Shown in pieces: positions 1-46,607 of a DNA stretch of 46,607 nt (positions are counted from its first letter, which is position 1; each line of letters opens with the position of its first letter). The stretch is from positions 1-46,607 of IMG/VR virus record IMGVR_UViG_3300042691_021677; one strand, written 5' to 3'. Below the pieces are notes generated by a model. The model was given only the letters and a program-made list of their open reading frames with translations. It did not search any database and had not been told where the DNA came from. A program made the position numbers and the translations under genes. The DNA comes from a virus.

Positions 1-32
1 AGTGGTTACCGCCGAGTGGTTTACGTCCAAAA

Positions 33-71
33 GGGGGTTGGGGGGTTAGATTTGGGGGGGAGGGCTGGGGG
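33..71 (+). other. G-quadruplex-like tract
   Basis: Five G runs of 5, 6, 7, 3 and 5 bases are separated by TT, an 8-base loop, A and CT, and followed directly by five T. The pattern satisfies the usual G4 rule with one long loop. Function is unknown. Confidence 0.5.
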
Positions 72-122
72 TTTTTCCGACGTGGGGTCCGGATACCCCG
101 CGGGGAAACTTCGTGGCGTATA

Positions 123-150
123 TATATACTCTTTTTATTCAGAAAAGTAA
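123..150 (-). promoter_or_regulatory. Weak candidate leftward promoter
   Basis: On the minus strand TTACTT is followed after 16 bases by TATATA inside an alternating AT run. It would transcribe off the left edge of the window. The -35 is poor, so the call is tentative. Confidence 0.2.
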
Positions 151-237
151 TAGGGGTCAACCCCCAACCCCCATTTCGGTCGTAAGTATACTTTCGTTCA
201 ACGACTTAACCTCGGGGAACTCAGTGGGGGGTAGGGT

Positions 238-258
238 GGGGTTGACTTTCTCAACCCC
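238..258. other. Perfect 8-bp hairpin
   Basis: GGGGTTGA and TCAACCCC flank a five-base loop. It sits about 50 bases past the stop of the leftward gene ending at 310, a place where a terminator would be expected, but no T run follows on that strand. Confidence 0.45.
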
Positions 259-309
259 CTCGGCCAAAAACACCCCTACACTAGAAACTAGTAAAACACT
301 CCCAATCCC

Positions 310-459
310 CTACCCTTGCCGGCTGACCAGCCACAGCCCGATCTGGGCAAAGGCGTATCCGGCCCAGACGATCGCCAGCGGCCATTTATGGGATAACGCC
401 ATCTCAATCGCAACCCAAGCGTAGGCGAACCCGGTCGCCGCGATCAGCCAGCCGGACAT
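310..459 (-). CDS. Small two-helix membrane protein
   Basis: A 49-residue product beginning MSGWLIAATGF and ending LWLVSRQG. It has two hydrophobic stretches, at about residues 3-20 and 27-45, joined by a short polar turn with His and Lys, so it should sit in the inner membrane as a helical hairpin. The ATG lies two bases after the stop of the upstream leftward gene, which suggests coupled translation; no clear Shine-Dalgarno is visible. A holin-like or host-takeover membrane role is possible, but nothing proves it. Confidence 0.6.
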   Translation of the reverse strand: MSGWLIAATGFAYAWVAIEMALSHKWPLAIVWAGYAFAQIGLWLVSRQG

Positions 460-461
460 GT

Positions 462-680
462 TTAATACAATTCGAGCCCGCGCTCTTTGAGGATCTCAGC
501 CATCCGCTCCCGGACCGCGTCCAGGATCCGGTATTCCTCGGCCGAGTGGTCGACGTGCTTGGATTCGTTGCGGAGGTAGTTCGAGAGGTCAGAGACCGCC
601 CACTTCCATTCGGAGCCTTGGAGGGCGTCCTGGTGCTCGTGCTGTTCTTCGGGGAGAGTGAATTCGAGGATGGCTTTCAT
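462..680 (-). CDS. Conserved small phage protein (MKAILEFxLPEE type)
   Basis: 72 residues, acidic and helical. The N-terminus MKAILEFTLPEE followed by a W-x-x-A-V segment and a Y-R-N-E-S stretch resembles, from memory, a widespread small phage protein of unknown role often found near packaging or head genes. It precedes the membrane peptide at 459-310 in the same direction. No Shine-Dalgarno stands upstream of the ATG. Confidence 0.7.
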   Translation of the reverse strand: MKAILEFTLPEEQHEHQDALQGSEWKWAVSDLSNYLRNESKHVDHSAEEYRILDAVRERMAEILKERGLELY

Positions 681-772
681 AGAGGTGGGACGAGGTCCGG
701 GATCTCACCGACAAAGCCTAGCCGCTGCACGGTTTAGAAGACCGCCGCTTTGGGCACCCCCGTCATTTGTAG

Positions 773-825
773 GCGGAGCACCGGCAGGCAGCATTACCAC
801 CACGTCGCTACCTGCCAGTGTCCGC
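773..825. other. Extended imperfect stem-loop
   Basis: GGCAGGCAGC (783-792) pairs with GCTACCTGCC (807-816) with one mismatch, and the outer GCGGA/TCCGC extends it. It lies between the divergent genes at 680 and 889, in a 208-base gene-free stretch. It could be a structured leader or an operator. Confidence 0.5.
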
Positions 826-888
826 AGTTATTATAGCACTCGGCACGGACTGTGCTTTATTCCGGGCGATGAAAGGAGGTGATTGTGA

Positions 889-1026
889 ATGTATCGCTCA
901 ACCGAACTCGGCCTGGTCTATGGACCCTACGGCGGCGTCGGATACTTCGAGCGGGGTGACCGGAAGGCTGTCGTGACTTCTTTCCGGTGGCGTCGTTTCC
1001 TGAAGTATCTCTGTTCGCTCCTGTAG
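889..1026 (+). CDS. Small orphan protein with perfect Shine-Dalgarno
   Basis: 45 residues (MYRSTELGLVYGPYGG to YLCSLL). The first half is Gly/Tyr-rich, the second is basic (FRWRRFLKY) with a hydrophobic tail. The start is set by AAAGGAGGTGA at 872-882, a full-length complement of the 16S 3' end and far stronger than any other site in the window. It stands alone between leftward genes. No family is recognised; the basic C-terminus could bind nucleic acid or membrane. Confidence 0.55.
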   Translation: MYRSTELGLVYGPYGGVGYFERGDRKAVVTSFRWRRFLKYLCSLL

Positions 1027-1035
1027 CCCGGCCCG

Positions 1036-1064
1036 GGGGAGTTCCGTCCGATCCGGCTCTCCCC
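1036..1064 (+). terminator. Possible terminator hairpin
   Basis: GGGGAG pairs with CTCTCCCC around a loop that itself contains CCG/CGG. It lies ten bases after the stop of the small gene ending at 1026. The T run expected on the + strand is missing, so it may only be an mRNA 3' structure. Confidence 0.35.
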
Positions 1065-1146
1065 TCCCCTAAAAGTTAATAACTCTTAAAACAGGCAAAA
1101 AATTTAGAACCCATTATTTATATTATCATACTGTGGCGCGGCTGGG

Positions 1147-1704
1147 TCAGGGGGGACAGTGGTGGGTTGGGTGGTGGTCTACGGATTCGGATTCCGTGTG
1201 CTCTACTCTGTTAGAGGGTAGCTTTCTACCCGATTCTGACCAAACTTCCCCTTGCACTACATCATCATAAGTGCCTGGGCTTGAACCTATTGCACCAAGA
1301 ATTGCGATGTTTACTTGGTTGCGGTCTTCCTCTCTGTCGAGTCCTACACTCTTTCCTGCAATCTCTGTAGCAATCTTGATCTTGTCTGCCTTTGTAAGTA
1401 TCTGATCATCAGGTAGTTCGGAAGCTACCTTGGTCATTCGATCACCGATCAAATGGATTCTTTCTCTGATCGTTTCCCTTCTCTCTGACCAAATGTCCCT
1501 TGCGACCGCAAGGCTTTTCTCTGTGATCTGTTCCTTGCGTTGCTTCTCTGTTCCGATCGCAGCATTCCATCCTTTCTTGCAAGCCCTTGCACGTAAGGTG
1601 TTTGTGTTAATTCCGAATCGTTCCGAAAGTGTCGGAACAGATACACCTTGCAAGTAAAGACTCTTTACAACGTCCCAATCTACAGAAAGAGGAGGTTTGC
1701 CCAT
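1147..1704 (-). CDS. HTH protein, probable small terminase subunit
   Basis: 185 residues. The N-terminus MGKPPLSVDWDVV leads into a helix-turn-helix (about residues 12-40, LSERFGINTNTLRARACKKGW) of the type found in phage small terminase subunits and related DNA-binding proteins; the middle is a charged helical region and the tail is low-complexity with several His. The ATG at 1704 was preferred to an in-frame GTG five codons upstream because relatives start M-x-K-P-L. Small terminase would recognise the packaging site and hand DNA to the large subunit, which is not in this window. A transcription regulator is the main alternative. Confidence 0.6.
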   Translation of the reverse strand: MGKPPLSVDWDVVKSLYLQGVSVPTLSERFGINTNTLRARACKKGWNAAIGTEKQRKEQITEKSLAVARDIWSERRETIRERIHLIGDRMTKVASELPDDQILTKADKIKIATEIAGKSVGLDREEDRNQVNIAILGAIGSSPGTYDDVVQGEVWSESGRKLPSNRVEHTESESVDHHPTHHCPP

Positions 1705-1780
1705 CCATAATAATCGCACAATTCACCATCAATTAACAGAGTAAATCGCGCTGCTGGTCACTTATAGATGAACCCGAAAG

Positions 1781-1815
1781 GTCAGACAACATGACGTTGT
1801 CCGACTCACGGACAA
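1781..1815. promoter_or_regulatory. Two overlapping, mutually exclusive hairpins
   Basis: GTCAGACAAC (1781-1790) pairs with GTTGTCCGAC (1796-1805), one mismatch. The right arm also contains TTGTCCG (1797-1803), which pairs with CGGACAA (1809-1815). Only one hairpin can form at a time. They lie in the leader of the first gene of the long rightward block, where an attenuator or operator would be placed. Confidence 0.5.
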
Positions 1816-1852
1816 ACAAACAAACAAACGAACAGACAGACAGAAAGAAAAG
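1811..1852 (+). repeat. ACAA/ACAG short tandem repeat in leader
   Basis: Four-base units (CAAA, then CAGA) run up to the ribosome binding site of the gene at 1858, giving a pyrimidine-poor, unstructured leader. It may keep the start site single-stranded. Confidence 0.7.
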
Positions 1853-1857
1853 ACAAC

Positions 1858-2301
1858 ATGAAAAAGAACATCATCAACATGACCATCAGTTACAACGTAG
1901 CCAATACGCAAGACTGCATCGAAGACGCAATCGCACGGGAGATCCATGAGGTTGTCATCTTGCGAGAGGCCAGCGAAGCGAAGCGGGAAACCCTCCGCGC
2001 ATTCGTTAAGGAAAACCTCGCGGCAATCGATATCCCCAAGGTCGAAGCCACGTTGAAAGCCAATGACTACAGTCGCCAACGTATCAGCGATTTGCTGCGC
2101 GAATTCGGCATCGTCCGCGAAGACGATATGACACGCCCGATGTCCAAGGCGCGCAAAGCGGCGAAGGTTACCCGCGAAGAGAAGGGCGAGAAAGTCGAAG
2201 CCAAGTTCAACGAAGCGAAGACCGCTTTGATGAAACTTTGCGGCAACGATAAGAAGCTCTTCCGCGCCGTCATCACTCGCCTCTACCAGAAAGCGAAATA
2301 A
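1858..2301 (+). CDS. Unknown, charged helical protein; first gene of rightward block
   Basis: 147 residues. The middle (SRQRISDLLREFGI) looks helix-turn-helix-like and the following region (about 95-125) is very Lys/Glu-rich, so nucleic-acid binding is plausible. No family is recognised. The ATG follows a purine-rich AGAAAGAAAAG site. It is preceded by the double hairpin region and followed by the first perfect copy of the TTGTCCGTG dyad, so it is the obvious candidate for a regulator of this block; that is inference from position. Confidence 0.75.
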   Translation: MKKNIINMTISYNVANTQDCIEDAIAREIHEVVILREASEAKRETLRAFVKENLAAIDIPKVEATLKANDYSRQRISDLLREFGIVREDDMTRPMSKARKAAKVTREEKGEKVEAKFNEAKTALMKLCGNDKKLFRAVITRLYQKAK

Positions 2302-2320
2302 TTGTCCGTGCCACGGACAA
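2302..2320. repeat. Dyad element, copy 1 (perfect)
   Basis: TTGTCCGTGCCACGGACAA, a perfect 9-bp dyad around a central C, starting one base after a stop codon. Its last bases AAGGA double as a Shine-Dalgarno for what follows. Confidence 0.85.
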
Positions 2321-2322
2321 GG

Positions 2323-2357
2323 AACCATGAACCATGAACCATGAACCATGAACCATG
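2323..2357 (+). repeat. AACCATG heptamer x5
   Basis: Five exact head-to-tail copies of a 7-base unit, each with an ATG, so consecutive ATGs fall in all three frames. Degenerate traces recur near 11834, 13194-13210 and 13881-13900. Confidence 0.9.
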
Positions 2358-2375
2358 AACCACAAACCAAGTAAC

Positions 2376-2585
2376 ATGAGCATAAACAAACCAGTCATCG
2401 TCATCCACAGCAACGACCCTGCGGCGGTCGTGCGTTGCACCGGATACATGATCCTCGCCGAGTTGCGCCACGCCCAAACATGGGGCGCGGCGGGAATCTC
2501 GGTGCATTGCCAAGAGCCGTTCATCTCCGGCTGCATCACCTCGGAACGTGAAGCGCGCCAACTCATGGCCCTATTCGAAGGGTGA
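2376..2585 (+). CDS. Unknown small protein
   Basis: 69 residues from MSINKPVIVIHSND; the segment SEREARQLMALFEG is a C-terminal helix. The ATG at 2376 was chosen because the upstream in-frame ATG at 2355 falls inside the heptamer repeat. No family is recognised. The gene is enclosed by a dyad before it and a long hairpin that begins at its stop codon. Confidence 0.6.
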   Translation: MSINKPVIVIHSNDPAAVVRCTGYMILAELRHAQTWGAAGISVHCQEPFISGCITSEREARQLMALFEG

Positions 2586-2635
2586 GCAAACGACACGCCA
2601 CAACCGACAGCGGTTGTGCGCGTGTGGCTTGCTCA
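2583..2635. terminator. Long hairpin beginning at a stop codon
   Basis: TGAGCAA...CACGC.CACAACCG folds back on CGGTTGTGCGCGTG...TTGCTCA with a 4-base loop; about 20 of 24 positions pair. It begins at the TGA of the upstream gene. There is no T run, so it may be a 3' mRNA stabiliser, a recombination relic or a Rho-linked site. Confidence 0.5.
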
Positions 2636-2648
2636 TTAACGGCAAGGC

Positions 2649-2667
2649 TTGTCCGTGCCACGGACAA
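2649..2667. repeat. Dyad element, copy 2 (perfect)
   Basis: Identical to copy 1, again ending in AAGGAACC, which here supplies the Shine-Dalgarno region of the gene starting at 2690. Confidence 0.85.
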
Positions 2668-2689
2668 GGAACCAACGAACAAAACCAAA

Positions 2690-2893
2690 ATGAAAAGAGA
2701 ACAGATCAGAAACGTCCACGTTACGCTCATCCAGAGTGCGGTGGACAAACTCAGCCGTGAGGAACTCGAACGCGCCAAATATGGTGGCTTGGAGTATTCC
2801 GATCGGCCTAATCCGGTGAACCTCATCCAGCCCGAGCGCAAGCCCGAGCCGATGCGTTTCAGTCTTGCCAACCTCTTTCCGGTTGGCGTGTAA
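2690..2893 (+). CDS. Unknown small protein
   Basis: 67 residues from MKREQIRNVHVTLIQ, ending FSLANLFPVGV. The start at 2690 uses the AAGGA inside dyad copy 2; the longer in-frame reading crosses the hairpin and dyad and has no natural composition. No family recognised. The stop is a TAATAA pair, common in this block. Confidence 0.6.
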   Translation: MKREQIRNVHVTLIQSAVDKLSREELERAKYGGLEYSDRPNPVNLIQPERKPEPMRFSLANLFPVGV

Positions 2894-2916
2894 TAACCCC
2901 GCATTCCCACAAAGCC

Positions 2917-3090
2917 ATGACCATTGAAAAAGCAGACCAACCCAAGGTCGCCGTTCATGTCATCTGGTCGCCCGGTTCCGAGCGCACCAGACCCCAGGTC
3001 GAGCGCACTCTTCCGTTGTCGGAGGAGATTCGTTTCGAGTTCTATCGTCCCGCAACATCGAACAAGGGAGGCGTGTATGCCGAAGGTTGA
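2917..3090 (+). CDS. Unknown small protein
   Basis: 57 residues, MTIEKADQPKVAVHVIW to KGGVYAEG, an alternating beta-like pattern with an FEFYRP motif. It ends inside the next gene (14-base overlap), and its last codons contain the GGGAGG that serves as ribosome binding site of that gene, so the two are probably translated together. Its own ribosome binding site is weak. Confidence 0.5.
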   Translation: MTIEKADQPKVAVHVIWSPGSERTRPQVERTLPLSEEIRFEFYRPATSNKGGVYAEG

Positions 3091-3343
3091 ACTTAAACCA
3101 TTCACGCTACGGATCCCCGATGCGGAGGGAAAGATCGTCCGTCGCGTCAAAGTCAAAGTGCCAGTCGAGTGGGACGAAGCGATCGGGGAATGGATGATGA
3201 CACCGGAGTCGCTCCGCATGGTCGAGGAGGCCAAAGCGTGTGAGATGCGGAAGCCTAGCCCCGAGTTACTCGATGAGATTCTCTGGAAGATCGGCGTCCT
3301 CGCCTTTCTTGCCGTGTTCATCTTGATCGAACTCACCAAGTAA
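3077..3343 (+). CDS. Small protein with C-terminal membrane anchor
   Basis: 88 residues from MPKVELKPFTLRIPD. Residues 70-86 (ILWKIGVLAFLAVFILIEL) form one transmembrane helix; the rest is soluble and basic, probably cytoplasmic. The start at 3077 is fixed by AAGGGAGG seven bases upstream. No family recognised; a tail-anchored host-interaction protein is plausible. Confidence 0.65.
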   Translation: MPKVELKPFTLRIPDAEGKIVRRVKVKVPVEWDEAIGEWMMTPESLRMVEEAKACEMRKPSPELLDEILWKIGVLAFLAVFILIELTK

Positions 3344-3403
3344 TAACTCCACAACGTGGCAAGCGCATCGGTCTCGGCAGTCCCATCCTCCGAGGCCGAG
3401 GGC

Positions 3404-3422
3404 TTGTCCGTGCCACGGACAA
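3404..3422. repeat. Dyad element, copy 3 (perfect)
   Basis: Identical 19-base dyad in a 123-base intergenic stretch. It is flanked upstream by CTCGG...CCGAG and downstream by a CGGCCC...GGGCCG hairpin (3430-3451), so the whole interval is structured. Confidence 0.85.
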
Positions 3423-3466
3423 GGCGAATCGGCCCCGCTCAATCGGGCCGGAGAGAAAGGTAAACA

Positions 3467-3733
3467 ATGCAAGCGATCATCACGAAGTATATCGGCCCCA
3501 CGAATTCGCGGGGTGCGAGGATCAAAGCGGAATGCGGGAGGGGAAAGATCTTCTTCTCGTATCCGTATGAGTTGAGCGGCGATGAGGTTCATCGCGCTGC
3601 CGTCGAAGCGTTGGTCAGCAAGTTCAACGCGGAAGACCAGAAGGAATTCGGGACAACACTGGCATCGTGGAATCGTCCGTTCATCACGGGGCAGATCCCG
3701 TCCGGTGAATATGTCCATGTCTTCACCGAATAG
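3467..3733 (+). CDS. Conserved phage protein (MQAIxTKYxGPTNxRG type)
   Basis: 88 residues. The N-terminus MQAIITKYIGPTNSRGARIKA and the central H-R-A-A segment match, from memory, a small protein common in phages and prophages, of unknown function. The beta-rich N-terminal half and helical middle suggest a compact fold. It starts after GAGAGAAAGG, the first instance of the leader that recurs through the block. Confidence 0.8.
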   Translation: MQAIITKYIGPTNSRGARIKAECGRGKIFFSYPYELSGDEVHRAAVEALVSKFNAEDQKEFGTTLASWNRPFITGQIPSGEYVHVFTE

Positions 3734-3734
3734 C

Positions 3735-3965
3735 ATGAAGACTTACCGCATCACCGCAACGGGCCGCGAGAGCGGTGCAATCGGGATTGTCTACCCGTTC
3801 ACCGACATCGTGGAAGCCGAGAGTGACAGCAACGAGGACATCCTCCTGCCCTTGTATCAGGGCAAGACGGCGAGTGGCAAAGCGTGGGAACACATCATGC
3901 CCCGCCGCATCGAGATAATTAGTCCGATCACCGGACAAGAACCAAGAAAGGAAACAAACCAATGA
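3735..3965 (+). CDS. Unknown small protein
   Basis: 76 residues, MKTYRITATGRESGAIG, with a beta-strand-rich N-terminal half. It starts one base after the previous stop and overlaps the next start as ATGA, so it is translationally coupled on both sides. Its last codons carry the diverged dyad at 3922-3936 and the leader of the next gene, which forces the odd C-terminus SPITGQEPRKETNQ. Confidence 0.65.
   Translation: MKTYRITATGRESGAIGIVYPFTDIVEAESDSNEDILLPLYQGKTASGKAWEHIMPRRIEIISPITGQEPRKETNQ
3918..3941. repeat. Diverged dyad, identical to 7007-7030
   Basis: GTCCG ATCAC CGGAC at 3922-3936. The surrounding 24 bases are identical to 7007-7030. Here the copy is inside a reading frame; at 7007 it is intergenic. 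Confidence 0.8.
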
Positions 3966-4411
3966 AAAAGTATCCGAAACAACTGCATCAGTTCCCGAGG
4001 GATAAGTACAAGAATCCCGATGGGCCGACATGGGCATGGGTCTACAACGGGATCAATGATCCGGTCGAGCCAGAGGCCAACTACATCATCGAGGTTCTCG
4101 AAGACGGGCGAGTGATGCTCGTCCTTGAGAACGACTCGTTCATCGCCGACAAGCTCGCCGATCTCGAGCCGCGCTTGTTTGCGTGGCTGGAGAGCGAAGG
4201 CGTCGAGCCGAAGAAACCGGAACGCTTCGAGCTTGCGTTGCAACCCGAACCCCATGTCTGGGACACGAAGCGCAAGCAAGTCGTGTTCACGATCAATGAT
4301 CCGTACGCCCAGATGATCTGTCTGGAGCGTCCGAACACGGGGTTCACAGCCCTTGTGGATTGGATGAACGCCCTCGACGAGGAAGCACTCGCCAGCGAGG
4401 GCATCAAATAG
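3962..4411 (+). CDS. Unknown protein
   Basis: 149 residues, MKKYPKQLHQFPRDK; rich in Trp, Pro and acidic residues, with a likely beta-strand section (ANYIIEVLEDGRVMLVLEND, about 39-58). No family recognised. Leader AAGAAAGGAAAC precedes the ATG. The TAG stop overlaps dyad copy 4. Confidence 0.75.
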   Translation: MKKYPKQLHQFPRDKYKNPDGPTWAWVYNGINDPVEPEANYIIEVLEDGRVMLVLENDSFIADKLADLEPRLFAWLESEGVEPKKPERFELALQPEPHVWDTKRKQVVFTINDPYAQMICLERPNTGFTALVDWMNALDEEALASEGIK

Positions 4412-4425
4412 TCCGTGCCACGGAC
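4411..4425. repeat. Dyad element, copy 4 (7-bp arms)
   Basis: GTCCGTG C CACGGAC, starting on the G of the upstream TAG stop. Confidence 0.8.
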
Positions 4426-4454
4426 AACAACCTACAACGAAAGGAAACAGACCA

Positions 4455-4634
4455 ATGAGTAAGTACGACTACAGCGAAGACAGATACGGACTCACGCTGC
4501 ATTTCCCCAACGGCAAGACGACGTTCTTGCAGGGCGACGATGCGAGTGATCTCCAAGACCAACTCGAAGCGTGCGAAACGCAAGAGCAAGTGGAGGCGAT
4601 CATCTCCGAGTACGAGGTGCTCGTCGAAGAGTAA
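4455..4634 (+). CDS. Unknown small acidic protein
   Basis: 59 residues, MSKYDYSEDRYGLTLHFPNG, ending EVLVEE. The beta-hairpin-like start and helical acidic end suggest a compact domain. The leader CGAAAGGAAACAGACCA is the same as that of the next gene apart from one base. Confidence 0.7.
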   Translation: MSKYDYSEDRYGLTLHFPNGKTTFLQGDDASDLQDQLEACETQEQVEAIISEYEVLVEE

Positions 4635-4660
4635 CAACCAACCAGAAAGGAAACAGACCA

Positions 4661-4921
4661 ATGGAAAAACAAATACCAACACCCACACCGATCAAAGAAC
4701 TTCGTCTCGGAGACGTTGTGCAAGTGTGGGATGGGCCGTGGGGAACGGCAACTATTCATCAAATCGCAGACGACTGCGTCTTTTTTGAAAGACCCTATGG
4801 AGCACGAGCAGACTTCTCCTTCACGGGGGGAGTCCTCTGCTATGTCGGAATCGAAAGGTTCCATTACCGCATCGACTCCGACAGCACCATCGGAGTGTGG
4901 TCGAGGGCTGATCTGAAATAA
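4661..4921 (+). CDS. Unknown small beta-rich protein
   Basis: 86 residues from MEKQIPTPTPIKELRLGDVV. The pattern L-G-D-V-V-x-V-W-D-G-P-W-G-T-A-T-I resembles an SH3-like or KOW-like barrel start, which is inference only. Start fixed by the AGAAAGGAAACAGACCA leader. Confidence 0.7.
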   Translation: MEKQIPTPTPIKELRLGDVVQVWDGPWGTATIHQIADDCVFFERPYGARADFSFTGGVLCYVGIERFHYRIDSDSTIGVWSRADLK

Positions 4922-4948
4922 CAACCAACCAAGAAAGGAACCAACATC

Positions 4949-5467
4949 ATGGACATCACAGACATCGAACTCACGCCATTGCGTGACGTAGTAAAGAACC
5001 CGAGCGGTTGGGATTCGCTCTCCAACTACCTCGGCGAGATACCGGAACCCGAGTGGCTTTGCGTGCTGACACGCAACCGAGACTCGGACGAGTTGACCGA
5101 GAGCAACTGGCGTTGCGCCTTGAAGCAACTCGGCGGCGAGAGTGACAACGTGACCATCGACCGCTTCGGCCATTGGGCTTGCGGATGGTGGGAAGCGTTG
5201 TCGGTCAAGGCCGGATCACCACAGCAACGCATAGCCCAAGAGATCACGTCCTCACTCTCGGACTACCCCGTCCTCGACGAGCACGATTGGTCTGAGTTGC
5301 AGGATGAGGAAGCCAATCGTGTGTGGTCTGACTGTTACAACAACAGCGACCGCATCGAGTATATCCGCGAGCACCGCGACTGGTTCACATTCCATAGCTT
5401 CGCCGATCTCCTCGCCAATGCGCGGGGAAAATACTTCTCCGGCTATGCGGGCGAACTCCTCCACTAA
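4949..5467 (+). CDS. Conserved phage protein with FGHWACGWWE motif
   Basis: 172 residues. The segment TIDRFGHWACGWWE (about 70-83) and SDYPVLDEHDWSELQDEEA (about 104-122) match, from memory, a conserved phage protein of unknown role seen in unrelated phages. Trp-rich and acidic, with no membrane segment. Leader AAGAAAGGAACC; dyad copy 5 follows the stop. Confidence 0.75.
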   Translation: MDITDIELTPLRDVVKNPSGWDSLSNYLGEIPEPEWLCVLTRNRDSDELTESNWRCALKQLGGESDNVTIDRFGHWACGWWEALSVKAGSPQQRIAQEITSSLSDYPVLDEHDWSELQDEEANRVWSDCYNNSDRIEYIREHRDWFTFHSFADLLANARGKYFSGYAGELLH

Positions 5468-5468
5468 C

Positions 5469-5485
5469 TGTCCGTGCCACGGACA
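5469..5485. repeat. Dyad element, copy 5 (8-bp arms)
   Basis: TGTCCGTG C CACGGACA, two bases after a TAA stop and about 35 bases before the glycosylase gene. Confidence 0.8.
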
Positions 5486-5519
5486 ACGTAATAACCCCAC
5501 ACCCAAGAAAGGAACTAGT

Positions 5520-6083
5520 ATGATCATACCCACAGAGATCACCAACTACCAACGCACCGACGATCAGCTTGAGCAGTTCATGCTCTTTTGCATCGCCGTG
5601 GCGGGACACAACGCCGACACGACCGCAAGGATGGTCAATCGGTTCATCGAAGATGCGTGTGGACTTCCGTTCACCTACCTCCGGTCGAGCCATCGGGACA
5701 TTGACTCGATCTTGGAGCACTACGGCATCGCCCCATACAACAAGAACACTGCCGCCTTGCGCGGAGTTCTCAACATGGATCTCCGCACTTGCACGCTGCA
5801 CGATCTGCTCGGCATCCACGGCATCGGCCACAAGACGGCGCGGATGTTCCTGCTGCACAGCAGACCGGATGAGGAACACATTGTCCTCGACGTTCATATG
5901 CTGCGCTGGCTCCGCAAGGTCGCCAAGTTGCGCGGTATCCCCGCGCTTACTCCGCACAAGCTGTCGCCGAAATACTTGAACATCGAGGCGAGGGCCAAGC
6001 GCAAGGTGCGTGAGATGTTCCCTACCATGACCTTTGCCGAGTTCGACTTGGCAACGTGGAAGCTGATGAGCGGGAGGAACTGA
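5520..6083 (+). CDS. HhH-GPD DNA glycosylase, OGG1-like
   Basis: 187 residues, all helical. Residues 96-108 (LLGIHGIGHKTAR) form the helix-hairpin-helix and residues 122-130 (VLDVHMLRW) the catalytic loop. Lys105 and Asp124 are 19 residues apart, the same spacing as the catalytic Lys/Asp pair of OGG1-type 8-oxoguanine glycosylase/lyases, so a bifunctional base-excision enzyme is likely. It lacks the iron-sulfur Cys cluster of Nth. Starts after AAGAAAGGAACTAGT and overlaps the next start (TGATG). Substrate is unproven; repair of incoming DNA, or removal of a modified base, would fit. Confidence 0.8.
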   Translation: MIIPTEITNYQRTDDQLEQFMLFCIAVAGHNADTTARMVNRFIEDACGLPFTYLRSSHRDIDSILEHYGIAPYNKNTAALRGVLNMDLRTCTLHDLLGIHGIGHKTARMFLLHSRPDEEHIVLDVHMLRWLRKVAKLRGIPALTPHKLSPKYLNIEARAKRKVREMFPTMTFAEFDLATWKLMSGRN

Positions 6084-6271
6084 TGGAACCGATCACGCTC
6101 AACATTGCGGGGGAGAAAGTGCGCGTCCTGTTCGACGGCGAACGAGTGACCAGCACCGACTTCCCCAATCAACCCATCGACTACACCGCACCATGCGGGA
6201 TGCACATCACGCAAGAGATGCTGGTGCAAGTCTGCCACAACAAAACACAACGAAAGGAAACAAACCAATGA
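6083..6271 (+). CDS. Unknown small protein
   Basis: 62 residues, MEPITLNIAGEKVRVLFDGERV, beta-rich. GGGAGG upstream and a TGATG junction couple it to the glycosylase. Its last codons hold the leader of the next gene, producing the tail CHNKTQRKETNQ, very similar to the tail of the 3735-3965 product for the same reason. Confidence 0.65.
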   Translation: MEPITLNIAGEKVRVLFDGERVTSTDFPNQPIDYTAPCGMHITQEMLVQVCHNKTQRKETNQ

Positions 6272-6981
6272 AAGACCTCATCACATTCGACAATGCCAAG
6301 ACGACCAAGGGCGAGAGCCTCGGTTGGTTGACCGGCATCCTGTACCTTGCACCATATACCTTGAGCGGGCGCAACGTCTGCTCCCATGCCTCACCGCATT
6401 GCGCTGAAGACTGCCTCAACCTATCCGGCATGGGCGTCTTCGACAACGTGCAGCAAGCCCGCATCCGCAAGACGCAACTCTTCCACGCCAGCCCCAAGGC
6501 GTTTGTCGAGGGACTCGACGGCGACATCGGCAGGGCCAGGAGGAAAGCGGATCGGATGACCCTGCGTCTTGCCCTGCGCCTCAATGGACTGAGCGACTTG
6601 CCGTGGGAGAACCTCGGCGGCGAGCGCAAGGTCAGTCTCATGGAACGTCACCCCGATCTGACCTTCTACGACTACACCAAGAACCCGCACCGCATGGCGG
6701 CGTATCTCGACGGCAAGATGCCGGAGAACTACAAGCTCACCTTCTCCCGTTCGGAGGTCAACGAGGACATTGCCGATGCGTTCGTCCGGCGGGGCGGCAA
6801 CGTGGCGGCGGTCTTCTCCACCAAGAAGAAGGACACCCTGCCCGATAGCTACCTCGGCGCACCCGTCATCGACGGCGACACGCACGACCTCCGCTTCCTC
6901 GATCCTCGGGGTGTGGTCGTCGGACTCCGTGCCAAGGGCAAGGCGAGAAACAACCAAAGTGATTTCGTGATTGCGGTGTAA
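6268..6981 (+). CDS. GP88-family protein
   Basis: 237 residues. Residues 38-50 (CSHASPHCAEDCL) followed by N-L-S-G-M-G-V-F and Q-Q-A-R-I-R-K-T match the phage gene product 88 family (from memory, Pfam GP88), whose spaced cysteines Cys38/Cys45/Cys49 suggest a metal or cluster site. Later blocks (LTFYDYTKNPHRM, KLTFSRSEVNE) are also typical. The biochemical role is unknown. Starts four bases inside the previous gene with the AAAGGAAAC leader. Confidence 0.8.
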   Translation: MKDLITFDNAKTTKGESLGWLTGILYLAPYTLSGRNVCSHASPHCAEDCLNLSGMGVFDNVQQARIRKTQLFHASPKAFVEGLDGDIGRARRKADRMTLRLALRLNGLSDLPWENLGGERKVSLMERHPDLTFYDYTKNPHRMAAYLDGKMPENYKLTFSRSEVNEDIADAFVRRGGNVAAVFSTKKKDTLPDSYLGAPVIDGDTHDLRFLDPRGVVVGLRAKGKARNNQSDFVIAV

Positions 6982-7006
6982 TAACTCCGCAATTACACAA
7001 CCAATG

Positions 7007-7030
7007 ATTAGTCCGATCACCGGACAAGAA
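7007..7030. repeat. Diverged dyad, second copy
   Basis: Intergenic copy of the 24-base element at 3918-3941, with GTCCG ATCAC CGGAC at 7011-7025. It runs straight into AAGAAAGGAG, the ribosome binding site of the gene at 7042. Confidence 0.8.
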
Positions 7031-7041
7031 AGGAGAACACA

Positions 7042-7338
7042 ATGACTACTGAAGAATTCCACGAGAAGCTCCGTAATGAGCTTTTCTACAAGGTAGGAAC
7101 TGGCGGGGGCTGCGAAGCCCTCGTCGCTTACCGCTACATGGAACCCCCGAGCAAGCAGGGGGAGACCGAGATCATGCTCACCGCCGCCGAAGACCCGAGT
7201 CTTCCTGAGGCGGACGAGCAAGTGCAGATCACTGTCCGTGTCACGGACAGCAATTACGAGGTGACATGGGTCGCCTCACCCGAAGAGACGCTGGCGTTCG
7301 CGAAGAGCGTCAGTGTTTGGCCCAACAGCAACAAATAG
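7042..7338 (+). CDS. Unknown protein containing an internal dyad
   Basis: 98 residues, MTTEEFHEKLRNELFYKVG, with a beta-strand run VQITVRVTDSNYEVTWVA. Codons 64-70 are written as a perfect 19-base dyad of the same family as the intergenic ones, so the element tolerates being translated (T-V-R-V-T-D-S). No family recognised. Confidence 0.75.
   Translation: MTTEEFHEKLRNELFYKVGTGGGCEALVAYRYMEPPSKQGETEIMLTAAEDPSLPEADEQVQITVRVTDSNYEVTWVASPEETLAFAKSVSVWPNSNK
7232..7250. repeat. Dyad element, copy 6 (inside a gene)
   Basis: CTGTCCGTG T CACGGACAG, perfect 9-bp arms with compensating changes at the outer and central positions relative to copies 1-3. Confidence 0.85.
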
Positions 7339-7349
7339 AAAGGAACACC

Positions 7350-7646
7350 ATGAAACTAAACATCGTATTCAACCGCCGCGAAGAGAGCGGCTATGCCGTC
7401 TTCACCGTGTCACCCCGCCGGACGGCGGGTCAACCCGTGACTCGCAATCACCTACTGTCTGGTCTGGAAATCCGCGAGTGGAGCCTCGGTCCTAATGGAG
7501 GATTGAACCACTACCTCGCCAAGGACAAACCGAAAGGAAGCGTGTGGCAGCACACGTTCACACTCGAGGCACACCCGTCCTACGATGAAGCGAAAGCTGA
7601 CTTCCTCTTGCACCTCAATAAAGCACTCACTGAGTTCACCAGCTAA
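7350..7646 (+). CDS. Unknown protein
   Basis: 98 residues, MKLNIVFNRREESGYAVFTV, beta-rich first half, helical end. The leader AGAAAGGAACACC directly follows the TAG of the upstream gene. No family recognised. Confidence 0.75.
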   Translation: MKLNIVFNRREESGYAVFTVSPRRTAGQPVTRNHLLSGLEIREWSLGPNGGLNHYLAKDKPKGSVWQHTFTLEAHPSYDEAKADFLLHLNKALTEFTS

Positions 7647-7653
7647 CACAACT

Positions 7654-7842
7654 ATGAGACTGCAACTGTTTGAACGCAGCGTCTACGGACGCCAGAGCAT
7701 CTACCCGACCGGGCAGCTTGCTCCTTACCTCCAACGCCTGACGCGCAAGACAACCATCGATCACCGCGACCTCGACGCGCTGACCGAGTTAGGCATCGAC
7801 ATCGAGTGGGTCAAAGACCCGAACAACCAACACGACAAATAA
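7654..7842 (+). CDS. Unknown small protein
   Basis: 62 residues, MRLQLFERSVYGRQSIYPTG; basic and helical toward the end. It starts seven bases after the previous stop without the usual leader, so it probably depends on coupling. Confidence 0.6.
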   Translation: MRLQLFERSVYGRQSIYPTGQLAPYLQRLTRKTTIDHRDLDALTELGIDIEWVKDPNNQHDK

Positions 7843-7860
7843 AGAAAGGAAACACACATC

Positions 7861-8646
7861 ATGTTAGACAACCACTGGTTCGGATTCCCGCCCGTTGAGG
7901 GCGCACGCATGGCTTGGGGCGCACGCGCCATCTTCAAGCCTCACACTGATTACCCGCTCGACATCCTGCCGGATCGGCAGGGCATCAAGCGCACCGAGGA
8001 GGACACTCCGATGTTCAAAGGGCAGTTCTGCCCCTTCATCGACAATGTCGTCTTCCCTGTGATGAAGGACATCTCCAACTACTTCACGGGCGGCAGCACC
8101 GAGCGGTTCGCTTGGCACTTCGAGTGGCCGCACGATCCGGCTTACTTGGTCGTGGCTCAAGGCACACCCAATGCGAGCTACGGCTACTTCTACTTGGCCG
8201 TGTCGCTTGTCGAACGCGACAAGGCTCCGGCGGAGGAGAAGCCCGAGCGTTACCGCACACCCGAGCAGCGAGCCGCCGACAAGATCAAAGCCGATCTTGA
8301 GTGGGCCGAGTTCGAGCGCAAGGAAAGCGAACGCCGCCGCCTTGAGCGCGAGAGCAGCAGGGTGCGGAACAAACGCATCCGTGAGGAGGTCGCAGCCAAG
8401 CTCGGTGACGGCCCGTTTCGTCGCCCCGGCGAGCCGCTGGCGATCGGAGATCGTGTGGTCACCGAGGCCAACCAAGCCAATCGTGACGCCATCGTCCGCG
8501 CCATCGCTGCCGGCGAGGCGTTGATCGAATACTTCATGCGGCAGGGCAAGTCGTTCTACCGCATCATCAACAAGGAAACCCAAGACGTTGTGCAATTCAG
8601 CGTCTCGCGCAGCCGGATACCCAAGCGGTTCAAGCTGGCGGCGTAA
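7861..8646 (+). CDS. Unknown protein with charged helical middle
   Basis: 261 residues, among the larger unknowns of the block. The N-terminal 125 residues form a globular part rich in aromatic residues (MLDNHWFGFPPVEGARMAWG, FAWHFEWPHDPAY). Residues about 130-185 are a Glu/Arg/Lys-rich coiled-coil candidate. The C-terminal part (about 190-261) has a basic segment SRSRIPKRFKLAA. No family recognised. Leader AAAGAAAGGAAACACACATC. Confidence 0.8.
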   Translation: MLDNHWFGFPPVEGARMAWGARAIFKPHTDYPLDILPDRQGIKRTEEDTPMFKGQFCPFIDNVVFPVMKDISNYFTGGSTERFAWHFEWPHDPAYLVVAQGTPNASYGYFYLAVSLVERDKAPAEEKPERYRTPEQRAADKIKADLEWAEFERKESERRRLERESSRVRNKRIREEVAAKLGDGPFRRPGEPLAIGDRVVTEANQANRDAIVRAIAAGEALIEYFMRQGKSFYRIINKETQDVVQFSVSRSRIPKRFKLAA

Positions 8647-8674
8647 TAACTACACAAAGAAAGGAACCACAACC

Positions 8675-8962
8675 ATGACTGACAAACTACACTACGGCGT
8701 CATCACCGATGACGGCATCTCCCTACGCGGCCCGAAGATGATTGATGACGGCCCGTTTGCCACACCTCTCTTGGCTTTCAAGGCGGCAATTGAAGACCTC
8801 ACCAGCAACCCCTGCGGCTACGCCAAAGTCGTTGTCTGCAAGCTCGATGATCCCAACTCCGACGATCCGATCTGGGTTCACGACTGGGATTATCCGGGCG
8901 TCGAGATCGACGCAACCGATGCCGAGTGGGTCTGCCCCGAAGAGGAAGACGAAGACGAGTAA
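8675..8962 (+). CDS. Unknown acidic protein
   Basis: 95 residues, MTDKLHYGVITDDGISLRGP; strongly acidic, ending in EEEDEDE. Such negative tails occur in DNA-mimic inhibitors, but no family is recognised and this is speculation. Leader AAAGAAAGGAACCACAACC. Confidence 0.75.
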   Translation: MTDKLHYGVITDDGISLRGPKMIDDGPFATPLLAFKAAIEDLTSNPCGYAKVVVCKLDDPNSDDPIWVHDWDYPGVEIDATDAEWVCPEEEDEDE

Positions 8963-8988
8963 CAACCAACAAGAAAGGAAACACAACC

Positions 8989-9201
8989 ATGATTGAGATC
9001 GACACCGAAACAACCCTCTACGTTTGCACCGATGGTACGAACGCGGAGGTCCACATCCTGGCCCCCAACGGCAAGGCATACACGCACACCGAGCATCTCC
9101 GCCTCGACGACCCTGATCCCTACGGGCCGCACGGCAACGATGCTGCGGTCTTCAAGCTCCTTTGCGAAAGCGACATGGAGCACCACACGTTCGACATCTA
9201 A
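8989..9201 (+). CDS. Unknown small protein
   Basis: 70 residues, MIEIDTETTLYVCTDGTNAE; beta-rich, with several His and Asp. Leader AAGAAAGGAAACACAACC. No family recognised. Confidence 0.7.
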   Translation: MIEIDTETTLYVCTDGTNAEVHILAPNGKAYTHTEHLRLDDPDPYGPHGNDAAVFKLLCESDMEHHTFDI

Positions 9202-9220
9202 CCACAGAAAGGAACTCACA

Positions 9221-9640
9221 ATGAACATACTGCAATCAATGTTAGGGGACATCCAATCCGCACACTGCGACATGATCGATGTCCGCAATGTGCTGTCCAA
9301 GCAAATGCTGAACAAGCCCAAGGACAACGAGGGAACCGAATGCACTATCGGTATGTGTCTCTATGACACCATCGATACGCTTTCGGAACTTGAAAGCATG
9401 GCCGAGGAGTCCTCGACCATGTGGGTCTGCATCGTGCCGCTGGCTTACGACATCATGTCGCTTGCCGGCGACGAGCAGACGGCCATCAAGTTGGCATCGA
9501 AGAAAGCCGTTGAGTTCCTCGACGAAAGTTACTCACTGCACGGGCCGACTGGAGAGAAGCACACACTCGAAGGAGTTTTGGAATACTTCGGGTGTCGCAC
9601 CTACGAAATCAAACCCAACACTGCCATCGTGTGCAGTTAG
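9221..9640 (+). CDS. Unknown helical protein
   Basis: 139 residues, MNILQSMLGDIQSAHCDMID; mostly alpha-helical, no membrane segment strong enough to call. Leader CAGAAAGGAACTCACA. No family recognised. Confidence 0.75.
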   Translation: MNILQSMLGDIQSAHCDMIDVRNVLSKQMLNKPKDNEGTECTIGMCLYDTIDTLSELESMAEESSTMWVCIVPLAYDIMSLAGDEQTAIKLASKKAVEFLDESYSLHGPTGEKHTLEGVLEYFGCRTYEIKPNTAIVCS

Positions 9641-9655
9641 AAAGGAAACAAACCC

Positions 9656-9865
9656 ATGTTTACACCAGACAACGAACAACGCGCCGAGCGAGCGGAAGCT
9701 GCGCTCTCCGCTTATGCAAAAGTCAACGACTCATTCGTCAGCGACGAATCCAATATAACCGATCTACTCACCGACCTCATGCACTATGCGGGTCGTGAGG
9801 AATTCACAACTGCGCTCCGTATGGCAGAGATCCACTACGAGTGCGAACTAACCGGAAAGGAATAA
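9656..9865 (+). CDS. Conserved small phage protein (DLLTDLMHYA type)
   Basis: 69 residues. The motif ITDLLTDLMHYAGREEF followed by A-L-x-x-A-x-x-H-Y is, from memory, recurrent in small phage proteins of unknown function. Fully helical. Leader AGAAAGGAAACAAACCC directly follows the previous TAG. Confidence 0.75.
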   Translation: MFTPDNEQRAERAEAALSAYAKVNDSFVSDESNITDLLTDLMHYAGREEFTTALRMAEIHYECELTGKE

Positions 9866-9868
9866 CTA

Positions 9869-10069
9869 ATGCAAAATATACAATACACATTCGACGCTGC
9901 TGACTTCGGCGAAGACGACCTCAACTTCATCATGGAGATTGCCCGCAAGCACCCCGATGTGGCGGCTTACTGGGATGATGAGGGTCGCTGGTATTACATT
10001 GCCAAACACGAACCGACCGAGCGCGAGATTCGCGAACTCAAGAAGTTCAACGGAATTGACGAGGAATAA
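9869..10069 (+). CDS. Unknown small protein
   Basis: 66 residues, MQNIQYTFDAADFGEDDLNF; acidic and helical. The GGAAAGGAATAA that ends the preceding gene doubles as its ribosome binding site, so the two are coupled (3-base gap). Confidence 0.7.
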   Translation: MQNIQYTFDAADFGEDDLNFIMEIARKHPDVAAYWDDEGRWYYIAKHEPTEREIRELKKFNGIDEE

Positions 10070-10074
10070 CCAAC

Positions 10075-10362
10075 ATGAAACCAACATCCATAATGTTAGA
10101 CCAACTCAAGATCGCCGCCGAGGCGGCTTCACACTACGTCAATGAACCCGACATCTCGGGAGCCATCGAACTCCTCGATGAGGACGTAGTGCCGGGCGTC
10201 TACGACGCGATCAAACGCCACAAGAAACTCTGCAACGTGCTGCGTGAAGCTCTCGCGTGGTGCAAGCAGGATGCGACCAACGAGGATTGTTTCCCGTCAC
10301 AGGATATGCTCGACGCCCGAGTCCATGTCCTCACCGAGGCGATCAAGTTGGCGAAGGAATAA
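10075..10362 (+). CDS. Unknown helical protein
   Basis: 95 residues, MKPTSIMLDQLKIAAEAASH; alpha-helical with acidic patches. It starts five bases after the previous stop with no AAGGAA leader, and ends in TAATAA. No family recognised. Confidence 0.7.
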   Translation: MKPTSIMLDQLKIAAEAASHYVNEPDISGAIELLDEDVVPGVYDAIKRHKKLCNVLREALAWCKQDATNEDCFPSQDMLDARVHVLTEAIKLAKE

Positions 10363-10388
10363 TAAACCCACAACCAAGAAAGGAACCA

Positions 10389-10559
10389 ATGAAAACTAAT
10401 TCAAAAATCCTCGAATCCGCAGCCCACTTCAACGCGGAACATGATTACGACATCGAAGCGATCCTGGCCTTTGTGTCCGTGGCTTTGCGTCACGCTCACT
10501 CGGTCCAACTCGCTCGCGTCAAAGAGCAAAACCCGCAGCTTGAACTGCCCATTGAATAA
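10389..10559 (+). CDS. Unknown small protein
   Basis: 56 residues, MKTNSKILESAAHFNAEHDY, a pair of helices ending LELPIE. The terminal QLELPIE resembles a sliding-clamp-binding peptide (QLxLP) seen in beta-clamp partners; this is a motif match only. Leader AAGAAAGGAACCA. Confidence 0.65.
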   Translation: MKTNSKILESAAHFNAEHDYDIEAILAFVSVALRHAHSVQLARVKEQNPQLELPIE

Positions 10560-10568
10560 TAACTACAC

Positions 10569-10886
10569 ATGAAAGCCTACAAGTTGTTACGCAAGCGCAG
10601 GGACGGGTCGCTTGGCCCGCTCTTCATCAACCGCAAGCAAGTCGTGCCGCAAGGTCGTTGGCTCCGCGCCGAGTGTCACCCCACGCAGGGATTCGCCCTG
10701 CGGCCGGGCTGGCATTGCGCGGCCACGCCGGAAGCACCGCACCTCAAGACCGAACTCCGCAGCGGCGAACGCCGTGTGTGGTGCGAGGTCGCGATCGAAC
10801 AATTCACCGAGTATCCCCGCCCCGCCAATCAAGGCGGCAAGTGGCTGCTCGCCGAGCGGATGCGGATCATCCGCGAACTCAACTAA
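10569..10886 (+). CDS. Conserved phage protein (MKAYKLxRxRxDGxLGPLFINR type)
   Basis: 105 residues. The blocks MKAYKLLRKRRDGSLGPLF, HPTQGFALRPGWHC and GGKWLLAERMRIIREL match, from memory, a widespread phage and prophage protein of unknown function. Two His/Cys positions (H-P-T, W-H-C) could bind metal. Basic overall. Confidence 0.85.
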   Translation: MKAYKLLRKRRDGSLGPLFINRKQVVPQGRWLRAECHPTQGFALRPGWHCAATPEAPHLKTELRSGERRVWCEVAIEQFTEYPRPANQGGKWLLAERMRIIRELN

Positions 10887-10900
10887 ACGAAAGGAACAAT

Positions 10901-11236
10901 ATGAAGAATCATACATCCACTAAAACCGAAACACCCACCAACGAGCCATGTCCCGTGTGCGGACGAGAAGAGGAAGGGAATTGGTTTACGCCATGCCCGT
11001 CCGATGACTGCCCGAGCCACGACACCATGACTACAGAACAAATCAACGCCATCGTCGAAGACGTATACCAACAAGCCGAAGACAACTATTCGACTTGGGG
11101 CCAGTGGATTATTGAGACCACGACGAAAGCCGAAGCTGCCGAGCAGATACGCTCCCAAGGAACCGGAGAGTTCCTCATCAAAGCAGCAAAACTACAGCGC
11201 GAGCGGGAAGAAGATGCCTGCTCCGAAATATTCTGA
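10901..11236 (+). CDS. Zinc-finger-like small protein
   Basis: 111 residues. Cys17-x2-Cys20 and Cys32/Cys37 (CPVCG ... PCPSDDC) make a probable zinc ribbon or treble-clef knuckle; residues 43-111 are helical. Likely a nucleic-acid or protein binding module. Leader CGAAAGGAACAAT. Confidence 0.7.
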   Translation: MKNHTSTKTETPTNEPCPVCGREEEGNWFTPCPSDDCPSHDTMTTEQINAIVEDVYQQAEDNYSTWGQWIIETTTKAEAAEQIRSQGTGEFLIKAAKLQREREEDACSEIF

Positions 11237-11264
11237 ACAACCAACAAGAAAGGAAACCAACACC

Positions 11265-11468
11265 ATGACTATCGCTCAAATCAAAGCGCGTCCCGATGTG
11301 TGGGACGTTGTTATCGACCCTATGGTCCCGAAGGGGGACTGCTACAAAGTGCTGATCTACTTGAACAGTGGATACCGGGCGGAAGACCGCACCAGCACTC
11401 TCTACGGCGCGACTGTTCGCGAAGCCGCCAAAGGATTGAAGTTCGTCGAAGTCGGCGAGCCGGAATGA
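11265..11468 (+). CDS. Unknown small protein
   Basis: 67 residues, MTIAQIKARPDVWDVVIDPM; alternating strand and helix with Y-K-V-L-I-Y-L strand. Leader AAGAAAGGAAACCAACACC. No family recognised. Confidence 0.7.
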   Translation: MTIAQIKARPDVWDVVIDPMVPKGDCYKVLIYLNSGYRAEDRTSTLYGATVREAAKGLKFVEVGEPE

Positions 11469-11499
11469 CAACAACCAACCAAGAAAGGAAACCAACACA

Positions 11500-11817
11500 A
11501 TGAAACTACAAACCAAGATCCTCGAAGCTGTGCAACGCAGCGACATGAGCATCCGCTATGTCGATATCCGCAGGCTCCACAACCCCGATGCTTGGGGCTG
11601 TAAGGACGAGGCGTATTGCGTCCACATCAAAACCTTCAAGCGCGACAACCCCGATGCCGACCAGCCTTGGGATCGCACCTACGAGGACGAGAACGACAAA
11701 CGCCGGGCCGAAGCCCTGGCCGAGTCGATCGAAGCCCTCGGCAAAATCGGCGACCGCGAACTCTTCGGGAACGTCAACTTCTACACCCGACAAGTCTATG
11801 TCGGTGACACCATATAA
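11500..11817 (+). CDS. Unknown protein
   Basis: 105 residues, MKLQTKILEAVQRSDMSIRY; helical with an acidic middle (DNPDADQPWDRTYEDEND). Leader AAGAAAGGAAACCAACACA. The stop is a TAATAA pair, 15 bases before the methyltransferase start. Confidence 0.7.
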   Translation: MKLQTKILEAVQRSDMSIRYVDIRRLHNPDAWGCKDEAYCVHIKTFKRDNPDADQPWDRTYEDENDKRRAEALAESIEALGKIGDRELFGNVNFYTRQVYVGDTI

Positions 11818-11834
11818 TAACTACATACACTACA

Positions 11835-12863
11835 ATGAACCATGTGGATCCTACCATCACACACATCAGTCTATGCACCGGATACGGAGGTCTTGACCTC
11901 GGAATCCGTAGAGTCGTTGGCGAACGTCTGCGGACAGTCGCTTACAGTGAAATCGAAGCCTTCGCGTGCGAGTTACTTCTCTCGCGCATGGAGGGCGGGC
12001 AACTTGATTCGGCTCCGATCTGGCCTGATCTCCGCACTTTCCCTTGGGAAGAGTTCGCCGGAGTCTCGATCATCAGCGGGGGGTTTCCATGTCCCCCGTT
12101 TTCCGCAGCCGGAAACAGGAACGCCGATGAAGACCCGAGACACCTCTTCCCCTTCATCCTCGACGGCATCCGCCGAGCACGACCTACCGCTGTTTTCTTG
12201 GAAAACGTCGAAGGCATCGTCTCGGCCAAGCTCAAGGGAGACGGGTGGAGCGACCCTGCCGGCACTCCGGTTCTGCTCCATGTCCTCCGAGAGTTGGAGC
12301 GCGTGGGTTACATCGCAGAGGCGGGACTATACTCGGCGTCAGTCGATGCGGGAGCGCCTCACCAACGACGCAGGGTCTTTATCTTGGCCCACCGCGTCGG
12401 CGAGGGACTCGAAGGGTGGCTACCAAGGGGGCCGCATCCGCAACGGGAAGCTGTCGATGGACACGCTCGACGTGGCGGTGCAAGCCTATCGGGAGGGTGG
12501 CATCCTTGGCCCGCCCGTCCGGGCGAACTCCAGCATGACTGGGAACCACCCCGAGTCCTTATGGGCGACACCGAACGCGGGGGACGGCAAAGCTGGAATG
12601 GCGGTCAACAGATTGCAGAAGTCTCTCGGGCAGGATGTGACGAGGGCGGAGGGCGGCTATCTGCCCAAGGCCAAGCTCAACCCGAGGTTTTCGGAAGTCT
12701 TGATGGGACTGCCAGTCGGCTGGCTTATGCCGAGTTGTGCTCGTCCTGTGATTCAAGATGGGACGAGCTTCGATTGGCAGGGAACGGCGTTGTCCCCCAG
12801 TGCGCTGCCGTCGCCTTCCACGACCTCACTTGCCGCTTGAATAATAACTCCACAACCAAATAA
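11835..12863 (+). CDS. dcm-like: DNA cytosine-C5 methyltransferase
   Basis: 342 residues. Motif I is SLCTGYGGLDLG (12-23), the SAM loop; motif IV is GGFPCPPFS (82-90) with catalytic Cys86; motif VI is ENV (123-125); motif VIII is QRRRVFILA (177-185); motif X is GNGVVPQ (316-322). Residues about 186-312 replace the target recognition domain and look compositionally strange, though WPARPGELQHDWEPPR (225-240) recalls other phage C5 enzymes. It methylates C5 of cytosine in a site that cannot be read from sequence, probably to evade host restriction. No Shine-Dalgarno of the usual leader type; the ATG lies in an AATGAACCATG context. A second frame overlaps it throughout. Confidence 0.9.
   Translation: MNHVDPTITHISLCTGYGGLDLGIRRVVGERLRTVAYSEIEAFACELLLSRMEGGQLDSAPIWPDLRTFPWEEFAGVSIISGGFPCPPFSAAGNRNADEDPRHLFPFILDGIRRARPTAVFLENVEGIVSAKLKGDGWSDPAGTPVLLHVLRELERVGYIAEAGLYSASVDAGAPHQRRRVFILAHRVGEGLEGWLPRGPHPQREAVDGHARRGGASLSGGWHPWPARPGELQHDWEPPRVLMGDTERGGRQSWNGGQQIAEVSRAGCDEGGGRLSAQGQAQPEVFGSLDGTASRLAYAELCSSCDSRWDELRLAGNGVVPQCAAVAFHDLTCRLNNNSTTK
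11842..12840 (+). CDS. Overlapping +1-frame ORF with TRD-like motifs
   Basis: 332 residues in the +1 frame of the methyltransferase, starting at an ATG seven bases after the first one and ending 23 bases before it. The first 110 residues look like a shadow. From about residue 115 the text becomes protein-like and resembles, from memory, the variable C-terminal parts of phage C5 methyltransferases and their companion frames: LFSWKTSK (118-125), SWSAWVTSQRRDY (151-163), SWPTASARD (181-189), WATP (241-244) and KLNPRFSEVLMGLPVGW (278-294). Either a genuine second product, a part joined by frameshifting, or a shadow kept open by high GC. No separate ribosome binding site is evident. Confidence 0.45.
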   Translation: MWILPSHTSVYAPDTEVLTSESVESLANVCGQSLTVKSKPSRASYFSRAWRAGNLIRLRSGLISALSLGKSSPESRSSAGGFHVPRFPQPETGTPMKTRDTSSPSSSTASAEHDLPLFSWKTSKASSRPSSRETGGATLPALRFCSMSSESWSAWVTSQRRDYTRRQSMRERLTNDAGSLSWPTASARDSKGGYQGGRIRNGKLSMDTLDVAVQAYREGGILGPPVRANSSMTGNHPESLWATPNAGDGKAGMAVNRLQKSLGQDVTRAEGGYLPKAKLNPRFSEVLMGLPVGWLMPSCARPVIQDGTSFDWQGTALSPSALPSPSTTSLAA

Positions 12864-12877
12864 GAAAGGAAACCACC

Positions 12878-13177
12878 ATGAAGGGAACACACAAGAACAC
12901 GTTGGAAATCTACAAACGCGGAGGCGCAGTCAAAGCCTCCGACTGGACTACGGGCGGGACGCCGCGCTTCATCAAGCGCCGCCCCACCCCGCAGTTCTGC
13001 AAGGAGGTCCGCGCCTCCGAGGTCGAGGGCTTACCCGCCCCCGCCCGGAAGTCGGCGCTGATCGTCCTCAAGAGAAACCCCAAGGCCCGCAAGCTCATCG
13101 TGCTTGTCGATCAGGAGGGCTTTGAAACCATGCTGGCCGAGGAGTTCGCCCGTGAACTCGAACGGCTGGCTGTATGA
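12878..13177 (+). CDS. Unknown basic protein
   Basis: 99 residues, MKGTHKNTLEIYKRGGAVKA; Lys/Arg-rich N-terminal half, helical acidic C-terminus (MLAEEFARELERLAV). DNA binding is possible. Leader AAGAAAGGAAACCACC. No family recognised. Confidence 0.7.
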   Translation: MKGTHKNTLEIYKRGGAVKASDWTTGGTPRFIKRRPTPQFCKEVRASEVEGLPAPARKSALIVLKRNPKARKLIVLVDQEGFETMLAEEFARELERLAV

Positions 13178-13205
13178 CGCACACCGTCATTGCACCATGA
13201 ACCAT

Positions 13206-13234
13206 GAACCAAGTAGAAAGGAACCCATACCATG
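13206..13234 (+). repeat. 29-bp direct repeat, copy A
   Basis: Exact match to 13617-13645. It includes AAGTAGAAAGGAACCC and ends at the ATG of the gene at 13232. Here it is wholly intergenic and preceded by degenerate AACCATG heptamers. Confidence 0.9.
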
Positions 13235-13435
13235 TTTGATTCACAAACCTACCTCCGCTGCGAGTGCTGTGGAGGCTATGTAAACGAAAGCGAAGCCGGA
13301 GCACATGAAAACTCATGCTCCCCGCAGATCGGACAACTCATGCACGACTACGAAGCCGAGCGCGAGTACAACGATGCGGAAGACATCCAAGACAAAAATC
13401 CCATGCGCGGCGTTTGGGGAACCAACGAGTACTAG
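13232..13435 (+). CDS. Zinc-finger-like small protein
   Basis: 67 residues. C10-x-C12-C13 ... H25-x3-C29 (RCECCGGYV, GAHENSC) is a probable single zinc finger; the rest is acidic. The ATG is set by the repeated AGAAAGGAACCCATACC leader. It abuts the next start exactly. Confidence 0.7.
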   Translation: MFDSQTYLRCECCGGYVNESEAGAHENSCSPQIGQLMHDYEAEREYNDAEDIQDKNPMRGVWGTNEY

Positions 13436-13627
13436 ATGAAAGTCCGAGTCACCTACACAATCCATCTCAACGAGCTTGAGCGGCGAGGCATCGCCCAACG
13501 CACAGGTGGCAACCGCCTATGCACCAGGGAAGAAGCGCAGTCGTTTCTTCGGCAGTGCGGAACCGACGCGCTCGATGATATGGAAGCCGATGCACAAGCA
13601 TATGAGCAAAACAAACGAACCAAGTAG
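13436..13627 (+). CDS. Unknown small protein
   Basis: 63 residues, MKVRVTYTIHLNELERRGIA, beginning directly after the TAG of the previous gene. Its last codons and stop lie inside copy B of the 29-bp repeat, giving the basic end EQNKRTK. Confidence 0.65.
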   Translation: MKVRVTYTIHLNELERRGIAQRTGGNRLCTREEAQSFLRQCGTDALDDMEADAQAYEQNKRTK

Positions 13628-13645
13628 AAAGGAACCCATACCATG
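13617..13645 (+). repeat. 29-bp direct repeat, copy B
   Basis: Exact copy of 13206-13234, here overlapping the 3' end of one gene and the leader of the next. Together the copies bracket a two-gene cassette of about 410 bases. Confidence 0.9.
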
Positions 13646-13849
13646 ATGTATCTAATTCACCACACCGAAAGTAACAGACCACCAACTATGGAGGACGTGA
13701 TCGCTTGTCGTTTCAACTGCTCCTTACAGCAGGTGAAAGACGACATGAACGAGATGCCGCGCCTTCGCAGAGATAACTGGGGGCTGTCCACGCACTTCCT
13801 CCACATCACCGAAAACGGCAAGAGGGTTGTCCATCAAACATCCGTTTGA
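13643..13849 (+). CDS. Unknown small protein
   Basis: 68 residues, MMYLIHHTESNRPPTMEDVI; C-R-F-N-C in the middle (about 23-27) and a basic helical second half. Start fixed by the repeat leader. A 131-base gap follows, holding heptamer remnants but no gene. Confidence 0.7.
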   Translation: MMYLIHHTESNRPPTMEDVIACRFNCSLQQVKDDMNEMPRLRRDNWGLSTHFLHITENGKRVVHQTSV

Positions 13850-13980
13850 ACAGTAATAACTCCACATTGTCTATTAACCAAATGAACCCTGAACCATGCA
13901 CCGTGTCCCGTGTCCTCGTCGCCATCGACGGGGGCCGGGCGCGGTCCCGTGTGGTTCTACCAAGAAAGGAAACTACCACC

Positions 13981-14283
13981 ATGAATTACAGAGATTACAA
14001 CCCCAACGCCTCCTGCCTTCCGGCCGAGGCTTACCCTTATCTGGCCTTGGCTTTGGGCCAAACCAAGTCACCCCGCCCTACCCTCTGGGGCCGGATCATG
14101 TCGAAGCTCCGGAGCTATGCCGTGTTGCCGATGGCGGTCTTCCTGCCGCTGGCCGATCCGCCATCGGATCATCTGAACAACCCACCCGACCAGAACAGTC
14201 TGGTCTGGACTGTGGGTCATCAGGGGGAGGATAGGCCGAGGCTTCTGCCCCTCATCGTCGAAGGTAACCCCTACTCCCTCTGA
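13981..14283 (+). CDS. Unknown protein with one hydrophobic segment
   Basis: 100 residues, MNYRDYNPNASCLPAEAYPY. Residues about 42-56 (LRSYAVLPMAVFLPLA) form a short membrane-seeking segment; the remainder is Pro-rich. The start at 13981 carries the AAGAAAGGAAACTACCACC leader; a longer frame upstream is not credible. No family recognised. Confidence 0.65.
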   Translation: MNYRDYNPNASCLPAEAYPYLALALGQTKSPRPTLWGRIMSKLRSYAVLPMAVFLPLADPPSDHLNNPPDQNSLVWTVGHQGEDRPRLLPLIVEGNPYSL

Positions 14284-14285
14284 TT

Positions 14286-14663
14286 ATGACCGAGATCCAA
14301 AGGCTTGCCCGAACCGAGTGCCCGTCCTACGAGCGGCCACCCTTCCAAAGCACCGTCCGCCACCTTGTCGTGGCCGCGGCGGTCAAACACTACCTCGACA
14401 CCAAGGAGGCCAAGAACATGGTCAACCGTGCTGGGGTTAAGAAATACATCCTCGAATGGGCCAAGTATACCCGCCACCACCCCTTCAGCCGGGTCGCCAG
14501 CTACGTGCCGGCCGAGGTCAACGGCAAGGTGCGGTATACCTTGGCGACCATGCCCGAGCCGCAGTCGCTCAAGGCGGCGGTCGAGGAACTGGAGCGGATC
14601 GCCCGCTCCCATGCCCGCAGCGTGGTCATCCGCAACCCCTCGCTTGGAAAGACCCTCAAGTGA
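14286..14663 (+). CDS. Unknown basic protein
   Basis: 125 residues, MTEIQRLARTECPSYERPPF; helical with many His, Lys and Arg, ending PSLGKTLK. It follows the previous stop by two bases with no separate ribosome binding site, so coupling is likely. No family recognised. Confidence 0.7.
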   Translation: MTEIQRLARTECPSYERPPFQSTVRHLVVAAAVKHYLDTKEAKNMVNRAGVKKYILEWAKYTRHHPFSRVASYVPAEVNGKVRYTLATMPEPQSLKAAVEELERIARSHARSVVIRNPSLGKTLK

Positions 14664-14698
14664 GTTGTCCATTAATAATAACTGTGCCACCTTCTACG

Positions 14699-15076
14699 AT
14701 GCGCCAAATCACAGTGTCTGAGAAGACCTTCGGCCTCAAGGTGCGGGTGAGGGTCGGGGGTGACGAGGCCGCGGCCCAGCGGGCGGCGTCGGTCTGGACC
14801 GACACGATCATGTCCAACTCCGACGAGCTCGGGGATGCGACGGCGTGGACTTTCCACAATGCCAACCGCGCCTTCGTCTGGCTGTCCCGCTGGCCGCAGA
14901 GCCGGAAGTTCGGCAACGCCAAGGCGATGGAGCACGAGTGCGTCCATGTGGCGATGTCCTTCCTGCGCGACCATGTCGGGGAGGACATCCGCAAGGCCGA
15001 GGAGACGTGCTGCTACTTGGTGCAGCACTTGGCCGACGAGATCGAACACAAGCTCAACAAAAGGAGGGCCGTATGA
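14699..15076 (+). CDS. Putative HExxH zinc metalloprotein
   Basis: 125 residues. His79-Glu80-x2-His83 in MEHECVHVAM is a consensus zincin active site, and Glu101/Glu102 in the next helix (RKAEETCCYLVQHL) can supply the third ligand. A matching arrangement (EHECxHV followed by an E-E-x-x-Y-L helix) is, from memory, found in small phage proteins. Whether it cleaves peptide bonds is untested. It overlaps the next gene as ATGA. Confidence 0.7.
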   Translation: MRQITVSEKTFGLKVRVRVGGDEAAAQRAASVWTDTIMSNSDELGDATAWTFHNANRAFVWLSRWPQSRKFGNAKAMEHECVHVAMSFLRDHVGEDIRKAEETCCYLVQHLADEIEHKLNKRRAV

Positions 15077-15402
15077 AGATGAACAAAGAGAAGCTCTGGG
15101 GGGTCTTCCTCCAGCACAACCCGCGGCTGACCACCGACCCGTGCCTTACGCCCGAGTCGCTGCGTCGGTTCTTCGACCTGACCTGGAACGCCGCCTATGA
15201 GGCGGGGTGCTACGACATGGCCGAGCGTCACCAAGAGATTACCGACGGCGATCTGGACGCGGCCGACAAGCAAGCGGCCAAGGCTGTCTTGGACAACATC
15301 GAGGAAGCCTTGTCTGCCGTCTTCGGCGGGAACACCCCGATGCACAAAATCTATGCCACCAAAAAAGCGAGTAAGAAGAAAACTGACCCAGGAGGAAAGT
15401 GA
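15073..15402 (+). CDS. Unknown protein
   Basis: 109 residues, MKMNKEKLWGVFLQHNPRLT; helical, with a Lys-rich tail KKASKKKTDPGGK. AAAGGAGG upstream lies inside the previous gene, so the pair is coupled. The W-G-V-F-L-x-x-N-P start and D-L-T-W-N-A-A-Y segment recall phage structural accessory proteins, but I do not recognise the family. Confidence 0.7.
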   Translation: MKMNKEKLWGVFLQHNPRLTTDPCLTPESLRRFFDLTWNAAYEAGCYDMAERHQEITDGDLDAADKQAAKAVLDNIEEALSAVFGGNTPMHKIYATKKASKKKTDPGGK

Positions 15403-15583
15403 CGGGGATGTTGCTTGGAAACACCGATACATCGACCTCTATGACTGCTACTTGGACTTCAACGACAAAGTCCGCTTGGTTTGCGGCCTGCTCTCTCTCG
15501 GGAATCAGGAAGACGCGATCCAAATATGCGGCGACATCGTTGCCCACTTCGAGAAAGAAGAAAGGGAACTTCTAAAGTGCTGA
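15353..15583 (+). CDS. Unknown small protein
   Basis: 76 residues from MPPKKRVRRKLTQ, a very basic start followed by a helical acidic part (HRYIDLYDCYLDFND). The ATG at 15353 lies 50 bases inside the previous gene; an alternative reading with better ribosome binding site at 15409 gives an unnatural product, so this frame is preferred. Confidence 0.55.
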   Translation: MPPKKRVRRKLTQEESDGDVAWKHRYIDLYDCYLDFNDKVRLVCGLLSLGNQEDAIQICGDIVAHFEKEERELLKC

Positions 15584-15663
15584 ACCCGAAGGATCTGACA
15601 ACGGCTTTGCTGCTCGCATGGGCGGCTTTCGCCACCGTCATCTTCTTCAAGTATTTCCTATGA
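15577..15663 (+). CDS. Single-helix membrane peptide
   Basis: 28 residues from a GTG start; residues 7-28 (LTTALLLAWAAFATVIFFKYFL) are one transmembrane helix. GAAAGGGAA stands ten bases upstream, within the previous gene, which it overlaps by seven bases; its own end overlaps the next start as ATGA. Such peptides can act as pinholin or anti-holin, but the lysis genes here are far away. Confidence 0.5.
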   Translation: MLNPKDLTTALLLAWAAFATVIFFKYFL

Positions 15664-15797
15664 GCCTATACGAAAACATCAACAAACGCCGGAAGGCGGG
15701 CACGTCCCGTCCGAAGTCAAAGTCCACCATCGAACCGAAGACCTACGCGAAGATGAAAAATAAGCGCGGCGGGTTCGCCCCGAAGAAGCGGAGGTAG
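15660..15797 (+). CDS. Conserved small phage protein (SLYENINKRRKAGTSR type)
   Basis: 45 residues, extremely basic. MSLYENINKRRKAGTSRPKS matches, from memory, a small conserved phage protein (L-Y-x-N-I-x-K-R-K-x-A-G-T-S-R) often next to the RARHNC protein that also follows it here. Probably binds DNA or another virion component; exact role unknown. Confidence 0.85.
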   Translation: MSLYENINKRRKAGTSRPKSKSTIEPKTYAKMKNKRGGFAPKKRR

Positions 15798-15798
15798 T

Positions 15799-16092
15799 AT
15801 GGCAACCTACAAAGGTAAAACGGTCACGCTCTACAAGCCGCGCAAGATGGCCGGCATCACTCCGGCCGCGAAGAAGAAGTCAGTCTTCGTGCCGGGAAAG
15901 AAGGCAGGCACAGCGAAAGTCGTCCACTTCGGGGACTCCTCGATGTCAGACTTCACCAAGCACAAGAACCCGAAGCGCCGCGCCAACTTCCGTGCGCGTC
16001 ATAACTGTGCCGACAAGAAGGACAAGAGTAAGGCGGGGTGGTGGGCGTGTAACCACTTGTGGGTTGTCCTGTTCGGATTTTTCGTAGCGTGA
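15799..16092 (+). CDS. RARHNC-type capsid-maturation-linked protein, altered C-terminus
   Basis: 97 residues. VVHFGDSSMSDF (41-52) and KRRANFRARHNC (59-70) are the signature of a small conserved phage protein that relatives end with about fifteen more residues closing on W-x-C-K-x-W. Here the reading continues W-W-A-C-N-H-L-W and then a hydrophobic tail VVLFGFFVA that does not belong to the family, exactly where an HNH endonuclease gene begins. The tail may be a by-product of insertion. Some relatives are annotated as prohead core or scaffold-like; that is not established. Confidence 0.75.
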   Translation: MATYKGKTVTLYKPRKMAGITPAAKKKSVFVPGKKAGTAKVVHFGDSSMSDFTKHKNPKRRANFRARHNCADKKDKSKAGWWACNHLWVVLFGFFVA

Positions 16093-16610
16093 AAGACGAA
16101 CTCCGTAAGCACGCGAAGTGGCGGCACGTCGAGGTTGAATGCCCTGACTGTAAGGTCAAACGCCCCATGCGGATAGACCAATGGAAGCGCAACGTGGCGA
16201 ACGACCGTCCTTTCTATTGTTTGCCTTGCGGAACGCGACACACTAAACCGAGGAAGCGCCGTCAGGTTTTCGATTTCAAGAAGCTAGACTGGCCGAACAA
16301 TAAAAGAAACCCGCGCAATCCACTATATTCACGTTGGCAGAAGATGCAGCGGCGCTGCAAGCCGGGCATCAAATACTATTCACGATATTACGCGAACACC
16401 GGAATATATGTAGCAACCGAGTGGTTGCAGTATGAGCCATTCCGCAACTGGGCGTTGAAAAACGGATTTAAGCCCGAACTCGAACTCGATCGCATAAATC
16501 CATACGGACCTTATTCACCTAATAACTGCCGTTGGGTTACGCACGCGGAGAACTGTCGCAACAAAAGACCTTATGGCTTCGCAGACAAATTCGCAAAGGA
16601 GGCGGCATGA
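16089..16610 (+). CDS. HNH homing endonuclease
   Basis: 173 residues from a GTG overlapping the previous stop (GTGA). Two CxxC pairs (Cys18/21, Cys44/47) form an N-terminal zinc ribbon; the HNH core is LELDRINPYGPYSPNNCRWV (131-150) with Asp134 and Asn146, preceded by the typical LYSRWQKMQRRC and EWLQYEPFRNWAL blocks. It should nick or cleave DNA at a specific site and spread its own gene. It is more AT-rich than its neighbours, fitting recent arrival. It sits at the 3' end of a conserved phage gene rather than in an intron. Confidence 0.85.
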   Translation: MKDELRKHAKWRHVEVECPDCKVKRPMRIDQWKRNVANDRPFYCLPCGTRHTKPRKRRQVFDFKKLDWPNNKRNPRNPLYSRWQKMQRRCKPGIKYYSRYYANTGIYVATEWLQYEPFRNWALKNGFKPELELDRINPYGPYSPNNCRWVTHAENCRNKRPYGFADKFAKEAA

Positions 16611-16855
16611 CAACCACCGACTACCCCCGCATCAAGCAACTCGGCATGACCGTGATCGAAGATCCGGTGCAGCATGTCACATGGACCGATCTCGATGAAA
16701 AGGTGATCGATGCAGGATTGGACCGTGAAAGGTTCGGCGACTACTTCGGGGTTCAAACGTGCTACGCCCGCGGCCCCTACCCCTGGGACGTGGAGGCCGT
16801 GCTCGAACGGATGATGTCCGGACAACGCACCGGCACGCAGAAGCATTGGGACTAG
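16607..16855 (+). CDS. Unknown small protein
   Basis: 82 residues, MTTTDYPRIKQLGMTVIEDP. AAAGGAGG lies five bases upstream, inside the endonuclease gene, with an ATGA overlap. It abuts the next start. No family recognised. Confidence 0.65.
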   Translation: MTTTDYPRIKQLGMTVIEDPVQHVTWTDLDEKVIDAGLDRERFGDYFGVQTCYARGPYPWDVEAVLERMMSGQRTGTQKHWD

Positions 16856-17065
16856 ATGATTAGCTGGGCACCAATCAACTTCCGCGTCTATGTCAGGGGC
16901 ATTCCTTGCCCTTGTCGGGTTATCTACGGGAAAGATCAAGGCGGGATGGAAAATGATTACATCACCGTGTCTCGGGAAGACGGCGGGAATTGGCTCACAG
17001 CCAGGATCGACCAGCTTTCCTCGGCCCCCAACCCGACCTTGGACATCGAGGAGGCCGGCGAATGA
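16856..17065 (+). CDS. Unknown small protein
   Basis: 69 residues, MISWAPINFRVYVRGIPCPC; beta-rich, starts directly after TAG and overlaps the next start as ATGA. No family recognised. Confidence 0.6.
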   Translation: MISWAPINFRVYVRGIPCPCRVIYGKDQGGMENDYITVSREDGGNWLTARIDQLSSAPNPTLDIEEAGE

Positions 17066-18255
17066 TCCCATTCGTCCACGTATGCAAGCGCGATGAAGGC
17101 TTCTTCGCCAAGTGGCTTCGTCATGCCAAGGGGCTTGGAAAGCTGCCCGATATGGTTGTCTGGGCCGAACCGGGCGTGAAGGTGGATCACAAGATCGACC
17201 GCGTCTTCACCTCGCCCTACGGCTACCCCGAGGTCTGCACGCAGATGTGGCATGAAGCCTGCACCGTGTTGCGTGAACCCGTGCTCTACTTGGAGACGGA
17301 CGCCTGGCCTTGTGCCCCGAACTGGTATGAGGTCTTGCGGCAGGATTACGAGAATCGCGGGAAACCCGCGGCACTGGTCACCGCTTCCAATCACCCGCCG
17401 CATGATACGGTCGGCGGGATCGGGGTTTACGATGCGAAGAAGCTGCCGCTACCTAAGACCTACGAAGAGTTCCGGACATGGATCCGGCAAGGTGCGGCCT
17501 TCGATGAATGGATCGGCACACTCGGTCCGGAGTATGTCGCCAAGACGCCGCTCATCCGGCACAGCTACGGCATTTACCAAGGGGCGAACCTGATCGGGTA
17601 TCACGCTTTCGGGAGCCGCGAACATTTCAACCGACTCTGCAAGGGCGCGGCCGTCTTCCACAAGGATGCCTACGGCACGATCGCACGATGGGTCGGACCG
17701 GATTCCGAGCCCGCGCCGTTGCCAATGGCGGGCGCTACCCCTCCGGACATGAGCGAGACGAGCAAGCACCGCGACTGGTTCCTGCCATTTACTCAAGGGC
17801 ACGGGATGGATGTCGGCTTCGGTGGTGATGCGTTGACCCCGAACTGCATCACCTTCGACATGCCGCAGCCTTACACCTCGGTCGGCACCTCCGCTCAACA
17901 CCTTGGCGGGGATGCCCGAAAGATCCCGCTCAAGAGCGACATCCTCGACTGGCTCTACAACTCGCACTTGATCGAGGACTTCACCTACGCGGACCAGATC
18001 CCGATGGTTAAAGAGTGGCTCCGCGTGCTCAAGCCGGGCGGTCGTCTGCTCATCCTGGCTCCCGACCAGCAACGGTTCTTGGCCCACTGCGCGGCCACGG
18101 GTCAGTCGATCAACGACAACCACAAGGAAGCCGACTACTCGCTGAAAACATTTAAGAAGCGCGTCCTCCGGACCGGCAACATCCGCGCCAAGGTCTTGGC
18201 CGAGGAAGACTTTGCCGACTATTCGTGGGCGATTGTTTTGGAGAAAGATTTATGA
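17062..18255 (+). CDS. Glycosyltransferase-methyltransferase fusion
   Basis: 397 residues. Residues 1-210 resemble a phage GT-A glycosyltransferase: MIPFVHVCKRDEGFF opening, MVVWAEPG strand, LYLETDAWP (75-83) with an acidic E-x-D metal/sugar site, and a later I-R-H-S-Y-G-I-Y-Q-G segment. Residues 245-397 are a class I SAM methyltransferase: MDVGFGGDA (249-257) loop I, KSDILDWLYNSHLIEDF (291-307), LKPGGRLLILAP (323-334). Together they could add and then methylate a sugar on DNA, capsid or host surface. It overlaps both neighbours by four bases. Confidence 0.75.
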   Translation: MIPFVHVCKRDEGFFAKWLRHAKGLGKLPDMVVWAEPGVKVDHKIDRVFTSPYGYPEVCTQMWHEACTVLREPVLYLETDAWPCAPNWYEVLRQDYENRGKPAALVTASNHPPHDTVGGIGVYDAKKLPLPKTYEEFRTWIRQGAAFDEWIGTLGPEYVAKTPLIRHSYGIYQGANLIGYHAFGSREHFNRLCKGAAVFHKDAYGTIARWVGPDSEPAPLPMAGATPPDMSETSKHRDWFLPFTQGHGMDVGFGGDALTPNCITFDMPQPYTSVGTSAQHLGGDARKIPLKSDILDWLYNSHLIEDFTYADQIPMVKEWLRVLKPGGRLLILAPDQQRFLAHCAATGQSINDNHKEADYSLKTFKKRVLRTGNIRAKVLAEEDFADYSWAIVLEKDL

Positions 18256-18557
18256 TTGAAGAAACCACACAACCCATCGATGCCCCCATCCACAGCCACA
18301 GCCTGAAAGCTGTCGCCACTTACCTCGGCAAGAAACACGAGGCCGCTGAGAAGGAGGGAATGTCCGAGGGAGACGCGCTACTTGAGCAAGTCTTCTTTCA
18401 GCAGACGCTTCTTCTTAACGCGATCAATTCCTCGGTCACCCTTTCCAATCAGGTCAATCGCGCTCTCCAGCGGGAGGTCGCGAAGATGAAGGGGGAAGAG
18501 CTTCCGGAGGAACCATCGGAAGAGTCCAAGATAATTATTCCGAACCGTTTCCATTGA
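18252..18557 (+). CDS. Unknown helical protein, last gene of rightward block
   Basis: 101 residues, MIEETTQPIDAPIHSHSLKA; acidic, with a long helix (about 20-80). Starts as ATGA within the fusion gene. Its last 23 bases overlap the end of the leftward gene 19128-18535. No family recognised. Confidence 0.7.
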   Translation: MIEETTQPIDAPIHSHSLKAVATYLGKKHEAAEKEGMSEGDALLEQVFFQQTLLLNAINSSVTLSNQVNRALQREVAKMKGEELPEEPSEESKIIIPNRFH

Positions 18558-19128
18558 GCCAGCACCAGGATGGGAACTTGTAGCCTTGGCTGACCCCTTG
18601 CGCCACATCAAGCGGGAGCCAAATCTTTGCCTTGATCGAACAGCCGCACACACCGCACTGATTGAGCCGTCCAGCGTGTGCCGTGTTCCGCGCACCGATC
18701 AGCTTGAAGAGCCAATCGGCTAACCCCTTACACCGCCAGCATCCACCAACGGTTGTGTTCAGGGGACAGGCGGCACAGATCGCGGCACGGCGTTCGGCTT
18801 CGGGCTGCTCGACGAGCCCACGGGAACCGAGCGCGGAGATGGCCGCTTGGATGAACCGCTTCACATCCTCCATTGTGAAGTGCGACTTGAGGGCGTAGTC
18901 CCCGTCGAGGACGTGGGTGCAGGAGTCACTGCCGACCGGAAGCTGGGCGCAGACAAAGTCTTGGATGTCGGCCGATGGATCACCGACGGGTAAGCCATTC
19001 GCCTTGCGATGCTCGGTCACCTTTTGGATGACCACCCGCAGGGTCGAGGCTGAGAACTCGAAGCCCGTTTCCGGTTGGATATACCGCCAGCCCCCGGGCG
19101 GCATGACGTGGGTGTCTTTGACTATCAT
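18535..19128 (-). CDS. Cys-rich phage protein, last gene of leftward block
   Basis: 197 residues. Seven cysteines cluster in pairs (Cys118/121, 130/133, 158/161/163) in the blocks CAACPLN, GGCWRC and QCGVCGC, with Cys189 near the end; two zinc or cluster sites are likely. From memory, this I-C-x-x-C-P-x-N ... C-G-x-C-G-C layout is conserved in phages without known function. MIVKDTHVMPP was taken as the start at 19128 because the upstream residues belong to the giant gene's end. Confidence 0.7.
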   Translation of the reverse strand: MIVKDTHVMPPGGWRYIQPETGFEFSASTLRVVIQKVTEHRKANGLPVGDPSADIQDFVCAQLPVGSDSCTHVLDGDYALKSHFTMEDVKRFIQAAISALGSRGLVEQPEAERRAAICAACPLNTTVGGCWRCKGLADWLFKLIGARNTAHAGRLNQCGVCGCSIKAKIWLPLDVAQGVSQGYKFPSWCWLNGNGSE

Positions 19129-19132
19129 GTTT

Positions 19133-29383
<10,251 letters not shown>

Positions 29384-29414
29384 CCGTTAATATACTTGTT
29401 GCCGGATGGCTGTG

Positions 29415-30857
29415 CTACTGTCCGGCTTGTCTCTTCTTTTCCTCTTCTTCGGCTTTGCGGCCGATATTGGTTAGATAGTCCAAGCCGCGAGAAGCTAAGA
29501 AACCTAATGGAAGGCTGGTAAAAACGCCGCTCGCGACCGGAGCCACAGCCCGAGCAGGGTCATTCACAAGAGCAGCACTTCCCCGCAAAGTAGGTCCAAC
29601 AAAACCCCTCGGGTAGAATCTGTCCGCCACAGCCGCCGCTTTATCCACATTCTCGTCTGTGAGGACGGGCCGGACTACCTCTGTTACTTGGTCGCCGACC
29701 TCTTGTGCTCCCCGAATCACGGGTTTACCCATGCCGCCAGGAGACCATCTTTCAACAAGCGATTTGTCTTTGCCCGTTTCAGCTTTGCCAAGACCGGGAA
29801 ACACTTCCACGGCCCCAGTGATCGGATTTTGGATTAAATCACCAACCCGCAACTTCCCTTCCTCGAACAACTGCTTCTCCATACCGGCCCATTTTTCTTT
29901 GGACTTGGCTTCACTAAGCACGGATTTACCAGTTGTAAGATCTTGTTCTACAACTGCGGTGTTTTTGCGGTTGATCAGGAGGACATCCGGGTTTTTCTCG
30001 GCTTCCATTTTCAGATTGATCTCGTCGCGGCCGATTTGTGTCCGGAGCGCCGGAAGATTTTCAAAGCTGGTCGGAACCCCCAAGTAGTTCACCGAACCGC
30101 CTTTCATTTCTTCCATGCGGGCGGCGTCGAGCTTGGCGATCCGGTTCTGATTCCAGCGATCAGCCCAAGGCAGATCCTTAACGCCAAGCAGATCATTGAT
30201 TTGCTCGTCCAACGAAGCAGCCCGTTGGCGACTATTTGCCACGGTGACCTCGTCGACGTTAGGTGCGTCAGCCATTTGGAGCTCCGCATCGCGGGCCTGT
30301 TGCAGAATGCGGGCTTGTTCGACCTTCTCGGGTTCCAAACTTAGCGACTGTTGCCCGGGCGCTTGCCGTTCCGGTATCCCGAGAGCCTCAAGCATGTTTT
30401 TGGCTTTGCCGCGCTCAACGCTAATTGCTGCGATCTGTGCCTTGGCTGGGGTTACGCCGAGCTCTTGCAATACTGGGCCGTAAGTCATCTCGCGAGCATT
30501 CATCCAGTCGGACTCGATGTCGGCTTTGTCGCCATACTTTGCACCGCGGACTAAGTTTTCCTTGTCGACGTAGTCCGAGGCAAACTGCTCCAAAATTGGG
30601 ACAGCGCGGCCGTAATCAAAGGGAGTTCCCTGAAGAGCGTCAGGATCTTTCTGGTTGGGTTGAGCGACCGGAGCCGCAGGCGAAGCATTGGGGATAGCCC
30701 GGTCTAAATCAAACGAAGATGCATTCGGAGCAATAGTCGGGACAGTCGTGCGGCTTTGTAAGAACCCAGCAGATGCCTGATCGTAGATATCGTCTGGAAC
30801 ATCATCTCCTGGTTTCAGCCCGAAGTTTGAAGCAAGATACTGTTCAAATTCATTCAT
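29415..30857 (-). CDS. Probable internal virion protein
   Basis: 480 residues, MNEFEQYLASNFGLKPGDDV. Soluble and charged with long helical parts (about 110-300), a Gly/Pro-rich stretch GRWSPGGMGK (near 365) and a hydrophobic end (VASGVFTSLPLGFLASRGL). It sits between two other late proteins with overlapping starts and just upstream of the giant protein, where ejection proteins are encoded. No sequence family recognised. Confidence 0.65.
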   Translation of the reverse strand: MNEFEQYLASNFGLKPGDDVPDDIYDQASAGFLQSRTTVPTIAPNASSFDLDRAIPNASPAAPVAQPNQKDPDALQGTPFDYGRAVPILEQFASDYVDKENLVRGAKYGDKADIESDWMNAREMTYGPVLQELGVTPAKAQIAAISVERGKAKNMLEALGIPERQAPGQQSLSLEPEKVEQARILQQARDAELQMADAPNVDEVTVANSRQRAASLDEQINDLLGVKDLPWADRWNQNRIAKLDAARMEEMKGGSVNYLGVPTSFENLPALRTQIGRDEINLKMEAEKNPDVLLINRKNTAVVEQDLTTGKSVLSEAKSKEKWAGMEKQLFEEGKLRVGDLIQNPITGAVEVFPGLGKAETGKDKSLVERWSPGGMGKPVIRGAQEVGDQVTEVVRPVLTDENVDKAAAVADRFYPRGFVGPTLRGSAALVNDPARAVAPVASGVFTSLPLGFLASRGLDYLTNIGRKAEEEEKKRQAGQ

Positions 30858-31321
30858 GGAGTTTTTGGCGTTTTTGGCATCAAGCCTGAACCGACTTTCC
30901 GTGTAGTGGGTTGAGCAGTTTGCGGAGTAGTAGAAACCGGAGAGAGTTTACTGCCGAATCCGTAGCGGCTTTGATATCCGCCAGCGGGGGCTACATTTGA
31001 AGTATTCGGGTTACCAACACGGCCTCCATCCCTCAACAGGCGTCTCCGCTCGTCTGTTTCTTCGTTCAGCAGTTTGTAGGAGTTCTCCATGCGCTCCGAC
31101 TCGTAAGCCAACTGCTTGATCGTGAACTCGGCTTGCGCTTTTTTGGCGGGGAAGAGAATCTCGGAAAGCTGTTGCTCCATCGCCATCTTCTCATTGGCCC
31201 GTTTATTCTCTTGCGCGTTGTTGAAAGCAGTAACGAAAGTCGCTCCAGGATTCCACTCCCAGCCCGGCCCTTCGGGCAGCGTCATTCTAACGAGCGACGG
31301 ATCTATGAAAGAGTTTGCCAT
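30854..31321 (-). CDS. Probable internal virion protein
   Basis: 155 residues, MANSFIDPSLVRMTLPEGPG. The middle (about 35-95) is a charged coiled coil; the end is Ser/Thr/Pro/Gly-rich. It overlaps the next gene start by four bases. Role inferred from position only. Confidence 0.65.
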   Translation of the reverse strand: MANSFIDPSLVRMTLPEGPGWEWNPGATFVTAFNNAQENKRANEKMAMEQQLSEILFPAKKAQAEFTIKQLAYESERMENSYKLLNEETDERRRLLRDGGRVGNPNTSNVAPAGGYQSRYGFGSKLSPVSTTPQTAQPTTRKVGSGLMPKTPKTP

Positions 31322-31323
31322 GA

Positions 31324-33123
31324 CTATTTATTGAACCATGCGTTGTATTGAGGGCCACCTTGCGCGGCAGGAGTCGCCAAAGATTGTTGATAAGTGTTTC
31401 CACCAAACGTCCGCCCGGCATTTGCGTTCCAGTTCTGACTGCCGAGATATGACCCAGCCAGCGACGAGCCAGCTTGCAGCGCCGAACCCCACATCTGAGC
31501 CGAAGCGTTGGCTCCAGCCTGACGCTGGGCTGCTTGCATGATCGGAATGTTAGCTTGTGTCGCGGCCACGTTCCCACTCGCCGTGGCCATTGCGCTCAAG
31601 GCGTTTGATTCATAAGCTGTTCTTGCCTGCATCCCTGCTATCGCACCTTGGGTCTGACCACCGAATATGTCGGAGAATACTCCAGTCCGGGTGGTATAAA
31701 CGCGATCAGCGCCACCGACGTTTGTCTTGTAGATGTCGCCAGTGACCGATAGACCCGTCGAGAACTTCTGACCGGCCAACCCGAGGCCAGCATTGAAGAC
31801 CGTATTAGCCAGTCCGAAGTTGTTGTTGTAGATGTCTTGGGTTGCCGCCGTTCTCATGCCAGTCGCACGTATGTTGGCATCGCGGCGGTTGTCGGAAAGT
31901 TGTCCGGCCAGTGTCATGTCCTGTCCGCGTAGGGCATCAGCGACCCCCATGTTCGCCCCAAAGAGCCGGTCAAAGGTCTGTAGCTTCTGTCCCGAGGCTT
32001 CTTGCACCGCACCGCCCCGCTGGTTGCGGTCGCTCTCAGCGGTGCCGATGGATGTCCTCAAAATATCGGCCTCTCCAGCCTGCCGTTGGCCGAGCAATGC
32101 GCCCGCGGTCCCCTCGACCCCTGCAACCTTGGTGTCGTAGTTCAGGCGGCGCTGGCGGTCGAACATGTCGTAGCCTTTACCCATCAAATCGAGAGAGGTG
32201 ATCCCCAAGTCACGGGCTTGGAGGTTGCGCCCCATCCCAGAATCCGCGCCGAAGCCCCCCTGCAAAGCACGCATCGCTCCGGAGCGTGCCAGGTTAGCTT
32301 GGACATCTGCGGCAATCCTTCCACTCATCATCGCCGCAGCGTTTTCGTCGGCGATCGCAGAAAGCTCTGCGGCTCGCGGATCGGCATTGGCGATCAGGTC
32401 CAGTCGGGTTTTTTGGACGCTCTTGGATAGCGCGTCCAGCATCGCGGGTGAGCCAGAAAGAAAATTGTCAAAACGCCCGATCGCCGCGTCTGCTTTACCG
32501 ACAAATTGATCACCGAGCGACATCTGCTCGGCTTTGGTAGCGTCGATTACCGCGGTCGATTTTCCTTCGTATTCGGACTTGTTCGCGGCAACCCGGTCAA
32601 GGAATTTGGTTTCGGCGACAGTCTCGTCAGAGGCAAGCTGGGCGTTGATCGCAGCCTCTGCCGAACCATATCGGGAAATCTCTGCCCCCATGTCCGAGGA
32701 GTAACCTTCGTTGAGCTTTCCAATATTGGTCTGAAGCGTTTGTAGAGCCTTGGTTACATCTCCGTCGTATGAGTTGACTAAGGCACTTGCTGTATTGATG
32801 AGACTCTTGTTTTCGATGCCTAATTTATTCCAGAACTCTTTGGTCAGTTGATCGGAAGCATTGGATAGATTGTTTGCAGCGTCTTCGATTTGACCATCCA
32901 TCGCGGCGACCCCTGAGTTTACATTTCCACGTCCCGCGCCGATGGCTGCATTGATTTGGGCCATGTATTCAGCTAGATCCTTTTTGATCTGCTTGCTGTT
33001 TATTTTCCCGGCACCACCACCAGCTAGTGAGGAAGCTAGTATACTCCCACCAGTGCCCAACGCGGCGGTGCCGAGACCGATTCCGATTGCTGTTGCTGTG
33101 CCTGCGCTCAGTCCAAGTGACAT
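31324..33123 (-). CDS. Probable internal virion protein with N-terminal membrane segment
   Basis: 599 residues. Residues 1-38 (AIGIGLGTAALGTGGSILA and flanks) are Gly/Ala-rich and membrane-active in type, followed by a long Ala-rich helical and coiled-coil body (about 45-330) and a Gly/Asn/Gln-rich end. The layout fits podovirus ejection proteins that form a channel through the cell envelope. It overlaps the cupin gene by one base. Confidence 0.7.
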   Translation of the reverse strand: MSLGLSAGTATAIGIGLGTAALGTGGSILASSLAGGGAGKINSKQIKKDLAEYMAQINAAIGAGRGNVNSGVAAMDGQIEDAANNLSNASDQLTKEFWNKLGIENKSLINTASALVNSYDGDVTKALQTLQTNIGKLNEGYSSDMGAEISRYGSAEAAINAQLASDETVAETKFLDRVAANKSEYEGKSTAVIDATKAEQMSLGDQFVGKADAAIGRFDNFLSGSPAMLDALSKSVQKTRLDLIANADPRAAELSAIADENAAAMMSGRIAADVQANLARSGAMRALQGGFGADSGMGRNLQARDLGITSLDLMGKGYDMFDRQRRLNYDTKVAGVEGTAGALLGQRQAGEADILRTSIGTAESDRNQRGGAVQEASGQKLQTFDRLFGANMGVADALRGQDMTLAGQLSDNRRDANIRATGMRTAATQDIYNNNFGLANTVFNAGLGLAGQKFSTGLSVTGDIYKTNVGGADRVYTTRTGVFSDIFGGQTQGAIAGMQARTAYESNALSAMATASGNVAATQANIPIMQAAQRQAGANASAQMWGSALQAGSSLAGSYLGSQNWNANAGRTFGGNTYQQSLATPAAQGGPQYNAWFNK

Positions 33124-33602
33124 TATGCTACCTCCAGTTTGAGTTCTTCTGGGCGAGTAAGCTCACCGCGCTGATCTTTGCGCCACATTGATTTGGCATA
33201 GTCGCTTTCGTCTAAAATAGGATTTGGTTTTGTGTCACAAATCGTCTCGGCGATCTCATCCGGATCAGTCAAATCTGTCGCATGAAACGTGATCCATGTA
33301 GCATCTTCATGGATAATGATCAGCCTGCGAGCACCAGGCTGGGTAATCCCAACATGGGGAGCTTCGAGATGCTCGACCTCTCCGTTGTTCCAGACCGAGA
33401 GTTTCCCTTTGGTCAGGACAAAAGGATGATTGGTCTTGTGGGTCAGAGTTGTGACCACAGTTCCTGCGGGCATGAAAATCTCGCGGATATACATCCCGTC
33501 GGTGAACCGATGGACTAGCGGGCAGTCCACTTGTGGGTGCCGAAGTATTTCCTTTTCCAGGACATCCAGCGGGGTCACGGTTCTAGTCTCTGTCAGGGTC
33601 AT
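33123..33602 (-). CDS. Cupin-fold virion-associated protein
   Basis: 159 residues from MTLTETRTVTPLDVLE. The core MYIREIFMPAGTVVTTLTHK, HPFVLTKGKLSVW and ARRLIIIHEDATWITFHAT fits a small cupin barrel known, from memory, among phage proteins near tail genes; His in THKTNH is a potential metal ligand. Function unknown. A 16-base gap separates it from the repeat-built protein upstream. Confidence 0.75.
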   Translation of the reverse strand: MTLTETRTVTPLDVLEKEILRHPQVDCPLVHRFTDGMYIREIFMPAGTVVTTLTHKTNHPFVLTKGKLSVWNNGEVEHLEAPHVGITQPGARRLIIIHEDATWITFHATDLTDPDEIAETICDTKPNPILDESDYAKSMWRKDQRGELTRPEELKLEVA

Positions 33603-33618
33603 TTGCACAGTTATTATA

Positions 33619-35958
33619 TCACCGAAACATGAGAACGCGACGTGTGTGGGCGGCTCCGCGGTTTCCTTGGAAACTCTGTTGGGCAATCTGGGTAGCCAGC
33701 ATCTCCTTGGCCTTATCCATGTGCGGGGTGATCTGGTCGCCCCCGAGAAGGATGCCCTTGGTTGCCTCGAAGACCGCTTGGTAGTTGCGGAGATACATCT
33801 TCTCCGAGTTGCTGGTATGCGAAACAAAGCGGCGTTTGGCCAGGATGCGGACGACCGGAACCGCGGTCGGCAGGGTGATCCAGTATTTGCGCTTGAGGAC
33901 GCTGTCGGCCGGATCGATCGCCTCGCCCCGATCGACCGCGCCCTCGCGCCATACGTCGTCAGTCTCCCGGTAGCCCGTGCCGCCGCGAATCCACTCGTTG
34001 AGTCGGTCATGGACCGGCTTGGGATCACCATCGAAGGACATGAAAAGAATCGTCTCCACCTCGGCCGGTAGGAAGAACTCGCCCGTGGCGTTCACGGAAA
34101 GGGTGTATTCGGCTACCGTGCCGACCCATTTCCCAGTCAGCATGAGTTGCTCCTCGGCCGAGTTGACCATGCGTTTGACCGCCGAATCCGAGAGCTTGTA
34201 AGCCTCCGGAAGTTCCAGCCCGATCCGGCCCCAGTGGTAGCCGAAGGTGTCGTTGGCCGAAGCAAGCAACGCCTCACGGGTCGCACGACGGGTTGCCTCA
34301 ATGCCGGTCATCACGTCCCGCTCGACCGCGGCAAACGCTTGTTGTTTGAGGACTGCGGCCAATTCTGCCTGGCCAGCCAAGGTCGCAATATAGCTCTCGA
34401 CCAAGAGCTTGCGCTGCTCGTAGGTCACCGCAGGAACCGCGCCGTTGTAATCCTCACGGCGTTGCAGGAACGCTTGGTGCGCTCCGATCTCGGTGTTGGC
34501 CTGGGAAAGGTAAGTCGTCAGACGCCCTGTCGGAATCTGTAACCCGCCGGGTAATTCATTGTGCAACTTGCCCTCGTCACCGGACGCCGCTCTCCGCGCC
34601 GCCTCGACCTGGGTCATCAGGTCGCGCTCGATCAACGCTTGCGCTTCGGCTTTGAGGGCCGACGCGACTTCGACCGAACCACTTGAGGTTGCGAGATAGG
34701 ACTCCACGTATTTTTTCCGCACTTCATAGGTAAAGGGATTGGGTTTGGTTCCACTGGAATAATCCTCACGACGGGCCAAGAAGTCCCAGTGAGTGCCAGC
34801 CTCCGTGGCGGCTTGGCCGAGATACTGGGTCATCCGGCTGGTGGAGACACGGACACCCTCGGGAAGTTCGTTGTGGAGGCGACCCTCTTCTCCGGCCGTG
34901 GCACGGCGGGCGGCTTCGACGTTTTGCATCAAGTCGCGCTCAATGATTGAAAAGGATTCCTGCTTTTTGGCATTGGCTACTTCGACTGTGCCGACCGTTG
35001 TGGCGATATAACATTCGACCAAAGGCTTGAGCACTTCATAGGGGAAAGGATTAGGCTTCACTCCCGAGGAGTAATCCTCCCGCCGCGCCAAGAAATCGTA
35101 ATGCGCTCCAGCCTCGGTCGCCGCCTGCGAGAGAAACTGGGTCAGACGTGCCGTCGGGATTTGCAGCCCCCCAGGGAGTTCATTGTGTAGACGGCCTTCG
35201 GTTCCCGCGGCTACTCGACGCGCCCGTTCGACTGTCGAGGTAATGTTGCGCTGGATAAGCTCAAATGCTTGGGCTTTGAGCCCACCGCCATCCGACCCGT
35301 TGTCAGTCGCGACATTGGCTAATGTCAGCAGCCGGACGACTTCATCCGGAAGCAAAGCGTCGAAGGTATCCACGTTGGTAGTCAGCGCATTGTAAGTGAT
35401 AGTGTTGCGCTCAAGATTCTCCTGACGGGAGACAAAGTTGTGGTGATCGACCGCCTGCTGGTAAGCGCGATTGACGATGCTCTGGATCCGTGACACGGGC
35501 ATCCGGTATTGGATGAGCGTCTCCAAGCCGACCCGTCCGACCATGCCACCGAAGGTATTCTGCCCGTTGACCGTCAGCCCCTCGTAAGCAGTCCGTCGTT
35601 CACGCTCAATCTCGTTGGTGATGTTGCGCTCGATGTAGGAATACGCCTTGGTCTCCAGACCCGTGGCCAGTTCAAGCTGATTATTCTCCTCACGCCACAG
35701 GGCCAAGATCATGTTCTTGGTCGCGTCCAAGTTTGGCAGGATAAGGTTGCCCGTGGTCGGCACACCCGTCGTTCCGCCCGTCTGCCAGACGAGCGGCGTG
35801 CGGGCACTCTCTTCACGGCGGGAGAGGAAATTGTAATGGTCGATCAGCCGGCGCTGGGCCTCGTCGATCCGCTGGTCGATGCGCGTCGTATCCGTCACCG
35901 CCACGCCATTGTCGACGTAGGGCGCTAAGAGGTTACGTGCTTCGAGGTAGGTTGCCAT
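33619..35958 (-). CDS. Adaptor-like structural protein with tandem domain copies
   Basis: 779 residues. A unit of about 100-130 residues recurs five times: an amphipathic HYDFLARREDYSSG-like segment occurs near residues 45, 175, 290, 395 and 500. The copies also share A-x-x-x-I-E-R-D/N and R-R-A/T-A-x-x-E-G-R-L-H-N-E-L-P motifs. The last 170 residues (NEWIRGGTGYRETDDVW, KRKYWITLP, LRNYQAVFEATKGILLG) resemble a podovirus neck/tail adaptor. Copies 3-5 are most alike, so duplication is recent. No exact family recognised. Confidence 0.75.
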   Translation of the reverse strand: MATYLEARNLLAPYVDNGVAVTDTTRIDQRIDEAQRRLIDHYNFLSRREESARTPLVWQTGGTTGVPTTGNLILPNLDATKNMILALWREENNQLELATGLETKAYSYIERNITNEIERERRTAYEGLTVNGQNTFGGMVGRVGLETLIQYRMPVSRIQSIVNRAYQQAVDHHNFVSRQENLERNTITYNALTTNVDTFDALLPDEVVRLLTLANVATDNGSDGGGLKAQAFELIQRNITSTVERARRVAAGTEGRLHNELPGGLQIPTARLTQFLSQAATEAGAHYDFLARREDYSSGVKPNPFPYEVLKPLVECYIATTVGTVEVANAKKQESFSIIERDLMQNVEAARRATAGEEGRLHNELPEGVRVSTSRMTQYLGQAATEAGTHWDFLARREDYSSGTKPNPFTYEVRKKYVESYLATSSGSVEVASALKAEAQALIERDLMTQVEAARRAASGDEGKLHNELPGGLQIPTGRLTTYLSQANTEIGAHQAFLQRREDYNGAVPAVTYEQRKLLVESYIATLAGQAELAAVLKQQAFAAVERDVMTGIEATRRATREALLASANDTFGYHWGRIGLELPEAYKLSDSAVKRMVNSAEEQLMLTGKWVGTVAEYTLSVNATGEFFLPAEVETILFMSFDGDPKPVHDRLNEWIRGGTGYRETDDVWREGAVDRGEAIDPADSVLKRKYWITLPTAVPVVRILAKRRFVSHTSNSEKMYLRNYQAVFEATKGILLGGDQITPHMDKAKEMLATQIAQQSFQGNRGAAHTRRVLMFR

Positions 35959-36371
35959 TATTGCAGTCTAACCCACGTATCTGCCGCCACTTTCTGCCAT
36001 GCGACCGATTGGTTGGCCGTCAGTGCGGTCAGCGCCGCGCCATAAAGGTTAGTGGGCGGGGTGACCGTGAGCGCCGTCACCGCACTGCGGGCAAACAGCC
36101 GGAGGATCTGTCCGGTCACACTATTGGAGTTACTCGGGAAAACAAAAGTGGCGGACGCTGCCGTGCCGCCGTGGTTAAGAAACACGGTTTCATCCAACCC
36201 GTCCGGTCGCGCCGTGATCGTCGCCGCCGCGACGGAAGTATACACCGACACCGTCGGCCGGTTCTTCTTGGCTTCGGGCGCTGTGAGGTAGGAAGCAAAC
36301 ATATCGAGCAACGACTGCGGGTCGTTAGGATACTTGGTTCCGGTGAGGAGTGTTCCTGGGATGAGTGCCAT
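35958..36371 (-). CDS. Unknown late protein
   Basis: 137 residues, MALIPGTLLTGTKYPNDPQS; beta-rich, Thr/Ala-rich middle (SVAAATITARPDG), possibly a small virion decoration or fibre-connecting protein. It overlaps the adaptor-like gene start by one base. No family recognised. Confidence 0.65.
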   Translation of the reverse strand: MALIPGTLLTGTKYPNDPQSLLDMFASYLTAPEAKKNRPTVSVYTSVAAATITARPDGLDETVFLNHGGTAASATFVFPSNSNSVTGQILRLFARSAVTALTVTPPTNLYGAALTALTANQSVAWQKVAADTWVRLQ

Positions 36372-36384
36372 AAATTATTTTTGA

Positions 36385-37629
36385 TTAGCAAATAACACTC
36401 ACAGTGACAACTTGACCGTCTGATAAGTAGTTTACGGGAGTGCCTGTATGGATATTAGAATTTAATATTCGAACAGAAGTCGTTAACATATCAGCATTCG
36501 TACGTAGACTTATTGCCGTCGTATGAACTGGTTGCAGACTCCCATTGTCTTCTAAACCCGCCCCAAACACACAATAGTCTGTAATAGGCAACGCAGTTGC
36601 AAAGGTTATAGTATAGTCGCCGGCACCATTTCTGAGAACGCTCGACACGTTGCCACTTGCGCGGATAAATCGGTTGGTGTTGTCTGCGATGACCGTGCCG
36701 CTGGTGTTTTTAGTTCCGTCAAAATTCACCCAAGCGCGGCAACCGAAGATCGGCGCAGATCCAGTCTGTCCGCCGTTCAACTTGGCGGCAGTGACTGCTC
36801 CATTGGCAACGTCGCTGGCAGTTCCGGTAAGTGGACCAGAAAAGGCGGTTGCGGTTACGGTGCCACTGACTTGGAGCTTTGTGGAAGGTGAACTCGTCCC
36901 AATCCCGACGCTTCCAGTCGTCACCACATTCTGCGATCCGAAGTTCGGCGAGATCTTGGTTCCGGCAATAGCCGCCGAGGCATTGATGTCAGCGTCGACG
37001 ATCGTGCCGTCTAAAATCTTGGCACTGGTCACGGCGCTGTCGGCAATCTTGGCGCTGGCCACGGCGCTGTCGGCGATCTTGGCGCTGGTCACGGCGCTGT
37101 CGGCGATCTTGGCGCTGGTCACGGCGCTGTCGGCGATCTTCGCCGTCGAAATAGACGCATCAACCACGCCGCTCGCAACTGTCGCAGTGCTGGCATTCCC
37201 CGAAAGCGTTGCCGTGATTGTTCCGGCTGCGAAGTTGCCACTGCCATCGCGGGCGACGATCCGGTTGGCGGTGTTTGCGTCGGTAGCCTGAACCGCGTTG
37301 TTGGTCACCTTGCCGGCTGTGTTAATTGTGGCCAGCTTCGTATCTACGATCCCCGCGGACTCACTGACTTTGGCATCGGTAATATTGAGCGCCGGGACGA
37401 TATTAGCCAAAGGCACCTGGCGGAGGTTGCCGTCGGTTTGCCGCACGATCGTCACCTCGGTGCCGCCAGGTGTGGTCAAGGCCGTCTTACTGGCGAAGAT
37501 TTTAGCCTCGACCTGAGTCAGCGTTGCCTTCTTCACATCCCCACTCTGCTCGACCACGACATTGTCGCTATCCGCGAGCACTGTGGCGGCGGTCAAAGCT
37601 CCGGGTTTCTTATCTGATGTGTAGGGCAT
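36385..37629 (-). CDS. Tail fibre-like protein 2
   Basis: 414 residues. Residues about 165-215 are four near-exact copies of the decapeptide AKIADSAVTS, then AKILDGTIVDADINASAAIAGTKI, a beta-helical repeat type of trimeric phage fibres. It is followed by a GIGTSSPSTKLQVSG stalk and a C-terminal globular tip (about 300-414). It shares this repeat language with the product of 40972-39911. Likely a receptor-binding fibre or its shaft. Confidence 0.8.
   Translation of the reverse strand: MPYTSDKKPGALTAATVLADSDNVVVEQSGDVKKATLTQVEAKIFASKTALTTPGGTEVTIVRQTDGNLRQVPLANIVPALNITDAKVSESAGIVDTKLATINTAGKVTNNAVQATDANTANRIVARDGSGNFAAGTITATLSGNASTATVASGVVDASISTAKIADSAVTSAKIADSAVTSAKIADSAVASAKIADSAVTSAKILDGTIVDADINASAAIAGTKISPNFGSQNVVTTGSVGIGTSSPSTKLQVSGTVTATAFSGPLTGTASDVANGAVTAAKLNGGQTGSAPIFGCRAWVNFDGTKNTSGTVIADNTNRFIRASGNVSSVLRNGAGDYTITFATALPITDYCVFGAGLEDNGSLQPVHTTAISLRTNADMLTTSVRILNSNIHTGTPVNYLSDGQVVTVSVIC
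37018..37140. repeat. 30-bp tandem repeat in fibre gene
   Basis: About four copies of a 30-base unit, differing by one or two bases, encoding a decapeptide repeat. Unit number is likely to vary between isolates. Confidence 0.9.
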
Positions 37630-37649
37630 TTTATTATTTTACAGGATTA

Positions 37650-37811
37650 TTAGGTAATCAGCAAACGGTGCCCATCGTCATCGATCAAAAGATAGAAGTC
37701 GGGCGGGCCTTCCTCAATTAAGAGCCGAATCCCCGCGGGCGGGGTGCTCCACGAGTTCATGGCCGGCTCAATGGCGATGTCGAGGGTCGGGATCTCTTGC
37801 AGGATGGGCAT
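37650..37811 (-). CDS. Small protein between hub and fibre 2
   Basis: 53 residues, MPILQEIPTLDIAIEPAMNSW to HRLLIT, acidic and beta-rich. The ATG overlaps the stop of the hub gene by one base, so it is coupled. Overlapping frames had hidden it. Function unknown; small head-tail or fibre connecting role is possible. Confidence 0.6.
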   Translation of the reverse strand: MPILQEIPTLDIAIEPAMNSWSTPPAGIRLLIEEGPPDFYLLIDDDGHRLLIT

Positions 37812-39907
37812 TACAGGGTTCCTCCGTTAACCGCTTCAGTGAGCCGATGACCGTGCAGCATGAGACGCCCGAGGTGGGCACGGCCGGTCCAGTTGACCCT
37901 CAAGGTGAAATCGTGGCCCAGATACGCGGGGACGTTGGTCGCAATATTAGCCGTGCGAGGCGGCACGGGGAACCGCACTTGGGGGGCATAGCCGCGCTCA
38001 AGGTTGAAAGGCTCCGCCGGGGTTGTGACGTAGGTCGGAATATTGAACTCCGTCTCAAAGGCCCGCTCGAACCGCTGCCAAGTGGTAAAGTTCGGATAGT
38101 CGTCGGGGCGATAGGCTAGTTCACATTCGAATGGAAAATCCTCACCACCACCCAAATCATCAAACCACAGGTCGCAGCGGATCAACTTTTTGAGCCCCAT
38201 CTTATCCTCAAAATTAAATGCCCTAGTCACGATACCCGCCGTGATCCTCCGCTTACCCTCGACCGGGGTGTCGTATTCGTCGCGTCGGGTCACCTCCCAG
38301 ATTTCGATACGTCGTCCGGTTTCATCTTCGTGGAAGCATACCGCAAAGCAGCGCGGATCACCGTCGAAGGTGCCCTGCACGAGCTTGAGGATGCGAAGCC
38401 CCGTCCAGACCCCGTCAAAGACCGCGGCCGTCTTACCACGTCCGACCGACACCGATTGAAAGTCGATCACCGCGATCCCCTCATAAAGTGTCGGGATGGG
38501 ATCTGCGGCGAACAAGTCGGCTTGCGCCTGATCGATCGCCCGCCGGGGATACTGCCGCGGAAAACACGTCATCAAAAGACGGTTGTCAAAATTGACCATA
38601 CTTACTCCATCGAGCATCCATTGGGTATCCTGCCGGAGCACTGGATCGATTTCCGCGGAGATCGGTGTCTGTCCGTAACCGTCGGCCTCGGCCCTAGCAT
38701 TGCGGTAGGTGCGGATGCCATTGCCCTCACGGGAGCGGAAAAACAAATCGCCATTGACCGCCAAGATGCTGTCACTCGTCGAGCCGATGTTGTCGAAGAG
38801 CACCCGCTGAAATCCTTGTAGATTTTTCCATTGGTCACGGGGAGCCGAGACTTGCAAGGTCACCGCCCCACGTTCACAGAACGCGATGAGATCCCCCTGC
38901 CCGGTCGCTGTGTCCTGCACCGGAAGAAAAGCCAAGCTCGTGACCCGTCCGACTTTTCCGGTCGGGGCGAAGCTGCCGCCTTCATTGAGGAAAGTCGTCT
39001 CGGTGAACCGCAGCAGATCGCTGTCGGCTCCTGCATTGAAGCGGGCGACAAAGCCCCCGCTTCCGGCGCTAGTCACCGCCACCGGGAGGGTAAAGCTCGT
39101 GCCCGTCGGGACCGTGCCGATCGTGTATGTCGAATTGATCGGCGGCGTGCTGCTGTGACCGGAAATTGTGATTTGGTCGCCGACCGAGAAACCATGATTC
39201 GTGGCCGTGGTGATGACCGTCGGGTTGGCCGCGCTGGAAATGGTGATCCCGACATTGGTCGTCGATCCGCCGAAGACCAAGTCACCTGCGATGACCTCCG
39301 ATCCCTCGTTGACCGCAACAAAGAGCCGCCCCTGCCCGTAAGCCATCTGCTTGCCGATTGGCACCGCTTGGTTGCCATACTCACTGGCACGTCGTAGCAC
39401 GTAGCCGTCATAGATTCGAGGCTCGTCCTGCCCGGTCTGGATGATAAGGAACCTCTCGGCCTGCGTCATGTAGACCGGCACGTCAGCGGAGATCCCGTCC
39501 GTCGGGTTGAGCAAGTAGCAAGAGGCATCATTAAAATCGAGCGCCGTGATCTTGCCATCGGCCACCACAATCATCTGCGTCGGGTTTCCCTCACGAGGAT
39601 CCTGATACAGAAAGACACCCTGCACGTAAGCCGCACCGCGGACGTTGTTGATGTATCGGGTGCGGCTGGTCGCCCCATCAACCAGATCTTGATCGTAGTC
39701 TGTAGCCCCTGGGGCCGGATCGCGCCAGTAATCCGAAGGGATTTCCCGGAATCCGGGTCGCGTGGCTGGGCCGTTACCTCCGCGGAAGGTCACATTGGTC
39801 GCATACCAGACCGCATCTTCCGGTGTCTGGGGCGGCTCCTTGGAGCCATCCATACCCGCAGGAAGGCCGCGGAAGCCGTCAATGAGTCTCTCGGTGTCGG
39901 CGATCAT
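37811..39907 (-). CDS. Tail hub / stabilisation-like protein
   Basis: 698 residues, beta-rich throughout. Motifs such as WYATNVTFRGGNGPATRPG, AYGQGRLFVAVN, GDLIAFCERGAVTLQ, FFRSREGNGIRTYRNA and VFDGVWTG are typical of the podovirus tail stabilisation/tubular protein B class. An inserted beta module lies at about 217-285 (NPTVITTATNHGFSVGD...ITISGH), a fold also seen in tail proteins. GAAGGA precedes the ATG. It lies between the two fibre genes. Confidence 0.75.
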   Translation of the reverse strand: MIADTERLIDGFRGLPAGMDGSKEPPQTPEDAVWYATNVTFRGGNGPATRPGFREIPSDYWRDPAPGATDYDQDLVDGATSRTRYINNVRGAAYVQGVFLYQDPREGNPTQMIVVADGKITALDFNDASCYLLNPTDGISADVPVYMTQAERFLIIQTGQDEPRIYDGYVLRRASEYGNQAVPIGKQMAYGQGRLFVAVNEGSEVIAGDLVFGGSTTNVGITISSAANPTVITTATNHGFSVGDQITISGHSSTPPINSTYTIGTVPTGTSFTLPVAVTSAGSGGFVARFNAGADSDLLRFTETTFLNEGGSFAPTGKVGRVTSLAFLPVQDTATGQGDLIAFCERGAVTLQVSAPRDQWKNLQGFQRVLFDNIGSTSDSILAVNGDLFFRSREGNGIRTYRNARAEADGYGQTPISAEIDPVLRQDTQWMLDGVSMVNFDNRLLMTCFPRQYPRRAIDQAQADLFAADPIPTLYEGIAVIDFQSVSVGRGKTAAVFDGVWTGLRILKLVQGTFDGDPRCFAVCFHEDETGRRIEIWEVTRRDEYDTPVEGKRRITAGIVTRAFNFEDKMGLKKLIRCDLWFDDLGGGEDFPFECELAYRPDDYPNFTTWQRFERAFETEFNIPTYVTTPAEPFNLERGYAPQVRFPVPPRTANIATNVPAYLGHDFTLRVNWTGRAHLGRLMLHGHRLTEAVNGGTL

Positions 39908-39910
39908 AAT

Positions 39911-40972
39911 TTATCCTTCGTACATGACGTTGACCGATCCGGCGCTTGGGGTCGCATCGAAGGTGTCGGTTCCGTTAAAAGCGGTCACGCGAACCTGTGT
40001 GAGCGTGCCAGACAGCGTCTTTACCCCTGCGACTTGCGAGGTGCTTGATATACCGTTGTTTGTAAATACTCCTTGGGCCACCCACTTATTGCCGCCCATA
40101 TGCGTTATGATCATAGCGCCTGTTCTAGCAGTGCCGTCCGAGCCGTATGCGATCGGGAAACCGGTTGTAATCGGCGCTCCGCTGATGGCGCTGCCTTCTG
40201 TAACCGCAGTGCAGGATGCAATGTAGTCGGTTTCTTCAAACCCACCCGCATCCCCAAGCTGCACCATAACCCTGCTTGAACCATTCGTGCTGACGCTGTC
40301 GAACATCACGGTGATTCGCTTCACCCATGAGGGAATGCCGGTGAAGTCAATGTCTGGTCCGGTTGCGGATTTCGCCGTGCCGAGCGTTAATGGCTGAGAA
40401 AGTTTCGCCGGTATCACAACCCCGTTGGCAATGGTAGTAACCCCTGTATTACTTATGGTCACATCGCCGGTAACTGCCGTGGAAGTAGCCGCGTTGCTGG
40501 CGTTTCCAATAATAACATTGCCCGATGTGACACTGGCCAGCTTGGTGTGTGCTATCGAAGCCGACGCGCTGATATCCGCATTCACGATTGTCCCGTCCAC
40601 TAAGTTAGTGGAGGAAACAGTAATAGCGTTTGGAAGTGCCCCAGCGGCCAGCTTTGTAAGTCCTATAGCAGCAGACGAATTGATGTCGGCATCGACTATT
40701 GCACCGTCAGCAATCATCGCGCTTGTCACTGTTCCGCTATCGGCTGCGGTGATGGCTATCCCAGAAATCTTCGTTTTGCCGATCGCTGCCGAGGCGCTGA
40801 TATCGGCGTCAACTATGGTGCCATCGACTATTTTGGCGCTGGTGACCGTGTTGTCGGCAACGGCCGACGCCGTCCCGGTAAGATTACCAGTGACGTTAGC
40901 CGACAAATTGCCGCTGGCGTCCCGCAGGACCAGCGTCCCCGGAATGTTGTCGGAGGTTGCGGGAATATCCAC
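39911..40972 (-). CDS. Tail fibre-like protein 1
   Basis: 353 residues from a GTG with GGAGGG about ten bases upstream. Repeats of the form SAKIVDGTIVDADISASAAI occur three or more times in residues 40-150; the C-terminal half (about 200-353) is a globular beta domain (WVKRITVMFDSVSTNGSSRV). Paralogue by language, not alignment, of the 414-residue protein on the other side of the hub gene. Confidence 0.8.
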   Translation of the reverse strand: MDIPATSDNIPGTLVLRDASGNLSANVTGNLTGTASAVADNTVTSAKIVDGTIVDADISASAAIGKTKISGIAITAADSGTVTSAMIADGAIVDADINSSAAIGLTKLAAGALPNAITVSSTNLVDGTIVNADISASASIAHTKLASVTSGNVIIGNASNAATSTAVTGDVTISNTGVTTIANGVVIPAKLSQPLTLGTAKSATGPDIDFTGIPSWVKRITVMFDSVSTNGSSRVMVQLGDAGGFEETDYIASCTAVTEGSAISGAPITTGFPIAYGSDGTARTGAMIITHMGGNKWVAQGVFTNNGISSTSQVAGVKTLSGTLTQVRVTAFNGTDTFDATPSAGSVNVMYEG

Positions 40973-40989
40973 CGCTTACAGCCCTCCAG

Positions 40990-41214
40990 CTATTCCGTCA
41001 TTCCGGCGCGGACGGCTTCTTCAAAGCCCATCTCTTCGCTCATCTCCGGAGCCTCTTCGGCTTCGGGAGCTTCGGACGTGGCGACGGGGAGACCGTCGAC
41101 AGCGATGAGTTCAAGCTCACCTTCACCGAGTTTGAGCGTGGCGAGGGCGTCGAATGTGGATCCGACTTCCACGCCATCGGGCGGGACCATTCCTTCAGGG
41201 ATTGCGAATTTCAT
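40990..41214 (-). CDS. Small acidic late protein (MKxAIPxGxxPPxGV type)
   Basis: 74 residues, MKFAIPEGMVPPDGVEVGST, with F-D-A-L-A-T-L-K-L-G-E-G-E-L-E-L and an acidic tail. From memory it resembles a small protein found near capsid genes of phages. Function unknown; it could be a capsid accessory or chaperone. Confidence 0.7.
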   Translation of the reverse strand: MKFAIPEGMVPPDGVEVGSTFDALATLKLGEGELELIAVDGLPVATSEAPEAEEAPEMSEEMGFEEAVRAGMTE

Positions 41215-41219
41215 AGTGT

Positions 41220-41522
41220 TTATTGGTTTCTATTGGCGAGCCACGTTTGCATCGGACCCACGGATTCTAATATAGCAGCATAAGCCGCCGCGACCTCCGG
41301 AACTTCAACGATTGCTTCCCAAAGTTCGTCGGTCGTGAAAGTCGTGTCGAAAGCGGAAGGGCCGATCTCTTTGGTGTCAGCGTTGTAGGGGGAAAAGTGC
41401 GCTTCCATCTTACCTTTATCGACGGCGGGACTTTCGAGTAAGAGCCGCTTGATCCATAGATGAGGAAACGTCTTCTCCGGAGCCGCCGGAAAGACGATGG
41501 GATTCGGCGAAGGAATGTTCAT
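41220..41522 (-). CDS. Unknown late protein
   Basis: 100 residues, MNIPSPNPIVFPAAPEKTFP; the pattern with W-I-K-R-L-L and S-P-Y-N-A-D-T-K-E is familiar from phage capsid neighbourhoods but not nameable. It follows the major capsid gene after a strong hairpin. Confidence 0.65.
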   Translation of the reverse strand: MNIPSPNPIVFPAAPEKTFPHLWIKRLLLESPAVDKGKMEAHFSPYNADTKEIGPSAFDTTFTTDELWEAIVEVPEVAAAYAAILESVGPMQTWLANRNQ

Positions 41523-41548
41523 GCTAAAAATGGAGCACCTCTGGCACC

Positions 41549-41568
41549 CTGGGAGCCGGAGCTCCCAG
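41549..41568 (-). terminator. Hairpin after the major capsid gene
   Basis: CTGGGAGC and GCTCCCAG pair perfectly around a 4-base loop. On the minus strand the hairpin comes 20 bases after the capsid stop and a TTTTT follows 18 bases later, so it may be a partial terminator or 3'-end stabiliser that raises capsid mRNA over downstream genes. Confidence 0.55.
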
Positions 41569-41587
41569 AGTGATGTGAGATGCTACC

Positions 41588-42763
41588 TTAGTAGCAAGCG
41601 ACCAAGTCGAGGGCGCGAGCGCAGCGTTTGTGGCGAACCACAAAGCCGAGGTCAGGACGCTCAACTTTCGGACCGTAGGCGAATAGGGCTCTGAAGAAAC
41701 CGATATTCGAGTCTACGTTACAATCCCTCGAAGGGATATTTCTCCATACAAATTCCCCGGACCAACTGTGTTGGGGATTGTAGGTCATCGGGCTGTTGGT
41801 CTTGGGTTTCGGGATAAGAACCTTCAACACGTCAGCGTGATAAATCACGGTGTCGGTGAATTCAGCGTTCTTATACGCGTCCGAGACTTCCCACTTGTCA
41901 CCCTTGGTCGTCGGGGTCGACGAGAAGGGCTCACGACGAACCCACGCGCCGCCAACGAAATCGTAGCGGGGCGGGAATTCGACGGTGAAGAAGCGGAAGC
42001 CGCGATACACGCCGGACAGACCGGGCGCTCCGAGCATCGGGGACTGCGTCTCCGAACCTTCGAAAGCGTAACGGAAGTCGTCACGGGTGTTGGCGTCTTG
42101 GCGCTTGAGATCATGGAACGTGAAACGCTCGCCGACAGCGGCGTAAATGGGCGTCATCTCGTCCACACGGGCGAACGGATTGATGCCGCCGCCTGCGTAT
42201 CCCAACTGCTCGTAAACGCTTTCGAGGATCCCCCATGTAAGTTTGGAGGTCGCCGGAGTCACCGGGAAGGTCGCGCTACCGGACGGAAGGTTCGCCGCTG
42301 CGACCATTTTGGTGCCGCAAGCCGCGATGTATTCGTCCTGATAAGCGTTGGTCCACACCCATTTGGTGTTCTCGGAAAGAACGCGAACGATGTTTTTAAC
42401 CTGGTCTTGAACCTGCCAGGCGAACTGAAGGTCGTCCAAGCAGATGTCGGGCGAGTTCAGTGCGGCCTTTTTAAGGCTCGCGGAACGCAGGGTGATGCCG
42501 AAATTGTCGATCGACTGACCGGCAGTTTGGCAGGTGCCACCCGCTTCGCCGTCCGAACTTTCCCATGCCGAGAAAGAAACGGGCGAGCTAGAAAGCGTGC
42601 GCTCGTAGATAGGATACTGGTATTCCGTTCCCTGACCGTCCATCCACTGCTCACGCGGCAGATATTTCAGGTAGAAATCGGAGTTGATGATGTTCTTGGA
42701 AACGTTGTTCCGGATGAGTCCGGCGTGTTCCACGAACAATGCTTCGATGTTTGTGCAAGCCAT
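41588..42763 (-). CDS. Major capsid protein
   Basis: 391 residues, MACTNIEALFVEHAGLIRNN. The order scaffold then capsid, the size, and the motifs (YPIYERTLSSSPVSF, KNIVRVLSENTKWVW, YIAACGTKMV, GFRFFTVEFPPRYDF) are those of an HK97-fold phage capsid of a podovirus-like group. AAGGAGAATTATAAG precedes the ATG, a stronger site than in most late genes. It has its own upstream leader with a promoter candidate. It carries several cysteines, some near the C-terminus (RHKRCARALDLVACY). Confidence 0.85.
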   Translation of the reverse strand: MACTNIEALFVEHAGLIRNNVSKNIINSDFYLKYLPREQWMDGQGTEYQYPIYERTLSSSPVSFSAWESSDGEAGGTCQTAGQSIDNFGITLRSASLKKAALNSPDICLDDLQFAWQVQDQVKNIVRVLSENTKWVWTNAYQDEYIAACGTKMVAAANLPSGSATFPVTPATSKLTWGILESVYEQLGYAGGGINPFARVDEMTPIYAAVGERFTFHDLKRQDANTRDDFRYAFEGSETQSPMLGAPGLSGVYRGFRFFTVEFPPRYDFVGGAWVRREPFSSTPTTKGDKWEVSDAYKNAEFTDTVIYHADVLKVLIPKPKTNSPMTYNPQHSWSGEFVWRNIPSRDCNVDSNIGFFRALFAYGPKVERPDLGFVVRHKRCARALDLVACY

Positions 42764-42949
42764 AATGCTTATAATTCTCCTTAGTTACACAGTCATTTTC
42801 CGTGCTTGTATCGGAGACCGCATTGGCGGGTCCGAGCACAGCGAATGACTGAGCTTCTGATTGACCCCGCCGCGGAACAGGCTTTACACGCGATGCCTAA
42901 CTCTTTTGATTTCTACCGGATGATTGCCGCTACCCGTAAACGTGAGATT

Positions 42950-42977
42950 AAGATACGGCAGTGTAAGGGGTTGTCAA
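42950..42977 (-). promoter_or_regulatory. Sigma-70-like promoter for capsid
   Basis: On the minus strand TTGACA (42977-42972) is followed by a 16-base spacer and TATCTT (42955-42950). The transcript would carry a leader of about 180 bases before the capsid ATG. Confidence 0.45.
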
Positions 42978-43125
42978 ATTATGGGGTTATGATTGTCTCG
43001 TTTAACAGGACATCGCCGATCGAAGTCCTAATCCCTGTCACAAAAACTACAGAGAAACTGTTACAAGAAAGACTACACTTATGTAAATCTGTAGCCTTTT
43101 CTATCCGTCGCCGCCTAGAAATGCA

Positions 43126-43156
43126 GAGGCGGGCACACCATACGGTGCCCCGCCTC
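43126..43156. terminator. GC-rich hairpin after scaffold gene
   Basis: GAGGCGGG and CCCGCCTC with an inner CACC/GGTG stem and a small internal loop. It lies 33 bases past the scaffold stop on the minus strand. No proper T run follows, so it may block or slow read-through from upstream rather than terminate cleanly. Confidence 0.5.
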
Positions 43157-43188
43157 GCGTCTAGCCGTCGAAACGAACTAGAGGAGTA

Positions 43189-44451
43189 TTATGCTGCCAT
43201 CCCCGATTTGATGGCGCTGAAGAAATCTTCATGCTCCACCTTCTCGGCTGTGCCCGAACCGATAGCCGGATCGGCTGCTCCCCCACCCGCGCCGGGTTTA
43301 GCCGACTGGTATTTGGAGAGGGTCTTGCTCAGTTCCGTCGTCTTGGCGAAGAGGTTCTGCACCAGACCGAAGAGGAACGGAGCCGAGGCCGCACGCAAAG
43401 CCAACTCGGCCCTCGCTTGGTCGCTCTCGGCAACTACGTTCCAATCCAGCCCCGTGGCGAACCGCTCGACTTCGGCGATCTGGTTGTTCCAGGCATCGTC
43501 CCCATCGCGCCGCTTGAAAAGCGGAGCCTTCTCGGTGACATCGCCCCAGACCTTTTCCAGAGTGTTCCGGTAGCTCTTGGAACGCTGCTCGACGAACGCC
43601 TTCTGCTGCTCGGTGTGGTGTTCTTGGATTTTCTCCAAAGCCAGCTTCGCATTGTTGCGGACTTTGTTCGCGATCCCTTCCACCTTCTGCCACTGCTCGG
43701 CCATCTCGTAGAAACGGAACCGATCCCGGTCATTCATGCCACTGGCCATGTCGACGAGTAGCTCAGTCTGCTTCTCGGAATCAGCTTCGGCAAAGGCGAT
43801 ACGGGCATCGGCCTCGCGGAATTCATACTTCTTGGCGAAGGCTTCAAGCTGCGCGTTGATCCGCTCCCGAGGAACGGCCACCGCATCTTTGAACTCCTTG
43901 GTCGCCTCAACTCGGGCGATCTGAAGCTCACGCTCGTAAGTGTCGACCGCCTCGCGAAGCTGTTTAACCTCATCGGGTGCGACATCGGTCGAACGCTTCT
44001 CCAGTTCGGCAACCTTCGCTTCGAGTTCCTCGCGGCGACGGCGCTCGTCCTTGAGTGCCTTGCGCTGCTCGGCCCAGGCGTTCTTCGCCTTGTCAGTCGC
44101 CGCGAGCTCCGCGGGCGGCTCGTCATCGGCGTCCGGCTTGGCTTCAGCCTTCTTCGGTCCGCCGAGAAGCTCGGCGAGATCGTCGGCCGTGGCGGCTTTC
44201 GGAGGCTCGGCCTCTGTCTTCGCGTCGGCGACGGGTTCAGGGGCGGCAGTTTTTGCGGGTTCCGCGGGGGCTTTGGCCTCCGCCTTCGGTGCCTCGGGCT
44301 CTTGGCCCAAGCTGTTGAATGCCTCCGACAGCGAACGTGCCGCGTCGAAGGTCATGGTGCCGCCAGTCTCGGAAAGTTCCGGAGTGACGGTTGGGTTGGC
44401 GTCCGCCGACGGTGCGGACTGGGGGTTACTCGTCGTGGTTTGCTCTGACAT
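43189..44451 (-). CDS. Capsid scaffolding protein
   Basis: 420 residues. An Ala/Pro/Glu-rich disordered N-terminal part (1-120), a long charged coiled coil (about 125-260) and a C-terminal helix-rich part. High Lys/Glu content, few aromatics, and its place immediately before the capsid gene are the usual marks of a scaffold. It would direct capsid assembly and leave or be degraded before packaging. Confidence 0.75.
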   Translation of the reverse strand: MSEQTTTSNPQSAPSADANPTVTPELSETGGTMTFDAARSLSEAFNSLGQEPEAPKAEAKAPAEPAKTAAPEPVADAKTEAEPPKAATADDLAELLGGPKKAEAKPDADDEPPAELAATDKAKNAWAEQRKALKDERRRREELEAKVAELEKRSTDVAPDEVKQLREAVDTYERELQIARVEATKEFKDAVAVPRERINAQLEAFAKKYEFREADARIAFAEADSEKQTELLVDMASGMNDRDRFRFYEMAEQWQKVEGIANKVRNNAKLALEKIQEHHTEQQKAFVEQRSKSYRNTLEKVWGDVTEKAPLFKRRDGDDAWNNQIAEVERFATGLDWNVVAESDQARAELALRAASAPFLFGLVQNLFAKTTELSKTLSKYQSAKPGAGGGAADPAIGSGTAEKVEHEDFFSAIKSGMAA

Positions 44452-44457
44452 AAAGGA

Positions 44458-44745
44458 CTACTCGTCGACCAAGTTCGGCATCAGGTCTTTGGTCGATAGG
44501 GCCACCTTGATCGGCGTAGCCAAGGCTTCGAGTGAACGCAGCGCGTGGAAGTAGCCCTCGCGTCGGGCGTTCTGCATTGCGTTGAAAATTAAAAAATCGA
44601 CCTCGCCTGGAACCGGCAACTCGGCCGGCTCTCCCAGTTCGCGCAGCACTTCGAGCGCGATCTGGACGTGATTATGTTTGAGGGTTTCGGCGAGAGCCGT
44701 CTGGAGCATCTCGTTGCGGCGGTAACTGTTGGCGGTTTGTTTCAT
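44458..44745 (-). CDS. Unknown late protein
   Basis: 95 residues, MKQTANSYRRNEMLQTALAE; helical. It begins right after the lysin with the pattern TAATAACTCC between them, a motif also found after stops in the rightward block. No family recognised. Confidence 0.7.
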   Translation of the reverse strand: MKQTANSYRRNEMLQTALAETLKHNHVQIALEVLRELGEPAELPVPGEVDFLIFNAMQNARREGYFHALRSLEALATPIKVALSTKDLMPNLVDE

Positions 44746-44755
44746 TATGGAGTTA

Positions 44756-45271
44756 TTACGCCTTGCTCGGATGAATCCGCACATAGCAGCGAGCGAGCGA
44801 AAGATTGCGCTTCTTGAGCCACACGCCGTCACCGGATTCTGAGTCCCGGTCACCGCGCCCATTGGTATTCCCCTCGACGCACTCGACGATCTTCGAGGTC
44901 GCACCGATCACGATGCCGCAGTGGCTAAAATCAAAAACGATGATGTCGCCCGCTTGCGGCTTCGTCTTCTCCGGCAAGATCGTGACGGTGCTCGGGCGCT
45001 TGCGCCCCCACTCAATCAACCCGAAAGCCCGCGCTGTCTTCGGCCTCCAGCCCGCCGGGGTGCGGTGCTTCAGTCCGAGCCACTTCCGCGCTTCAGGATA
45101 CGTGAGCCACTGCTGCACGCACCAATCGACGAAAGCCGCGCACCAAGGCCAGGCACCGGGCTTCAGGTTTGTCGCTGCTTGGTAGACACGGATTTTGCTT
45201 CCGCGGTTGTTGCCGCCGGATTCACGCACCCCGACTTGGGAGAGCGCCACATCTGCTAGTTTTTCGATCAT
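44756..45271 (-). CDS. CHAP-domain endolysin
   Basis: 171 residues. Cys44 in WPWCAAFVDWC and His117 in FSHCGIV, with Glu133/Asn135 in ECVEGNT, form the CHAP/NlpC-P60-like catalytic set; the G-V-R-E-S-G-G-N-N-R-G start is typical. It should cut peptidoglycan peptide or amide bonds. No signal peptide and no separate cell-wall binding domain, so it needs the holin to leave the cytoplasm. Confidence 0.85.
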   Translation of the reverse strand: MIEKLADVALSQVGVRESGGNNRGSKIRVYQAATNLKPGAWPWCAAFVDWCVQQWLTYPEARKWLGLKHRTPAGWRPKTARAFGLIEWGRKRPSTVTILPEKTKPQAGDIIVFDFSHCGIVIGATSKIVECVEGNTNGRGDRDSESGDGVWLKKRNLSLARCYVRIHPSKA

Positions 45272-45272
45272 C

Positions 45273-45431
45273 TTAAAATTCGACTTTTCCTTTGATCCCC
45301 ACGTAAGGGTTCTTTCCCGGTTTGATCTCTGGTCGTATCGAACTCAGCAGCCGCAGCCAGAACGGCCTTTTGTCTTCCGGTTTTTCTTTTTTCCTTTGGA
45401 ACAGGGCTTCATGGATCTGGTGCTCGGTCAC
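45273..45431 (-). CDS. Small basic protein in lysis cassette
   Basis: 52 residues from a GTG that overlaps the upstream stop (GTGA), VTEHQIHEALFQRKKEK to KGKVEF; strongly basic with W-L-R-L-L-S-S-I in the middle. It ends two bases before the lysin start. It could be a lysis regulator; no family recognised. Confidence 0.5.
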   Translation of the reverse strand: MTEHQIHEALFQRKKEKPEDKRPFWLRLLSSIRPEIKPGKNPYVGIKGKVEF

Positions 45432-45745
45432 TTCACGGCAATAGCTTTGCGGACTTCGGTGTAGGTCACCGGCCCTGGGATGCCGTCTTGGTCGGTGTTG
45501 ACCAACGCCTGAATCTTTTTGATACCAGGCGTCTGGGCCGCGTTCGTGGCGTAGTTCACCACAGCCAAGATCGCGGCCACGATAAAACCCACGATCGCCG
45601 CCTGGTCGATTTGACCGGCAAGGTTGGCATCGAAGGCCGCAACTTTCGCGACCAATGTGGCGACAAGTCCCGCGATGATCGGGGTAAGAATGCCTCCGGA
45701 CTTGGAGACCAAGAACCGCAACAATGTGTATTTGATGTTTTCCAT
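45428..45745 (-). CDS. Holin-like membrane protein
   Basis: 105 residues. Two hydrophobic segments at about 20-35 and 48-66; the C-terminal 30 residues (KKIQALVNTDQDGIPGPVTYTEVRKAI) look like a short peptidoglycan-binding motif. Placed between another small membrane protein and the lysin, it is a holin or holin-associated candidate. Confidence 0.7.
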   Translation of the reverse strand: MENIKYTLLRFLVSKSGGILTPIIAGLVATLVAKVAAFDANLAGQIDQAAIVGFIVAAILAVVNYATNAAQTPGIKKIQALVNTDQDGIPGPVTYTEVRKAIAVK

Positions 45746-45749
45746 AGCG

Positions 45750-46028
45750 TTAGACGCGCATCCGTTGAACCGCCGACTCCACCGTGAACCGGATGATGCT
45801 CTCGGTGACCGAAAGACCCTGCCGCACCGCTGCCTGCTTCAGGATGCCGACTGCCTCTTCCCGTTTCTCGGAACCTGACTTGTCGGTCTGGGCGAGATTA
45901 CGGACCACTTCGAGGGCGATCGGGAGTAAGGCACTGGCTCCGGTGACGAAGAGCGCCTTCAACAAAGGCGCGTAGAAGTTCCAGACTTGGCCGGAGACTC
46001 CGAGGATTTTGGCGAGGATGTTTTTCAT
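45750..46028 (-). CDS. LLH-type holin-like protein
   Basis: 92 residues. One strong membrane segment (about 19-43, YAPLLKALFVTGASALLPIAL) and a charged C-terminal helix (EKREEAVGILKQAAVRQGL). The layout agrees with LLH-type holins that release the lysin. Which of the membrane proteins here is the main holin cannot be decided from sequence. Confidence 0.65.
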   Translation of the reverse strand: MKNILAKILGVSGQVWNFYAPLLKALFVTGASALLPIALEVVRNLAQTDKSGSEKREEAVGILKQAAVRQGLSVTESIIRFTVESAVQRMRV

Positions 46029-46043
46029 GGTTGTGTGCGGTTA

Positions 46044-46343
46044 TTATTTAGGGGAAAGAATCGCGGCGCGGAGGCCGTCGACGAGGAATGCGGAGAGACC
46101 GCCGATCGCTCCGGCGATGCCGTAGATGCCGGCCTTGGTGTTCTCCAACCCTTTGAGCCGCTCATCGTGCTTCTCGAAGCTGCGGCGGAACGACTCCTGG
46201 TGTTCCAAGATCAGGTCGACCTTAGTTTCCAGCCTAGCCAATCTTTCGCCGTCTTGACTCATTTTAGAAAGGGCAGCACTCCTCCGACCCGACGACATGT
46301 CGGTTGGGTTGATTCCATAGTTGAGCGGGTCGGATACATTCAT
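46044..46343 (-). CDS. Coiled-coil membrane protein in lysis cassette
   Basis: 99 residues. A charged helix LETKVDLILEHQESFRRSFE (about 36-55) precedes a C-terminal membrane segment (GIYGIAGAIGGLSAFLVDGL). Similar proteins (XhlA-like, haemolysin-like) act as holin partners. Confidence in function is limited. Confidence 0.65.
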   Translation of the reverse strand: MNVSDPLNYGINPTDMSSGRRSAALSKMSQDGERLARLETKVDLILEHQESFRRSFEKHDERLKGLENTKAGIYGIAGAIGGLSAFLVDGLRAAILSPK

Positions 46344-46361
46344 TCTTAATATGCTGCGGGG

Positions 46362-46535
46362 TTATGATGCCTGCAACTGCTCGGCTTCCGGCTTGTCGGC
46401 CATCTGCTGTTCGATCGCCTGCATGATCGGCAAGATGACCACGGCGGCATTGGCTCCCCCGCTGCGGATAGCCGCGTCGAGGGATTGCTGCACCACTTTC
46501 GCTTGGGCCTCGGTAAGTGTGACTTGCTTACTCAC
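46362..46535 (-). CDS. Unknown small helical protein
   Basis: 57 residues from a GTG with GGAGG 10 bases upstream, VSKQVTLTEAQAKVVQQSLD; amphipathic helices ending EAEQLQAS. It overlaps the stop of the truncated upstream gene by eight bases. An anti-holin or chaperone role would be a guess. Confidence 0.6.
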   Translation of the reverse strand: MSKQVTLTEAQAKVVQQSLDAAIRSGGANAAVVILPIMQAIEQQMADKPEAEQLQAS

Positions 46536-46607
46536 TGGGCGCGTCCTCCGTGGTTTGCGCGGCGAGCCATGCTTGGGTCGCAGGGATCGCGGCGATGACG
46601 GCGGCAA
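46528..46607 (-). CDS. 3' end of a gene cut by the window edge
   Basis: The last 25 codons of a leftward gene, reading AAVIAAIPATQAWLAAQTTE and ending DAPSE. The start lies beyond 46607. Too short to classify. Confidence 0.6.
   Translation of the reverse strand, partial: AAVIAAIPATQAWLAAQTTEDAPSE

Follow-up and report, generated by a model that had tools for sequence, protein, structure and literature searches.

Palindromic elements of a phage early operon vary in step with a small first-gene protein across six uncultivated phage types

Introduction

The phiC31 repressor binds conserved inverted repeats (CIRs), palindromes that are dispersed in the early regions of a temperate phage. In lambda, the nut/boxB element is 15 nt long with a 5-bp stem and a small loop, the N protein is small, basic and encoded first in the early operon, and nut/N specificity differs between related phages. 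The stoperators of Cluster A mycobacteriophages (L5, Bxb1) are many short, genome-specific copies situated mostly in short intergenic spaces, and they diverge between relatives alongside a phage-encoded DNA-binding repressor, in which the helix-turn-helix (HTH) and the C-terminal part both affect specificity (PMC6550527, PMC9283540). In L5 a monomer binds each of these 13-mers, which lack symmetry, number 20-30 genome-wide and are oriented with transcription (PMC6550527, PMC9283540). The temperate Cluster K mycobacteriophages carry extended start-associated sequences (ESAS), inverted repeats upstream of many gene starts. These 17-bp repeats are imperfect, have a spacer of 4-13 bp and lie beside the SAS, a 13-mer (GGGATAGGAGCCC) next to the start codon; their consensus differs between subclusters (PMC3203893, PMC12699233).

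The window analysed here, the whole 46,607-nt stretch of an IMG/VR virus record (IMGVR_UViG_3300042691_021677), carries a family of short dyads, and with five related phage types from IMG/VR it forms a comparison set of six types. Like Cluster A stoperators, the dyads lie mostly in short intergenic spaces (seven of nine in the window), and across the six types their consensus appears to diverge with a candidate regulator. Unlike the asymmetric 13-mers of L5, they are palindromes of 14-16 bp; rather than being spread genome-wide they number 4-13 per genome and stay within the opening 4-9 kb of the early operon; and the candidate regulator is a small protein, apparently unrelated by Pfam, PHROG and INPHARED matches to the L5 repressor gp71, that is encoded first in the dyad-bearing operon. 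Palindromic sites dispersed in an early region also recall the phiC31 CIRs, from which the dyads are set apart, by description, in sequence and in repressor family. Stem-loop size, a small basic first-gene protein and a type specificity that varies among relatives are shared with lambda nut/boxB, but each operon here has many dyads, their centres are palindromic, the leader holds the weakest copy and no boxA was recognised. With ESAS the dyads have in common inverted repeats near gene starts and a consensus that varies between relatives; the SAS 13-mer gave 0 matches at up to two mismatches, and whereas the ESAS papers cited name no protein that binds them (PMC3203893, PMC12699233), a candidate protein was identified for the dyads.

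A dyad family confined to the early operon

The core GTCCG-N5-CGGAC occurs nine times (starts at 1799, 2304, 2651, 3406, 3922, 4411, 5470, 7011 and 7234), with all copies within 1797-7250 and none elsewhere in the 46.6 kb window. The 19-mer TTGTCCGTGCCACGGACAA is exact at 2302, 2649 and 3404 and recurs with one mismatch at 4409 and 5468 and with two mismatches at 1797 and 7232, while an identical 20-mer, GTCCGATCACCGGACAAGAA, stands at both 3922 and 7011. Every copy listed in the original prediction, including the related forms at 1797, 3922 and 7011, is present, and the late block, from which the element had been said to be missing, contains zero copies of GTCCG-N5-CGGAC. At three or fewer mismatches the 19-mer was found seven times in the window against 0.03 expected by chance, and in the first 12 kb the top dyad family has six members, compared with at most one in 25 shuffles, so the simulated count that had been proposed as a check favours the finding. 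The dyads and their neighbouring features are as follows.

1147..1719, minus strand: terminase-small-like/HTH gene, divergently transcribed
1728..1770, plus strand: conserved non-coding block AACAGAGTAAATCGCGCTGCTGGTCACTT, between the divergent gene and gene 1
1797..1815: dyad 1, the leader copy ahead of gene 1, with an imperfect centre; TTGTCCG-ACTCA-CGGACAA
1858..2301, plus strand: gene 1, first of the early operon, 147 aa; proposed cognate regulator
2302..2320: dyad 2, immediately 3' of the gene 1 stop; TTGTCCG-TGCCA-CGGACAA
2649..2667: dyad 3, in the intergenic gap before the second conserved small gene; TGCCA type
3404..3422: dyad 4, intergenic; TGCCA type
3920..3938: dyad 5, at the 3' end of open frame 3735-3965; ATCAC type
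4409..4427: dyad 6, its first bases being the TAG stop of gene 3962-4411; TGCCA type
5468..5486: dyad 7, immediately 3' of the stop of gene 4949-5467; TGCCA type, with an L016 ortholog at 8984
7009..7027: dyad 8, intergenic; ATCAC type, with a candidate L153 counterpart at 5481
7232..7250: dyad 9, within coding sequence 7042-7338, encoding TVRVTDS; TGTCA type

Dyad midpoints are intergenic in seven of the nine copies, although intergenic sequence makes up only 12% of the region (P = 1.1e-5), and the elements stand approximately 16-75 nt from the start codon. The original wording that the elements lead directly into the ribosome binding site was loose. Within the window the outer pairs are not compensated throughout, with A opposite A in three of the nine copies; compensation there is thin, and the convincing compensation lies between phages.

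Downstream of the dyads the sequence reads AAGGAACC, AACAACC and the like, no plus-strand terminator was called at any dyad, and terminator identity was rejected because the transcribed strand is without a T run. The non-coding block at 1728..1770, which is conserved in L016, L139, L153 and L166, is probably the early promoter region; the leader showed no recognisable sigma-70-like promoter.

The gene 1 protein

The 147-aa product of gene 1 has a pI of 9.5 (9.5-10.1 for gene-1 proteins across the phages) and is modelled as all-helical, with a putative HTH at residues 59-82. The two AlphaFold models of gene-1 proteins have a pLDDT of about 72 and a pTM of 0.38-0.42, and the HTH, read from the sequence together with a weak model, is accordingly termed putative. 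Fold searches of the PDB and BFVD with these two models returned nothing above noise, and gene 1 gave no family match in Pfam, PHROG or PDB and no match in INPHARED or PLSDB.

Across the phages, the HTH motif (Q/R)R(I/V)S(E/D) is found wherever the dyad has TCCG arms, and the sole phage with TCGC arms has QDIHRAF. The C-terminal part is 48% identical between the window and L153 (both N5) and 43% identical between L016 and L166 (both N4), but only 36% identical between L016 and L153, though their HTHs are 90% identical. Among only six types, this distribution is suggestive of a putative recognition helix that tracks the arms and a C-terminal part that tracks the spacer.

Dyad types in related phages

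In all six types there is one dyad type per phage, repeated only in the early block.

Window: GTCCG-N5 type, nine copies
L016: GTCCG-TTAA-CGGAC, four copies
L139/L167: GTCCG-GAATTC-CGGAC, five copies
L153/L162: GTCCG-RTSAY-CGGAC, seven copies, plus one foreign copy
L097/L098: ATCCG-TTNAA-CGGAT, 13 copies, all in a 9.4-kb stretch of a contig 72 kb long
L166: GTCGC-AAAY-GCGAC, six copies plus a broken leader copy, in an early block that ends at the contig end and is therefore incomplete

The arms co-vary, as had been suggested for checking, from GTCCG/CGGAC to ATCCG/CGGAT and GTCGC/GCGAC, and spacer length ranges between phages from 4 to 6 bp. At orthologous sites the flanks are kept and the dyad is replaced by each genome's own type. 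Upstream and downstream flank identities are 98% and 82% for L139:6084 versus L153:4202, 72% and 81% for L016:7908 versus L166, and 61% and 89% for window 3406 versus L016 7908, and the dyad differs in every one of these pairs. The site orthologous to dyad 4 reads GTCCGTTAACGGAC in L016 and GTCGCAAATGCGAC in L166, between similar flanks, and at the location of dyad 9 the homologues in L016, L139 and L153 differ. On the contig of L016 there is a gene for an integrase-like protein (phrog_1, E 1e-11), which makes a temperate life style plausible. Rfam covariance models gave no match in the window or L016 and only a tRNA in L098.

Of all protein families, only that of gene 1 recurs in each of the six early blocks. 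G015 (L166) and G016 (L167) are 88-97% identical over their longer alignments, the divergent gene and the promoter among them, but diverge in the block that carries gene 1 together with the dyads. The divergent HTH gene (1147-1719) was ruled out as the regulator that sets the dyad type, given its ~94% DNA identity between phages with different dyads. The comparison of sequences shows the sites, their restriction to the early operon, a concerted sequence specific to each genome and a link between these sites and gene 1, and it supports the site-gene pairing well.

Proposed mechanism and alternatives

Since the gene-1 family alone recurs in every early block and shifts with the dyad type, the best supported reading takes the dyads as palindromic operators, scattered along the operon and bound by dimers of the gene-1 protein, which would restrain the early operon in the manner of stoperators; we assign this a probability of about 0.6. 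The protein would probably occupy the dyad as a dimer, with its HTH reading the arms (GTCCG/CGGAC in the window) and its C-terminal dimerisation part setting the spacer. Sites in the leader, directly after gene 1 and at several more places in the next 5 kb may provide both autoregulation and a block to early-operon transcription, presumably through repression or road-blocking. Gene 1 and its sites seem to have diverged together in relatives, and the whole block to have been swapped as a unit in one pair; an immunity-like or regulatory-specificity module would be expected to show joint divergence combined with block swap. More tentatively, and with some doubt, we propose an undescribed regulator family with a two-part code, in which the HTH would specify the arms (TCCG or TCGC) and the C-terminal domain the spacer (4, 5 or 6), gene and sites being exchanged as a block and the remaining sites then converted. 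Among the points against operators are the spacer range of 4-6 bp, a variation that a rigid dimer could accommodate only if the protein itself changed, and the asymmetric AAAC/AAAT centre of L166, found in a single orientation in six of six copies, which fits RNA better.

The original prediction had also offered RNA hairpins and small mobile repeats, the latter unsupported with essentially one type per phage confined to one operon. Hairpins in the polycistronic early transcript could act in protein binding, processing, translation control or nut/boxB-like antitermination, with gene 1 encoding an RNA-binding protein. All copies are part of the early transcript, and most fall in the gap from a stop codon to the following start; as RNA, each type has a folding energy of -6 to -12 kcal/mol; loop length is variable (4-6), and the L166 loop AAAC/AAAU is asymmetric with constant orientation; and the 5-bp stem, 4-6-nt loop and small basic first-gene product resemble lambda N/boxB. 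We nevertheless regard RNA hairpins as rather unlikely, because centre positions that are unable to pair in an RNA loop are still complementary in seven of nine cases (P = 0.0013), corresponding to five of the six types. Moreover, the same phage can carry a loop and its reverse complement (ATCAC with GTGAT in L153, TTCAA with TTGAA in L098), and in four of six types the leader copy, which antitermination would need, is either degraded or missing (ACTCA in the window, TAAA in L016, broken in L166, absent in L139).

Dependence of the dyads on another trans-acting factor, host-encoded or from an uncaptured gene, with gene 1 as a linked passenger of the swapped block, would agree with the purely correlative nature of the gene 1-site link and with a block swap that moves other genes too. 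It is improbable in our judgement, as gene 1 is the sole family common to the six blocks, the divergent HTH gene is nearly unchanged between phages with different dyads, and a host factor would not account for dyad types that differ between phages almost identical beyond the block. The strong rearrangement of early genes among relatives could instead point to gene-end palindromes at which recombination is promoted and early genes are reshuffled, as could the several dyads just 3' of stops, flank similarity that is often high on one side only, and one L139-type dyad lying within a segment nearly identical in L139 and L153 (98-100% flanks). Dyads borne by genes predict mixed types per genome, however, whereas the type is near-uniform per genome, and many genes of these early operons are without dyads; such cassette boundaries are very improbable.

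Detailed knowledge of dispersed operators that co-evolve with their regulator comes mainly from mycobacteriophages. That logic appears to recur in the six uncultivated phage types, here built on near-perfect palindromes and on a putative regulator family unmatched in Pfam, PHROGs and PDB. A compact gene and 4-13 sites changing in step would constitute a natural series for how a small dimeric protein alters the sequence and spacing it reads, and the dyad set may also inform how a phage rewrites all of its operators after a change in specificity.

Host and database searches

Among the 84,980 species genomes of the GTDB collection, the 19-mer was present once each in eight unrelated bacterial contigs, in several of them in coding sequence, and since no species genome contains it more than once, a host repeat of the REP or HIP kind was rejected. 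An exact 17-mer pattern scan of viral contigs gave unrelated single matches only, and megablast returned no known-phage relative for the first 25 kb. No prophage with gene 1 was found in 387 genomes from the phylum of one Verrucomicrobiia MAG, which may not be the phylum of the host. Relatives detected through the GP88 protein (L017-L090) mostly have that gene alone in common and carry either no such dyads or ordinary terminators (L030, L041). Among the 24 loci with a 172-aa protein (L091-L114), a dyad family is present in all three that have gene 1, and in the other 21 repeated six-base-arm dyads occur only in L099, where they are A/T-rich, and L101.

Repeated dyads at the start of the early operon

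A dyad of the form GTCCG-N5-CGGAC (N5, five spacer bases between the arms) was found nine times in the early block and nowhere else in the 46,607-bp IMG/VR virus record, bearing out the repeated family described in the original prediction. The features concerned are:

1147-1719, minus strand: divergent terminase-small-like/HTH gene
1858-2301, plus strand: gene 1, first gene of the early operon
1799, 2304, 2651, 3406, 3922, 4411, 5470, 7011 and 7234: dyad cores

Simulation did not reproduce these dyads by chance: the 19-mer first noticed gave seven matches at up to three mismatches (0.03 expected from shuffles), and within the first 12 kb the largest dyad family had six members with identical six-base arms, against never more than one in 25 shuffles. 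The midpoint is intergenic in seven of the nine copies, in a region only 12% intergenic (P = 1.1e-5). The proposed order of stop codon, dyad and ribosome-binding site held in part: several copies begin no more than 2 nt from a stop codon (2302, 4409, 5468), but the following start codon lies anywhere from 16 to 75 nt away, so the dyads are not coupled to a ribosome-binding site in a fixed way. Short tandem GAACCAT repeats were also observed at 2322-2370, after dyad 2 and ahead of the following gene, and at about 13190; they are kept in the gene-2 leaders of L016, L139, L153 and L166 (loci in related contigs).

The dyad is not a host repeat: among 84,980 species genomes the 19-mer occurred only as single copies in eight unrelated contigs, several apparently within reading frames, and was never repeated within a contig. 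Nor do the dyads look like intrinsic terminators, the transcribed strand having no run of T after them, and an Rfam search returned no family match for them.

Dyad types in related phages

Relatives were gathered from IMG/VR by protein searches with early-block proteins and by matching a pattern built on the conserved leader, revealing five additional types.

Dyad types in related IMG/VR phages (locus; record; dyads)
L016; 3300032298_000575, 70 kb; GTCCG-TTAA-CGGAC x3, plus a TAAA centre in the leader
L139, L167; 3300037520_001079, 3300036406_001076; GTCCG-GAATTC-CGGAC x4, plus one AAATTC
L153, L162; 3300035126_000631, 3300049595_002672; centres ATCAC, GTGAT, GTGAC or GTCAC x7, plus one GAATTC copy
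L097, L098; 3300042335_000799, 3300042389_001427; ATCCG-TTNAA-CGGAT x13
L166; 3300033993_002030; GTCGC-AAAY-GCGAC x6, plus a broken leader copy

In each type the dyads occupy the beginning of the rightward early operon; for L098, a contig of 72 kb, 13 of 13 copies lie inside 9.4 kb. The arms co-vary as predicted, with G-C replaced by A-T in L098 and CG/CG by GC/GC in L166, and the centres are replaced as wholes. A second dyad, GTTC-(C-rich)-GAACAT, was observed in contig 3300042389_001427 (L155, minus strand; 9201, 9896, 10940, 11706, 12791, 14335, 18224); its seven copies are limited to the ATCCG-dyad stretch, mostly just downstream of an ATCCG dyad.

At orthologous sites, similar flanks are kept and the dyad is exchanged.

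Flank identity at orthologous sites (upstream, downstream)
L139:6084 GTCCGGAATTCCGGAC vs L153:4202 GTCCGGTCACCGGAC; 98%, 82%
L139:3521 vs L153:1642; 71%, 98%
L016:7908 GTCCGTTAACGGAC vs L166 GTCGCAAATGCGAC; 72%, 81%
window 3406 GTCCGTGCCACGGAC vs L016:7908; 61%, 89%

A phage-specific trans-acting factor explains this pattern better than drift or mobility. The sole foreign copy in L153 (1177; GAATTC) sits in a segment 98-100% identical to L139, indicating recent import. On the reverse strand of L166, CTTGTCCGAAGACGGACGAG (TTGTCCG-AAGA-CGGAC) adjoins the GTCGC dyad at 3279; it looks like a relic of the TCCG type, and the pair is possibly an intermediate of site replacement.

Gene 1 as the candidate factor

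Gene 1 is the only protein family common to all six early blocks (that of L166 being shortened by the contig end), with homologues in the same position at about 24-66% identity. Where they align, the contigs of L166 and L167 are for the most part about 88-97% identical, and this extends to the divergent gene and promoter block (94%); similarity ends just upstream of gene 1, and gene 1 and the dyads differ jointly. The divergent HTH gene is therefore excluded as the setter of dyad type.

In the putative gene-1 recognition helix, every TCCG-arm phage has QRIS(E/D) or RRVSE, and the TCGC-arm phage has QDIHRAF. The C-terminal part is closest between same-spacer phages (window and L153, both N5, 48%; L016 and L166, both N4, 43%), those of L098 (N5) and L139 (N6) each standing apart; L016 and L153, with different spacers, are 90% identical in the HTH and 36% in the C-terminus. 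Over six types, these sequence comparisons are suggestive of a helix that tracks the arms and a C-terminal part that tracks the spacer. AlphaFold models of the window and L153 proteins (pLDDT about 72, pTM 0.38-0.42) contain only helices, and the stretch taken as the HTH is modelled as a pair of short ones, at residues 59-68 and 73-82. Foldseek, VIA-align and sequence-profile searches gave no convincing match. Gene-1 proteins have a basic pI, 9.5-10.1.

DNA operators or RNA elements

We favor DNA operators, with a probability of about 0.6. Action as RNA elements is unlikely: stable folding in all types, loop lengths that vary between types and the asymmetric, singly oriented loop of L166 would suit it, but complementarity extends to centre positions that an RNA loop would leave unpaired in seven of nine cases (P = 0.0013), the exceptions all being from L166. 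Furthermore, reverse-complementary centres coexist within L153 and within L098, and the free middle base of L098 was also counted for DNA.

With the dyads as operators, the proposal is that the gene-1 protein would be made first in the early operon, bind the dyad in its own leader and those further down, and restrain initiation and elongation there, giving negative feedback and possibly an immunity device. A temperate life cycle is plausible, given an integrase-like protein in a close relative. The window itself, in which no such gene was found, is probably an incomplete record: the relatives of 70-74 kb have PolA, primase, SF2 helicase and integrase-like genes, all beyond the part in common with the window.

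Cluster A mycobacteriophage stoperators are likewise intergenic, genome-specific and regulator-linked, but asymmetric and genome-wide (PMC6550527, PMC9283540). Cluster K ESAS are likewise start-associated inverted repeats with a consensus specific to each subcluster, but they go with a 13-mer that does not occur here; their cognate protein is unnamed in the reports (PMC3203893, PMC12699233). The dyad system would thus work like stoperators, as a variant of a known principle, yet belongs to neither family.

Another repeat was observed in L101 (IMGVR 3300009068_000129), where a structured element of ~85 nt occurs five times (about 9915-10000, 10513-10598, 11495-11582, 12233-12320, 12870-12956). 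It consists of CAGACACTC, a stem with a TATCG/CGATA tip, AGCAGTCTG, then a second small hairpin and AAAACAC; 8 of 18 pairs show two-sided changes, and Rfam gave no match. The element appears to be a repeated phage RNA or regulatory DNA not described before. Finally, a leftward 3416-aa frame (window 19133-29383) is 98% identical to L153 over 1344 aa despite the diverged early blocks, pointing to strong mosaicism.

Follow-up and report, generated by a model that had tools for sequence, protein, structure and literature searches.

The window analysed here, a viral DNA stretch of 46,607 nucleotides (IMG/VR record IMGVR_UViG_3300042691_021677), carries two long open reading frames over nearly the same DNA. 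A first-pass annotation had described a cytosine methyltransferase locus at this position with two open frames whose starts lie 7 nt apart, and both ORFs were found: frame 0, at 11835-12863, encodes a protein of 342 aa (alpha), and the +1 frame, at 11842-12840, one of 332 aa (beta). The main features of the two chains are listed below.

11835-12863, plus strand: alpha chain in frame 0, with C5-methyltransferase motifs I-VIII, a linker and motif X (Pfam and PHROG matches, AlphaFold, constraint).
12090-12092, plus strand: codon of the catalytic Cys86 of alpha in motif IV, PCPP (sequence; invariant in 16 aligned relatives).
12780-12800, plus strand: motif X of alpha, GNGVVPQ, codons 316-322 (sequence; GN invariant in relatives).
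11842-12840, plus strand: beta chain in the +1 frame, with a recognition-domain-like region and a motif-IX-like element (+1 constraint, stop depletion, phrog_1008).
12415-12483, plus strand: island of beta, GGYQGGRIRNGKLSMDTLDVAVQ, common to phage N15 (19/24 residues identical in +1, 3/23 in frame 0).
12673-12723, plus strand: motif-IX-like element of beta, KLNPRFSEVLMGLPVGW (in +1 in all dual-frame relatives, and in-frame in the single-chain Filuzino gp68).

The two translations were searched separately against protein databases. Alpha matched the Pfam family DNA_methylase over residues 9-192 (9e-28) and phrog_363 over residues 7-331. The frame-0 catalytic motifs reported in the first-pass annotation were confirmed, with Cys86 and GNGVVPQ both present, and the AlphaFold model of alpha contained a large domain resembling M.HhaI. 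Residues 200-221 and 243-297 of that model had pLDDT values below 50, and the linker was predicted to be disordered. Alpha thus has the C5-cytosine DNA methyltransferase features of motifs I-VIII and X, a catalytic Cys and a large-domain fold; motif IX and a recognition domain are absent from frame 0. Most relatives have GFPCQPF as the catalytic motif; the window (12084-12095) and relative L009 have GFPCPPF.

Beta matched phrog_1008 (2.6e-12), and no Pfam match was obtained for this protein. The motifs WKTS, SWPTASARD, WATP and KLNPRFSEVLMGLPVGW, earlier attributed to the +1 frame, were located there at the expected places. The last of these, an element of the form LNPxWVExLMGxPxGW, sits at the motif-IX position. 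A PDB search with a profile of this element returned nothing significant, so its identity as motif IX rests on its position and on the single-chain relative. A PDB search with the beta profile likewise gave no significant relative. In the island (GGYQGGRIRNGKLSxDxLDVA), DNA identity between the window and N15 was 61%, and 19 of the 28 differences fell at +1 third positions. The AlphaFold model of beta alone was of low confidence except for a helix at residues 149-176 and the motif-IX helix; this would agree with a chain that acquires its fold on binding its partner, an inference from the model.

Modules of the form (W/L)(P/A)TPxAxD were observed to vary in number in the recognition part of beta (L004 1166-2545, L030 2729-4279 and others). 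The variation suggests that target specificity may change in a modular or repeat-driven way.

When synonymous codons were shuffled with the frame-0 protein and codon usage kept, the longest +1 ORF averaged 148 codons, and one as long as that observed arose with P = 0.001. Since 0.1% of such shuffles reach it, the length of the ORF alone is only suggestive; the evidence from comparing sequences of relatives was far stronger. IMG/VR searches with each protein recovered loci in which both frames were open and similar, and in 116 of 117 loci with both profile matches the beta match lay in +1 relative to alpha. The exception was mycobacteriophage Filuzino gp68, in which the catalytic motifs, the LTAAFPEWMMGWPAGW element and motif X all occupy one frame. 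The same +1 relation was found in N15 gp58 and in Klebsiella, Salmonella, Acidovorax, Vibrio and Synechococcus phages.

Because fetching loci by +1 similarity is biased towards an open +1 frame, the test was redone on loci fetched with frame 0 only. Beta lay in +1 in all 79 virus loci obtained in this way, and in the 74 distinct loci +1 stops numbered 13 upstream of motif VI (202 expected) and 24 downstream of it (252 expected). Homologues with a broken +1 frame beside an intact frame 0 would have refuted dual coding. Stops in +1 proved rare in the virus clade, and those in the N-terminal part are concentrated directly ahead of a new ATG in the same frame. Among bacterial and prophage loci fetched with frame 0 (L200-L279), which came from many phyla, beta was in +1 in 70 of 80; +1 stops numbered 72 downstream versus 231 expected, and 172 upstream versus 217 expected. 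As only the downstream part is clearly depleted of stops, beta in these loci probably begins within alpha and is short. With beta-like matches in +1 in so many of them, annotated bacterial genes for DNA cytosine methyltransferases may often conceal a recognition subunit. Sequencing error was considered and ruled out, since many independent contigs, as well as the isolate N15, keep both frames open and under selection.

Selection was compared region by region in the window and its relatives L008, L009 and L010, with substitutions classed by their effect in each frame and two dN/dS-type ratios calculated per frame. Two stretches were delimited in this way.

12180-12389, plus strand: doubly constrained stretch, codons 116-185, with motifs VI-VIII in frame 0 and a helix-forming WSAWVTSQRRDY segment in +1 (substitution test; beta model).
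12390-12734, plus strand: codons 186-300, a relaxed linker in frame 0 and the constrained recognition and motif IX region in +1 (substitution test; alpha pLDDT).

Over codons 8-115, frame 0 was constrained (0.26/0.14) and +1 was not (1.54/0.85). Constraint was found in both frames over codons 116-185 (0.19/0.09 in frame 0, 0.49/0.24 in +1), whereas over codons 186-300 the +1 frame was constrained (0.26/0.28) and frame 0 relaxed (0.86/0.92). Frame-0 constraint returned over codons 301-331. Accordingly, the wobble position of the substitutions is at first that of frame 0, shifts to that of +1 in the middle of the gene and then returns: differences between the window and L009 by frame-0 codon position were 10, 6 and 34 in codons 8-115 and 28, 7 and 10 in codons 186-300 (p = 2e-5).

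Applied to ordinary flanking genes of the virus loci, the method gave +1 ratios of 1.01 and 0.93 and is thus free of inherent bias. These genes served as the control in place of the +2 frame, which is uninformative as a synonymous-shuffle control because constraint on +1 conserves the DNA and raises +2 as well. In the wider virus clade, +1 codons about 13-66 were also constrained (NN/NS 0.50 versus 1.01 in the control; 47 independent pairs, p = 4e-13). This N-terminal constraint is absent from the small group to which the window belongs; among its closest relatives, +1 missense constraint starts near codon 116, and codons 8-115 are open but unconstrained.

These comparisons demonstrate that both frames are selected and that the predicted motifs of one enzyme are divided between them. 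The suggestion of true dual coding, with the companion protein supplying target recognition, is upheld by selection and the purging of stops, which are evidence at the level of sequence; the biochemistry is inferred. We conclude with high confidence that two nested frames of this locus together encode a C5-cytosine DNA methyltransferase of two subunits, its activity and assembly being inferred.

Two features bear on where beta begins.

11842-11846, plus strand: ATGTG, a putative overlapping start at which ATG would open beta and GTG alpha (kept across the virus clade; the window is without a clear Shine-Dalgarno sequence and initiation is inferred).
12127-12129, plus strand: ATG at beta codon 96, a possible internal beta start (in the window and L008; absent in L009 and L010).

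The surprising part of the locus is the start shared by both chains. An ATGTGG start was present in 87 of 89 virus-clade loci with the motif, and ATGTG in 55 of 71 alpha-fetched loci. In the relatives, the ATG opens the +1 frame (MWILPK) and the GTG two bases later opens frame 0 (VDTT). Where an alpha-fetched locus had a single possible alpha start, that start was GTG in 34 of 37 cases. The two bases before it, both untranslated in alpha, were AT in 32 and TT in 2, so that a +1 start codon overlaps the alpha GTG in all 34. Shine-Dalgarno-like matches of at least 5 bases were found in 21% of cases in the virus clade, against a background of 6%. In relatives with GTG as the sole alpha start, it is implied that ribosomes initiate in both frames at ATGTG. 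The window locus, with AUGUG and long selected ORFs in both frames, has the sequence feature of an ambiguous start as given by Kohl et al. 2022. We lean, by a modest degree, towards the view that, in a widespread family of phages, both subunits of one enzyme, the catalytic and the recognition one, are translated from a single ribosome-binding site: initiation at AUGUG would be ambiguous, with AUG giving beta and GUG giving alpha. If true, such initiation ties the ratio of the subunits to one site and represents a selected, functional use of overlapping start codons.

In the window itself, alpha has an additional ATG of its own at 11835 and no clear Shine-Dalgarno sequence was seen, and initiation of beta at 11842 is for these reasons likely, not shown. 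The absence of missense constraint in beta codons 8-115 within the window group adds to the uncertainty. It also lends weight to a variant in which the enzyme has the same two subunits, the window beta starts internally near codon 96-116, and the first third of the +1 ORF is merely a by-product. The near-ordinary upstream +1 stops and short beta of the bacterial and prophage relatives agree with this variant, as does the stop followed by ATG just before motif VI in some relatives. However, +1 is open from ATG 11842 in the window and in L008, L009 and L010, the ATG at 12127 is missing from two of these four, and the wider virus clade both constrains the N-terminal +1 codons and keeps ATGTG. An internal start is consequently judged unlikely, while remaining a serious contender.

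A split form of the +1 frame was observed in L022, where a TAA closes it just before motif VI and, one codon later, an ATG reopens it (ACA TAA AAA ATG CAA, 3317-3337). The same TAA/ATG restart occurs in L023, L024, L027, L131, L143, L150 and L182. It looks like termination-reinitiation that would split beta into an N-terminal piece of 107 residues and a recognition piece.

The frame-0 linker between motifs VIII and IX contained 21 stops in 47 loci, compared with 213 expected if only the +1 protein mattered. All 21 fell in L110 and L118, and the linker was open in the other 45 loci. In L072, L110 and L118, the +1 ORF carries motif X, and alpha terminates shortly after motif VIII. Frame 0 thus appears to be kept open to reach motif X and released once motif X moves. 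In mycobacteriophage Stasia the motifs are divided between gp76 and gp75 as in these three loci, with an overlap of only 26 nt. By PHROG, Filuzino gp68 matches phrog_363 and phrog_1008 in one chain; the two families are split between Stasia gp76 and gp75, and N15 gp58 and its +1 ORF match one each.

A single polypeptide could in principle arise through two programmed frameshifts, from 0 to +1 after motif VIII and back before motif X, and two observations speak for it: selection passes from one frame to the other along the gene, and Filuzino gp68 is a single-chain relative. Such a model does not need the open linker of the 45 loci, and it is opposed by the joint constraint of both frames over codons 116-185 and by the relatives (L072, L110, L118, Stasia) in which the +1 chain has motif X and alpha ends. 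We regard it as very improbable; frameshifted isoforms, raised in the first-pass annotation, were set aside on the same linker and codon 116-185 evidence, and it is strongly implied that alpha and beta are made as separate chains. The ancestral shadow also raised there, an untranslated +1 ORF reflecting the constrained frame-0 gene or biased composition, can be dismissed with near certainty, barring artefacts in the selection tests. An ORF of this length is only a 1-in-1000 event by synonymous shuffling, and a lone case could be luck, but purifying selection acts on +1, which over codons 186-300 is better conserved than frame 0. Identity between L013 and the window is 84% in +1 against 76% in frame 0, and scores of loci have been purged of +1 stops.

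In the favoured explanation, of a two-subunit enzyme from nested frames, alpha would form the catalytic, AdoMet-binding large domain, with motifs I-VIII, a disordered bridge and motif X, and beta would supply the small domain, with the recognition-domain-like region and motif IX. The chains are inferred to assemble into one enzyme in which beta sets the target site. The window beta is inferred to initiate at ATG 11842, 7 bases after the alpha ATG, at the ATGTG that many relatives use as a double start. The enzyme probably protects phage DNA from host restriction; this is inference only, a restriction partner having been sought only among neighbouring ORFs. Elsewhere in the window, an ORF of 3416 residues lies at 19133-29383 on the minus strand, and its C-terminal part matches the virion structural protein family phrog_22602 (8.6e-31). 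Most of the large ORFs neighbouring it had no PHROG match.

To our knowledge, it is very rare for two frames of one strand to overlap over a long distance and to encode interlocking parts of the same enzyme, and no paper on phage methyltransferase genes that overlap was found in the literature searched. Gene-calling programs drop the second of two such frames. For a common group of phage and bacterial methyltransferases, it seems that the recognition half is missing from annotations, and anyone who cloned or classified the annotated frame-0 protein by itself, or assigned a specificity to it, would be working with the wrong thing. Single-chain, AquI-like and nested forms all occur among the relatives, which also makes the gene a natural system in which to study how splitting evolves. 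The conserved ATGTG offers a direct test for a selected function of ambiguous initiation, shown so far with E. coli reporters.

In E. coli, which has such sites in pqiA and tamA, ribosomes can read AUGUG in either frame (Kohl et al., PMC9841429), and Thermus rnpA-rpmH was cited as the only bacterial ambiguous start described before (PMC9841429). The window resembles both in having adjacent or overlapping starts in different frames within one initiation region. The E. coli sites, unlike the window, have no known functional second protein, and Thermus rnpA-rpmH encodes two unrelated proteins; in the window family the two frames would be parts of one enzyme, in scores of phage loci. N15 gp58 and its enterobacterial phage relatives (phrog_363 with phrog_1008 or phrog_31772) share with the window the +1 relation, the recognition island and motif IX in +1. 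They differ in their shorter +1 ORF, with stops in its N-terminal part, and in the N-terminus of alpha.

M.AquI (CYCGRG) pairs a catalytic chain with a second, small chain that has the recognition region, motif IX and motif X (PMC3404938). The window similarly pairs a catalytic chain with a second chain bearing a recognition-like region and a motif-IX-like element, but its motif X is on alpha, in frame 0. L072, L110, L118 and phage Stasia are AquI-like in having motif X on the second chain. The small gene of M.EcoHK31I is reportedly nested in another frame of the large gene, and the second gene of the window likewise overlaps the first in another frame. M.EcoHK31I (YGGCCR) is a two-polypeptide C5-methyltransferase with motifs I-VIII and X on the large chain and motif IX on the small chain (PMC3404938), a division matched by the window if its position-based motif IX assignment is accepted. 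In contrast to M.EcoHK31I, the window beta spans nearly the whole alpha gene (332/342 codons), starting 7 nt after it, and its recognition segment belongs to beta; the review assigns the predicted TRD of M.EcoHK31I to the large chain (PMC3404938). The locus is thus predicted to work like M.EcoHK31I, but differs from it in its near full-length nested beta, its shared start region and the presence of the recognition segment in beta.
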